From positions 6,190,003 through 6,254,002 of the forward strand of contig OY811976.1 of assembly GCA_963681505.1 (NCBI GenBank): a DNA stretch of 64,000 bases, read 5' to 3'. The notes under the pieces are model-generated. The model was not told the DNA's origin. It did not search any database and was given only the letters and a program-made list of their open reading frames with translations. The position numbers and the translations under genes are program-made. The stretch is from Eunapius fragilis. Taxonomy: Eukaryota; Porifera; Demospongiae; Spongillida; Spongillidae. Below, piece after piece: positions 1 through 64,000 of this stretch (position 1 is the stretch's first letter; every line of letters begins with the position of its first letter).

Positions 1-1
1 C

Positions 2-721
2 CCCCAGGAGAGGATCATGCAGCAGATACAAGAGGGTCTGCAACTCTCCCAATGGGGGCTCCCAGCACAGCCACAAGTACACCTCCCACATCAGGCACCC
101 ACTCTCCAACAACGAGACAGCCTCTGGTCCAAGAGCTCTCTCACCTCAAACAAGGGCAGCGACCCCAGTCTGGGTGAAATAGAGCCCTACTTGATTGATT
201 GGCTTTGAAACAAAACTGAAGATGAGCAAGACAATATTGTAAAATTTTGTATAAAACAAGGCAGAAAGAGTAAAGCCCTTTGCCGATCATGTGAAGAGTA
301 TGTTGCCAAGCTGCAAGATGAAAGGCTCATTGAAAAAAATCAGAAAAAAGATAGCAGATTCCGAAAAACACTACAAAAGAAATTAATTAGTGTTGCAGAG
401 GGCAAATCCGAGTTGTCTGTAGAGTTTTCAGACATAACTGATGACCATATGAATACTATTTCGGAAGTACTAGCCAATCCTTGCACGGTAAATAGACTCT
501 ACTGTGAACACTTGTGGTTTGTTAACCAGCAGAATGTAATGTATAAAGGTCATGTTATCAATGTAAAGTGCTCAAAAAAGTCAACAACACCTAAAGTTAC
601 AGTTACCTATTTGAAATAAGACAAAACGGAGGAAGGAGAAGACATTACAATGACATTGATTGAATTTGTAGTCGACTATATTACAGTTGATCTACAGATC
701 AATGAACCTGCTACATCTTAG
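2..721 (+). pseudogene. Decayed transposon-type protein, C-terminal part
   Basis: One reading frame runs from the window edge to a TAG at 719-721 and is broken by an in-frame TGA at 206-208 and an in-frame TAA at 617-619. The translation on both sides of each stop reads as one protein. It has a Gln/Pro-rich start, then a basic region with a paired-Cys motif (LCRSCEEY) and a Lys-rich helix (about 270-390). The end resembles the small-barrel C-termini often seen in invertebrate mobile-element proteins (CEHLW...YKGHVI...VTVTY...). I do not recognise the family. No GT-AG intron removes either stop, so I call it a pseudogene. The upstream part lies outside the window. Nearby elements on the minus strand are also decayed transposons. 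Confidence 0.55.
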
Positions 722-1010
722 TAATTAGAAATGTGTATCCAATATGATGTGTATCCAATATGGTAGTAATGTTTGGCGTATTAACTACTTGTTTTTTAAC
801 ATCTGTAGCACAAAAAAGTCAAACCGTCACAATTTTTTCTTCCCTCTCGCATCATACCGCGTACATCCAAAAATGAGTGTTTGAAATGCCACAACTTCTG
901 AAATACTGCACCAATAAATACAAAAAAGGCATTATTGCAATGCACATTTTTTCCTCTTTTGATATAAAAATCGCCGCATTTGATGCGATTTGAAAAAAAT
1001 GTTCAAGTAC

Positions 1011-1169
1011 CTACTTGGGCGATGCTCCACTACATGAAGTAGTAACAAATGCCAAAGCAAACAAACCGCAGTCATTGGAGCGTTTTTGTCTTTGAACAGG
1101 CTGAAACTTCAGAGCAATCTGTTCCTGAGAAGTACATAGTAATGACGCAATCTGTTCCTTGGTGCTGTC
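1011..1169 (-). pseudogene. Ulp1/C48-like cysteine protease C-terminal fragment joined to the integrase
   Basis: This segment continues in frame from the integrase piece ending in VQCMLGNDPP. It reads as the C-terminal half of an Ulp1-like (C48) peptidase: a KEQIASLL helix, LKFQPVQRQ, then the nucleophile motif NDCGLFALAF with the catalytic Cys. From memory of the Ginger1 literature, some of these transposases carry extra cysteine-peptidase domains, so the junction could be original rather than a chance insertion. Only about 50 residues are present. The His and Asp/Asn catalytic residues are not seen upstream, so it is inactive as it stands. Confidence 0.6.
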
Positions 1170-2360
1170 AGGTGGATCATTCCCAAGCATGCACTGCACA
1201 GCAGTAGATTTGTGCACAGATGTGCAATAGGCAAACAAGACCCTATCCGAAACATGTCCCAATTATTTTGCTTCTCACTGACAAGCTTTATCGGTGACCT
1301 CTGAATGGTCTGATTATAACGCTCAACTAAACCATTGCACTGAGGTGTATGATAAGCTGTGTCGGGTACCAGAGAGGATGAATAGTCTTTTGCATAGACC
1401 ATTAACAAAGACCCTACTCTGATCACTGACAATTGATCCCATGCTCCAAACCTACAGTGCATACATGTATGCATACAAGAATAGTAGTACATGTAGATAT
1501 AATACCATACTCATTAAGCTCAGTGTATTGGTGTTAATAGGATACAAATTCATATTATAGGTGCAATTCAGATACATGTTCTGTACCTGTATCATGCTAT
1601 ACAGGAAAGAGGTCGCACCCTCTGCTGTCTTTTCTGTCAGTGGATCTGCTTTGGGCCATTTTGAAAAATATTCCATGACGATCACAATATATCAATTGCC
1701 TGATAAGGTCTTGGGGAGGTGTCCAATGAGATCAATGTCAACCAGTACAGTACAATGCTATTAAATAAATATGTACGTTGTTGCAGTGTCATTTACTTTC
1801 ATGTTTTAAAATGGCAGTAATTATCATATATAAAATTAATTTGGCCTATGAAATAGTATGAATTAGCAATGTGTACTATTGCAAGAAACATTATGCATCA
1901 CTTTAGAATACAGAAAATTCAAGCGCTGTTGATATATACATAGCAGTTTGTGTATCTGTGTAGCACTCAAATAAAATGAAACAATGTTGAGTGATAATCA
2001 ATAGGTGCCAAAATAATCAACTACACAATGATAAATCCCAAAACTCCACTCAAGAGTGGAGTTTGTGTCCAGACCTCAACCTTTTACCATTACTATGCTC
2101 ATCCCAGTCATAATACACAAATGGAAAAGGTGAAGTACATGTATATATGAGGACATGTGCATATGCAATGTACCTGGTTCCACACTTGTGACTTAACAGG
2201 AGTTGGGTGAAGAGCAGCGTCAACCTAATAAAATTTGCGTCATTAACTCTTTGGCTTGATTCACAGTTCTTAACAAATTGGTGGATACCATCAGCCATAT
2301 GCTCACAATAAAACCACGATGTTATCGTTTCTAGTGTCTTGTCTTCCAAAATGTTCTCCT
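1170..2360 (-). pseudogene. Ginger1/gypsy-type integrase, broken, with intron-like gaps
   Basis: Minus-strand pieces are in integrase order. A zinc-binding H2C2-like segment (FYCEHMADGIHQFVKNC, about 2345-2240) is followed, after a +1 shift, by a piece ending in a GTACAT donor near 2172. The catalytic core resumes near 1765 after a TAATAG acceptor (VDIDLIGHLPKTLSG, then in-frame TGA, then YFSKWPKADPLTEKTAEG). A second GT...AG gap separates this from FGAWDQLS, the AYHTP..NGLVERYNQTI motif carrying the catalytic Glu, and FAYCTSVHKST. At least one stop and two frameshifts make it non-functional. Ty3/gypsy integrases normally lack introns, whereas Ginger1 DNA transposons, which carry gypsy-like integrases, can be intron-bearing. 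The splice-like gaps and the protease tail therefore favour Ginger1. A gypsy remnant or a decayed host GIN-like gene remain possible. Confidence 0.7.
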
Positions 2361-2514
2361 AGGATATGAAGAGCCAGCTCTTTTACTCATTAGGAAAAAA
2401 ATTTTGTGTTCACTTAGTTTTAAAGAATGAGCTTTCTAACGAAGTCTAGTTATGGAGTGGTACCGATTATAATCATAATAAAATTTCAATGCAAAAAAAA
2501 ATTATCACACATTC

Positions 2515-2520
2515 TTTATT
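2515..2520 (-). promoter_or_regulatory. Poly(A) signal AATAAA
   Basis: The reverse complement of TTTATT lies 34 bases past the stop codon of the last UBAN-gene exon. It supports this as the 3' end of that gene. Confidence 0.55.
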
Positions 2521-2553
2521 TACTGCCTATAGAAACCACATTGAAAAGTAAAA

Positions 2554-5500
2554 TCAAATCATGATAAAATCATTGCACACATCACAGTCAGCAAGTGCTC
2601 CAAAACTACTCTGTCCACAGGTAGGGCATGGATTGTGGTTGATCACTCCTCTGGGTGAGGGGAGAAACAGGGGAGGAGATACCGCTTGAACAACAGGCTG
2701 CCTTGTTTGAACAGCAGTCTGGGGAGGAGGCATTGTTCCAATAGTAGACTGGATATGAGGTGTTGCTTGAACAGAATGATGTGGAGGTGGTGCTTGAGGA
2801 GCAGAGTGGAGAGTAGACACAGGATTGAAAGGTGGGGACGCAGGGTTCAAATGGACAGAGACAGGGTTGAACACAGAGTGGTGGTGATGAGGTTCATCAG
2901 TAAATGAGCGTGTCATTTGACCAGCAGGATATTTGGTAAATTTCTATCAGTGCGGAAGAGGGGAAAGCATACAAACTAGTTAGATTCAAATAAAACTATG
3001 AAGTAAGCCAAATGGGCAAACCATTACTGGTTTTACATAAGAAATCGGGAAACTTGATTATTTTGGGGAAATTCAGAAAATGAAAAATTCCCTCTTTTTG
3101 GAATTGCTTGTTTTTGTTTGAAAACCCTATTAAAGCAGGCATTTTGATAGCTAAAGCATATTTTTAATACTGCTAGAGAAAGAATCTTCATATGAGCCCT
3201 CCATGGAAATGGGTTGTAACTGGTACACTTTTTTTTTCTTGGTTAACTCCTGTTGACCAGACCTATGCAAGCCATTTTATTGATGATATTTGTAAATAAA
3301 AAGTGCTTTCTAGCTGCTGTTCCTTTCTTGTTTTATTAATTATAAGTAATGAAGCCTATAGCAAAGGTGGTGCCAGGCTACGCCCACGTGCAGAGTTGTG
3401 CATCGGTAGAGAACGTCATGAACACCGTTCTACAAGCTCCACTTCTTATTTACAGTTTATTACCCAGCAAATAAGATGCCTTCTATATCCCAGTTAAGTG
3501 AAAAAGATGAATTGCTGTATAATAAGGTATATTCAGGTGTTTTAAGACTGACTACATTTGGAATGTTTAAATGGCTGCCACGGGAGGCATTTATTCTTAC
3601 ACAGACGTTACCATACGATTCATTATATGTCCAATACACTTTGGATTGATAAAACTTTAATAATTGAATGATTATATAATATCGTTTCTATAACAACGGT
3701 AAGCACGGTGAAATAATAGAATAGAATGTTGGGATTGAAGACCTGGATGATTAAAATATTGTTTTTTGCATGTTTCTGCAGTTTTTCTAATTCAAGAATA
3801 CCCATACATAATCACTACAGTAGGCAAATTTTTGAAATGCTTAGAACACTTGCAGACAAAGATCAAAACTGCGAAAGATTAAGGAAAAAATTCATCGTTT
3901 TCAAACGCAACTTACGCATACGATGTTAAGATTGATTTTGCCTACTGGCATTAGTTAGACCAGTAGCAAGTAGATAATATACGTTTTTAGTCCATACGAG
4001 TGATATTTATTTATCGCCCTTACATTTCAGAATGAAATGCAATGAACAGTGGTCGTTGCTGTGACAACTATCAATTAAATTAATTTGTGGTATTGTACAA
4101 ACGTTTGGTACGAAGAAAATAGGTACAACAAGCATCCTTAAGGAAATGCGGCATCTTGTAATGGCTGAAATTACTGATATTGCCAATTTCCAAATAGGTG
4201 TAGCCAGTCTTATCATGCCTGAGTACAACAAGTAAATAAAAACATTCTCTACGAGAAAGTTGGTGGGATATAGGATTTGATTATGACATTGGTGGTGTAA
4301 AAAGCAAGGAAACAAGGTCTTATCAGAAGGGAAAATGTCATAGTCCTATATTTAGCACATTTCTAGGGCATGTGTTGTTTGTGTGCTAAATATAGGACTA
4401 TGACATTTTCCCTTCTGATAAGACCTTGTTTCCTTGCTTTTTACACCACCAATGTCATAATCAAATCCTATATCCCACCAACTTTCTCGTAGAGAATGTT
4501 TTTATTTACTTGTTTTCTTGATTTTTTTTTCATATATTATATAAAAGCGAGTCCTCCAGCCGATTCTGAAGCTATTGGTGAAAATTTCATCGCTTAGAAA
4601 TGTTCCTGTCCTGAGTTATGCGTTGCCAAGAAGGAGGAGAAGGAGAATAAGAAGACGACCCGCCCCTTGTTCCGAGACTGGGTACGAGGACGGGCAGTAC
4701 ACTCTTGTTCTCAACAACCACGCGGTTCAGCGACATGAAACAAAAACGAAACTACTCATTTTTGACTTCTAGATCGATTGCTAAAACTAGCTACACGATC
4801 CGATCGTCGGGAGTGTTGTTACAGACAGGTCGCGTTTTTTTAATGACATTCATAGTCGGGGTCAAATCCTATATGGAAGTTTCTAACGAAACTTCCGATT
4901 ACATTCATTATGCCCAATAGAGCTCTTTGCTCTTCAATGGCTTCTTGATCAGAGCTGAAGTACAAAAAGGTGCAGTGTTCACTAATGGCAGCTCCTGGAA
5001 TACATATGAGCAGGCACGCTGACGTACTAAGGAGGCGTGGCAGTTAAAGAGGGGGGGGGGGGGGTTTCAAATGATTTATTCACAACTATCAATCCGATTG
5101 CCTAATTTCCTGCTATGAATAATATTATCAAAGGGCTAGGAAGGGAGGGGGATTTAAACCCATACACACTACCCCTCTAGATCCGCTACTGATGAGATAC
5201 CAACAAAATGGTCCTAGCTCCAACAAACTAGCTAAAACAATAGTGTACCTTGAAATCTGTGGCTACCGGTACAGTATGACAAGTGATTGGTAGCCTTGTG
5301 GTTCTTACACCTTACATGTCTATATTGATGCACTGTGAGTGGGCATCAGAAAAGGTGTTTTGCTCAGGCACTGAATGAAAGGCGGGAATTAAGGATGTTT
5401 TGTTTTCCCCCCAAAATTCCCGGCATCTTATGTAAACCCAGAGTTAAAATCAAGGTGAACAAACATACCTCAATATGGCATGGTCTTTCAGAAAACACCA

Positions 5501-8500
5501 ACAAATGTACTAAACAGTGTACGTTACAGAAGTGCAACACTAACCTCATGAAGACTGGCCTTTAAATTGGTGTTTTCTTTGCGTAATTTGCAATTGGCGT
5601 CTGCAAACCTCTCTTTTTGGTCATGTTCGTTACGAAAGTCACTCTCATACTGCTTTAGCTGTTCATTCAGGAGTCCAATATATACGGTTTGGTCTTGAGA
5701 AGACCTCTGGTACTCCAGGTTTTGTTTTAGAAGCATATCTCTCTCTTCCTCCATTCCTCCCCTCTCTTCCTTCAACCCTCTCTTCTCTTTCTCCAGCAAA
5801 AGTTTCTCCTCCTTCAGCATTTTGAGCTGGCCCTGCACATTCTCCAGTTGAGCAACACATGATAGGAGGAGTGTATTACATTGGTTCTTCTCTGAAGCCA
5901 GTGCCTAAGGATGGAGGGTGTGGTCTGATACTAGTGGAAGGTTTAGCGTCTAATTTTCACAGGGTGTGTAACCTTTTTGAATAACTAAAATCAATTATAT
6001 CAACTATGAAAAAAAAGTCTAATTGATTTTCATGATTATAGCACCTTGCAATCGGTCATTAGAAACATATGATTGATTGTAGCGATTAATGCACTAATGA
6101 TTATGTAGAAGTTTTTTCCAATTTTTAATATTGGCACAAGAAATCACTGTTCCTCAAGTGTATATTGCCAGTTTTTTGTCGCTATTACCTTTGGCTTATC
6201 AGCTTATTTAAAACAACACGTGCCTAGACCCTATAGTAATAATCCATTGTTTGAACAGCATCCCCTCAAAGATTCGAAAAGCAACAAGTAGCTGAAACAA
6301 AAAAGTCTGTGAAACCTCATGGTAAATCTGGTGGAACACCACGCCACGTGCATATGACTAAGCGCCAATTAAGACATGCACAATATTCAGGATGTCATGT
6401 TGAACGTCAGGAAAAGGATGTACCTAAGTATTTAGGCCTGAAGATGACACCTGGGGACCAATATAATAATTAGTTGGAATTAGCGAGTTTGATTAATGCA
6501 CAGTGGGAAGGTCAGGCGTGAGAGCGAACTATATCAAACGTATTTAAATCGCCACCGTGTATTTCAGTGTTGATTAGACTGGGGACCCGATAGATGGTTG
6601 ATTACATCAACAAAATTTCATTGCACCGTTTAATTAACCCGTTAGTCAGACAGGCGGGAAGGGCGCATAAAAGGAAATTGATTTCTGACTGATTTCTGTA
6701 TACAAAGGAAACGATTATCGACTAATCACGACTAAGAAAAACAGAATCGGTTATTTCGACTAAAGGAAATTCTAAAATCAGTTAACCCGAATAGTACTAA
6801 ATGCATAGCCGACCGAATAGGTAATCATGAATAATCGAATAACATAAAAAATTGGTTACACACCTTAGTTATGGACCACAAGACATAAAAAATATCTACA
6901 GAAACATAGTGGTATATATGGCCTAAAATTGGTAGAAAGGAACTAAAATTACCATTCAAAAGTATAAGCGTTGTGCTGGTGACAAATGGCCCATATTGCT
7001 ATGTTCATTCTAAATATTGGGTGCTCCTGATTGTCAAAATCCACTGCTCAGCTACATGCGCTAACATTGTTACGCCATCATATGACAGTAATGACCACGG
7101 AACATCAGATGATGACAACACCATGATCATCAGGTGGATAGAGGATCATCAGGTGATGAGCATAGTTTATCTGGTGATGACAACAGATCATTATGTGATG
7201 ATGATGGACCATACCAGTTGATTCATAAATTCAAATTACTTATGCACTTGAATTACATGTAATTGGGTCATTCCATATCCTATACGGATTTGGTGCAAAT
7301 AGTTGAATGTAAGTTTGGCCCAAATTTTTTAATAACGCGAATAGTTTGCAAACTACACAGGTAATGAATAATTAATTATTTTCTACAGTGATGAGTAATA
7401 ACTCCCTCCTCACAGAACTTGTATGGCTATATTTGGCATCACATCTATGCTCTCTTAGTGTATAATCCACTATAATGTGTTCATGGAGGAGGTGAAAGGG
7501 TTAAATCATAAATGTGTTTATAGCATGGCTTTCAAAATTTGATCATTTGCAGAACGATACTATAAATACTTTTTTTGTAAATGAAACATATTCATCGTCT
7601 ATGCATTTACAAAATAAAAAGTCTGAGTATCAGCTAGTTTATTAAAAAGCAAGACGCATTAATTCATGGTTGGTTTTAGGACCAATTAGAAGTGTTGTTT
7701 ACAAAGTTTACAGTGGTATTACCATCCTCACAACAATTAGATACAGTGTTAGAAAAAATAGATTTTTTAGTACAATTGAAAACGCTCATCTTTTAAAGCT
7801 ATTTATATAAACTGGTTAGACCAAAATGTTTCATTTTGATTGGAAGTAAAAGCAGCAAACAGCCATGGTGAAAAATGAACGGGAGGTTTTAAAATAGCTG
7901 ATACTAAAGACTTTTCTTTTGTAAATACAGAGACGATGAATGTTCAATTTAAGTTCTGTAAATGACCCAAATATTGAAAACCGTGGTATAAACGCATTTA
8001 CGATTTAACCCTTTCACCTCCTCCATGAACACATAATAGTTGGGTACTATACTAAGGGCTTGATGTGATGCCAAATATACCCATGTTTTATGAGAAGGGA
8101 GGCATGTAGTGGGTGAGGTGGAAGGCCACTCCCCAACCATCGTATTCCAAAAATGAATTCAATTAAAAGGCATGGCAATTAAGTGTATGCACAATTTCGA
8201 TTGTATAAGACCCATCCGCATTTGGACATCCTAAATTTGCCGCATGACTCATTTAAAGTAGAAAATAATTAATCATTCATGACTGCTGTATTTTATAAAC
8301 TATTCCCAATATTTTGGGCCAAACTACCTTTCATATTAGGTCATACAAATTATGAGCCAAAATCTAAAGCATTGCATCCAACTCCAGTCCTACAGGATAC
8401 GGAATGACTCAATAATCACTTAGGAGTTCTTAAATATCACAACTCAGACAAAGCTGTATGATGCCAGATCTTCAAGAATATAAATCAACCAGTCACTTAC

Positions 8501-11500
8501 TAACCTCACAATGGCTGACGTAAGAGTTAATCTCTTGTTTTAGGGATTTCTTCTCATCGCTGACATCAGACAGCCTCTTCTCCACCATGTCATAGGCCAC
8601 TACAAGCCTCTCTTTTTGGTCACGTTCCTTATGAAAGTCACTCTCATACAGCTTTAGCTGTTCAATCAGGAGTTCAATATGAGAGGTGTGGTCATGAGAA
8701 AACCTCTGGTATTCCAGGTTCTGTTGTACAGCTCTCTCCCTCTCCTCCATTATTCTCTTCTCTTCCAGCTCTTTAATTTCAGCCTGCTGCTTGGTACACT
8801 GACGCTTAAGTTCCTGGTTCTCTGATCTAAGGCCATTGCTGTCCTGTAGGATGAGAGCAGAAATATAGCCGACAGGTTGGTGGCAGAAAAGGATGGACTG
8901 GGGAGGAGTGAGGGCAAACTAACGCTCTGCAGTGCTGAAAATTTCATTTCAAGGTCCTTATTAGACTCCTCCATCTTGTTCATCTTCGCCCTCAGATCCT
9001 TGAGGTCGTCAGTAAGCTTGCCTCTTTAAGGGAATGACACAGGGATGGGAGCATAATTCGTACCACATAAGTGCACCCTACTACTCTCCCCTACGTGCAC
9101 ATGTAGCCCCCCCCCCCCCCCCCCCCCTACAAACAGACATATGGTGTATTTACCTCTCATATTGGCTCTTTGAGAAGGCTTCCCAGAGAGCATTTTTCAT
9201 AGCCCTAAATATGAGAAAGCACAGGATGATCACAACCCCTTCCCCGCATGCTAGGCTCTTTTGAACTGTCTCCTGCAAGCCCCGCCTACTTTACACTTAC
9301 ACATCTATGGCACCCAGCAGTTCCAAGGAGATGGCTTCATTCTGCTTCTCGAGCTCCTGGTTGCTAGTGAGCTGTTGTTTGTAGCTCTCATTGAAAGTGA
9401 CAGGCATGTTCACAAGGATGGCTTCCCTCTCGTCTGCCATTTCTTTTAGCTGCTGAAGGTCGCTGCAGACAGCCTGCCAGAGAAAATTGTGATGGTCGAG
9501 TGTATGTAGCACTGGAGTCAAGTGAATGTAGCACCATGGTCAAGTGCATGTAGTAAAATGGTCACGTGCATGTACAGAACTCGCAGTAATTTGTACTGTC
9601 AAATTGTCAGTGGAGTGCTCCTGGGTATTATGATGAGCCGGGTATTGTGACAAATGATAATTGGATTTTTAAAATTATGTGTTTAATCTTTAATCTATTT
9701 CCATCCTTAATTTAGGATGGAAATCCTGAATTAAGGATGACTTTTCGCCGCTCGTATCAACTTCATTTCGCATCATATTGGATAATTTTGGCGAATTAAA
9801 CTTCTCTAGGCTTTCATCTAAACGGCACTAGCTAATTAGTCGTTATTTCCTTCTACTTTTTCTCAGACTTTGATTGTAAGCAGCATTATTACGATCGAAC
9901 ATTACAACAAAGCCTAAACAGTGGCTTTGCAAAAAAAAAAAGACATAACGATTAATTAGATAGCACTGTTCAGATGAAAGCCTATAGACTGAAGCTTAAT
10001 ATCCCCCAAAATATCCAATATGATGTGAATTGAAGTTGATACAAGTGGCGTAAAGTCATCCTTAATTCAGGTTTCCATCCTAAAGATTAATGATAAAGGT
10101 TAATAACAAGTATTTATTATTCAATTCACATGTATGTCCTACGGTAAAAAAACTGGCCTACATTAGACCTTCCGTTGTGAAGTTACTAGTCAATATGTCA
10201 CACCCTCTCGGAGAAATGTTTTCTAAAATCAGTCACATTATCTTACATATTACAGAAACTGCCCATCATTTCCAAAAATGCTGGATGGAATAGCTACCAA
10301 ATGTTTCTGCGACTTGATTAAGTTGAAAATGAGCACACGTGTATTGGATCAACACAGCATTTTCCAACACCCCTTCAGATTAATTTCAAACTAAAGGTAC
10401 AAAAGTTCCTAATGAAACTATGTTATATGCACAATTTCACTTTGGTTCATGAATAATTAGTCAAAGCTGGGGATTTTGCAAAATTTGAGTTGGACAAGAT
10501 ATCTTTGCAAGGCTGTAGCACTGCAAGCTTACTGTGATGGTGATTCAGTTGACATGAAGATATTCCATATAGATCACTCCCAAAGCTATATTGTTTAATG
10601 ATTTCAGAACCTTGCTGGTTGAAGTGGACAGATCGTGATCTCAAAAAATGGTGATAAAAGTTTTAAAATTTATAGTGCATATCGATAGGGTATGTTGTGA
10701 TGCACCTGCACACTAAAAATCACTTTGGGGATTGCATTATATGGAGAGGTGCAAGTTATTTAGTCATTAAGAATTCATGTTTCTTAGATGTACCGCTTGA
10801 CCATGAAGTTACCCAGATACGTTGCTTACACAAGATGCATGTACCTGTATGAAATATAATTAATTGGCTGTTGGTGCTCCGTGCGTATGAGCCAGCCATC
10901 AAGAGAGTGCTCATGCATGCAACCATAGATAGTATATAGTATAGTAAGGGGATTAGAAACGAGTCACGTTAGTGCATCACTGGCTGTGGGCACTCCACAT
11001 TACATCGTTAACACCTACTGAGAGGTTCGAAATCGTTCATATCTTCAGTTCGGTTGGTCTTGGTACTTGTTACCTGCTCTCACATACATAGGAGTGTAAA
11101 CGTTTTAGGTGGGAAAAATATGCCGGGCAAGTTTGAATCTTTTTTTTTTTCAGGATACATTGCACTTGTGCACCTTCTGTGCGCGGGCCGTTATGCGCAT
11201 TGATCAGTTCGTGGGAACTAACAGCTGCAGGTTTACTCGCAATGGCGTCTATTGTCTCCAATGCCTTACAATAAACACCCACTTGTTCTACTAAAACATG
11301 GGAGAGCAAAGCCTTTTTAAGAACTCGGAGGTTGGAAATAACACCCAGATATATCTATCGTATTTTCATCATCTGCTTCATAGTATACTCGATGTACGGC
11401 TTCGAATCCCTGTCCGCTTGACTCCACCTATGCAGAGTGTTGTTGCAATCGTTCTGTTTCAAAATAGTATCAAAACAAACGTCATAAAATCGATTAATAT

Positions 11501-13861
11501 TATAGCTAATATCTTTAAGTAGCTTACCGCGAGATCTCTTCTAGAATAACGACCACTACGAAATGGGTAGCCATATTGCTGGCAAATAATCAATTAACTA
11601 CGTCATCAGTATTAACGTCAGAGCTAAATTTCCAAATGAAGAGAATGGGATTGGGTAGGGGAATTAAGCACACCAGATGTTGTATGCAAATTAGCAGTAG
11701 TAAATAAAGATGTTAGTTGTATCTTTTCAAGACTTCAGAGCCACTTTGGATTGCTGTGATTAAAGTCCGTGACACCATCGAGGAAGTAAATGTTAATGGC
11801 TTCTTAATTAATCATATTAAATTCATGCCCACAATACCACAATGTATAGAAATCTACCGGCTTTGTTGGCTATAAAAATGAACCTTGTGCAGTTTAACAA
11901 TTAGTAAAATATTTTAACAGGGGATACTTTTAAAATATTTATTCAATTCGACCATTATTTTGATACCTCTAAATACAATATCTCGTCTTCTGCTTTTACA
12001 CTGTTTCATTTTCAAGAATACATTCTTTACTTTTTAGCCTCATTACTGACGCCACCTTTAGACTGTGTAAACAAACAGTTCTCGCTAAAATAACTGTTCA
12101 GAACCATAGTTTGCTAAGTGCTAGATAAGGGCTGTTCCTTTTACTTTATTCTAACATTTTCATGTGAATTACATTAGTGACCACACGCGCTACTTGTCAA
12201 TAATAAAATTATATATCTAACCTATTACTTAGACCCTTTTATTTAAAAAAAAGAATGCATGATCTTTACTTCCTCAATGGTGCCATGGACTATAATAACA
12301 AACTTCATCGGCCCCAATCAATTTAGCACATAAAGATTCACATTATTGTCCCTCTAAACATAAAGGGGTGGTAGAGGCACCCTGCCCCTTTCAAGATTAT
12401 CCTGCTGTTGTTTGCATGGATATGTGCACATCCCTCCCATTACACGTATTCCTCCTCTCACCATGGAATATTCTTCTATTTGTTCCTCCTACCCTATGCC
12501 TCCTTACACTACATACTCCCACACATGAATGCATTTACTTACGCAGGGCAGTACAGGTTAGAAATAAATTTAGGTGGGAATATATAGGGTCTTCGCAAAA
12601 GAACGCAACGCTTTAAAATGACTGTCAATAATAGGATTGTCAATCTAAATGAATTTATGAACATACAATAACCACGTTTAGTCAAATACGAACCGCATTG
12701 TTACAATTCGTTTATCTTTACCCGTTCCAAAGATAAAATCAATGAACTGACAAAACAATGCACGACAACTTTTAATTAATAATGTGATTTATAAACTGCA
12801 GAATAGAATTGATTAGATTTTGAAAAAGTATGAAATTTGATTGACGTTTTACTAGTTAATATTCAAAAAAACAAATCAAATTTGAAAAAGCTATATGACC
12901 ACTACGTTTTTATTAACTTCGAGTTTTAATAACGCACCATTAAATAATCCATTACCAAATCAAGTAGTGTTTGTACTTCATTTAATAATTTATGATGGTT
13001 ATTAAAATTTACCACATAACATCTTCAACCTAAAAATAACTTTAAAGCAAATGATGGTCTTAAATGTGAATAACTCACTATTAAACTTAGGAACTTGAAA
13101 ATCAGTTTCCACCACATATCCAGATCGTGTGTTACTTATTATTAGTTATTAAAATCAATTATCGTAAACCACAATCTTAAATAACTTTGTTAATAGAGGG
13201 CTTTGAATATTTTGATTTATGAGGGATTTGATACAGCTACTTAACCACTTATAATCTAATTGGATTATTTGTATTTGCCGAACTACTACAACATATGTTA
13301 AAGAAATCAAGGAGTTCATTAATTTCAATCCTGAGTTATAAGGGTTTTAAAGCGTTGCATTCTTTTGCAAACACCCTGTATTATCCACCCTTGTAACATA
13401 TGGCTTACCCCACCCGATAATACTCCTGCACATGTGACTTGTAGTGGCTCCTGCACATATACGCCCCTGCGCCCAACAGAGGTGCAGAGCTGAGGTGTCA
13501 TGCAGAACACCGCAGAGTGGGTGGTGGCGCTGCCATTCACACTTCCACCTGTTTGAAGCTGAGGGCAAAGAAAGTGGTTTAGGGTTATTAGTATTATGTG
13601 AGCTCAATGAATGATCGCACAAACCATTTCATGTGATGGGTTGGCAAATTGCCTTTTGACACTAGCCAATTCCTCTTTAAGGCAATATAATTGCACCTCC
13701 TGTTCTCTTGCCGTGTGCTCAGCTACAACATCCTTTTCATTGGCATTCAATGGTGGGTCCATGTGCGCCTTTTCCCCCTCTGCCTCTTCCAGAGTCTTCC
13801 TCACCACAGCTAGCTGCAGCCTCCTGTGTGACACTATTTGTCGTCTCTGGGCCTCCAGAAT
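2554..13861 (-). CDS. UBAN coiled-coil protein (NEMO/optineurin/ABIN-like), eight exons, 5' end missing
   Basis: Exons (minus): 13861-13625, 13558-13409, 9473-9301, 9204-9154, 9023-8924, 8843-8505, 5904-5545, 2943-2554. All have AG/GT borders and the phases join without a stop, for about 463 residues. The early exons are Glu/Lys/Gln-rich coiled coil. Exons six and seven each carry a UBAN-like core (YESDFHKERDQKERL and YESDFRNEHDQKERF), matching the DFxxERxxRE ubiquitin-binding motif of NEMO, optineurin and ABIN. The last exon is His/Pro/Val-rich and ends in a C4 zinc-ribbon-like motif (CPTCG...CDVC). An AATAAA follows on the minus strand at 2520-2515. Family members bind linear or K63 ubiquitin chains in NF-kB or autophagy signalling; that role here is inferred. 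The second UBAN has His in place of the conserved Arg. The start exon was not found. The 4-kb and 2.6-kb introns hold MITEs and a hairpin. Confidence 0.72.
4228..4513. repeat. Perfect 132-bp inverted repeat (hairpin)
   Basis: Arm 4228-4359 is the exact reverse complement of 4382-4513, with a 22-base loop. No transposase motif or terminal signature is visible. It lies in the last intron of the UBAN gene. The perfect identity implies a very recent fold-back duplication or an assembly artefact. Confidence 0.95.
5051..5064. repeat. Poly-G tract
   Basis: A run of 14 G inside an intron. Similar runs occur at 9106-9126 (C), 24895-24912 (C), 36376-36404 (G), 36649-36686 (C), 40731-40750 (C), 41299-41330 (G), 52531-52555 (C) and 63940-63959 (G). 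They recur often enough to be a genome-wide trait, and their lengths are probably unreliable in the assembly. Confidence 0.9.
9715..10080. mobile_element. Fold-back MITE with TA target site
   Basis: Ends GGATGGAAATCCTGAATTAA (left) and the inverted GGATGGAAACCTGAATTAA (right) begin ~115-bp imperfect inverted arms (left 9715-9830, right about 9965-10080) around a short AT-rich centre. A TA dinucleotide flanks each side (9713-9714 and 10081-10082), as for Tc1/mariner-type MITEs. It has no coding capacity. It lies in the intron between UBAN-gene exons two and three. Confidence 0.8.
12585..13378. mobile_element. ~794-bp non-autonomous DNA transposon with TA target site
   Basis: The left end TAGGGTCTTCGCAAAAG and inverted right end CAGGGTGTTTGCAAAAG continue into a shared GCAACGCTTTAAAA, giving ~34-bp TIRs. 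TA is present at both borders (12583-12584, 13379-13380). The interior is AT-rich without an ORF. It ends only about 30 bases from the splice donor of the second UBAN-gene exon. Confidence 0.8.
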
Positions 13862-15320
13862 CTGAGATTAATTTATAAAACTATCAATGCTTATTAAAAA
13901 AAATTAAAAGTTGTTTGGGAGTAGGGTTGGCCTCTGCCATTTCAAGACAGACCAAGTTAAAGGGTTGTTTTGAAATTTTTATTATTTCATTTATGCAGAT
14001 AGTATATCTGTCAGTGGAATTTTTGGACTCCTTTCTACAAGGCGCAGACAGCAACAGGTTTAATTTCACACCAATTTCTTTCTGTTTAAGTTCCTGCTAT
14101 TGATATTGTTAAATTGCACGCATTTAAGTATTATGTAATATTTAAATATCCATCATCCCATTGCTACGTGCACATATATACGGGTGTGAAAGAAAAGCTG
14201 TCAAAACAAAAATCAACCATAGGGCTAATTTCTAAGAGCGTCAGCTTCTGACTGAACACCACGAGCATATTCAACACCACAACTTTCTAAACTAATGACT
14301 CAGTTGAAAGCATGCTTGTTATAAAAATTTTAGCCCGGCAATTCCCAGTAATTAAGACCAATATTTGCTACGACAAATCACAAGGATGGCTTTGGCAGGC
14401 CTGTTTTACACACAGCCAATAATATCTTGCAGTACCGAGGGTGGGAAATCCAGACCATCTTATAATCGCTGCCAACTAAGGCTGATTTGGAATGCTGAGC
14501 TTTTAAAGGAATATTGTGACTGAATTAAAGAAAAAATTATTATTGCAATTCATTGTGTACATGAACATGTGTGTGTACTAAGGGTGATAAAGATTCTACT
14601 TAACCAAGATAATTATAATGTACGCAAATGCATGCAAAGCTGCTTGCAACAGACATCTAGTTTTCTATTAATACTGCATAATTGTTCTTGCTAAGTTTTA
14701 TGATTTTTGCGTGTGATATAAATGTGCAAAGTATAAGTAGTCGCCCATAATGCATCATTCATGCCACTGAGTCATCATGCAAGATCCTTATAAAATTTCA
14801 GTTAATAGATCGTAGCCTCATTTACAATCGGTTATGGTGCTGTAGTTCGCAGCTATCGAAAATTTGGAATTGGACCTCCCAAAACTATTGAAAGCTGTAA
14901 TGCCCTAGCAACACGTTTAATCGCTATTTATATGCCATGCAATGGTAGCAGCACAATTGTTCGATTTAAGGCCTAAATCGCATGGCTTAGTTTTTTCTCA
15001 AATATTTAGCGTTAGAAAGTGGCCATCTTAAGAATGTCTTCACTTAGGTGGGCATTTCTTCCCAAAAGCACTTATTGAGACCAAAATGAAAGCCGAAAAC
15101 TGAAGGAGACAAGTGGTACTTCGTACTTATATTATTGTGGACACTAGTCCTTTTGGCACTGGTAGACTTTAATGAAGTTGAGTGTAGAATATGCCTGCAG
15201 CTATAATGTGGAGGGATAAAAGTGTATGTGTACCATGTTTCTGTTCTATAGCAGGATATATGCTAACATTGTAGCCTATACAGAACGACTTCAGGGATGC
15301 GTAAATAAACATGGTGACAG
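13862..15320. other. Non-coding stretch
   Basis: I see no gene or clear repeat here. Short ORFs have no protein-like character. The missing 5' exon(s) of the UBAN gene could lie here or beyond the transposon at 16-21 kb, but I could not identify one. Confidence 0.5.
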
Positions 15321-15324
15321 AAAG

Positions 15325-15512
15325 TATTCATACATGTATGTATAGGTGCAGAAAATATTCACACATGTATGTGCAGGTGCAGACAGTATTCACACATGTA
15401 TGTGCAGGTGCAGACAGTATTCACACATGTATGTGCAGGTGCAGAAATTATTCACATATATATGTGTAGATGCAGAAAGTATTTACACATGTATGTGTAG
15501 GTGCAAAAATCT
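15325..15512. repeat. 31-bp tandem repeat
   Basis: About six imperfect units of TATTCACACATGTATGTGC followed by AGGTGCAGACAG. The period of 31 bp is measured between the TATTCACAC starts at 15356, 15387 and 15418. Confidence 0.9.
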
Positions 15513-15721
15513 TGTTAAGATGATGGTTGAGGTGTTGTGAATATTTGCCAATTACACTAACTGGGACATTGGAAAGAAGGCTTGCCATCATGGGGCTATC
15601 CCAACTGTATACATGCATCCTTGGCCACTGTGTCATTCCTACCAAGCATACTCAAGTTTCTGCATGTCTGACTCAAATTTCACCTAAACTTATTTTGATC
15701 TGCCATACCATTTTGCACCCC

Positions 15722-16055
15722 AAATAGTCTGCAATATGGAGAAGCTATAAGCCAAATTGGCAGTTGGGCTGGCACTGGGTTTAGGATGTTGAAAATGGGA
15801 AGATACTGATTCCAGCTACAGCAGCTGCTCGCTCCAGCGGTAATTATCACATTCGCTACAGCGGAAAAATGATTATTTCACCTGGTACAAATAGTCTGCA
15901 ATATGGAGAAGCTATAAGCCAAATTAGCAGTTGGGCTGGCACTGGGTTTAGGGTGTTGAAAATGGGAAGATACTGATTCCAGCTACAGCAGCTGCTCGCT
16001 CCAGCGGTAATTATCACATTCGCTACAGCGGAAAAATGATTATTTCACCTGGTAC
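15722..16055. repeat. 167-bp direct tandem duplication
   Basis: Bases 15722-15888 and 15889-16055 are almost identical (a few substitutions). The unit contains the outer end of the pogo-like element's left terminus plus flank, so the transposon border was duplicated after insertion. Confidence 0.93.
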
Positions 16056-17332
16056 AGAAGAAATTGTTGGTGTACTTAGCAAACTCACCAGTGGTTGACT
16101 GCTCCCCTCTCTAAATGGAATTCACTGTTTATCGTGGCTTTGCTGTTACGCAATGTTTCATAATCTGCCTTTTTTCTACAATTTCATTTCCTCCTCCGCG
16201 CTCCACCTACCTGTACAGCTTCAACCTTGCTTTTTTACCTTGGTGGAGGGATGCAACCTGTTAGTTTGTCAATGAGCACACCATTTTCTAGGAGAAAGGT
16301 ACAGTGTATAAAGACAAGTGATGGTCTTCATTATGATCATGCACACCCGCATTTGCAACATGTCGATGGATATGGTGATCTGCTATGGCAAATGTGTACG
16401 GTATGATATAGACTGTTGCTGCAGCATTACATGTCTAAAATGGGACATCACAAATTTGCCAACCATACCAACACAGAACACAGATCAATTGCTTTTGGGT
16501 CTCTGCTTTTTTATTAGCAGATGGACGTTGCAGACAAATGTCTGTGGAGTCGGGTCGGGTGAGGCTGCCTGCCATTGGGATTAAGCTACATGTAATGCTG
16601 CTTGGTTTGTATGTGTAGGAACCGTTCACACTTGTGCATAGCTCTACATGTAAATGCACCACTGGCTCATCATTGTCACTTGAATCCATCGTGTACCACT
16701 TGTGCATGCCATGGCAGGTGGATGGATGAAAATAGGCTAGCACATACACCGCATGTGAACCATGCCACTTACCTTCTCTCTAGCTCCACCTTCCTGTGCT
16801 ACTCGTACTGCATGTGGTTAAAATCATGACCTGACCAAGCATGGTTTCAGTTGAAATCATGGAACTCGTAATCATACAAATATGTAAACTGTGGAATGCT
16901 AGCTGCCATGATCAATAGAACTCCCTTTTCAGGCTTGAACCACATTCTCGGTGATGAAACAGAGCATAAGGCTGAAAGTGCGCATGAAATAGGGTAACTA
17001 ACACAGTGGGGAGCCATGGCCCCGATTAAATATCGACACAGGGCTGACTTTAAAAAAAAGCACTTGTACCGGTACTCGATATAACAGTCCATGTACGTTG
17101 CCTTAGCATAATTCTACGTAACTCAGCATCGGCGTCGGAACCGGTCCGGCAGGTCCGGCGGCCGCCGGACCAATATTTTTAAAAAAATTAAAATTATAAT
17201 TAAATTGGTTATTCATGTGCCATAATGCTATACGTTACAGGTACATAGTTTTTATCACGTATGAAATGTCGACAATGGGTGGCATCAGATAAAGCTTTAC
17301 ACATCGTTTATTACTGCTGCATGTACAAGAAA

Positions 17333-17782
17333 ATGGATACCGCTTGCTCGATATTGTCTTCTGCCGCGTCTGCCGTAGTGCCGCCTGAAAAATTTCATCC
17401 GAATAAGTCGTTTCCTTTTCCGAAACGGTCCTTTGGATCGAAGGGTGAAGCACGCTCGTTTAGACCAGAGTGGTGCGAGAAGTACAGCTGGCTGCGCTAC
17501 GATGCTGGCACTGATGCTGCGTTTTGTTTCATATGCATGAAGACAGAAACTGAGAAGAAATTTAAATCTAGTACGAAACGTGAAGCTACATTCATTTCCA
17601 AAGGATATACGAACTGGAAAGATGCATGCAAAGCTTTTAAAAAGCACTCCAACAGTGAATGTCATAAGGAAGCTGTTGAAAGCGTTGGGTTACCTGTGAA
17701 GACTGGTGATGTGGGTGAGATGCCAAGCACTGAACACAGGAAAGAAAAGGAAGCAAATAGAACAATTGTTCCCACATTATAA
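17333..17782 (+). pseudogene. hAT transposase N-terminus with TTF-type zinc finger
   Basis: ATG at 17333. The protein has a Ser/Ala-rich start, then KSFPFPKRSFGSKGEARSF, W-EKYSWLRYD and FCFICMK, then KGYTNWKDACKAFKKHSNSECHKEA. This is the TTF-type zinc finger (C-x2-C...H-x4-H) typical of ZMYM1-like hAT transposases in invertebrates. The frame stops at 17780-17782, close to where the next expected part appears inverted. It is truncated relative to the ~700-800 residues of the family. Confidence 0.78.
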
Positions 17783-18155
17783 AGGCCTATTACATCTTCA
17801 TGTGCTGTTAGTGAGTCATCCACCCAGCGTATGCAAATGACAAATTGCTCCTTGTTTGAAACATCTGTGCACTCGTCAGCCATGATGGTAAAAAACCATT
17901 TTTTGCAAAATCTGAACAGATCTGACGCTAGATGTGCAAAGCCATTATCTCCAAAAACTCATTTTGGATTTCTCCAGAGGTGTACTTGTTAGACTTCTTA
18001 TTCAGCCAAGTTAGAAGACCTGGGCAATCAATTCCTCTCAAAAGAAGAAGCTGTGAGAAATTGCTATTAGTATCATCCTTTTGTCCCCTCAAAGCCAGCC
18101 CATGTACTGGTGGCCGGCCTACGGCGAAAGCTTTACATTTACATGTATTTGGCAA
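17757..18155 (-). pseudogene. hAT transposase middle part, inverted relative to its N-terminus
   Basis: On the minus strand, ALRGQKDDTNSNFSQLLLLRG, LTWLNKK and SGEIQNEFLEIMA are followed, after a frame change near 17930, by ADECTDVSNKEQFVICIRWVDD and EDVIGLY. These are the consecutive blocks after the zinc finger in ZMYM1/hAT proteins. ADECTDVSN holds the first catalytic Asp region. The piece faces the plus-strand zinc-finger part and meets it around 17757-17782, so an inversion with loss of the rest explains the layout. Confidence 0.75.
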
Positions 18156-18605
18156 GCTGAAGCATAAGAATTTATTGATTAACCGGTTTGATGCGCGCGC
18201 CAGGAAAAGACGGCTTTTTTCATGACTTCAAATAGCATGATATAGTTGAAAAGCTTCTGGGGGAGCTTACAGCGCTCCCCCAGACCCCCTCGCTGTAAGT
18301 AATTAGCTTCACACCCACCCACTTTGCTCCGCCCACACTCATTATTATTCATTTGCCGGACCAATGTATTATACCTTCCGACGCCCATGAACTGTAAGAA
18401 TAAGCATAAAGGTAATTAATACACTAGCTCTCTAATTTACCCATTCCAGGCAAATCCTCCAATGTTTTTGAATCAACATACCAGACCTTCACCTTCTCTG
18501 TAGGCTTTAACATGCATGCAGGTATCTTTGCTTTAAACGTGGTCTCGAACCACTTGTGATATCGTATTCGTCCATTCATTTCTGGCCTGTTTCAAGCGAT
18601 CGCGA

Positions 18606-20224
18606 ATGGCACAGTGTTCAAAAACGAGGCGGTTTCTGAGTGAGAAAGAGAAGCAGAAGGTCTTGAGTGAACTTAAAGCAGGTAAACCACCTTTGGATGT
18701 TGCGGATGAATTTGGCATCAGCAAAATCCAAGTATATAGCATTCGGAAAAAAAGCGCGCATTAATTGGCAGCATACCATTGTACACCAAGGTTACATCTA
18801 GCAGGGCTAAGTATCCCGCCATAGACAGGGCAGTATACGAATGGTTTCATTCCATTAGGACCTTTAGTGGAGATAGAAAACCGTTGCCTGATTCAGGAGC
18901 TATGATTAAGGCCCAAGCATCATTTGAAGCGAAGCGTCAAGGTATTGCTGAGTTTAGTGAGTCTGATGGCTGGTTTTACAATTGGAGGTGGCGTTGTAAT
19001 GTTTCAAAGAGCACTCGACTCCATGGGGAAGCGGCAGACGTAGACCTAGATGCAGCTGAACAAGAGATGCATGTACTTAGGAATGAGTTCACCAGCTATC
19101 CTGCTTCTAATGTGTTCAACATGGATGAAGCTGGGCTGTTTTACAGAGCCATCCCTAATCGTAGTTACCTAGCTGCAGATGAAGGTGACAGCCGTCAAGT
19201 TGGTCGTGGTCGCAAATCAATGAAAGCCCAAGAGCATGTAACTATTGTTCTATGTGTGAACGCCATAGGTACTTGTAAATTGACCCCTGTGGTGATTGGT
19301 TCTGCAAAGAATCCGTTTTGCTTTAAACTGAACCCTCCTAGTCTTCCATATTACCATCAGCCAAATGCATGGAATGATACTGTCAACTATAACAAGTGGT
19401 GGGATGAGGTTTATTTGCCCGCTGTAGCAACAGCACTCAAGGTCCTGTGGCACTTATAGTTGACGGGTTTTCAGGCCATGACAACAGTTGTAATGATCCC
19501 CTGGGATTTCAAATTCCCACCCAATGTAACATCTATTTATCAATCTCTTGACCAGGGTGTTATTGTTGCCCTAAAGGTTGGTTGTGAGCAGGCTTTTGGG
19601 GAGGTTGGTTGAAATTGCTGATAGATATAATGAATTACAAGTCTTGGCAAAGCACCTTCCTGCTGGTATGCAGGGCTTCAGTATGGGTGTCAACCTCATG
19701 TGAGAGATGCTACCATTTTGTTGAAGGAAGCATGGGACAGCATCTCCCTTTCAACAACTGCTGCATGCTGGGTGCACTTGAAGTGTCTCTCAGTTACGGA
19801 GACTACTCGGGTAGCAAGTGACTGTTGTTCCTACAACAGTAAGCTAGCGCCCATGACAATTGAGGCAATGTGTAACAAGCTTTCCAGTTTAACACTTCAT
19901 AGCTCTTCAGTAGTGAAGATGTTGGATGCCATGGACCTTGCTGTTCTTGAAAATGCGGCGCAAAAGGTGCATGATAAAGCTGCAACAATGCTTTCAGAAT
20001 GGTTGCATTTGGAGGAGATGGGCTTCGTAGATGTCAATGATGAGGGTGATGATTCTGATGAGTGTTAGGATGCAGTAGATAAGGTTCAGCTGCTCAAAGA
20101 TGCGTTACTATTGCTGCAGCAGCTTCATTCAGTGGGAGCAAAACTAGACGATAGTTTCATATTAGATGCATCACGAGATTTGTGCTTGCACATACATTCC
20201 AAAGTAATCCCTTCTGCTAATTAA
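18606..20224 (+). pseudogene. Pogo/Jerky-type (CENP-B/DDE) transposase, broken
   Basis: ATG at 18606 opens an N-terminal psq/CENP-B helix-turn-helix (FLSEKEKQKVLSELKAG...VADEFGISKIQVYSIRKK) ending in a TAA. A frame-shifted piece (18779-19459) holds the second CENP-B-type HTH (FYNWRWRCNVSK) and the first catalytic Asp (NVFNMDEAGLFYR). After another shift come VDGFSGHDNSCNDP (second Asp) and PPNVTSIYQSLDQGVI (third Asp), giving a DDD signature. The C-terminal part (19700-20068) continues past an in-frame TAG to a stop at 20222-20224. At least two frameshifts and two stops make it non-functional. Pogo-family transposases cut and paste at TA. Confidence 0.82.
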
Positions 20225-20957
20225 CTTGTGTGTATAGGGCATTGCTTTGTTCTGTGTTACTCTTGTGCTAGTTGCTAGCTGTATCATGTGTAATTCATTG
20301 TAGGCTGCTATTTTACGTTACATGTTACTGACTTGCAATCATTTTAATAGCTTAATCCCAATGGCAGCCTGCCTCACCTGACCCGACTCCACAGACATTT
20401 GTCTGCAACGTCTATCTGCTAATAAAAAGGCAGAGACCTAAAAGCAATTCATCTGTGTTCTGTATAGGAATGGTTGGCAAAGCTGTCCTAAATATAAAGA
20501 TGTCCCATTTTGGACATGCTGCAGCAACAATTTAATCTGTATCATATTATACACATTTGCCATAGCAGATCACCATATCCATCGACATGTTGCAAATGCA
20601 TGAGGGAGGGCATGAACATAATGAAGACATCACTAGTCTTCATACACTGTACCTTCCTCCTAGAAAATGATGTGCTCATTGACAAACTAACAGGTTGCAT
20701 TGCTCCACCAAGGAAACAAAGCAAGGTTGAAGCTGTACAGGTAGGTGGAGCGCGGAGGAGGAAATGAAATTGTAGAAAAGTGGTGGATTATGAAACGTTG
20801 CATAACAGCAAAGCCATGATAAACTGTGAATCCATGTAGACAGGGGAGCAGTCAACCACTGGTGAGTTTGCTAAGTACACCAACAGTTTCTTATGTACCA
20901 GGTGAAATAATTATTTTTCTGCTGTAGCGAATGTGATAATTACTGCTGGAGCAGCTA

Positions 20958-21563
20958 CAGTACATGTACCTTTATATCAACCCCTCTGTACCACGGGGGT
21001 TGATATAGGGGTAAAGTGGATGTGTTAAAATATACTCTATTCATAGTATGATAGGTTAAAGTTTTGTGTTCCCAGTGATACCATAAATAAGTAATGGTGA
21101 TACCGCATTTACCCACCGTTAATGAGATTCACTTTGCAGCATATGGACATGTAGTATTCTTTAATAACTGCTGGGAGGATCAACAGGGGTGTTGTTCCTT
21201 TTAATGAGATTCCTTCAGAAAGTGAATCTCATTAGTGGTGGGTTGATGTGATTGCTAGGAACACAAAAACCCTAGCCTAGCATCACTATGAATAGGGAGA
21301 GGGTAGGTTGATATAACGGTACAGACACTGTACTGTATTTGGTGCAATTCCATCCTGCATCCAACCTAACCACACATGTTTATGTTTTGATAGGTTATCT
21401 AAACATCTCTGACCTAACACAACTGTCATAACCACTGAGAGAAACAGCATTTCACAACACAGGCATACAGAGAATACGGAGCAAGAACATACAGTAAAAC
21501 ACCTCCTTCCCCTGCCCCTTCCCTTGCATACATTTACACACACACACGCACTACTTGTGATTC
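20958..21563. other. Non-coding stretch with short inverted motifs
   Basis: No gene was found. A small hairpin (ATATCAACCCCTCTGTACC / GGGGTTGATATAGGGGT, 20973-21013) and two opposed copies of AATGAGATTC/GAATCTCATT (21120, 21203, 21223) are the only structure seen. Confidence 0.5.
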
Positions 21564-22041
21564 TCAAGAGCTTGTGATTTCATTATCAGTACATGTGTAT
21601 GTTCGTCCAGTGTAGGTTGTAGGCTCAACAAAAGTCAGAATATCACTGATGTGTACTGTCAATATGTCGGTTCTGAGAGGATAGACACATGACCTGCCAG
21701 GCCCACGTGGATGAAGAAATGACAGTGCCTCTTCCTGCATTTCAGGATCAGATCCTGTCACACAGCCTACCCACCAGGCACCATCGTAAATAGCAATTAC
21801 ATACCCTTTTATTACACATATTTGCTTGACATGACGCCAAAACTTGTTGTACAGCTTCAGTGCAAAAATTCCAGCTTGCACTGTATTCCCACACTTGCAG
21901 TATGCTAGTATCAACAGGCACAAAGATGTGCAATCTTTGGGTACCAGCTATGGTTTTGGCCTTGGAGAACCCTTCTTGCAGCAAGGTTTCTTCGTTGCCC
22001 CACTCTTTGATGGTGATGAATTTAAAAGTAATCCCCTGTAA
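21564..22041 (-). pseudogene. C-terminal barrel-like module of a mobile-element protein
   Basis: The minus-strand frame reads KSGATKKPCCKKGSPRPKP, a stop, then a segment ending GYVIAIYDGAWWVGCVTG, then FLHPRGPGRSCVYPLRTD and DILTFVEPTT. The last part has the look of the chromo/Tudor-like C-termini repeatedly attached to invertebrate transposon proteins (YDG-W-VG-V...FLHP-GP). An in-frame stop near 21955 separates the Lys/Cys-rich linker from the module. I do not know the full family, and no catalytic part is nearby. Confidence 0.5.
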
Positions 22042-22050
22042 CTGGGTATG

Positions 22051-22107
22051 ATAGCTGCATTCACATATTATGCCACCATTGCGGGTGGCATAATATGGGA
22101 ATGCAGC
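22051..22107. repeat. Short near-perfect hairpin
   Basis: GCTGCATTCACATATTATGCCACC pairs with GGTGGCATAATATGGGAATGCAGC around a 6-base loop. It could be a very short MITE; no target duplication is clear. Confidence 0.8.
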
Positions 22108-22415
22108 TCGTTCCCAGCCCTATAGACACCATCTATCAAGGGTCAGAAAAAACATTTTCATATTGAATGAACAATGTCCAGCCAAAGCAAGATTTGACTG
22201 GATATTTTGCCAAAATGGGTTGGTCACAATTTTGTATTGTTGCTATTCAATACTTCACTTCAGAATCATTCTATATGAGAAACATTCCTGGATATGGAAA
22301 TGATAAATGTACCACTTATCTGAGATCAGGGGTCGAAATAAGTAAAACTGCTGACACTGGTTAACTAACAAAACAAAGCTCTTGTAGTTCAAAGTAGAGC
22401 GTTAGTACAATAGCG

Positions 22416-22640
22416 TTAACCGATTAAGTCCTGTAGCCGCAAATTGGCGTCAAATAGTTGTTTACCGCTACCAAGTAATTTTGGGGGACGCGACCACAAA
22501 CCACAGAAAGATTATACCAATTTGAAATCCTTCGTGAACACGGGTATCTTTTGATTACCCCTTCCTGCCACAAAACATTATTGTGACCACGTTTAAGATA
22601 CTACATAACAAACCATATTTAAGGATTAATCGGTTATTAA
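22416..22640. mobile_element. MITE, copy 1 (TTAACCGATTAA termini)
   Basis: It starts TTAACCGATTAAGTCCTG and ends AATCGGTTATTAA. The interior closely matches 47195-47414 (ACCACAGAAAGATTATACCA, GATTACCCCTTCCTGCCACA). It is non-coding. Confidence 0.8.
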
Positions 22641-23850
22641 TTAGCTTTGTTAACATTTCTGAGCATTTTTATTGCATTGTCCGACAAATTAAAATGTTCG
22701 GACATGACTATAAAAACTAATCTGTGCTATACTCCCGAAAAAATAGAAATGATTATATCATACCCTTAGCAACGAGTCAACGACCTTGACCAAAGAGCTA
22801 ATCGCTATTTTAGCACCGTACAACAACTTTTTTGAACCTGTATTGAAAACTACGTAGTCTAGTTAAATCACTATCGCAAGCTTAGGCCCTTGAAAGCCGG
22901 TTAGTCTTTGCATACCTCTTCGACAAAGAAGCGATTACGTCACGCCGAAAGCAAGAGCTAACGCCCATTTAACCATTGGCAGACGATACTTTGAACCTGC
23001 CACATGTAAAATACCGATTCACAGCTATAAAGCACTTTTCAACAAGCGACGTATTTACTATGCAAAAATCTCACTGTACATCATTAAAAGCTGTGCGGTT
23101 CTTGAAATCAGACGTCCGAGCTTCATTCTTATTGGCAATGCGCTTACTATATACTTAGTACACATACCTGATGTCAATAAGTTGAATTGCGACCATGAAC
23201 ACGGCAACGCTTGTAAAATATATTACTTCTAACAAACGCGCTATTACGTGAAAGCGCATGCGCAAAAATAAATGAATAAAAAACCATGGACTTCTGTTTT
23301 AAGAACAGTTTAAACTGCTCACTACGACATGAAAGGATTAGGCGGTTGCAGCAGTTCCAGTGAGAAGGGCTAGAAAGGTTTTCGAAAAAGTTATCGGTAT
23401 TGAATAGTAGCTAACGACATCGTGCAAGAACGTCCAAACTCTCTACCGGTAATGCATATGCCTAACCGCAACGATTGCGATACTCTGGCCGATCCACGCT
23501 TAGGCAGGATGACATTAACTGGTGATCGATGGAGAACAAGTTATTCGAAGGCCGAGTTCCTTGTGGCTCAGGAGGTTCTGGTAGTAGCGCTGCACCGGAA
23601 TATATATAGCCTATTTATATAGCCGGCTTTTTGGAAGTTGCAGGATTAACAGCGCTACTCCGAGTATAGCTAATCTCACTCTGGGTACCAAACTGTTTAC
23701 TAAATGTAATAAATTACTATGTATGGGGCAGTATTTGTACAAGAAAAAGATGAAATACATGTGCAATAGTATAATAATACTAATAAATAAATAAAACATG
23801 GCATAGCCCCAACGACGATAAAAAAAGGAAGTTTTTGCAATCTAAGCACC
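22641..23850. other. Non-coding stretch
   Basis: AT-rich, with no gene or repeat that I can support. Confidence 0.5.
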
Positions 23851-25990
23851 CAAGTTGCCCGTTACCATTGGCCCAAAGGTGATACTCGAACCGTTATCTC
23901 TTGGTCGCAATTTTGACATTTTCAGTGTTCTCAAATCATTTCCCAAGGACACCATTGCTGGGCCCTCGGGTCTTCGGGTTCAGCACCTTCTTGATATGCT
24001 GCTTCCATCCCCCTTGCATTCTCTAGATCAATTTGCTCCTCTCTAAAAGCATTGTAAATCTTCTAGCTTTAGGCAAAGTCCCTAATGACATTACCAATTT
24101 CTAGGAGGAGGAGCATTAACTGCACTTGATAAAATCAAGCCAGATTGTGCCCCTGATGTCAGACCCATCGCCATGAGTGAAATCATAAGGCTCATCACAG
24201 GGAAGTGCCTTTGTTGGTTGGTAAAGGCAAAACGATTGATTTCTTTGATACCCTTCAATTTGGAGTTACCTGTCCACTAGGATCGAAGAAAGTCATACAT
24301 GGTATCAGAAATTGTGTTGATCGACATTGGAGGGACGAGGACTTGGCAGTGCTTAAAGAATGCCTTTAACCTTGTATCCAGACAGGTATTCCTAGATTAA
24401 TGTGCCTCCCCTATTCTCTGATCTCCTTCCATGGGCTCTTTGGTGCTATGGAGTTCATCCCATTCTATGGCACCCCATGGGCCACCTAAGCTCTGAATAT
24501 GGAGATCAACGAGGTGACCCAGTGGGCCCTCTACTCTTTGCACTTGTTCTTCACAAGGTCATTAGTGCCATAGATGCAGACGATGAGTGCCTAAATCTGT
24601 TGTACCATGGATGATGGGGACATAGCAGGTAAAAGGTTGGTTCATGCACTGTTCTTGATATGGAGCTCAGCCATTCGCTTGGCTAGCTGGTTTACATTGG
24701 GAAATGTGAGCTCTTTTGCAAGAACAATGTGAGCATGTTCCCTGAGGCTCTTAAAGTTTCTACATTGCCATATCTTGAGATTCTAGGGGCTCTGATTGGT
24801 AAGGTAACTATGTATATTGTGCTAGCTTTGTCTCTACCAAGAAATCAGAGGCCCTGAAACTCCTTTCAAAGCTGGAGGATGTTGCTATCAAAGACCCCCC
24901 CCCCCCCCCCCCATATTGCCTTACTGCTGTTACGCATGCGTGCATGCTAGCTTTTCCAAGCTTGTTCACTTACCAGGAACTACTCCAAAAAAACTTGCAT
25001 CCAAGGCCTTTAGCAGTTTGACACTGATGTTAAGCATTCTCTCTCATCATGCATAGCCAAATGGTACTTCAGATTCAGCATGGCATCAGGCACAAATCAA
25101 TTTATCCAGAGGTGGTCTTGGCCTTTGCATGGTCTCTTTCGACACACTCTTGTGCAGCATTCATTGCCTCTGTCTGTTCTTCTGGGTTTGTGGCATCGGA
25201 CAATTCTTATCTTACTCAAGCTGTTGCTCGCTTTAATGGGCTGGTCCCTCCAAGTGATGCAACTACAGAGTCATCTCTGGTAGCTTCTCCGCCAAGTCAG
25301 ATCTTTGTCCATAAAGCTAGACCACTTTGATCTCCAGCTTCTTTTTGAACAATCTGCATTGGCTGATAAAGCATGTTTGTTTTCCATATCAGCACCTCAT
25401 GCTGCTTCATGGCTTTCTGTAATCCCTTCTCTGTTGGCATGGGTTTTCACCTGGATCCTGATGAATGTCGGATCCAATTGTGCTGTCTGCCCTGAGAGCA
25501 CCTTGACCCTCTTGGCCATCATGCTGCGACTTGCAAACATGGTGGTGATGCTGTCCTCAGACACAACAAATTAAGGGACATTCTGGTAGAGTCATTCCAT
25601 CGATCATTAGTCTGGTTCTGGTCTCAGCCAGTATCATTCTCACTCTCGGCCTGCAGACATCCTAGTTTTTGTCTGGAATCATGGTAAGCCTGCGGCTCTG
25701 GACCTGACTGTCGTTTCACCCCTCAATGCAAACATTATTTAAGAAGCGGGTATGACAACTGGTCCGGAAGTTCAGGCTGCTGAGGCACGGAAACATACGG
25801 CCAATGACCAGAAGAGCACCGAATTGGGATGGTCTTGTGTAACTCTTGCTGTGGAGTCATACGGTGCCTGGGGCAAGGAAGCCCAGGAGTTTTTCACAAT
25901 CCTTGCCTCACCAAGCAGCAAGTCCAAGACGACATTAGAGCCGACTGAACCTGGGTCTGACTACATCGATTGCCAGAGCAGTCATTTCTA
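23850..25990 (+). pseudogene. Non-LTR retroelement with reverse transcriptase and restriction-like endonuclease, decayed
   Basis: Fragments in several frames follow one protein order. FPKDTIAGPSGLRVQHLLDML opens the RT domain. DKIKPDCAPDVRPIAMSEI and EYGDQRGDPVGPLLFALVLH are RT motifs. LPYLEILGALIG follows the degenerate catalytic box. A Cys/His region near 25490-25580 reads as C-C...GHHAATCKHGGD...RHNKLRD across frames. RPADILVFVWNHGKPAALDLTVVSP (25640-25720) has the PD...(D/E) layout of a restriction-like endonuclease. VESYGAWGKEA closes it. Stops and frameshifts are frequent. RLE-type non-LTR elements (R2/CRE/HERO-like) carry RT followed by a zinc knuckle and an RLE; the exact clade is unknown. 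A poly-C run interrupts it at 24895. Confidence 0.75.
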
Positions 25991-26354
25991 GGTCATTCAG
26001 CTTAGTTGATTTTATAGCTTGACATGTAAATGCAAAGGAAATGTTAAAACTTGATAACTCTGATGGCAGTCCTGCACCATATCTATAATCCTCCACTTGG
26101 TGCGAGACCCACGTAGACACAGATTTGTGGCTCTGAGGATAGCAAAAGAGAGCCTTGTGCGCAGCTATCCTGTTATTTGTCCAACACGTTTATCCATTTC
26201 ATGCTGATTCTTTGGGCCAGACGTTTAAGTAAGAAGTTCGATACGTAATGGATTTGTCTCCCTATATATACAGATGTGAACAACAACAGGTGGAATGGAG
26301 CCCGGCCCATTAGAACAATGCTAGGAATTGTACAAACTGGTATCGACGAGAATT

Positions 26355-26482
26355 TGTACCCGGATCACTTTTTACAGAGGCGGATCACTTTTTGCAACCA
26401 AACGTGATCCGGCCGGATCAATTATTGCAGCAAAAAATGATCCGGCCGGATCACTTTTTCCCCGGATCAATTATTGCGTAAC
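26355..26482. repeat. Cluster of GATCCGGCCGGATC palindromes and GGATCACTTTTT repeats
   Basis: Two GATCCGGCCGGATC palindromes (near 26408 and 26450) sit among five GGATCA(C/A)TT(T/A) motifs in about 130 bp. The function is unknown. It is locally GC-palindromic in an AT-rich setting. Confidence 0.8.
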
Positions 26483-27816
26483 AGGATAATAAATGCTGTA
26501 TTCGTGAGAGCAAATAGGCTAGGCATGAGCAATTCTTACTCAGCTGTGAAATAATGTATGCATCCCCATGCGCCTTTCTCTGCTGTAAAATCATTCGTAC
26601 AACTAACTGTAAAGACAAACGCATGGGTGGATGGGATCAGTGGGAACACGATCCTGCAACAGTGCGATGTTCCTTTTTGACGTAAACACATTGATGGGTG
26701 AATTGGTGCGTTCGGTAAATCTCTAGGATGGATCATTACATAAAACCGCTGTACGTTAAAACCCGTACCTATTCTCCTCCCAAGACCATTCTGAGAAAAA
26801 TCGAGTGTTTATAGGTGCATGTGAGCATGGAAATAACCACTGGGTGCTGCCCACTGCTTCTGCATGCCTTCCTTTCCCACGTCAATGTATACTCGGACAA
26901 AGAAATGATAGCTAGCTAGAACCGCGTGCCAAACATAGGCTTTACTTATCAGAACCACCTGGAACCACCTACTTAGCAGATTTCTTATACCCTACCCAAA
27001 TAAAGCAAATGGACTATCAAAGACGTACAAACCACAAGTAAAACAACATGAGAAAGTTGGTGATATAGAACTGGAAGGTAATAGTGCAGGAAAACAAGGG
27101 TCTCAATGGAACCTGCTGCCGCAGGTTCCGAGTACAAGCACTGCATGTCATAACCCTGGAAACTTTAAACTCTGCCCCCATTTTCAAAAGCGCCTTGCAT
27201 GTACATGTACCAACAAATGCATGCATTTCCTGCTTACGCCGTCCTTTTGTGGCGCCTCATGATCAATGAACGAATCTGGCACAGATACTACAGGCCGCAT
27301 GGCATATACTGCTTAATCCAATATTGTTACTTATCGACGTTCGGCGTTTATGTCATCTACTATACATGTATGGGACAATATCTAGCAAAATCACCAATCA
27401 GGGTAGTTTTTAATTCAAGCTTCTATCAAATGGTCCTTACGCATGACTATCCATCATAAAGATATTAGGCACTGAATTTATAATTAGCTATACATTTCAA
27501 TGCGAGCGTTACTTTTCTGAAAATTTTGAAAAAGTATCACAAGGGTGATTTTGCTGGACACTGTTCCATATAAGAATACGTATAGCTCCGACGAACTGGT
27601 GAATAAATTAAGTTCACAAATTGGTCTCACGAGTTCATGAGCTGCTAATGCACTCTTGCATTCAAGTAGATGTATGGAGGTTCGTCATAAGGTTATTACA
27701 GCATGCAGGTACACTGGACTCACATTCACGGTACAAGTATTTAAAACCATCAATTCTGCGCCGCGGTTTCTGAACACTGTATTTATAGTACTGTTAAGAG
27801 CAACTGTAAGAGATCC
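26483..27816. other. Non-coding stretch
   Basis: No gene was recognised. Short ORFs on both strands look random. GTACATGTAC-type palindromes recur, as throughout the window. Confidence 0.5.
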
Positions 27817-28047
27817 ATGGATCACCATCATCATGCGACTGCCCGAGACATCGATGGACGCAGCTCGCTCATCCAGTCAGGAGACCTGATCATAAACGAA
27901 GACGGAACAATCGATCGAAACTCTCCGGCCGTGCTCAGTGGACGGGTACTGGTGACCGAACATGGCTACCTGGACGAGCGATCGTCAGCGTATAAAGATG
28001 GTAGCGTAAAGTACAAGCCGACCGTTTCCGAGGGTCATCACATTTAA
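27817..28047 (+). CDS. Small acidic protein with three ~20-residue repeats, unknown function
   Basis: A 76-residue ORF starts MDHHHH (27817) and ends at TAA 28045-28047. After a His-rich start it contains three similar blocks: DIDGRSSLIQSGDLIINEDG, TIDRNSPAVLSGRVLVTEHG and YLDERSSAYKDGSVKYKPTV. The pattern is roughly (I/L)D-RS-A--SG-V-V---G. There is no signal peptide, membrane segment or Cys. Codons are more GC-rich (CTGGTGACC, CTGGACGAG) than the AT-rich surroundings, which supports real coding and perhaps a different origin. It may be a complete intronless gene or a last exon. I do not recognise the family. Confidence 0.5.
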   Translation: MDHHHHATARDIDGRSSLIQSGDLIINEDGTIDRNSPAVLSGRVLVTEHGYLDERSSAYKDGSVKYKPTVSEGHHI

Positions 28048-29470
28048 AGTGCAAGCATGCGTTATGTTGTGGACCGGAATGCACGGACGGCGTAATGGTG
28101 GACGTGGTATATCGTGTGCTTTATATACATATGCGACTTTAGTAAAATAATAATAATAATAAAAAACATAAACTGACCGTCGACAAGGAAGGAGAATGGG
28201 TGCATGGGAAATGGTAGTCTCGGCCCCAGACCAGTGAGAGGGGTGGAGAGGGGGAGAGAGGTGGAGATGGATGGGATGGGATGAGGGAGGGAGGGAGAGT
28301 CCGAGAGGGGAGTGTAAGAGTGGGAGTAGGGGAGAGGGAAAGGGATGTCCCCTTTGTATGTGTATAAAGCCAATTAATAGATGTGATGATGTGTGCATGT
28401 TTCATCCAAGTGAAAGAATGCATCGCCAACCTGTGGCGACCTTAATTGGTGGGCGCGTTAATCACAACGACAGCTAGAATTCCAGAAATATATTGGTTAA
28501 ACTTAGTGGATGGAAATTCGTTTAGCCTGTCAATGCACCCACACCTATATTTCAGCTATAATTGACTGATTAATAGTTACGCATGTGGTATCACACTTCG
28601 CAGCATACATCATCAGTTATGAACTTAATAAATAACTGTTCGTTTGTTCATTGCTCGATTCCCCGCGTATACCTCAGAAGAAAGTTAATGTCTATTTTGA
28701 ACTATTTCAAGACTTCTGGAGGCGCTACCCCAACTCATCCACAATCAGATGCATCTGACATTGCTGCGGTAATCGGCTGACCCTCACAGCGATGAGTGTG
28801 CGTTGTGTTGGTACCTAAATTGCATTGCCTACTTGAATTCTTTGAGTGCTGTTGAAAGAACACTGAAAAATACAATCAACCAAAATAGGCTAAATTGGTG
28901 CAGGGTTCTACATGTCCACAAGACTGAAACGCAATGAGTTTATTAGTCATAATTCAAGCAGGCGGCACATCTTTGGCCGATTTGTGTAATACTCACTGTA
29001 TGAATTGTGGACGTTATTAATATAGATTACGCCCCATCATTTTAAGCACCCCCAACGCAAAAAAGTTGTCTGCGGCACTGCTCTATGGTTTGCAAGATCA
29101 AAACTACATTTAGATCTTGCCTAGATCCCGAATGACTGCTGTCAAGTATTCTATTCATCAAGCTCAAGAGAGCCGGCGCATTGTTTTGAACCAATCGGTG
29201 AAGTATTGATAAATGCGAAGGCGCAACTTGGAGTAAAGCACACTAAAATAGAATAAATATTATTTGCATTGTATGTTCATGAGCAGCAAGGTTTTGATCA
29301 TTTTACACAGATTTCACATCATCATCATCATCTGAAAATTTTTCGGTCTTAGAGCAAACAACCAAACCATTTTTAATTATCTCAATGCCATAGTCTCGTA
29401 GCCAAACCAAACATTACGCGCGCAGCTGGGGGACACTGCGTCTGCAATCCATCAGCTCTTGCATTGGCAT
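28048..29470. other. Non-coding stretch with simple repeats
   Basis: It contains a short (TAA)n at 28146-28162 and a G/A-rich segment 28230-28350. No gene was recognised. Confidence 0.5.
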
Positions 29471-29478
29471 TGCATGAG

Positions 29479-29743
<265 letters not shown>

Positions 29744-29766
29744 GTGACCTTTATCGCTAGTGCCTC

Positions 29767-29914
29767 TTATGCTCCAATTCTGGTGACTCCTGCCTCATGG
29801 AGTAGTGCCTGCCTGTCCATGTCACTGAGGTAGTGTAGCTCTCTCCTTAACAGAGCAGATGATCCCCCGGAGCTAATCACTTCACGAACAGTTTGTATCT
29901 CCATGGCATCAGTT
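29767..29914 (-). CDS. Candidate last exon of an unidentified gene
   Basis: After a pyrimidine-containing TTCACAG acceptor at about 29921-29915, the minus strand encodes KLPGTDAMEIQTVREVISS, then SALLRRELHYLSDMDRQALL and HEAGVTRIGA before a TAA. The composition and amphipathic helices look like a real protein tail. Upstream exons were not found, so the gene is partial at best. The giant GT repeat follows immediately downstream. Confidence 0.4.
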
Positions 29915-29959
29915 CCTGGCAACTTGCTGTGAATGTAGTGGTACGTGTGCATGATGCAT

Positions 29960-30885
29960 GAGAGTAGCTAATAGAATTAGTGTCAGCATATGCATTAATT
30001 CAAACCATTATTTTAATTAACTTACTGTTCCTCCAGTACATAGTAATGTTAGTTCTGGACAGTGGAGGCCACTCTACTCGCTTCTCGTGCCCAGACCCAA
30101 TGCATCGTAGCTACGGATTACCGCATGGGCGTACATGTGCTCGACTCTTGGAACATTCCGCCCTCGTATCCTGATGAATGACACTTTCCGGATACTCATC
30201 AAAATTTTACGGATACTACAATGTACAGAAAATATAATTTTTTCTCATGCCCTGATGGACTACCTTACCGGATATTAGCGGATATATGGATAGTACACGG
30301 AAAGGGTCATACCATCAGGACACGAGTATTTCTCCTCGTGCCCTTAAAGTGCCTCCAGATAAATGTATTACAATGTACGGAAATATTTTTTGCTGTACTT
30401 CTGCCTCGTGTCGTAATGGATGACCCATTCCGGATACTGTGGGAAATACGTGAAAATGCGGAAAATTTTGTAGGCTTCGCAGACCCAGCATTTCCGATTC
30501 AAATAGCTCTCCATAATTTCCTAACATAGGCATTGTATCAGTCCTTTGATCATTCCCAAAGAACTGAGGGCTCTGATAGCCCAAGAGCGCAGCATCTCCT
30601 AAATGCCCTTAAAACTTCTGTTTCAATCTTTGAGTACAGTTTTTAAAAGCTATAGTAATCCATCTAGCAGCAGGGAAGGCTACTCAACTGAGACATTGGC
30701 TGGTGCCTGCATTAACAAACAGGCACAACTTGCTTTGAAGAAGAATGCCTTCTGCTGTGCATCTCCCAGACCTATTTAAAGCATACCCTCACCCGCAGAC
30801 CTATCCAAAACCTGCCCTAACCCCTAGACATGTAATTAGCATACGTTCAAACTAATGTCACATTCATTAAACAAATGCAATGAAT
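29960..30885. other. Non-coding stretch
   Basis: No gene was recognised. CCGGATA/CGGATAC motifs recur between 30185 and 30440. Confidence 0.5.
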
Positions 30886-30891
30886 AAAATC

Positions 30892-33813
30892 CTAACTGAT
30901 GAAACTACACATCTAAAAGCAGCAGCAGTTACATCTAGCCATGGTGTCCACAAGGCTCTGGTCTTCATGTCTAATTTCATACATGCAAGGATATAAATGT
31001 TAATGGGGATGTGTGCAATCATGTTAACACTTCCACAAACCTATAATCACTTTGGTAGACATAAGCATGTAGTTGAAACATGAAGCGTTATTAACAGTGC
31101 AAAAATGAAACTTACCTTCTATATGCACCATTTGTGTACGCATTGTGAAAATTATGATGTAATGGAAGCAGCAAAGCTATTCATATACTTACTCCCTGCA
31201 TTTTTTATAATAGTATCCAAGGTGACAAGGAATAAGTAGGCATGGTAAGATGCAATGTGAAATGTTGATACTTACACACTGCATTGTTTATAATTGTATC
31301 CATGGTGGCAAGGAATAAGTAGGCATGTTAAGGTGCATTGGGAAATGCAACATCATTGATACTTACATCCTGTATTGTTCAATAGGTAGGCATGTTAAGG
31401 TGCAATGGGAAATATAATAACATCACTAAGATTGATACTTACTCCCTGCATTGTTCATAATAGTATCCATGGTGACAGAGAATCAGTAGGTATGTTACTA
31501 GTAAGGTGCAATGGGAAATGCTACATCATTGATACTTACACACTATATTGTTCATAATATTATCCATGGTGACAAGGAATAAATGATGTTTAGGTGCAAT
31601 GGGAAATGTTACATCATTCATACTTACGTTCTGCATTGTTCATAATAGTATCCATGGAGACAAGGAATAAGTAGGCATGTTAAGGTGCATTGGGAAATGC
31701 AACATCATTGATACTTACATCCTGTATTGTTCATAATAGTATCCATGGTGACAAGGATAATGATGTATGGTGCAATGGTAACTGTTACATCATTGATACT
31801 TACATACTGCATTGTGCATAATAGAATCCATGGTGACAAGGAATAAGTAAGCATGTTAAGGTGCAATAGGAAATGTAACATCACTGATACTTATACACTA
31901 CATTGTTCATAATAGTATCCATGGTGACAGGAATAAGTAGGCATGTTAAGGTGCAATGGGAAATGCGACATCATTGATACTTACGGGCTGCATTGTTCAT
32001 TATAGTATCCATGGTGACAAGGAATAAGTAGGCATGTTAAGGTGCAATGGGAAATGCGACATCATTGATACTTACAGGCTGCACCCATTGTTCATTATAG
32101 TATCCATGGTGACAAGCAATAAGTAGGCGTGTTAAAATGCAATGGGAAATGTACTATCATTGATACTTACAGACTGCATTGTTCATAATAGAATCCATGG
32201 TGACAAGGAATAAATGATGTTTAGGTGCAATGGGAAATGTTACATCATTCATACATGTACTTACATTCTGCATTGTTCATAATAGTATCCATGGTGACAA
32301 GGAATAAGTAGGTGTGTTAAGGTGCAATGGGAAATGTTGCATCATTGATACTTACACGCTGCATTGTTCATGTTAGCATTGTTGACAAGGAATAAGTATA
32401 CATGTTAAGGTGCAATGGGAAATGTAACATTGATACTTACAATCTGCATTGTTCATAATAGTATCCATGGGACAAGGAATAAGTAGGCATATTAAGGTGC
32501 AATGGGAAATGTAACGTCATTGATACTTACTACCTGCATTGTTCATAATAGTGTCCATGGTAACAAGGAATAAGTATGCACATTAAGGTGCAATCGGAAA
32601 TGTAACATTGATACTTACATACTGCATTGTTCATAATAGTATCGATGGTGACAAGGAATTAGTAGCCATGTTAAGGTGCAATGGGAAATGTAACGTCATT
32701 GATAATTCTTACATCCTGCATTGTTCATAATAGTATCCATGGCGATAATGAATAAGTAGGCATGTTAAGGTGCAATGAGAAATTGATACTTACAAGCTGA
32801 ATTGTTCATAATAGTATCCATGGTTACAAGGAATCAGTAGGTATGTTTAGGTTGTAACATCATTGGTACTTGCTGCATTGTTTTATAATAGTATCCATAG
32901 CAACAAGGAATAAGTATGCATGTTAAGGTACAATGGTAAATATAACATTGATACTTACACACTGCATTGTGCATAATTGTATCCACAGCGACAAGGAGTA
33001 AGTAGGCATGTTAAGGTGCAATGGGAAATGTAACATCATTCATTCTTACATCCTGCATTGTTCATAATAGTATCCATGGTGACAAGGATTAAGTAGGCAT
33101 GTTTAGGTGCAATGGGAAATGTAAAATCATTAATACTTACTCCCTGCATTGTTCATAATAGTATCCATGGTGATAAGGAATAAGTAGGTATGTTTAGGAA
33201 TTGATACACTTACATTCTGCATTGTTGATAATAGTATCCATGGTGACAAGGAATAAGTAGGTATGATACTAGTAAGGTGCTATGGGAAATGTAACATCAT
33301 TGATACTTACACACTGCATTGTTCATAATTGTATCCATGATAACAAGAAATAAGTATGCATGTTGAGGTACAATGGGAATTAACATAATTGATACTTACA
33401 CTCTGCATTGTTCCCAGTGTGGTAAGGGTAAGATGAGACATAGGTAATATGGTCATGATTTATGGGCACCAGATTGATCAATCATTCTAACCTGTGTCTT
33501 CAAGCCTTTAGCTCTCATATAGCTGATAATCATTTCTGGTTTTAAATGTTTTAAATGTTTTACATGGTATGTGCCTTCTTTCTGAACAGGGCATATAGCT
33601 CTTACCATGAAGAATGTCGTCCCTGCTAGCGACCAAGTCGCCGTTTTCACTACTGATATCGACCTTATCGCTCATCTCCACGGTATCCTTCAGCTAAGGG
33701 TGGCGAGGATCCTTTAACAATCGTGATCGATATTTGCGAACCTTGTAGGACTGGGGACGGGCATCAGCGAACAAGGTAAGCAGGGTCACAAGAAGAGACA
33801 GTTCCTTCAGCAT
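30892..33813 (-). CDS. Putative secreted Cys-rich peptide gene assembled from 27 single-codon microexons
   Basis: Exon 1 (33813-33742) encodes a signal peptide: MLKEL, a Leu/Val/Thr-rich core, cleavage near ADA. A 48-bp intron leads to exon 2 (33693-33606), charged and rich in Asp/Ser, ending in phase 1. Exon 3 (33535-33492) restores phase 0 and ends GLKTQ before GTTAGA. Then follow 27 three-base exons, each between an AG and a GT (mostly AATGCAG and GTAAGTATC), at 33400-33402 through 31193-31195 and 31116-31118. A terminal exon, 30912-30892, follows AACTGCTGCTGCTTTTAG and encodes six residues and TAG. No triplet is a stop; five are TGT, and the last exon adds a sixth Cys. Total about 101 residues. 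The layout recalls trematode micro-exon genes. The function is unknown. The single-codon splicing is inferred; one unit (31895-31897) has an AT donor and may be skipped without changing frame. Confidence 0.62.
31111..33410 (-). repeat. Tandem array of ~75-105-bp intron-like units separated by variable triplets
   Basis: There are 26 units plus a diverged 27th. On the minus strand each is GTAAGTATCA, ATTTCCCATTGCACCTTAAC, CCTACTTATTCCTTGTCACC, ATGGATACTATTATG and AACAATGCAG, then three variable bases, then the next GTAAG. Triplets (minus): TGT at 33311, 32959, 31895, 31540, 31276; GAT at 33050, 32713, 31719, 31367; GGA at 33141, 31443, 31193; AAT at 33214, 32265; AAC 31628; AGT 33400; TCT 32171; TAT 32619, 31804; CAA 32870; CTT 32794; GTA 32531; ATT 32441; CGT 32356; CCT 32076; CCC 31985; AAG 31116 (lowest coordinate given). 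CACCTTAAC resembles a branch site. The unit at 32870 uses GTACCA. Confidence 0.95.
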
Positions 33814-33870
33814 TCTTGATCGAAGAGTCGGCTATCGCAAGAAATGAGATGGTCACTGAAGTGTGTGGGC

Positions 33871-33878
33871 TTTTTATA
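33871..33878 (-). promoter_or_regulatory. TATA box of the microexon gene
   Basis: TATAAAAAG on the minus strand lies about 60 bases upstream of the ATG at 33813. This leaves room for a transcription start near 33845 and a ~35-base leader. Confidence 0.55.
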
Positions 33879-33884
33879 CATGTA

Positions 33885-34630
33885 CCTCATGCACATGCAG
33901 GAAGTGGTTAGTTAACCTTGGTCAGCCTGTAGTTAAGTTTGCGGCTGGACCGACGCTAGGTTACAATTAGAACAATACCGTAAACATTTCTCGTTGTTAA
34001 TTATAGACTGACAGTGGTATTGTGACTTAGCCGACTGTCTTTAGTCACAAATCTTATGCCACGTTCATACGGCACAATTTTTCCGTGTCAGCGCGGTACG
34101 ATACGTAACGGTACGTACGGTTTGGTACGGCACGGTTCCATGTCCAGCAATTTCGGACATCCATACATGTCTATGCATTGAAAACGCATGTAAAGTATTT
34201 GATTTTTTTCAAACATTAACGCAGTAGGATTATTTTTTTAAATATAAGAAATGCATTATTTTTTTTTTCGCTTTCATTTTGCGAGCAGGAGAATCAAGAA
34301 CAAAATTAATTACTTTCGTTATTACGTAATCATTTTTCTTTAGAGGTCAATAATGAAAATGATTAATAAACATCAAATGGTGGGCGCGCCCTAATAGTGC
34401 ACATTATAAGTGCTGGTGCGTGTGTGAGTGGGAGGAGCGAGTGGTTATCTAAATGCTCGAAATGTGCCCTTGGTTCAATACATTTGAATATTTCTTTCAT
34501 GCATCGGCGTGGATAGACGAACGTGCGCTCGGCGTGCATCTACCTGTTTGCTACGACTGCGTAAGTTAACGGTCCGTTCCTTCATACCTCATCCCGATAT
34601 GCGCAATGACACACCACGCGCACGCGCGCA
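33885..34630. other. Non-coding stretch
   Basis: No gene was found. Repeated GGTACG/CGTACC motifs (34096-34135) resemble those around 46980-47000, so a decayed dispersed element may be present. Confidence 0.45.
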
Positions 34631-34639
34631 CACACACAT

Positions 34640-34894
34640 TCCCACATACTCCTAGCTTTATTTCCTGGGGTGCACATTAGGAAGAATCACTTTAGCTGAT
34701 GCTGATTACATGTTTAGTTTGAGGGCAAGAATGGGTTAAATATCTCTAGCCGCTAGTCGGTTGTGTCGTCTGGGTGTGGTCTGTACTTTGGGCAGGATTG
34801 GGTTAAATCTATCTAGTTGAGTTGCCTGGCCAGTACCCTGGGCAAGAATGGGTTAAATACCTCTAGTCGCTGGTCAGTTGTGCTGTCTGGGCGT

Positions 34895-34940
<46 letters not shown>

Positions 34941-35017
34941 ATGTGTGCATGTGTGTGTATGTGTGTGTGAATTAAAAACACACACACATACACTCACACA
35001 TACACATGCACACACAT

Positions 35018-35073
<56 letters not shown>

Positions 35074-35358
35074 TCCCAGCTCTTTTCCTAGGGTGTATAT
35101 ATTAGGAAGAATCTTTTAAGCTGATGCTGATGTAACCTGTCGGGTTGATCTGTACTCTGGGCAAGAATGAGTTAGCTGCTAGTCAGTTGTGTCATGTGGG
35201 TGTGGTCTGTACCCTGGGGTTAATATTTAAATCTCTCAAGCTGCATGCTAGTCAGTTGGTCTGGGCAAGAATTCAGATTCTCTCTAGCCACTAGTCGTTT
35301 TAATGTCTGGGTGTGGTCTGTACACAAGCGCACGCGCGCACATGCACACACACACACA

Positions 35359-35413
<55 letters not shown>

Positions 35414-35450
35414 CCAGCTCTTTTCCTGGGGCGTATATTACTAATATTAT
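34640..35450. repeat. Satellite-like region with CA/GT arrays
   Basis: CTCCCAGCTCTTTTCC followed by GGGTGTATATATTAGGAAGAATC recurs at 34648, 35073 and 35411. GGGCAAGAATGGGTTAAAT-type units recur between. (GT)n/(CA)n arrays lie at 34903-34972, 35024-35070 and 35344-35411. Confidence 0.85.
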
Positions 35451-35781
35451 ATTTATCCCCAAAGCCTATGTACATATGTGGTTGTGTATTCGTCTGCCTA
35501 CATGTACCTTAATCTGATTGTGGGATACTTGTATTTATTTTGAGGCCTCTCTTTTTTATTACAGGGACGAATAACAAACGTTTTAGCATATAGCGGAATT
35601 TTTTTACTTTCCACTATAAAAATTTGAGTTTCAGATTGTTATGGATTATATAACCATGGATTATTATAATACGCATAACATGAACAGGAATACAAGATGC
35701 AGCAGAATACACTAATCAGAATAAATGCACTAAATAACGAATGCTATTATTAATACATACATACATATCGAGACACACTGG

Positions 35782-36021
35782 CTATGAAAGTGACAATGAG
35801 GAACTATCCCCCTCCTGAAGGGAACAGCCACATCGTAAGAGGAGGGCTCGGGCATTGGCTCGCACAAGAGTCAAATTAAGGCGGCCATACAAGCTGCAGA
35901 CAACCTTGGACTTGGGGGAGTTGGTCCTTGTGGCAAGGTACGATGCAAGCCGTGAAAAAGCTTGCATCGCTTCGTTGCCCCAGGCTCCATATGACTCGGC
36001 CACAAGGGGAACACATGTCCA
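35782..36021 (-). pseudogene. Second C-terminal fragment of the RLE-type retroelement family
   Basis: The minus strand reads VPLVAESYGAWGNEAMQAF, RLASYLATRTNSPKSKVVCSL, YGRLNLTLVRANARALL, matching in order the C-terminal ESYGAWGKEA...F block of the copy at 23850-25990. It is a 5'-truncated remnant, as usual for non-LTR insertions. Confidence 0.7.
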
Positions 36022-36349
36022 TATGGATTATGAAGTTAAAATCAAGATATGTGCTTTTTATTACTACATAGTTGACGTAATTTTTTTGGGGGGGAAGGGG
36101 TCGATTAACTAACTATTAAACGAATTAACAATGTTTATGAGCAATTATAATCCTCTCACCAATAATATAAATAACCTCGATCTGACTGGTGTATTTGATG
36201 ACAGGCTGACTTTCGATGTTAGTGGAATATTGAAATACTAACCCTGGTAGGCAAGCGCGAAGTAAGACATTACTTTATGATTTCAAATGGACCACGACAC
36301 TAATACCTGTACACTACGGCAGTGGCCGGCGTCAGCGAGGGGGGTGATT

Positions 36350-36370
36350 CAGGTCAGGCCAGGTACGATA

Positions 36371-36405
<35 letters not shown>

Positions 36406-36645
36406 GTTGCTATCCGCTTCAGACCCAATACGAAAAGTGGGGGCCCTTTAATTGTTTGGCATAGGGCCTACTCTACGTTATTGTTATTACCGGTTACAAT
36501 TATGGCTGAGGACCCGGAGCACCCTCTCTGGGATACGTTAGCTTCGGCTATATATACTTGTAACCGTTAATTATTAACGATAATGTATTTGCTGTGTGCC
36601 AAACAAAGGGCCCCCACTTTTTGTATCGGACCTGAAGCGGACAGC

Positions 36646-36688
<43 letters not shown>

Positions 36689-37065
36689 GGGCGTAGACAA
36701 GTTTTAAGGGTGGGGGGCTAATTATGGTTGGGGATTTAGACCCGCGATACGACAAGCGGGGGGTGGGGGGCTAGTTATGGTTGGGGGTTTAGTCCAGCGA
36801 TACGACAGTGGGGGTGAGGAGGTGTACACTTCAGGCACATTACGAAAGGCGGGGGGAGTTGCTTAGCAGAAGAGGGGGAGGTACCTTACATGAAAGGGCA
36901 ACTCTATGATCTATTCAATAGCGAGTGCTTTACAATTGATTATAACGACTTCAGAAATTTTAATACCTGAAGTGCAAAAATCTGGGGGCTAAAGCCCCCC
37001 CCCCCCCTTTCCATATTGAGTCTGACCTGAAGCACCCCTTCACTGAAATCCTGGATATGCCAATG
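36350..37065. repeat. G/C-tract dispersed repeat with CGATACGAAAAGCGGGG motifs
   Basis: Poly-G (36376-36404) followed by TTGCTATCCGCTTCAGACCC and ATACGAAAAGTGGGGGCCC is mirrored by the inverted GGGCCCCCACTTTTTGTATCGG and poly-C at 36608-36686. Further motif copies continue to 36860. The block ends in CTGAAATCCTGGATATGCC near 37043. The same family occurs at 41232-41485 and 45600-46330. Confidence 0.85.
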
Positions 37066-37916
37066 ATGGTGGGGTATGCTATGTCTCCGCAAACAACTAT
37101 GAGCGTGCACGTAACATTTGCTCCTCGAATACAAAGCCCTAAATCATAATGTCTCTACTCCCTCAGTTGTTTATCAACTGTATACAGTGCACGCCCCACA
37201 TCAGAAATAGGGATAGATGTAGATATCAAACATTTTATACTCATTTCACTTCCAAATGCACCAACTGATACACAAATGTCCACAAGTAATAATCAACGAC
37301 GACTACTGCATAGCATCATGTCATTATCATCCAGTTAGAATAGTGTCAGGAAAGGATTGCCATCTTCTTGGAATGGATTTCATTTCATCCTATTTAAAAG
37401 AGACCAGTGAATCAAACAGTTGATGGTGTACCAACGCAATGTACCATTCATAGCTTGGTGGATGTTATGGTGGAAGAGGTAAGACCAAAACCAACATCTA
37501 AGAAACAAATAAAAACCAATTAACTCTGTACAATCATATAGCAGATGATATATCACACTGCTGCTACTACCAATTCCATAGATGCAGGAACTAAAGGTTA
37601 ACCCCATCAAATCCTCTGTGTAGAATTTATATCAGAAATGCCCTGCATACAAGTGTGTTTGTGTGTGTGTGTGTGCGTGTGTGCGTGCGTGCGAGTGTGT
37701 ATGTGTGTGTTTGTGTGCGTGTGTGTTGTATGTGCGTGTAACAACACAGTGTCAGTGTGGGTTAAATTTGCAAGCATACTGGATTTGGCTACAACAGATA
37801 GGAACCTCCATAGAAGGGTATCATTGTTATGATACCCAACAGGTCAAAATAAGTACCTGTGTGTGTGCATGTGTGTGTGTTGTGTGTGTGTGTGTGCATG
37901 TGTGTGTGTGTGTGTG

Positions 37917-37948
<32 letters not shown>

Positions 37949-38129
37949 CGCGTGTTAAATCACAAAGTCAGTGTGGGTTCTATTTGCAACTTACTGGATA
38001 TGGCTAGGAAAAGCTAACAGGCACTGCTATCTAGATCAATCTACCCAAGGTGTACACAGGTCAACCTCCATGTATGGGCATCAAAAGAGCTTGTTAAATA
38101 ACAGTACCTGTTGTGTGTGTGTGTGTGTG

Positions 38130-38167
<38 letters not shown>

Positions 38168-38169
38168 TG
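36892..38169. repeat. Left copy of a duplicated gap flank
   Basis: It matches 38370 to about 39650 nearly base for base; differences are mostly single-base indels in homopolymers. See the gap entry. Confidence 0.95.
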
Positions 38170-39387
38170 NNNNNNNNNNNNNNNNNNNNNNNNNNNNNNN
38201 NNNNNNNNNNNNNNNNNNNNNNNNNNNNNNNNNNNNNNNNNNNNNNNNNNNNNNNNNNNNNNNNNNNNNNNNNNNNNNNNNNNNNNNNNNNNNNNNNNNN
38301 NNNNNNNNNNNNNNNNNNNNNNNNNNNNNNNNNNNNNNNNNNNNNNNNNNNNNNNNNNNNNNNNNNNNNGAAAGGGCAACTCTATGATCTATTCAATAGC
38401 GAGTGCTTTACAATTGATTATAACGACTTCAGAAATTTTAATACCTGAAGTGCAAAAATCTGGGGGCTAAAGCCCCCCCCCCCCCTTTCCATATTGAGTC
38501 TGACCTGAAGCACCCCTTCACTGAAATCCTGGATATGCCAATGATGGTGGGGTATGCTATGTCTCCGCAAACAACTATGAGCGTGCACGTAACATTTGCT
38601 CCTCGAATACAAAGCCTAAATCATAATGTCTCTACTCCTCAGTTGTTATCAACTGTATACAGTGCACCGCCCCACATCAGAAATAGGGATAGATGTAGAT
38701 ATCAAACATTTTATACTCATTTCACTTCCAAATGCACCAACTGATACACAAATGTCCACAAGTAATAATCAACGACGACTACTGCATAGCATCATGTCAT
38801 TATCATCCAGTTAGAATAGTGTCAGAAAGGATTGCCATCTTCTTGGAATGGATTTCATTTCATCCTATTTAAAAGAGACCAGTGATCAAACAGTTGATGG
38901 TGTACCAACGCATGTACCATTCATAGCTTGGTGGATGTTATGGTGGAAGAGTAAGACCAAAACCAACATCTAAGAAACAAATAAAAACCAATTAACTCTG
39001 TACAATCATATAGCAGATGAATATCACACTGCTGCCTACTACCAATTCCATAGATGCAGGAACTAAAGGTTAACCCCATCAAATCCTCTGTGTAGAATTT
39101 ATATCAGAAATGCCCTGCATACAAGTGTGTTTGTGTGTGTGTGTGTGCGTGTGTGCGTGCGTGCGAGTGTGTATGTGTGTGTTTGTGTGCGTGTGTGTTG
39201 TATGTGCGTGTAACAACACAGTGTCAGTGTGGGTTAAATTTGCAAGCATACTGGATTTGGCTACAACAGATAGGAACTCCATAGAAGGGTATCATTGTTA
39301 TGATACCCAACAGGTCAAAATAAGTACCTGTGTGTGTGCATGTGTGTGTGTTGTGTGTGTGTGTGTGCATGTGTGTGTGTGTGTGTG

Positions 39388-39419
<32 letters not shown>

Positions 39420-39601
39420 CGCGTGTTAAATCACAAAGTCAGTGTGGGTTCTATTTGCAACTTACTGGATATGGCTAGGAAAGCTAACCAGGCACTGCTA
39501 TCTAGATCAATCTACCCAAGGTGTACACAGGTCAACCTCCATGTATGGGCATCAAAAGAGCTTGTTAAATAACAGTACCTGTGTGTGTGTGTGTGTGTGT
39601 G

Positions 39602-39661
<60 letters not shown>

Positions 39662-40328
39662 ACATGCGTGTGTGTGTGTGTGTGTGTGTGCACATGCGTG
39701 TGTGCATGTGTGTGCGTGTTAAATCACAAAGCCAGTGTAGGTTCAATTTGCAAGGGTACTGTATATGGCTGGGAAAAGCTAACCAGGCAAGATCAATCTA
39801 CCCACAGTGTACACAGGTCAACCCCATGTATGGGCATCAAAAGAGCTTGTTAAATAACAGTACCTATGTGTGTGTGCACATGCGTGTGTGCATGTGTGTG
39901 TGCAGAGATTATATATATGATCTCTGGTGTGTGTGTGCGTGTTAAATCCCAAAGTCAGTGTGGGTTCTATTTGCAAGTGTACTGGATATGGCTAAAAGCT
40001 AACCAGGCACTGCTATCTAGATCAATCTACCCACAGTGTACACAGGTCATGTATGGGCATAGCTTGTTAAATAACAGTACCTGTGTGTGTGTGTGCACAT
40101 GCGTGTGTGCATGTGTGTGCGTGTTAAATCACAAAGTCAGTGTGGGTTCAAGTTGCAAGCGTATTGGATATGGCATACGGAATAGCTTATGGGGCACTGC
40201 TATCTAGTCAATCTACCCACAGTGTACACAGTTCAACACAAGCTTGCATACCAGACAGGTCAAATAAAATAACAGTACCTATGTGTGTGTGTGTGTGTGT
40301 GTGTGGTGTGCGTGTGTGTGTGTGTGTG

Positions 40329-40366
<38 letters not shown>

Positions 40367-40370
40367 GAGG
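37640..40370. repeat. Satellite of GT arrays alternating with a ~150-bp unit
   Basis: The unit GTTAAATCACAAAGTCAGTG, GGTTCTATTTGCAA, CTGGATATGGCTA, TCTAGATCAATCTACCCA, GTGTACACAGGTCA and CTTGTTAAATAACAGTACCT is followed by (GT)n. It repeats at 37956, 39427, 39718, 39940 and 40125, plus a related unit at 37738/39211. Cys/Val ORFs here are repeat artefacts. Confidence 0.93.
38170..38369. other. 200-base assembly gap (N run)
   Basis: Exactly 200 N. The sequence right of the gap (38370 onward) repeats the sequence beginning at 36892, so the gap probably joins two versions of one locus. Confidence 0.99.
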
Positions 40371-40730
40371 GAGGAGGATGAACAGAGCATCACACACACA
40401 TGTATGCCATCCATCCTATACAGCAATAGGTTAAAGAGGCTGGCAGGCCTACGTTTAATTATTCATGCAGCATTCATCTAAAAAGAGAGGGTGTTTCAAA
40501 TAGATTATAGTTAACCATATACAAATATGAGTTAGAATTATATCTACATAATCTACATGTAGGCCTGCATATAAATCGCTCTTCACTTTCACGGAAAGTG
40601 ACATATATGTATACATGGACTGTAAAATTAGCCCCAAAAATTTTTGTATCAGGGCATGCCTATAAAATGATGAATAGAAACCTATTAGATATGATATGAA
40701 TTTAGACACAATGACTTCAGGCCTATTTAT

Positions 40731-41231
40731 CCCCCCCCCCCCCCCCCCCCCAACCCCCAAACTATAAAGATATCTATGTCCATTCAAGCACAACACTTTT
40801 TTTTACACACACACACGCACGCACACACACATACACACACAACACATACACACACATACACACACACACATGCATGCACCTTATAGTGTTCTGGTTTTTA
40901 ACGAACAATTAGTTTTTCACTATTGAATTCGTGGCATTCACCTGCCAGTAGCAAAGTGCTCCTGAATGTTGAAGGAGTTAGATTTATTTATCACCTTAAA
41001 CTGATAAAAGGTACTCTCCCACTTTCGTTGGATGCATTTTCTCTCCATTCAAATGTTATCTACACATACAGGACGGCTTTATATCCCATGAGTTCAATTT
41101 GAAATCAAATTACACAAGCACATAAATACATGTACTCAGACATACTGATGTAAATAGATCATCAATACATACACACATAAATACATAGATTCATACACGC
41201 GCGCGCACACACACACACACGTGTTACAATC
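40731..41231. other. Non-coding stretch with CA repeats
   Basis: It holds a poly-C run (40731-40750) and CA-rich segments 40805-40870 and 41200-41220. No gene was seen. Confidence 0.5.
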
Positions 41232-41297
41232 CAGGGGCGGATACAGGTTTTCCAAAAGGGGGGGGTGAGACCCGCGATACGAAATGCAGGGCGGTGT

Positions 41298-41331
<34 letters not shown>

Positions 41332-41520
41332 GCTGTCCGCTTTAGACCCGACATGAAAAGCGGGGGGGGGGGGGGGTTGCTGCCCGCTTCAGGCCCGATA
41401 CAAAAAGCGGGGGGAGGGGGTGCTGTCCACTTCAAGCCCGATATGAAAAGCAAGGGGGGGGTGGGGGGGGGGGGGGGGGGATGCTGTCCATTGTGTGTGT
41501 TGTGTGTGTGTGTGTGTGTG
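41232..41520. repeat. G-tract dispersed repeat, second locus
   Basis: It begins CCAGGGGCGGATACAGG, a hAT-MITE-like end, and contains three to four ~50-bp copies of GTCCGCTTTAGACCCGA followed by a long G run. A GT array follows to 41522. Confidence 0.85.
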
Positions 41521-41522
41521 TG

Positions 41523-41830
41523 GCTGTGAGGGTGTGTGTGGAGAGGTGTGTAGGGGTATGGAGTGTAGGTGTGTGTGGATGGGAGTGTAGGTGTGTGGAT
41601 GGGAGTGTAGGGTGTGTGTGGATGGGAGTGTAGGGTGTGTGTGGATGGGAGTGTAGGGGGTGTGCTGGAGAGGTGAGTGTAGGTATGGAGTGTAAGGTGT
41701 GTGTGGAGAGGGAGTTGTGTAGGTGGGTGTGCGAAGGGGTGTGTGTGGATGGGAGTGTAGGGTGTGTGGAGGGGTGCGTGTAGAGGGGAGTGTGGGGTGT
41801 GTAGGGTGCGTGTGGTGAGGGGTGTTTGTG
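41523..41830. repeat. Irregular GTGTGGATGGGAGTGTAGG tandem repeat
   Basis: Imperfect ~22-30-bp units built from GGGTGTGTGTGGATGGGAGT occupy the segment. It is non-coding. Confidence 0.85.
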
Positions 41831-42462
41831 TGCTAAGTTATTTGTGGCACCAAAACCACCAAACCAAATGACTAGAAGAAAAAAGTTTGGCCACTACTTT
41901 CATGCATTAACAACCCACTCACCACTGCTGTACCGAATCATTTGTCTAAGATCCCTAAACACGGAGATTCAGGAGAGAATGTTCAGTCAAGTCAAACAAA
42001 TCAGCAATTCAACATGAAATCAAAACACAGAGAACATTATCACCAATGCCATCAAACGCCTGCATTATGAGCAACATTCTAAACATGAGGACACGGTAGC
42101 AGTGCAAAAGTTGTGAGGTAGAAAAGTTTGGAAAAGTTACAGGAAAAATCTCAAACACCCACTTTACAAGGGAGATTATGAAATCTGCATCGTACCAAGC
42201 ACACATCGAGAGGATTAGTGATTACCTTATTTGTGGACCTGGTGTGTGGTGGAAGACCACTGATGACGGAGTTGAGTTCTTTGATGGAGACTCAGAAGAG
42301 GATTACAAGGCTGTAGGTCCTTCCTTGCATCACTTCCATTCAGTTTCACTGGAGGACATTGATGCGCTTTTATTAGAACAGTGGGAACAGTGCATTGCAC
42401 AGAACATTGAACTTCTAGCACTAATAATGTACAGGACTGGTGCCGGTGTTGTACTGGGCTGA
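41826..42462 (+). pseudogene. C-terminal part of an unidentified mobile-element protein
   Basis: Successive frames read LFVAPKPPNQMTRRKKFGHYFHAL, THSPLLYRIICLRSLNTEIQERMF, then (shifted) ENIITNAIKRLHYEQH, a stop, and YLICGPGVWWKTTDDGVEFFDG, FHSVSLEDIDALLLEQWEQCI. FG-YFH--T-H-P--YR--SLRS-NTE--ER-F resembles a block I recall from uncharacterised transposon proteins of marine invertebrates. One-base deletions break the frame near 42015 and 42112. The reading frame ends where the 22-bp minisatellite begins. Confidence 0.5.
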
Positions 42463-43955
42463 TGTATTGAATGTACTGGACTGGTGTGATGTATGTACTG
42501 GACTGGTGTGATGTATGTACTGGACTGGTGTGATGTATGTACTAGACTGGTGTGTAGTATGTACTGGACTGGTGTGTTGTATGTACTGGACGGTGTGATG
42601 TATGTACTGGACTGATGTGGTGTATGTACTGGACTGGTGTGATGTATGTACTGGACTGGTGTGTAGTATGTACTGGACTGGTGTGTAGTATGTACTGGAC
42701 TGGTGTGTGATGTATGTACTGGACTGGTGTGTTGCATGTACTGGACTGGTGTGATGTATGTACTGGACTGGTGTGATGTATGTACAGGACTGGTGTGTAG
42801 TATGTACTGGACTGGTGTGTTGTATGTACTGGACTGGTGTGATGTATGTACTGGACTGATGTGGTGTATGTACTGACTGGTGTGTTGCATGTACTGGACT
42901 GGTGTGATGTATGGTACTGGACTGGTGTGATGTATGTACTGGACTGGTGTGTAGTATGTACTGGACTGGTGTGTTGTATGTACTGGACTGGTGTGATGTA
43001 TGTACTGGACTGATGTGGTGTATGTACTGGACTGGTGTGATGTATGTACTGGACTGGTGTGATGTATGTACTGGACTGGTGTGATGTATGTACTGGACTG
43101 GTGTGTAGTATGTACTGGACTGGTGTGTTGTATGTACTGGACTGGTGTGATGTATGTACTGGACTGATGTGGTGTATGTACTGGACTGGTGTGATGTATG
43201 TACTGGACTGGTGTGATGTATGTACTGGACTGGTGTGATGTATGTACTGGACTGGTGTGTAGTATGTACTGGACTGGTGTGTTGTATGTACTGGACTGGT
43301 GTGATGTATGTACTGGACTGATGTGGTGTATGTACTGGACTGGTGTGATGTATGTACTGGACTGGTGTGATGTATGTACTGGACTGGTGTGATGTATGTA
43401 CTGGACTGGTGTGTAGTATGTACTGGACTGTGTGTTGTATGTACTGGACTGGTGTGATGTATGTACTGGACTGATGTGGTGTATGTACTGGACTGGTGTG
43501 ATGTATGTACTGGACTGGTGTGATGTATGTACTGGACTGGTGTGATGTATGTACTGGACTGGTGTGTAGTATGTACTGGACTGGTGTGTTGTATGTACTG
43601 GACTGGTGTGATGTATGTACTGGACTGATGTGGTGTATGTACTGGACTGGTGTGATGTATGTACTGGACTGGTGTGATGTATGTACTGGACTGGTGTGAT
43701 GTATGTACTGGACTGGTGTGATGTATGTACTGGACTGGTGTGTAGTATGTACTGGACTGGTGTGTTGTATGTACTGGACTGGTGTGATGTATGTACTGGA
43801 CTGATGTGGTGTATGTACTGGACTGGTGTGTTGTATGTACTGGACTGGTGTGTTGTATGTACTGGACTGGTGTGATGTATGTACTGGACTGGTGTGATGT
43901 ATGTACTGGACTGGTGTGATGTATGTACTGGACTGGTGTGTTGTATGTACTGACC
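42440..43955. repeat. 22-bp minisatellite (~69 copies) with 154-bp higher-order repeat
   Basis: The unit is GTACTGGACTGGTGTGATGTAT with variants (GTAG, GTTG, ATGTGG). Seven-unit blocks of 154 bp recur in fixed variant order (for example starts at 43044 and 43198). Occasional 21-bp units shift the phase. Minus-strand ORFs of 490 and 513 codons arise because the unit lacks stops in those frames. Confidence 0.97.
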
Positions 43956-44427
43956 ACCTCACATAAACTCCATGGACTTAAATAGCAGACTTTGCATTTG
44001 GTGATATCAAACATCCTCTGTGTGTGTGTGTTTGTGTTTGTATTTACATGTAAATGGTCTCACTGGATGGAGCCTTGATAATGGCAGTGAAATTATTTCT
44101 ACCCTATCTCAATAGATTTGGCCACTGGATATGCTGAGCTATTCACACACGACTTCATATTTACCCATGGCTTCAGAACTTCAAATGTAAAAATCTGAGG
44201 ATGGTGCACAGGTGTGTAGTACTTCCCACCAACACCCTCCCTCTTTAATAAATGTGCAGGGGCAATGCCACACCCCCTTCCCTCCTCCATCATACAACAT
44301 ACCAGTCCACTACATACATCACAGCAATCCAATACACCAGTCCTGTTCATACAAAATGTGGTGGAAGTTGCAAATACATAATGCCTCTGTACTGTATATA
44401 GGACTCAGGAACTAGTGAGACACACCC

Positions 44428-44535
44428 AGTGGTGGATCCAGGCATATTTTAGGCCCATTAAAACCGGGCAATTATGGGCACGGGCCCATAATTGCCCGGT
44501 TTTAATGAGCCTAAAATATGCTCGATCCGCCACTG
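44428..44535. mobile_element. ~105-bp palindromic MITE
   Basis: AGTGGTGGATCCAGGCATAT... is almost perfectly inverted in ...ATATGCTCGATCCGCCACT around a GGGCACGGGCCC centre. The flanks ACACACCC and GCACACCC agree at 7 of 8 bases, suggesting a hAT-type 8-bp target duplication. Confidence 0.85.
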
Positions 44536-44735
44536 CACACCCACCCAAGATCTGAGCACTTGGTGTCATTTGAAGTAGGTTTCTGGATCGTAGTGGCCTG
44601 GGCAGTGCCACTTTCAAAAGGCAATCCAGTATGTATAAGTCCAGCACATGCAACAACTGGTGTGTTGTATGTATTGAACCAACTAACATACATTCCATGG
44701 TGTTAAATGGGAGACTTTGCGTTTGGTCATAGCAA

Positions 44736-44739
44736 ACAT

Positions 44740-44773
<34 letters not shown>

Positions 44774-45470
44774 GTGTATATGTGTGCATGTGTGATATGT
44801 ATAGTGATATACATGTGTGCATGTGTTTATATGCATGAGCAAATAATTAACTAACACACATGAAGCCAGCTGCTGCTCACCTAACAGTACAGAAGCAGCC
44901 CATTAGCAGAAGAGCGATAACATGCACAATGCACACACATCTAATGCACACAAACACATGCACATATTCTCAACAGACATATATGATATATTCTCAACAG
45001 ACATATGCACACCCACACACAATGCGTATGATCTAGCTAGCTCCCCTTGTGTATGATCTAGCTCCCCTTGCTTGAGAGGTCCAGCTAGTTGATACTTGGG
45101 CTATATTGAGCCCCACTTATAACATGCAGAAATGTTATAAAAACACAGAAATGCACAAATACATACTCCAGACATATACCACACACACACACACACACAC
45201 ATACACACACACACACAAAACAACGTACATGTACATGAACAAACACCTCTAGCTTGAGAGGTCCAGTTCCAATCTATTGTCAGTCCAGCTTGCCCAAATA
45301 CTAGACTACTGAGACCTATGTGAGTGTATGAATGAAGTGACCCAAATGAACACACAAGTACAATATCCACATGCACACACACACACACACACGCATTCAC
45401 ATGCATATACACTTGCACACACATGCACACAAGCATACACATGCATGCACACAAGCACACACATACATAT
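44736..45470. repeat. CA/GT microsatellite-rich non-coding stretch
   Basis: GT array 44742-44772; CA arrays 45181-45218 and 45374-45392. No gene was recognised. Confidence 0.8.
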
Positions 45471-45599
45471 GGCACCAACACTATTGTGATGGAAACTCAT
45501 CCAACAACTAGACAATTACACACTGTTAGGCCTATACAGTTGTATAGGCAGGCTGGTTGTAGGCTATTTCAAATGTTGTTTAGTTCTTAGTTTGGCGGG

Positions 45600-46330
45600 G
45601 TCTGGTAAATATACAAGATATTATTGAGTCCAGTCTGAAGCGTACGGCACCCCCCCCCCCCCCCCCCCCGCTTTTCGTATCGGGCCTGAAGCGGACAGCA
45701 CCACCACCCCCACCACCCCACCCCCGCTTTTCGTATCGCGGCAGTGACATAGTGTGAGTGTTGAGCGCCCGGGGGGGTGGGGGGGGGCTGTCGGCTTCTG
45801 GCCCGATGGGGGGGGGGGGGGGGGGGTACATAGCGGAAAAGAGGGAAGGGGAGGAGCCTTATATTATATGAACGCGTTTACAACTGCCCCCTGTATCTGC
45901 CGATGCGTTCGTGAGTTCTCGTTGACGCGATAATTAATTATCTCTCGTCTACTTCGACGCCCCCTCAACCCTGCGCCCGGGGACATATGTCCCCCCCCCC
46001 TCTCTCTACACCACTGTATCGCGGGTCTAAACCTCCCTTTTGGAAATTTCTGTATCCGCCCCTGGAGAGGGTGCTCCAGGTGCTTTTGAGCACCCCCCTC
46101 GGTCAAAATTGTGACCGTTAGTTATTAAATATAACGACGTGTGCCAAAGGCCTCCACTTTTCGTATCGGACTTGAAGCGGACTGCATCCCCCCCCCCCCC
46201 CCCTCCCACACACACACACACACACTCACTTTTCATATCGGACCAGAAGCGGGCCCTCCCCTTCCCCCCCCCCCCCCCCCCCCCCCCCCCAGTATTCCTG
46301 ACCTTAAGCACCCCCTCGCTGAAATTCTGG
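45600..46330. repeat. G/C-tract dispersed repeat, third locus
   Basis: Repeated poly-C then GCTTTTCGTATCGGGCCTGA blocks (45650-45740), then CTGTATCGCGGGTCTAAACC, a hAT-like CTGTATCCGCCCCTG end (46050) and GTGTGCCAAAGGCCTCCACT (46139), parallel to 36595. It ends CTGAAATTCTGGATACGCC (46318). Confidence 0.85.
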
Positions 46331-47194
46331 ATACGCCACTGTATATATACTACGTATGTGGGTCAAGCTATGGTTGTTACGCACATGTAGAACGCCTATA
46401 AGCACCTCAGATGTAACATACCTGAGTGAGTCACACAGTGGCCGAGCCCGTATAAAAACGTCCATTACGTCATACAAGTGGAAGGATTAATAATGGGGAC
46501 ATTCAGTACCTAACACCACTGAAGTGACTCTGGAACCTAGAAAAGTAGGGGAAAGAGTGTTTTATGGTATCTGGCCCCTTCCTCGATGATCTGGCTAACA
46601 TGTTAATCACCGATTCTTACTGCAACTATCACAGATCCTGAGAAAAATGCACAAACATCTTGACAAAACCCAAATTTTTACACAATTTCTACATGTGTCT
46701 ATGGACGTGTTGTTTTAGGGCCATGGAACCTACAGATAGACCCTGAATTTTTTTGTTTCATCAATAACGCATAGTGAAAGATGTTCTTAACTATATTTTT
46801 GACCGCTTTCCTTTTTTCTGTCGATTCCTGATTTATACTGAACAGAAATGCACTTTGTTCCATACATGTCAATGGACGCGTGCGCGGAAAATTAACGGAC
46901 GTTTGCATTGACGCGTCAGGAATACGTAATGAGCGTCCGAAATTTCTGGTAATGCGGTGAAAATTTGACGTGTGAACAAAACCGTACCTTGCCGTGCCGT
47001 GCTGGTGTGTGTGCATGTGTGTGTGTGTATCGATCCCTTATGATATCAAACTCATAAATGTAGACAAGCGTGTAGCTGCCCCACCCCTCACCCCTACCCG
47101 TGGTTGCCAAAGGGGCTACTTAAGAAACCACCACATACTTAATGTTGTCACGCATGTCTCCATAGCCCATTGATACTGGAAACCGGGCTGATCA

Positions 47195-47414
47195 TTAACC
47201 GATTAAGTCCTGTAGCCTCAAATACACGTCGAATAGTTGTTTACAGCTACCAAGGTATATTGGGGGACGCTACCACAAGCCACAGAAAGATTATACCAAC
47301 TTGAAATCCTTGTATCGTTGGATTACCCCTTCCTGCCACAAAACATTTTAGTGACCACATTTAAGATCAAATAACCTCTACATAACAAGCCATATTTAGA
47401 CCTCAATCGGTTAA
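47195..47414. mobile_element. MITE, copy 2 (TTAACCGATTAA termini)
   Basis: TTAACCGATTAAGTCCTG at the left and AATCGGTTAA at the right. The interior matches 22416-22640 at roughly 85-90% by eye. Confidence 0.85.
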
Positions 47415-49690
47415 GTGTTTGTTGTGTGCATGTGTGTTTCTGTGTGGGTGCATGTGTGTCTGTGGGGTGTGTAAATGTGTGAGTGTGCGTGCACATGACG
47501 GGGGTGGGGATGAAAGGAATGGTTAGGGAGGATAGGAGAAAGTGTCAGATAGATACAGGCAAACATTGTGTACAGACTTGGCCACAGTTGTATAGTTCTC
47601 TTTCCCAGCAAAAATCAACATGGGCCCTGTTGGAAATAATAAATCTAAATGCAGTTAAATGGTTCGTAACCAATGCAAACACAGAGCTCCTTGTTTCACA
47701 ATGAGCAGTGTTGGATACCACTCTTAAACAGCTACAGTAGAGATCGCTCGGTCGTGGTAGTTGGATGGGAAAAAATTGACACCAAAAAAATTGACATTAA
47801 TTCCATGTTTACTTGAATTTTGAACAATAACCACATGTGATATAGAAAATCTACCTGCACAGATGCATGGGCTATACAATTTTCATCAAGTAGTCAAAAG
47901 CATGGTGTGTCACGTTCTGCAACTTTCATTTTCTGTGACGCCAGTCTTGTCAAATGTGTTTTGCTACAAATTTTCATTCAGGGATATAACGGATCAGGAT
48001 GATTAGATCCAGTTGTACCCATGGGTCCAGGGTACCGGTACTATACAATATAGAATATCTTGGGAACACAAAATCACGTTCAGTTGCATAAACATTTCCA
48101 TTAAAATTGTAGTGTTTTGTGTAAACATGGTTTCTTTATATATCTAGTTCAATTGTTGAACAGCTTTTGTTTGGCTCTGCGGGTACTATGCGTGCTTTCC
48201 TGATATTGAATCCCATGCCTGTGGTATTATTGCCGCGAAAAGGGATCAAACACATGTCATTTCTAGTTCTTATGCAGCTGATTTTATTTCCACGTAGCGG
48301 TGATGCAATCCACCCGCAGCTGTGGGAACCAAGGTCTGGGTACGAGATCAATCCATCTGTGTGATATGCTTACAGGCCCGGCGAGCACATTTTATGTATA
48401 TTATTGTCATTTTCGTGGAAACCGTCCCATTGAAGGTACGTAGTAAACTTTTAAAGATGGGTAATGTTTCTGGATCAGCTGCTGGTTCGCGTTTCTTTGT
48501 GACACTACATGTTCTTGCTTGATGAACTTGTATGGGATTATAGCCTTCAGTATCGAAAATATGATTTCCTCTACTATGTAAAGATGCATGAGTAAATAGA
48601 AAAGTTTGGCTTTAGTTTCACTATGCGGTACATATATACTGCCTTTTTCCGTATTTTTACAGGTTTACGTTGCCAGGTATTGGTTCTAGCTCAGTATCAG
48701 TCACGGGAATAGCTCATAGGACTTTAAAAATTCTTTCCTCTTGCGTCATATAACATACGCATATGTGCACATTGCATGCCAGAAATTTCGGACGCCCATT
48801 ACGTATTCCTGACGCGTCATTGCAAACGTCCGTTAATTTTCCGCGCAGGCGTCCGTTTAAATGTATGGAACAAAGTGCATTTCTGTTCAACCTAAATCAG
48901 GAAAGGATAGAAACGACAATAACGTTGAAAAATATAGTGAAGCACATCAAAAGCTTTATTGATGAAAAAAAAAACAATTTCGTGGTCTATTTGTGGGTTC
49001 CATGGCCCTTAAACAACACGTCCATAGACACCTGTAGAAATTAGGGTTTTTTCAAGACGTTTGTACATTTTTCTCAGGATCTGTGATAGTTATGGTAAAC
49101 AACGTTTATTATTATGGTCGCCTACCATACAACACACTTTTGTTGAGGTACTGAATCGTCTGAATGTCTCCATTCTTAATTCTTCCCAATAATTGCATGA
49201 CGTAATGGACGTTTTTAACGGGCGTGAGTATCTCTGCCGCAATACTGCCACTTGAGGGGAAAGCGTGCCCTGAATCAGACTCACTCATGTTATAACTGAG
49301 GTGCTTAGGTGTTGTACATGTGCGTAAAACCATAGCTTGACCCGTACACCTAAGTATACCGTATATGTTCTCTCCACAAGAACGCGATCGACGTTTGTGG
49401 TGCGCTATACAGTATGTATGGCAGTCACTGTTCGCGTAGTGGCCATGGGGCATTGATTAATAGGACTGCAGGCGGGGAAGGGAGCGCCCGCGATACGAGC
49501 AGTCAACTTCAGGCCTGCGTATGATCCTCCATGCCACGGGCATGGCTATGTGGGCCCGGGCCTGCATATATGGCTTGCGATTTTTTATATATTTACTTAC
49601 CAGAGTACCGCCAAACTAAAAATACATAGCATTTGCTATGCAACCAGCCTGCCTACAATTTTATAGGCCTAACTGTGTGATACATGTAGT

Positions 49691-50623
49691 AAACATGCCT
49701 ATTCATTTTTGAACTTCACGGTATATAGTTTTTCAAAGAGCTTGCAGCATGCACGTGAGCTGGACAATAAGAGGAGTTTTGCGTTTGTGTGTGTGTGTGT
49801 ATGTGTGTGTGTGTGTGTGTGCATGTATCTATTTGTATGTGTGCATGTCATGTGTTTGTGTACATGCGAGTGTGTGGTATGTGTTTGTGTACATGTGAGT
49901 GGGGCTGGGGACGAGACTATGGGGTTCTTTGAATTTCATATAGGAGTAAACGATGAAGAGCGAATGGTTGTGCATCACCCTTCCAGCTTTGATAGGGCAT
50001 GGGAAGCATATAGTATGTTGAAAGGGGGGCTTTGTCTAGGGTTAGCAGGTCAAGCCTGCCTCTCTGCCTGCAACCCTCCCCTCTAAACAACCTATCCCCA
50101 AATTAGATTGTCTCTGTCTGGTTCTGGGTATTGTATGCTGCTACATGTCTATAAAAATGGTGTCCTTGGGAAAGCAACCATTCAGTCTCATAGCCTGCCT
50201 GTCGACGACCTGAATATTGCCGTAGGCATTAGCACGGAATGAGCATTCATACAGCATTAACAAATGTAACAGTTAAGTTTATTAAATATTACTCTGCATT
50301 TCATCAATGGAAGAGGTGGGGTTGTATGACCATATGTGGAAGAGGAGTGTGCGGGGAGGGGAGAGGAGGGGGAAGAAATGAGAAGTTTGTACACTGTATG
50401 TTGTGTGTGCATGAGTCTGTTGAGTATTTACATGTGCATTTGTGTGTGTGTGTCTGTTACAAATGTATGCATGTATTTGTGTACATTGATCATGAGTATG
50501 TGTACATGATTTAACCCTTATCAGCGTAATGGTTTCGAACACAGGATGATGTACACACATACATGTAGTGTATCACACCCATACACTCAAACACATGTAT
50601 AACCAATACACTACATGTACATT

Positions 50624-50693
<70 letters not shown>

Positions 50694-52790
50694 AGAGTGT
50701 GGTGATCCTAAGTGGTGGTGTCCAACAGTACTAAGGTCTCAAAGTGTAACCTCAGTTCACGCAAATTAAAAAATAACTATTTCAGTAACATCATATTGAT
50801 CAAGAGGTATCAAAAAATATCTGTACACTGGATTTCCATAAACAGAAGAGGTCTGAGTGGACAACAAATCAACGCATTTTAAAAATAAGATTGATTTTGT
50901 GTATTTTTTTATTTTTACACTTTTAACAGTGATATGCATATAGTATAACCACGGGTTGAATTTTCAGATTCGTTCCTGATCTGTTGCTTCTTCTTTCTCT
51001 TCTTTCTTTCGTTCTCTGCTGTTATGTTGACAAACCTGTTTTTAGTCTCGGTCCCAGACCCAGTTCACCAGCGGCACTTAACACTGAGATCCACATGCCG
51101 CCGATTATTATTATTTATTTATTTGTCATACTGGCACGTTTAGCAACGCCGTCGGATTCCAGGGTAATTGGTAAAAGTGTATACTGGTGCATGGGCATTC
51201 AACATGGGGCCTCAAACGAAAAAGAAAATAGTGGCTGGGTCAGAAGCCATGCGCCAAAGAGATGACGTATGATTTGAAGAGAGCATTGAGCTACTGGGAT
51301 GGGCAAGCTGGTGACGAAGCTGAAAGGTGCACTTCGGGAGTGGCCACGAGAAGGGAGGGATCCCCTCTACCGTTTAGGGCCATGCAAGGTGGTGATGAAA
51401 ACTTAGGTCTTTATGAGGAGAGTAGGGGTGAAGATGAGGATAACTATTCAGATGAAATTGAAGTTGACTAAAACCCAACGTTCGCACAGCTAGTACATGC
51501 ATTGTTCAACTTTTGCCCTGAAGATAAACATAATTTCATTATGTGCTCAGGCCTCATTGTGTGCTATGTAATGTAAACTGTGGTTAGCGTAATCTGATGC
51601 TAGGCCAGCAAGAGAATTATATCAGTTTAATCAATGTAAGTTTTGGAATAGTGCTCTTCCATTGGCAAAGCACCTCGGCTAACGCACACATGAAACGACA
51701 CATGAAGACTTGAATCTTGATGTTAATCGATCTAGGTCCCTCTTGCATGGTCTAGTCCATGTGGAACAATCCGCCCTTTTGGAGGCCGCTCCAGAGGTCA
51801 AATTCTCAGCCCTGTCACCCGATCGCAAAGTCCAGCCAGAAGGACTTCTCCAATGAAAGCGCACTTAGCACTTACATCAGTTCAGCCAAAGATGGCCAGT
51901 ACCATGAGGTGGCGAGCCTACACGTACGAATCATAACGAAAAGAGTTTTGAACTCAAGAAACGTAAACAAAAAATACCTATCACTTATTTAAACAATGGG
52001 AGGAGGGGCTGCACGTAGTCCGGAAGCATGAAAGTCAGGTATCAGGTCCCCAGACTATCAAAATGAATTGGGGGATCGGAGTGACGTAAGAGTCATTTTT
52101 AATAACGCGATGACATTGCCGCAACGCGCATGCGTACCAGTCAATACACAAAATCGAAACTAAAAATTGTATACTAAAAGAGATTTTTTTTGCATATTAT
52201 ACGATAATTAACCCCCTACTCATAAAGGTACTTTTAAAAAAAAATTTGTCGTAACGAACGTTAATTAATTTGAATTAATAATTAGCTGTTTTTTTATGTT
52301 TTGATAAATCTTACCTCACGAATACAATTATAACGGTGCAAGTAGAATATTGATATTGCATTCCTGGCCAGAATTATAGGTCGATATTCGAAATTTCTGG
52401 CAATGAGATTTGCAACTGCGTGTATATAAATGAACATCATGCCATAATTAGATGAGTTAGAATGCTGTGGTTTAGAATGCTGTAATCAAATGTAATCAGT
52501 GTAACTACCGTATTATGGTACAGCTTATAAGCCCCCCCCCCCCCCCCCCCCCCCCAGTCCCGCAAATAAAATCGCTTGTGTGTTAAACGTGCGTAACTCC
52601 GTAACTGCGAATATTGTCGCGAAGTTGTTTAGTACGTCAGGAAATGGTTTATTTAGTAATTACAAAAAAATTAACTGCATTTAAATTAGCGTTAAATGTT
52701 TATTTCTGTACAGTGATCATGCAATTCATTTGTGCTTAAAATCGTGGGTGATTTCACTTCGGCTTTTGGGAATAAGGTAAAATGGCAAGC
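49691..52790. other. Mostly non-coding, with simple repeats
   Basis: It holds (GT)n at 49785-49820, (CA)n at 50626-50689, a G/A-rich segment near 50340, and poly-C at 52531-52555. Between 51205 and 51474 overlapping frames are Lys/Arg- then Asp/Glu-rich (MGPQTKKKIVAGSE; ENLGLYEESRGEDEDNYSDE), possibly a decayed coding exon I do not recognise. Confidence 0.45.
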
Positions 52791-52793
52791 CAC

Positions 52794-54101
52794 CACAGCG
52801 AAACCGTTACATGGACACGGTAACGTCTCATCACGTGACCTTACCCGTCTCTTTGATGTAGGCGGATACCGTTGAAATCAATTTCAACGGGCCGTCTGTG
52901 GACTGAGAGTGGACGGTAACGTCTCTTTCCCCGTCACTCTTTCACGTCATTTATACGTTATAATCCGTCACTTCGGTAAATCGACGGTTAAAGTGGTTCG
53001 CTTTTTACCGTGTCGTACCGTCGGTACGTAAGTTGGGTTTTAAGCAACCGCGCCGCTTCTATCCATGCAGCACCACACCATCACATGCAACTTTCTCAGA
53101 TTCTGAAGCAGTTTTGAAAATACAAATACATAGGATGTGCGAAAGGGAAACGCAAGTATTTTGCTTGGCTCTGTACGTATCGATGTACAAAACAACTGTA
53201 CTAGTAGGATTCTGTCCTGCATGTTGAAAGATATGATTATAGGATGAGAACCACACGAAGTACTTGCTTAAACACAATTGCGGTATTGATGACACGGGCG
53301 TGAAACCTGTACGACAGTCACACAACTCTCTCGTCATCAAACCTTCATCTGATAAAAAAGTCGCAGGTGAGAAAAAGAGATTCTTTTGCACATACCTCAT
53401 TGCGCTCCAATGACAAAGTAACTTCGCGGAAAGGCACTGTAAGCGAGGAAACAAAAATCATAACCCCAACAATAATAAAACAACTTACAGATTGGAAAGA
53501 GTATACCGTAATGCGAAAGGCATAACTCTCTTGCCAGCAAACGTTCATCTGTTACAAAAAAATTACATACTTGTGACACATTGGCATACCTCGTAGCGCT
53601 CCAGAGTACGACGTGGAAAGGGTAAGCGAGAGGAAAAACAAGTATCAGACATCAACTTACATAACGAAAAGCATGTACTTTCGCGTTACAACCAATTCCT
53701 GTAGACGAAAGAAGGGGGTTCGAAACAACAAAAATGGCGCCTACCGACACAGTTACCTGATGAAGCTACGCTCATGAAGGTCCACACCTCCCTGGAGACC
53801 AGTATGTGTGTTACATCTGCTGATTTTGAAGCACTCAGGACATGTAGACCTACGCTCGTATTCCCCACAGTGGTGACAGTAAGGTCGCTTGCCGCTCATT
53901 TTGAAAGGAGGTGACTTATATCACGTGACCATGACGTCAATAACTATGTGGACGGTACCGTGCTGTGGCGTTCGTCGATTACCATTGCACATACACGGGC
54001 ACCGTCACAAAACGTTTCCGTGACATTTACGTAGAAGTCCGTCATGTTCGATAGAGACGGAGTACCGTTGCAACCCGTCTCCGGATAGCGGTTTCGCTGT
54101 G
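52794..54101. mobile_element. 1.3-kb DNA transposon, 13-bp TIRs and CAC target duplication
   Basis: The left end CACAGCGAAACCG (52794-52806) is perfectly inverted at 54089-54101. CAC flanks both sides (52791-52793 and 54102-54104). CACAG-type ends and a 3-bp duplication fit the CACTA group. Subterminal zones are rich in CGTCnC/ACGGTA motifs (52807-53030 and 53940-54080). The interior holds exon-like pieces on the minus strand, including a zinc-ribbon exon, and a duplicated block. No transposase core is present, so it is non-autonomous or carries an unrecognised gene. Confidence 0.85.
53757..53899 (-). CDS. Candidate first exon of a small zinc-ribbon protein inside the 1.3-kb element
   Basis: ATG at 53899 opens MSGKRPYCHHCGEYERR, STCPECFKISRC, and ends FI before a GTAACT donor. 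Two CxxC pairs form a compact zinc ribbon. Downstream on the minus strand are two diverged copies of a block with exon-like borders (PFREVTLSLERNE then DEGLMTRELCDC; PFPRRTLERYE then DERLLARELC, 53580-53300). I could not join phases without a stop, so the rest of the gene is unresolved. It may bind the element's own ends; that is speculation. Confidence 0.4.
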
Positions 54102-54104
54102 CAC

Positions 54105-54269
54105 AATGGAAAGAAACCTAAGCCAGTGCATGAGAGGGTGTGGGAAAAGCTCTTATGAGAGGAGCTTCTATGTGTATCCATCACATAAGTGTGGATGAGG
54201 CGATCCGTTTCCGCGAAGACAAGTGCAAGTGATACTTCTATCTGACCTACACCCTCTAAAAGCAAAAGA
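54105..54269. other. Spacer between two transposons
   Basis: 165 bases separate the two target duplications. A plus-strand frame starting MERNLSQCMRGCGKSSYE and ending HKCG runs through it. The sequence right of the large element (62210-62410) also reads as open protein. The two may once have been one exon, but I cannot show it. Confidence 0.35.
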
Positions 54270-54289
54270 GTGCCCAGTGAAAAATTCTT

Positions 54290-54495
54290 ACGTATCTTGG
54301 CCAGGATCCTGGCCAAGATTGCAAGATTTATCCAAGATGCAACCCAAGATACCAAGGTGTAACTCAGGATAGCCAAGATGCCAAGCCGCAACCCAAGATG
54401 GCAAGATACAAACCAAGATGAGTAGGCCAAGATGGCAAGATATAATCAAGTAGCCAAGATGTCAAGATGCAATCTATGATGTCAAGATGATAAAT
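54290..54495. repeat. Left subterminal repeats of the CACTA element
   Basis: About a dozen CCAAGATG/GCAAGAT copies, mostly in one orientation, plus an inverted TCTTGGCCAGGATCCTGGCCA at the outer edge. In plant CACTA elements such arrays are the binding sites of the element's DNA-binding protein. Confidence 0.88.
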
Positions 54496-54679
54496 ATATA
54501 ATAAGATAGCTCAGTATTGTATCCATTTTAATAAACAGCATATGTAAATATGATTTTCATAGCAAGATGTGCATAAATTATTGTTAGGTATATGCTAATG
54601 ATAGATAATATTAATGTTCATCAGCACATATATATTACAACTGAAAATGACATTTTGCACACAATACATGTGTAAGATA

Positions 54680-57600
54680 TTAATGATGTTCATATGTATT
54701 GGGCTGAAATATAATTACATCAGTAGGTGAGTATTTGATAGGTACATGAACACATTTTCTTAAAATTGAAATAACTGGAACAGCCAGAACATTATTTGTG
54801 AGTGATATTTTCTTAACTACAACAAAATACGAATTCAGTTGCATATTTCTGAAGGACTTGAGGTCATGTATTGTTAGTGACACATTGTCCAGGATTCCTT
54901 GAGATACCCGTTCGTAAACATCAATTATTGCTATATGATCTGCATTCTTCAATACACAAAATTTTCTTATTGAACCCAACATCAATGTGTCATGATACAT
55001 GAATTCACAAACCGAACTGTCACGTGCCAATTTGGTCTTTTTAGCTTGATATGCAGTTCCATTTATCATATATGATAAATAAGTAGGTAGAACCTTGTCA
55101 GAAACCCTGTAATCTGAATTGGATAAAATATTTGCTTCATCTGTTAAAAGCTGTGTGTTTCTGCACTTTCCCAGGGGTCCATTATTGATATTTACACTTT
55201 GATTAAAAAATGCAACAGTACGTGCACTTTCCACAGGTAATGCATTTATGTGAGCTGTCATTGAGTAGTTCATTGTGATGCCACGAATCAAGCTGGGTAT
55301 AAAATTCCTACACCCATGCCTATGTTGCTTTATGTACCCATTCATATTTTCAAAACCAAAGCAGGAGTATGCCCACAGAGGTCCTAACATTTGCACAAAT
55401 CTGGAAAGATGAACAACACTGTGCAAGTTTGGTGACAGCATCTCTTCAGGATACAGTTGTGGCACAAGATTGTAAAATAGTACCAACATTTCATCAGCAG
55501 CTCTGATGTCTTCAGAAGTTATACGTGTTCCAAGTAAAATGTGCATAGCCGTAACTAATAGAGCAAAGTGGTGAACATAGTCAGGAGGCAAAATTTTGGT
55601 AAGAATTGGAAGGCTATAATACAACAACCAAACTTTATACTCTGATGCCTTCCAATAGGCTTGAGCTGTTCCAGTTTCTCTCGGGGATCGCCTAAACTCG
55701 TGTGGTGGTTTAATTCTAAGCAGATACTTGTTTATGATGTTGACTACTTTTCCAAGAAAGAATCTTAGTTCAGCATACTTTGGATTGATCCAACAACATA
55801 AAAATGCTTTCACCACACCTTCTAGAATAGCATGCATATAGTCAATAGGTATATGGTATATTGAAATGAAAGGTGCCAATAGAGATATTCCTTTTACTCC
55901 AAACACAGGCCTTCCCAACATAATTGCTTTTTGCGCCCACCCAGCTATTTCAAAAGGTGTGCGAATTTTGTGTGGTTCAATTGGAAGGTAGAGGTGTCGG
56001 TGACACTTATGTATACCCCTGTCTGTACAATAAGGACATCCATAATAACCGTTGTATTGTGTTATATTTAATGCTGTCACTTTAGCTGGAAAATCAAAAA
56101 CTCCTGCTATAAGTTTAGCTTTTACAACCTTTGTGCCATCAGGGGTTGATATTTCTATACCCTTAGTTTCAAGCTGTTGTATTTTTGAAAGTGTTGGTGG
56201 AAGAAGGATATCCATCGGTGGTTTGCATGGTCCAAGCCATAAAGCACCTACCATAGTATTTTCTGCATTCATTCGAGTTAATGGTGGAAGTGATGTTGTG
56301 ATGAGAAGCAAAGGCCAAAGGGTCATACCTGACGAAAGTATTGGTGAAAGACAATGCATTAATTATTATGATGAACAGCAAACCCTTCATACTGATTTGT
56401 GATCATAAATTAAATCTTAATGTGTGTGTGTAGATGTATAGAATGAGGAACCTTTGTAGAAAAATTAAATTGTGCCAAGTTTATATTATTTCAACATATC
56501 TACTTACCCTTGTACAAATGAACACTAACCTGATGACTTGAAAACAGGAACTCCATCGCAACACATAATGAGTCCTGTATGCTCTGGCACTGAAAGAAAC
56601 TGCCCTTCTTTCCGAAGTGCTGCTGCAATACTTCCATCCGAAATGTCACCAATGATGCCTTCATTAGTATTGTGAGTTTTATAGAAGTACTGAGATATTT
56701 CATTCCACTTTTCTGCATGAAATTAAACACACTGCCAAGTATTTTAAAACTTACATGCTTGCTTACCTGAATAAATTATTCTCAAATGCCTTTCAAACGG
56801 AAGAACTGCAAAGTAACATGTCTGTGCTTTGTTAACCCTACAATGCTGCTCTGAACACTTATTTAAACCTTCCAAATTTTGCATACATAGTGAACAATAC
56901 TTCTGGATGGTATAATCATATTCACACATGAATTGCTTCCATAGCTGGTAAGGTGTTTTTGCACATTGATTGATATCTGAACAGTGGATTGATACCCATT
57001 CTAACAATTTACTGGTAGCACATTTGCTTAAGTGGTTTGTAACTGAAAAATAGTTGCATGCTAGCCAGCTAGCTTCCTTACTAAGTGGTGCACCTAAATA
57101 TAGGGCACTTCCACTTATACTACTTCTGCAGACATCATCTTCCATAATCTCAAACTGTTCATTGTCACTGTCATTACTATCATCCTCTATGCCCTTCCTC
57201 TGTTCACCTACATCATCACTGTCACCCTCTATACCATTTCTCTGTTCATTATCACTGACATCATCATCTTCTATGCTACCCTCACTTACATCATTACTAT
57301 CTCCTTCTACACCCTTGCTCTGTTCATTATCACTGATATCATCATCATCCTCTGTGCTGTCTTCGTTCTGTTCATTGTGACCAACATCATTACTATCACC
57401 CTCAACACCCTCATCATCAACATCATCCTCTATGCACTTACTCTGTTCATTGTCACTGACATAATAACTATTATTGCTCTGTTCACTGACATCATCACTA
57501 TTACCTTTATCTTTACTGGTGAAATGTTCACTATCATTGCTGCCCCCTTGACCATCTCCATTATCGTTATAGTATTCACCTTCCTGTTTGTCCCCATATC

Positions 57601-59300
57601 CAAGTCTGCTATTTTCAATGCAGCCTGCAATACTTGAAGAAGCCGTACTTTCCATTAAAGATTCATCATGACCTTCCAAATCTGGAATGAATGAAAGCTA
57701 ATGAACACATAAAAAATGACTATAAGTAACAATTTAAATAAAAGCCATGGCACAGAGGAAGGTGAAAATGCATTCCTCCCAGCTCCATGTAGAGATATCA
57801 TCAACAACATTTGTAGATGCAATATGGGAGCACACAAAGCGTGCACAACATAACTATATTTGGTGGGCATACTTACATGCTGCTCCTCTTACGGTTGATA
57901 AACTACTTGCATCCACATTTGCATGCAGCTCTGAAAAATAGATATCAGTTCATAATCAATGTTAGATTACATACTAAAACAAGCATACTAGTCTTAGCAT
58001 TCCACCAACGAAGTGTTCGTCCTGGAACAGGGACTTTTGGGTCATGGCAATACTTCCTCCGAACACCTTTGCTTGCTACAGTGCAGCACATGAATGGGTA
58101 TGCTCATACCATGCACATTGATACACATGCAGTTAAATATGCATGGGAGAAAATAGAAAAAGTATCATTTGATTGATAACGTACCCTCATGCTCTTGGAT
58201 ATACATCGGAATAGGAATGCTGGGATTCCAAAGGTATTCTCGATACCTCTTTCGAACAGGCACACCATCTATATGTAAGTAAGTTGAGTTGCAATGCAAA
58301 GGTATGCACAACATAAAAAGGTTCCCAAGATCAATGAAAACATTATTAACTGTATAAACTTTAAGTTTAATTGCTACAAAATATTGTACTTATGTGTGAA
58401 GAGAAAAGACCAAAAATGAACTGGAAGCCAAGAATATTATATGATTAATTATATAGGGGAAGTGACAACTTAACACATTTAATTTGTTCGCACTGATTGT
58501 CCAGGTGCTAAATTACGCAGGCCCATAGGCAGCATTAGAAAAGTGGTTAGGTTGGTAATAGGACTGAAAGAAATAGCAGCTAGGGGGGCTGGGGGAGTGC
58601 TGTAAGCACCCCCAGCGAGGTCTGGGGCGGAACCTCAGAAGCTAACGCATTTCCGCGAATCTGAGAGGCAGTTTTGGCAGCAAAATTGCTATGTAGCAAT
58701 GAAATCTTCCCCTGCATGATGTAATGAATCAAAGACCCGAACAACACTCTACCTCTATATATATATATATTGATGCTTACTAAATAATACACCAAACGCT
58801 CATTTAGGGAAGTTGTACTTAATGAGGTGATTAGGGTTTTCTCCAACATCTAAAAGAATCTCAGATGACGATTGAAAGTTATAGCGTCGATTGAACAGTC
58901 ATCCATGAGGCGCTCACATTGACTACAATACTGAATACTAAAATCTATAACGATATAAATGTGACTGGTTTTTAAAATTAGAAACAAAAAATAGCAGCGG
59001 ATTGCAATTTCATATACATGTAGCTATTCAATGGCCAGATCTAGAACTAAACAACCATGAAAACTGTTTAGCTGGTAACCTGTGAATATAATTATTATAT
59101 AATTATCCATACCGTGACCGGGTATAGTATACACACAATTGTATATCGTTTTCAGCCGTTTCTGTCGGGGTGGACCTTATATTAAGCTTAGCTTGGGCAA
59201 AAAGTGGTCAGGCTATAGCCCGAATGCCTGACCGGCTGCCACGGCCTGTTACGTACGATAACACATCACCTTCACTTTCATCTGCTGCAGCCGGATCCAT
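54680..59300 (-). CDS. CACTA (Transposase_21/DUF4218-type) transposase, at least five exons
   Basis: Exons 58268-58185, 57930-57877, 57681-56767, 56712-56530 and 56328-54680 all have AG/GT borders and join in phase 1 throughout, giving about 960 residues. A possible start exon begins at ATG 59300 (MDPAAADESE, weak GTGATG donor). The N-part has REYLWNPSIPIPMY, then a long Asp/Glu/Ser stretch with SDNEQ repeats, then a Cys-rich finger (YCSLCMQNLEGLNKC..HC). The core follows: CDGVPVFKSS spanning an intron into GMTLWPLLL, GALWLGPCKPP, YYGCPYCTDRG, IPIDYMHAILEGVVK and NLHSVVHLSRFVQMLGPLW with FGFENMNGYIK. These are hallmarks of animal CACTA transposases, DDE enzymes that excise and reinsert the element. 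No stop or frameshift was seen. It lies divergent to the BEN gene. Confidence 0.85.
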
Positions 59301-59545
59301 GAACAAGTAGGTATGCCGATCAGAATGCAGTGGAATCCTCAGGCGCTGTTACTTTTGATGGGCCGTAAAATAATATATTTAGAGCACACACCTTAATTTA
59401 ATTACTGTAGCGTCACGTGCTAAATGAGTTGGTCTCTTTTGTTCAACGGCGGGCCACTTTGTTTTCAGACGGGGCGGGCGCACTCTTCAATTTACGTGCT
59501 TTCTAGCGTGCACGTGCTATTGCAGGAGAACTTTGCGCACTGGCT
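59301..59545. promoter_or_regulatory. Likely bidirectional start region of the CACTA element
   Basis: It separates the presumed transposase start (59300, minus) from the BEN-gene ATG (59546, plus). It contains TAATATATTTAG and the GC-rich GACGGGGCGGGCGC. Promoter use is inferred from position. Confidence 0.45.
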
Positions 59546-61698
59546 ATGCCTCCTAAGAGACCAGCGCGATTACCGAAAAGGTACGACGACCTTGTTAGCA
59601 CTCATGTGGAAGAAGCCACAAAGAGTGAGTTCCGGCAGCTTACAAAAATGTGGCAATGTGATGCATATATGAGGCATGGTTTTTGTAGTTTAACCAAAAA
59701 TTTAAAAAAAAAACTGCCTGCATGGGATTCATGCATGCATGTGTAGCGCGGGAATAGCGTAAAAGCCATATATATATATATATATATACGATTTAGTTCT
59801 ATGGCCAGTTTTGTATACACTTGTCTATTTTCGACACAGCGCTAGCATTTGCCATTGTCGCGGGGGGCCGGTGTTTGGGAAGGATGATAGACTAGAAACT
59901 CTTACCTGTGGGTGAGAGTGCGTCCTCTGAGGACTTATAAACAGTGGTAGGCGTTATTTACGTACGCTGAACTACCTTTTCAGAGTGGTGCAATGTGTTG
60001 TGCATTGAAGATAATCGAACGTACAGATGCCTGTCGAGTACGCTATCTATTGAAGATAAAGGGGTTGTTGAAGAAGACGATCTGATACCAGGAGCAGAGA
60101 TGGTGTGGAAAAACAAAGGGAAACTGTATACAGTAGTTCTACAGGAGGTGGATGGTAAGCATATGGACTAATTTCTTGCACTGACCTGTACAGGTAACCG
60201 TTTAAAAGAATTTTCAAGCATGAAAAAAAAAGCCTTATTGTGATTTTTATCGGTAACACAAAATCAATTTTTGCAATTACTGCATGCATTAAGTTGTCCT
60301 AGATTTGTCCAGGTTGATTACAAAAAAAATTGGTGGCTGTGATTGTAAAGATTTTTGGGACCTTTTTATATGGATCAATGCTGCGATATCATACCTATAT
60401 ATGAAATTATGAATCATTTTGAAATTGGATATTTTGAATACATGTTCCCTAATAAATGGTTCACATATATATATATACAATATATGTTTGCATGGTATAA
60501 TGCCTTCTTATCCAAAAGGGAAGCCTAAGCCTGCTAATAAGCATTTGTTTAGTGAAGATTCTGATTCAGCAGAGGAACATGCTAAGGAAAAGGTACTCAT
60601 TATGCAATTAAATTTGTTTTTCATAATGTGGTGATGTTTATTTTCTTTTTCTTGTAGACATCACAGCCACAAGCAGAAATTCATAGTCAGCAGGTAAGGA
60701 GACACATGTAGTATTTTTAATCTGATATTTTTAAAATCTGTGTTCAGAGATCAGTTGATCAAGATCAGAGCACCTTAGCAGCTACTAAATGTGATGTAAG
60801 ATAAATTAAATCACATTTTTGGTAATCCACATGTGAATCATGACATAGACAATGACTGGCGGTTAGAGCAAACAATGGGAAAACATAACCAGCTGTCTGA
60901 AGGTGAGTATTTTGCTTAATTTAATTTCATTCATAAATGTTTTTCCACAGCAAAGTATTGATGTACTCAATACAACTGTAGTGGCATTGAATAGTTCCGT
61001 GCTCACATTGATCACTATTATGGGAAGGACAGACCGTGACCATCATCAATTGATGGAAAAAGTCAGTGACGGTGGCGTCCCAAATACAGAAGAAGCAGGC
61101 AAAGTTGCTATTGCAGATGTGAAAAGGCCCCAGATAACATCACCACCACCTGAAAGTGAAGAGAAATTTATAATGGTATTATCTGTTTCTATAATTTTTG
61201 AGACATAACTTAATAAATGTTTATTTCAATTATAGGAAAATGGTGTTGATATAAGAAACATCAAGGCTCATGACATATTCAAATATGCACTAGTCCTAAT
61301 GGATGCTCTCTTCACAGAAGAAGATATGTCAACTTCATGCTTTTTTCAGTCAGAGAGGGGAACAGCAAGTGACAAACCCCCGTTAGAACCTTCAAAAGTG
61401 AAACTCCTTGAAGGTAAATTAAATGTTTTTTTTTTACTACCACCGTTTCTGTTGTGCTAATTTCATTGCTGTACACCTTTTAAATACAAGTGGTGATATG
61501 ATGATGCAATTGATTTATATATGTACAGAATGTCTGTATAGGAGGTATGGAAAGAATGCAGTTGAAGAGAACCTTAATGCCATAAGACAGAGGTGCAACC
61601 AAAAGTGCCGAGATAAAGAAAAAGAAAAAGAAAAAGAAAGCAAAAGGCATTTGTTGACGAAGGGAGGTAGTGGTACTTCCTCACAAACCATGTCCTAA
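59546..61698 (+). CDS. BEN-domain protein encoded by the CACTA element, nine exons
   Basis: Exons 59546-59624, 59984-60154, 60519-60592, 60658-60693, 60748-60795, 60867-60902, 60951-61175, 61236-61413, 61529-61698. All have GT/AG borders and phases join for 338 residues. The N-terminus is basic (MPPKRPARLPKRYDD). Residues 27-84 (WCNVLCIEDNRTYRCLSST, AEMVWKNKGKLYTVVLQEVD) form a small barrel-like module. An acidic and a Gln-rich linker follow, then a hydrophobic helix region near residues 150-170. A BEN domain starts at residue 224 (IKAHDIFKYALVLMDALFTEED, KPPLEPSKVKLLE, YRRYGKNAVEENL, RQRCNQKCRD) and a Lys/Glu tail ends it. BEN domains bind DNA and chromatin. Lying inside the transposon beside the transposase, it may act as the end-binding partner, like TnpA of En/Spm. 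Exon 6 is the least certain. Confidence 0.8.
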
Positions 61699-61717
61699 CT
61701 TGCTACCCAGCAACTCT

Positions 61718-61898
61718 GTTTACTCTGCAGCTCATCAAACTGTTTACCCAGCAGCTCATCAACTGTTTAGCCAGCTCATCAACTGTTTACCCTGCAGCTC
61801 ATCAACTGTTTAGCCAGCTCATCAACTGTTTAGCCAGCTCATCAACTGTTTACCAGGTCATCAAGTGTTACCCATGTTTATCCAGCTCATACACTGTA
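61718..61898. repeat. ~23-bp tandem repeat AGCTCATCAACTGTTTAGCC
   Basis: Seven to eight imperfect units follow directly on the BEN-gene stop codon. They probably form part of its 3' UTR or the element's right subterminal zone. Confidence 0.9.
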
Positions 61899-61979
61899 CA
61901 TGTATATCATTTTGATTGTAGCTATATAAATGTAAACGTTATATGCATGTACTTGAAGGCAAGAATGCACTGCAAGATG

Positions 61980-62206
61980 AAACCAGGATTGAAGCCAAGA
62001 ATCTTGGCCAAGAGACAAGGATTTTCCGGCAAAGATCTGGGCAGGATCTTGGGCCTCTTGGCCAAGGTTAACCCCCCCAAGACCCCAGGATCTTGGCCAA
62101 GACAGTGCCCCCAAGATCCCAAGATCTTGGAGCCTCTTGGCCAAGATTGCTGACCCAAGATCCCAAGATTACGACGCAAGATCTTGGCCAAGATGTTTCC
62201 GCTGGG
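61980..62206. repeat. Right subterminal repeats of the CACTA element
   Basis: More than a dozen ATCTTGG/CCAAGAT copies in both orientations, several fused as ATCTTGGCCAAGAT palindromes, run up to the right terminus at 62206. Confidence 0.88.
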
Positions 62207-62209
62207 GTG

Positions 62210-63938
62210 ACTGTAGAGGACCCAGATGAAAGCTATGTTCGAGGTACTAGGCAAAGGTTTCTTGCAACAGGGGCGGGGTCTGCCCGTTCTGCTAGCCCTG
62301 CCTCACAGCTATATCCACACCATCCATTACCATCTGCAGTAGCCCCTCCTACCAAAACAGTTATGGTTTTACATTGTATGGTCAGATGTATTCTTCTTAA
62401 CATGACGTAACACGTTTTCTTATAATAGTTTTTTTTTAATAGCCAAGTCCGTTTTATTATCACCTTTATGTTACTATAAAGCTATACATGTGAATAGATG
62501 GCATAGAAACAAGGTGCCATTTGTTGGTCCTGGTTCCACTTTAATTCTAAAATAACTGCCAATCACCCATTGATAATCAACTTAGCCCTGCTGCCTACAT
62601 CAGTGATGAGTGGTTGCAGTACAGCCACAGCTCACCCATTATAGTTGCAATGTATGATGTGGGTCACCTAGTATATAATTGAGCACTAAGACAGTAACAT
62701 CTCTCATCGTCCAATACTAACGATTGAACTAGTTCAGAAATCAGTTCCTTGATCGAGCATACAATCACATATTTTAGACGCTGATGATGGTGACCTGATG
62801 AGGCATGTGCTGGAATGATTACTGCAAAATGCTTGGTATTTGGTTGATGCACGGCTCCAAGACAGGTGAATCTTCATCAGTGTTGAGCGCCCTTACAACC
62901 ACAATTCAGGCTCAAGGTTCCTCATTGGGGTTCTATGAGCAAAATGTAAACAGCTCTTCATGATCACACATTACGAAAACAAACCTGTGCATAGTGATAT
63001 GTTATAACGTAGTGTTCTTTGCTGCAACCCACCGCTAATGAAATTCACAGGTGCAGGAACTCATTTTACACAGACGGTATATAATTTATGTAAAGTGCCC
63101 ACTTTTTGATCATTCCAGAAACTATTGTTAAAACAGTACCTTAGACGTATAGGGCAGTCGAAACATTCCACTAGAATTTTGGGATTTTTAGGCCGTTTCT
63201 AATAGCATGAAATATGCAACCTTGTATACTGCCGAAAACGATCAGTAAATCATAAAACGAGCGCAATCCGGAAATGTACGGTTAATGCTATTATGGCGAA
63301 CGTCGAGGTACCGTTTTCCAAATTGGCCAGAAAAGACATCTGAAAACGGAAACATTAGTGTTTAATAAGTTGTGCGCGTTGAAACAGAGCCTTTTTTTTT
63401 CTCAAGGGGCGGAGACGTGTTGTGTATCTTGTACTTTACGATGCATGTTTTTAGTTGTTGCCGAAACACTACAGTGGAGAAGGGGATTGTTGAGCCTAAA
63501 ATTCTTTTCAGCTTTTGGTACGTTTGCTTGAATTATCTATATACACCATTCAAATTCTGACATAACACTGATGTTGTAAAATTATCGGGCGATTCAATAC
63601 TGAAATTGAACATTCGTCATGTGTCTTTGTTGGTATACAAATGGTTATGTGAAAGTGGTTCAACTCCCACATGAAGTATTTTAGCCCTTTCTCCCTGCTG
63701 CTAATTTTACAGTTGTCAGAATTTTAATGCTGTATATAGACACCAAATTAAATTCAAAAACTACCAAAAGCTGAATTTTTTTAATGCCCAACCATCACGT
63801 TCTCCGCTGAATATGAAAACAAAATCCCACACACGCATTCGCTAATTTAGTTGAGCGTTTTATGAAAAAAGTTCTCATGCCGTAATAAGTAATTTCATGC
63901 ATTTGCACGCCGATGTTCAGGCCTGCAAGAGAGGGCCA
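62210..63938. other. Right flank, no gene identified
   Basis: A plus-strand frame (VTVEDPDESYVRG..., Ser/Pro-rich, to TAA near 62410) starts at the transposon border and may be the remains of an interrupted exon. The rest is AT-rich without a recognisable gene. A poly-G run follows at 63940. Confidence 0.45.
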
Positions 63939-64000
63939 AGGGGGGGGGGGGGGGGGGGGAGAGCTTTCGGCGTCGCCCCCAGGCCGGTAATAAATGTTTT

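Follow-up and report, generated by a model that had tools for sequence, protein, structure and literature searches.

Tandem units that vary mainly in three bases, each triplet lying exactly between a splice acceptor-like and a donor-like motif, raise the question whether such an array can be part of a gene that encodes a peptide one codon per exon. The array in question belongs to the freshwater sponge Eunapius fragilis and is located on chromosome 6 (minus strand), within the contig segment C6:6190003-6254002 (hereafter the window, i.e., the entire stretch of 64,000 nucleotides that was analyzed). The original prediction, made from the letters of this stretch, described 26 tandem units and one diverged unit, with conserved intron-like parts, and interpreted the triplets as phase-0 single-codon microexons.

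The array of candidate one-codon exons

The array consists of 27 triplets on the minus strand, the last of which belongs to the diverged unit (Table 1), so the count given in the prediction stands. The first bases of the triplets run from position 33402 down to 31118 of the window at a spacing of 73-97 bases, the 26 introns that separate them are 70-94 bases long, and the triplets are flanked by ...AG and GTAAG-like sequence. The proposed AATGCAG acceptor and GTAAG donor are not found in every unit: five other acceptors occur (ATTCAG, ATGTAG, ATACAG, ATATAG and GGTGCAG), and the donors of units 7 and 18 are GTACC and ATAAG, respectively. As predicted, the triplets take 16 distinct values among the 27 (15 among the first 26) and include no stop; the joined triplets can be read through in phase 0, and the other two phases contain stops.

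The claim that the intron is constant and the triplet variable was examined by the entropy comparison that it called for, and it holds. The three triplet positions have entropies of 1.96, 1.78 and 1.07 bits (first 26 triplets), against a mean of 0.35 and a maximum of 1.21 bits for the intron columns (alignment of 25 introns; 88 columns, each holding 13 letters or more). The mean pairwise difference is 0.13 for the introns of the window versus 0.77, 0.70 and 0.44 for the triplet positions. Tandem Repeats Finder reports overlapping ordinary arrays at this locus, mostly with an 81-97-base period.

Table 1. Features of the candidate gene (positions in the window)
Feature	Position	Strand	Basis or remark
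TATA-box-like element TATAAAAAG; last base 57 bases upstream of the ATG	33870..33878	minus	sequence; putative promoter role
Exon 1, 24 codons, phase-0 end: MLKELSLLVTLLTLFADARPQSYK	33742..33813	minus	conserved in 26 loci
Intron 1, 48 bases, ends CCTTAG	33694..33741	minus	in-frame TAG inside acceptor
Exon 2, 88 bases, phase-1 end: LKDTVEMSDKVDISSENGDLVASRDDILH + G	33606..33693	minus	paralog lengths modulo 3
Exon 3, 44 bases (2 modulo 3), phase 0 restored: (G)AA MIISYMRAKGLKTQ	33492..33535	minus	joined frame open
Intron 3, 89 bases, GTTAGA...AATGCAG, enters the array	33403..33491	minus	sequence
Array, 27 single-codon exons	31116..33402	minus	peptide SCNGDCQLDYVIRNSPPCYDNCGDCGK; splicing predicted
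Array codons 1-14: AGT TGT AAT GGA GAT TGT CAA CTT GAT TAT GTA ATT CGT AAT			
Array codons 15-27: TCT CCT CCC TGT TAT GAT AAC TGT GGA GAT TGT GGA AAG			
Unit 7, codon CAA, weak donor GTACC	32870..32872	minus	sequence
Unit 18, codon TGT, donor AT instead of GT (ATAAGTATC; ATAAG)	31895..31897	minus	sequence
Unit 27, codon AAG, diverged flanking introns	31116..31118	minus	sequence
Candidate terminal exon GTTTGTGGA... (VCGSVNM..., 57 codons before the stop)	30867..31040	minus	uncertain

The leader exons and the reading frame

Upstream of the array, three exons can be delineated. By eye, exon 1 resembles a signal peptide, with a hydrophobic leader conserved in 26 loci. The lengths of these exons (72, 88 and 44 bases) add up so that the first triplet is in phase 0, and the frame is open across exons 1-3 and all 27 triplets. 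An in-frame TAG follows exon 1; it was considered as a disabling stop and rejected because it belongs to the acceptor site of a short intron, and the length of this intron varies out of frame among the paralogs. In the 21 loci that could be parsed, the counterpart of intron 1 is 37-59 bases long and its length modulo 3 varies (the two values of 37 come from the C20 genes, for which the acceptor could not be placed).

Of the 21 parsed loci, 18 have an exon 2 with a length of 1 modulo 3, which ranges from 67 to 103 bases among them. The exceptions are the two C20 genes and a shortened gene on C21, and another five loci yielded no exon 2 in the pattern parse. Exon 3 is recognizable by eye in 13 of the 19 array genes that possess a leader; one of the patterns used presupposes whole codons and hence is no independent test of its length. 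A pattern search did not find the exon in the other six (the C12 pair, C22:3881195, C1:24191816, C11:6512099 and C19).

A gene family with a conserved leader

The window array is not unique. A search of the E. fragilis genome (218,937,333 bases in 24 contigs) identifies 404 sites of the form ACAATGCAG-N3-GTAAGTAT and 488 sites of the form ACAATGCAG-N3-GTAAG, with zero matches to the reversed control in each case, so that chance is excluded as the source of these counts genome-wide. A similar, though not identical, pattern with four bases between the motifs, AATGCAG-N4-GTAAGTATC, occurs once in the genome. Among the N3-pattern matches listed, most are clustered rather than single. The published assembly of this species comprises 218.91 Mb in 23 chromosomes and a 28.5 kb mitochondrial genome, according to the part of the report consulted (PMC12616128).

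The region upstream of the array is repeated as well. For the stretch at 33590-33920 of the window, 40 of 48 candidates are scored matches (a figure that includes the window itself), and the first 15 bases of exon 1 have 34 exact copies in the genome (zero for the reversed control). The arrays were analyzed in 30 merged regions of this one genome, in contrast to the site counts, which are genome-wide. The leader MLKELALLVTLLALFADARP.. is present in 26 loci of these regions, including the window gene, and in the sequence analyzed, 19 of the 26 leaders precede a same-strand array with four or more microexons. Three others (C22:3892408, C21:1167855 and C18) are followed by only two or three detected units, the downstream sequence analyzed for C21:4104702 amounts to about 1.5 kb, and the leaders at C21:1202145, 1340743 and 1405371 have no chain of four units within about 4.4 kb downstream. 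Chains of at least four units are present in 21 of the 30 regions; the arrays at C1:16768344 and C3:10500985 have no leader within the stretch analyzed, and the two C12 regions are near-identical copies.

Judging from sequence comparison, the leader exons are under purifying selection: the pooled dN/dS is 0.41 for exon 1 (26 loci) and 0.28 for codons 1-11 of exon 3 (nine loci), in both cases over non-independent pairs. A conserved leader followed by a variable mature part, as found here, is the arrangement seen in secreted prepropeptide precursors. Pfam searches with three short queries (the joined peptide, exon 1 and exon 2) gave no match, nor did a search of PDB sequences with the joined peptide. 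When the predicted precursor was used as the query of a large protein search, only two unspliced ORFs were returned; one of these, P0001, appears by eye to be the C1:23599569 gene with its reading frame continued into the intron. One exact pattern each was searched in genome_contigs and viral_contigs, with no match, and a search for an intron-less retrocopy of two joined arrays, run without a positive control, found none.

Exon length, stops and the terminal Lys-stop exon

When the exon length is left free between 0 and 30, 371 of the 389 candidate microexons identified with splice-site profiles trained on the window array are exactly 3 nt long. The 371 include 24 of the window's own 27 units, the other three scoring below the threshold, as well as 12 units of a near-identical copy on C12. 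A second search, for chains and with lengths of 0-15, which is not independent because its profiles were retrained on the first matches, gives 374 of 383 exons at 3 nt; five of the nine exceptions are Lys-stop stretches (AAATGAG three times, AAATAAG and AAATGAGAG). Several chains contain long gaps, which correspond to units missed by the scoring or decayed. Intron lengths in the family arrays range from 68 to 107 bases.

None of the 371 triplets is a stop, compared with 9.8 expected from the position frequencies (p about 6e-5). With the C12 copy dropped, within-locus permutation predicts 10.0 stops in 362 triplets, and none of 2000 shuffles is stop-free. When, in addition, each codon is counted once per locus, 188 triplets remain, for which 5.7 stops are expected (p about 0.001), and about 0.1% of 2000 shuffles contain no stop. 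Stop-free runs also occur inside the introns, in 25 of 56 three-column windows; these windows contain at most 24 distinct triplets versus 39 in the codon.

Among the arrays the 3' end of which fell within the sequence and could be parsed, seven genes (six on C21 and one on C11) possess, after the last unit, an exon that starts with AAA TGA or AAA TAA, and this Lys-stop is in frame with the predicted phase 0. Joined in the same manner, a C11 array yields IPFDPSKVINLDPSFDPKNFVFCPPDKPDPSKVINFDKFYKFCPDKFDDC, with 50 codons the longest array detected, and two C21 arrays yield LRRRPRPRPDPLRRLLPPLLPPIRG-K-stop and CDPGCPGCICSWRG-K-stop; these three products may lack units that the scoring did not detect. 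Ordered blocks such as DPSKVIN repeat inside the C11 array. The arrays on C3, C7, C13 and C20 (two) end in at least two Cys codons, in some cases separated by gaps, for which both TGT and TGC are used.

These observations bear on the alternative that the array is a minisatellite and that the secreted-protein gene has a single long intron around it; the triplets would then never be spliced in, and their variability would be a mutational quirk of the repeat unit. The arrays have clearly been shaped by tandem duplication, and the Tandem Repeats Finder output is that of an ordinary repeat. Nevertheless, the variation is not spread over the unit but is concentrated in the three bases between acceptor and donor; the triplets are stop-free and their length is kept at 3; the gene order is common to many paralogs, and an in-frame Lys-stop ends seven arrays. 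Given the entropy profile, the absence of stops, the kept exon length and the paralogs, a plain minisatellite is rejected, and the intronic version of this explanation is extremely unlikely. The reading of the triplets as phase-0 single-codon exons, deduced from the leader family, the restored phase 0, the kept length of 3, the lack of stops, the Lys-stop exons and the excess of codon over intron divergence (see below), is supported, although not proven.

The Lys-stop exon is missing from the window gene and from its relative on C12. In both, AAG takes its place, followed by another exon; unit 27 of the window array occupies the position at which the paralogs carry the terminal-exon Lys codon. 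The C12 relative ends in VCNH-stop at the place that matches the candidate terminal exon of the window gene, whereas the frame of the latter is longer and uncertain, and the remainder of this candidate exon resembles untranslated sequence of C12. The window copy might be a decaying pseudogene within a family that is otherwise as described, a possibility that does not exclude the other readings. The absence of the Lys-stop of the seven paralogs and the AT and GTACC donors of units 18 and 7 are compatible with decay. However, exons 1-3 and the 27 triplets are open, the TATA-like element and the leader are intact, and the C12 relative, which also lacks the Lys-stop, reaches a stop soon after, so decay of the window copy appears unlikely.

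Codon variation between near-identical introns

In 264 pairs of units the introns of which differ by less than 2% (drawn from 297 introns), the three codon positions differ in 55, 55 and 44% of the pairs. When each intron is compared with its nearest neighbor, the codon upstream is identical in 70 of 297 cases and the one downstream in 74 of 290, versus 7% for random pairs; therefore, codons travel with their introns at first.

The comparison is most direct in ten colinear duplicated runs, all runs without a clear register having been filtered out. Here, differences are present at 68 of 3254 positions in the introns (2.1%, gap openings counted) and at 17 of 84 in the interior codons (20%), i.e., codon divergence is about ten times the intron divergence; the Fisher p of 1e-11 is optimistic because the duplicated runs overlap. 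Six of the ten runs are within C11, five of these six reuse the same four blocks, and codon change is absent in five of the ten. Of the six distinct codon changes, five involve two or three bases (GGA/CCT, CGT/ATT, TGT/GAT, CCT/AAG and ATT/TGG) and a single one involves one base (GGA/GGT). In the clearest run (C21:1469500, units 1-7 versus 14-20), 5 of 616 intron bases and 6 of 18 codon bases differ.

Point mutation is expected to produce mostly one-base codon steps. When differing codons lie beside introns that are less than 2% apart, 86 of 114 pairs (75%) differ at two or three bases, and beside introns free of mismatches, 13 of 21 (62%) do so, the reference value being 78% for all differing codon pairs. 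Such multi-base changes can be explained by short conversion tracts because the flanking intron ends vary little; short conversion or recombination between units is probably the source of whole-codon change.

Introners, i.e., intron-generating transposable elements, give rise to introns that are short, alike and splice-competent. The array introns have this appearance, and the codons could have pre-existed, with introners inserted between all of them. This origin is very unlikely given that the colinear duplicated runs with unit-specific intron marks point to growth by unit duplication and that most of the genome-wide matches listed are clustered, not single.

A proposed secreted-peptide precursor family

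From the observed anatomy of the units, the gene family, the open frame of the window gene, the absence of stops, the hypervariability and the multi-base codon differences, we infer splicing, translation, secretion, a conversion mechanism and a defense-type role. In all likelihood, these genes are a family of secreted-peptide precursors with one codon per exon, in which codons are swapped whole between near-identical introns. Exons 1-3 would encode the conserved signal peptide and a pro-region judged by eye to be acidic; the mature peptide would be assembled from one codon per exon (27 codons in the window gene), with splicing joining the codons across introns of about 88 bases in phase 0. The introns would presumably be removed in sequence.

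U1 snRNA pairs with CAG|GUAAGUAU. An exon of three variable bases is too short to contribute positions -3 to -1, and the donor GTAAGTAT, which can pair with U1 over +1 to +8, might offset this deficit. In the 297 introns, which were picked by splice-site score, 286 donors begin with GTAAG and 229 with GTAAGTAT, and 270 acceptors end in CAG; YTNAY, a weakly informative motif, is present in 289 of the 297.

The arrays are proposed to grow via tandem duplication of intron-codon units and of multi-unit blocks. Codons would be exchanged whole by short gene conversion or recombination, with the near-identical introns serving as homology arms, and selection would retain diverse, stop-free peptides. 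The variable tails are Cys-rich, Pro/Arg-rich or Gly/Lys-rich. The combination of a conserved leader, an acidic pro-region and a hypervariable tail would fit secreted peptides of defense or competition, such as the antimicrobial type.

Since the units are 3 nt long, skipping of a unit keeps the frame, in which case the AT donor of unit 18 would be harmless; perhaps this unit is skipped in this haplotype, with the in-frame loss of one Cys. By extension, all triplets might be alternative exons, each mRNA containing an in-frame subset of codons so that one gene would give rise to many peptides. This scenario, which is compatible with the precursor family proposed here, draws on the fact that nearly all detected units are 3 nt long and in phase 0, so that any subset would be in frame, on the near interchangeability of donors and acceptors, and on the possible dispensability of the GT-less unit 18. 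The recurring ordered blocks of the C11 array (e.g., DPSKVIN) suggest, on the contrary, that order and inclusion matter, and regular use of subsets seems rather unlikely. As a tentative extension of the precursor reading, the arrays could constitute a codon-level diversity system, in which cassettes are swapped whole by conversion on an evolutionary timescale, are possibly skipped in subsets within a single animal, and produce an open-ended secreted repertoire behind a fixed leader. The animal in which such a repertoire would operate has neither nerves nor antibodies.

If the arrays are spliced as the genome implies, they are an extreme case of exon fragmentation, with one residue per splicing event and dozens of such events in series. 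They would then test the shortest exon that the spliceosome can use serially, provide a natural case of codons acting as recombination cassettes, and reveal peptides of a kind likely to escape standard gene finders and read mappers.

Relation to known systems

A search of open-licence PMC text, consisting mostly of titles and the beginnings of abstracts, found no report of serial one-codon exons; microexons in connection with Ephydatia, and the leader strings, were likewise not found in open-licence PMC text. By analogy of gene architecture, the nearest known kind are the micro-exon genes (MEGs) of schistosomes. In the portions of the source consulted, these are described as encoding secreted proteins via many short exons, mostly multiples of 3, the central ones being alternatively spliced; the exons are 6-81 bp long (3-81 in the abstract), most of them 15 bp, with 10 to 20 per gene, and the introns span 0.1-5 kb (PMC10526429). 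Accelerated evolution of MEGs is stated in the consulted part of another report (PMC4350168). The sponge genes share with MEGs the many short exons in multiples of 3 (here, 371 of 389 at 3 nt) but fall outside the MEG range of exon and intron sizes, with array exons of 3 nt, near-identical introns of 68-107 bases and runs of up to 50 units.

The bicycle and megacycle genes of aphids are fast-evolving putative effectors with microexons, one gene having more than 100, and the sections of the report consulted do not describe one-codon exons arrayed between repeated introns (PMC9168663). Compared by gene architecture alone, the bicycle genes and the sponge genes are analogous.

An isolated 3-nt exon is present in NCAM. 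According to the excerpts consulted, human RPS24 has a spliced-in single-codon (3-nt) exon (PMC12686416) and dog PICALM an isolated 3-nt exon (PMC4148152). These three cases differ from the sponge arrays in that there is one 3-nt exon per gene, the proteins are ordinary, and there is no tandem run. Venom peptide and phospholipase A2 families combine a constant signal and pro-region with hypervariable mature exons and with introns that are more conserved than the exons; there, in contrast to the sponge genes, the mature part is encoded in one or a few exons, without codon-sized cassettes.

Codon composition of the candidate microexons

Among the 371 three-nucleotide candidate microexons of the family, including 24 from the window array, 267 have T at the third codon position. 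CAG is missing from this set and CAA occurs five times, a pattern that, on these small numbers, would fit avoidance of an additional strong acceptor (CAGCAG). The arrays on C3, C7, C13 and C20, different chromosomes of E. fragilis, end with at least two Cys codons each; these terminal codons are a mixture of TGT and TGC, with gaps between some of them.

Paralogous array genes elsewhere in the genome, and further features within the window

The paralogs L033 and L034/L054 share 12 identical codons in the stretch compared in both, and upstream of the ATG both carry sequence similar to the 3'-terminal part of the window array. One C21 paralog, L048, is probably a disrupted copy of an array gene. 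Within the window, the two TG-rich stretches, one of which is followed by a run of N, probably represent a recent local duplication.

Paralogous array genes, transposase-like frames and additional repeats
Feature	Location	Strand	Description
L033	C12:3136320		array gene; ~10 kb from L034/L054, opposite orientation
L034/L054	C12:3124500		array gene; partner of L033
L048	C21:1167855-1170967		array gene; exon 2 shortened; only two units detected, adjoining unlike sequence
Tc5 HTH + DDE_1	window 18740-19459	+	transposase-like open frame
Transposase_21 (tnp2)	window 54680-56362	-	transposase-like open frame
Minisatellite	window 42427-43952		22-base unit, ~69 copies; long open frames on minus strand
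TG-rich repeat pair	window 37653-38166 and 39125-39719		same repeat rows; translated frames alike
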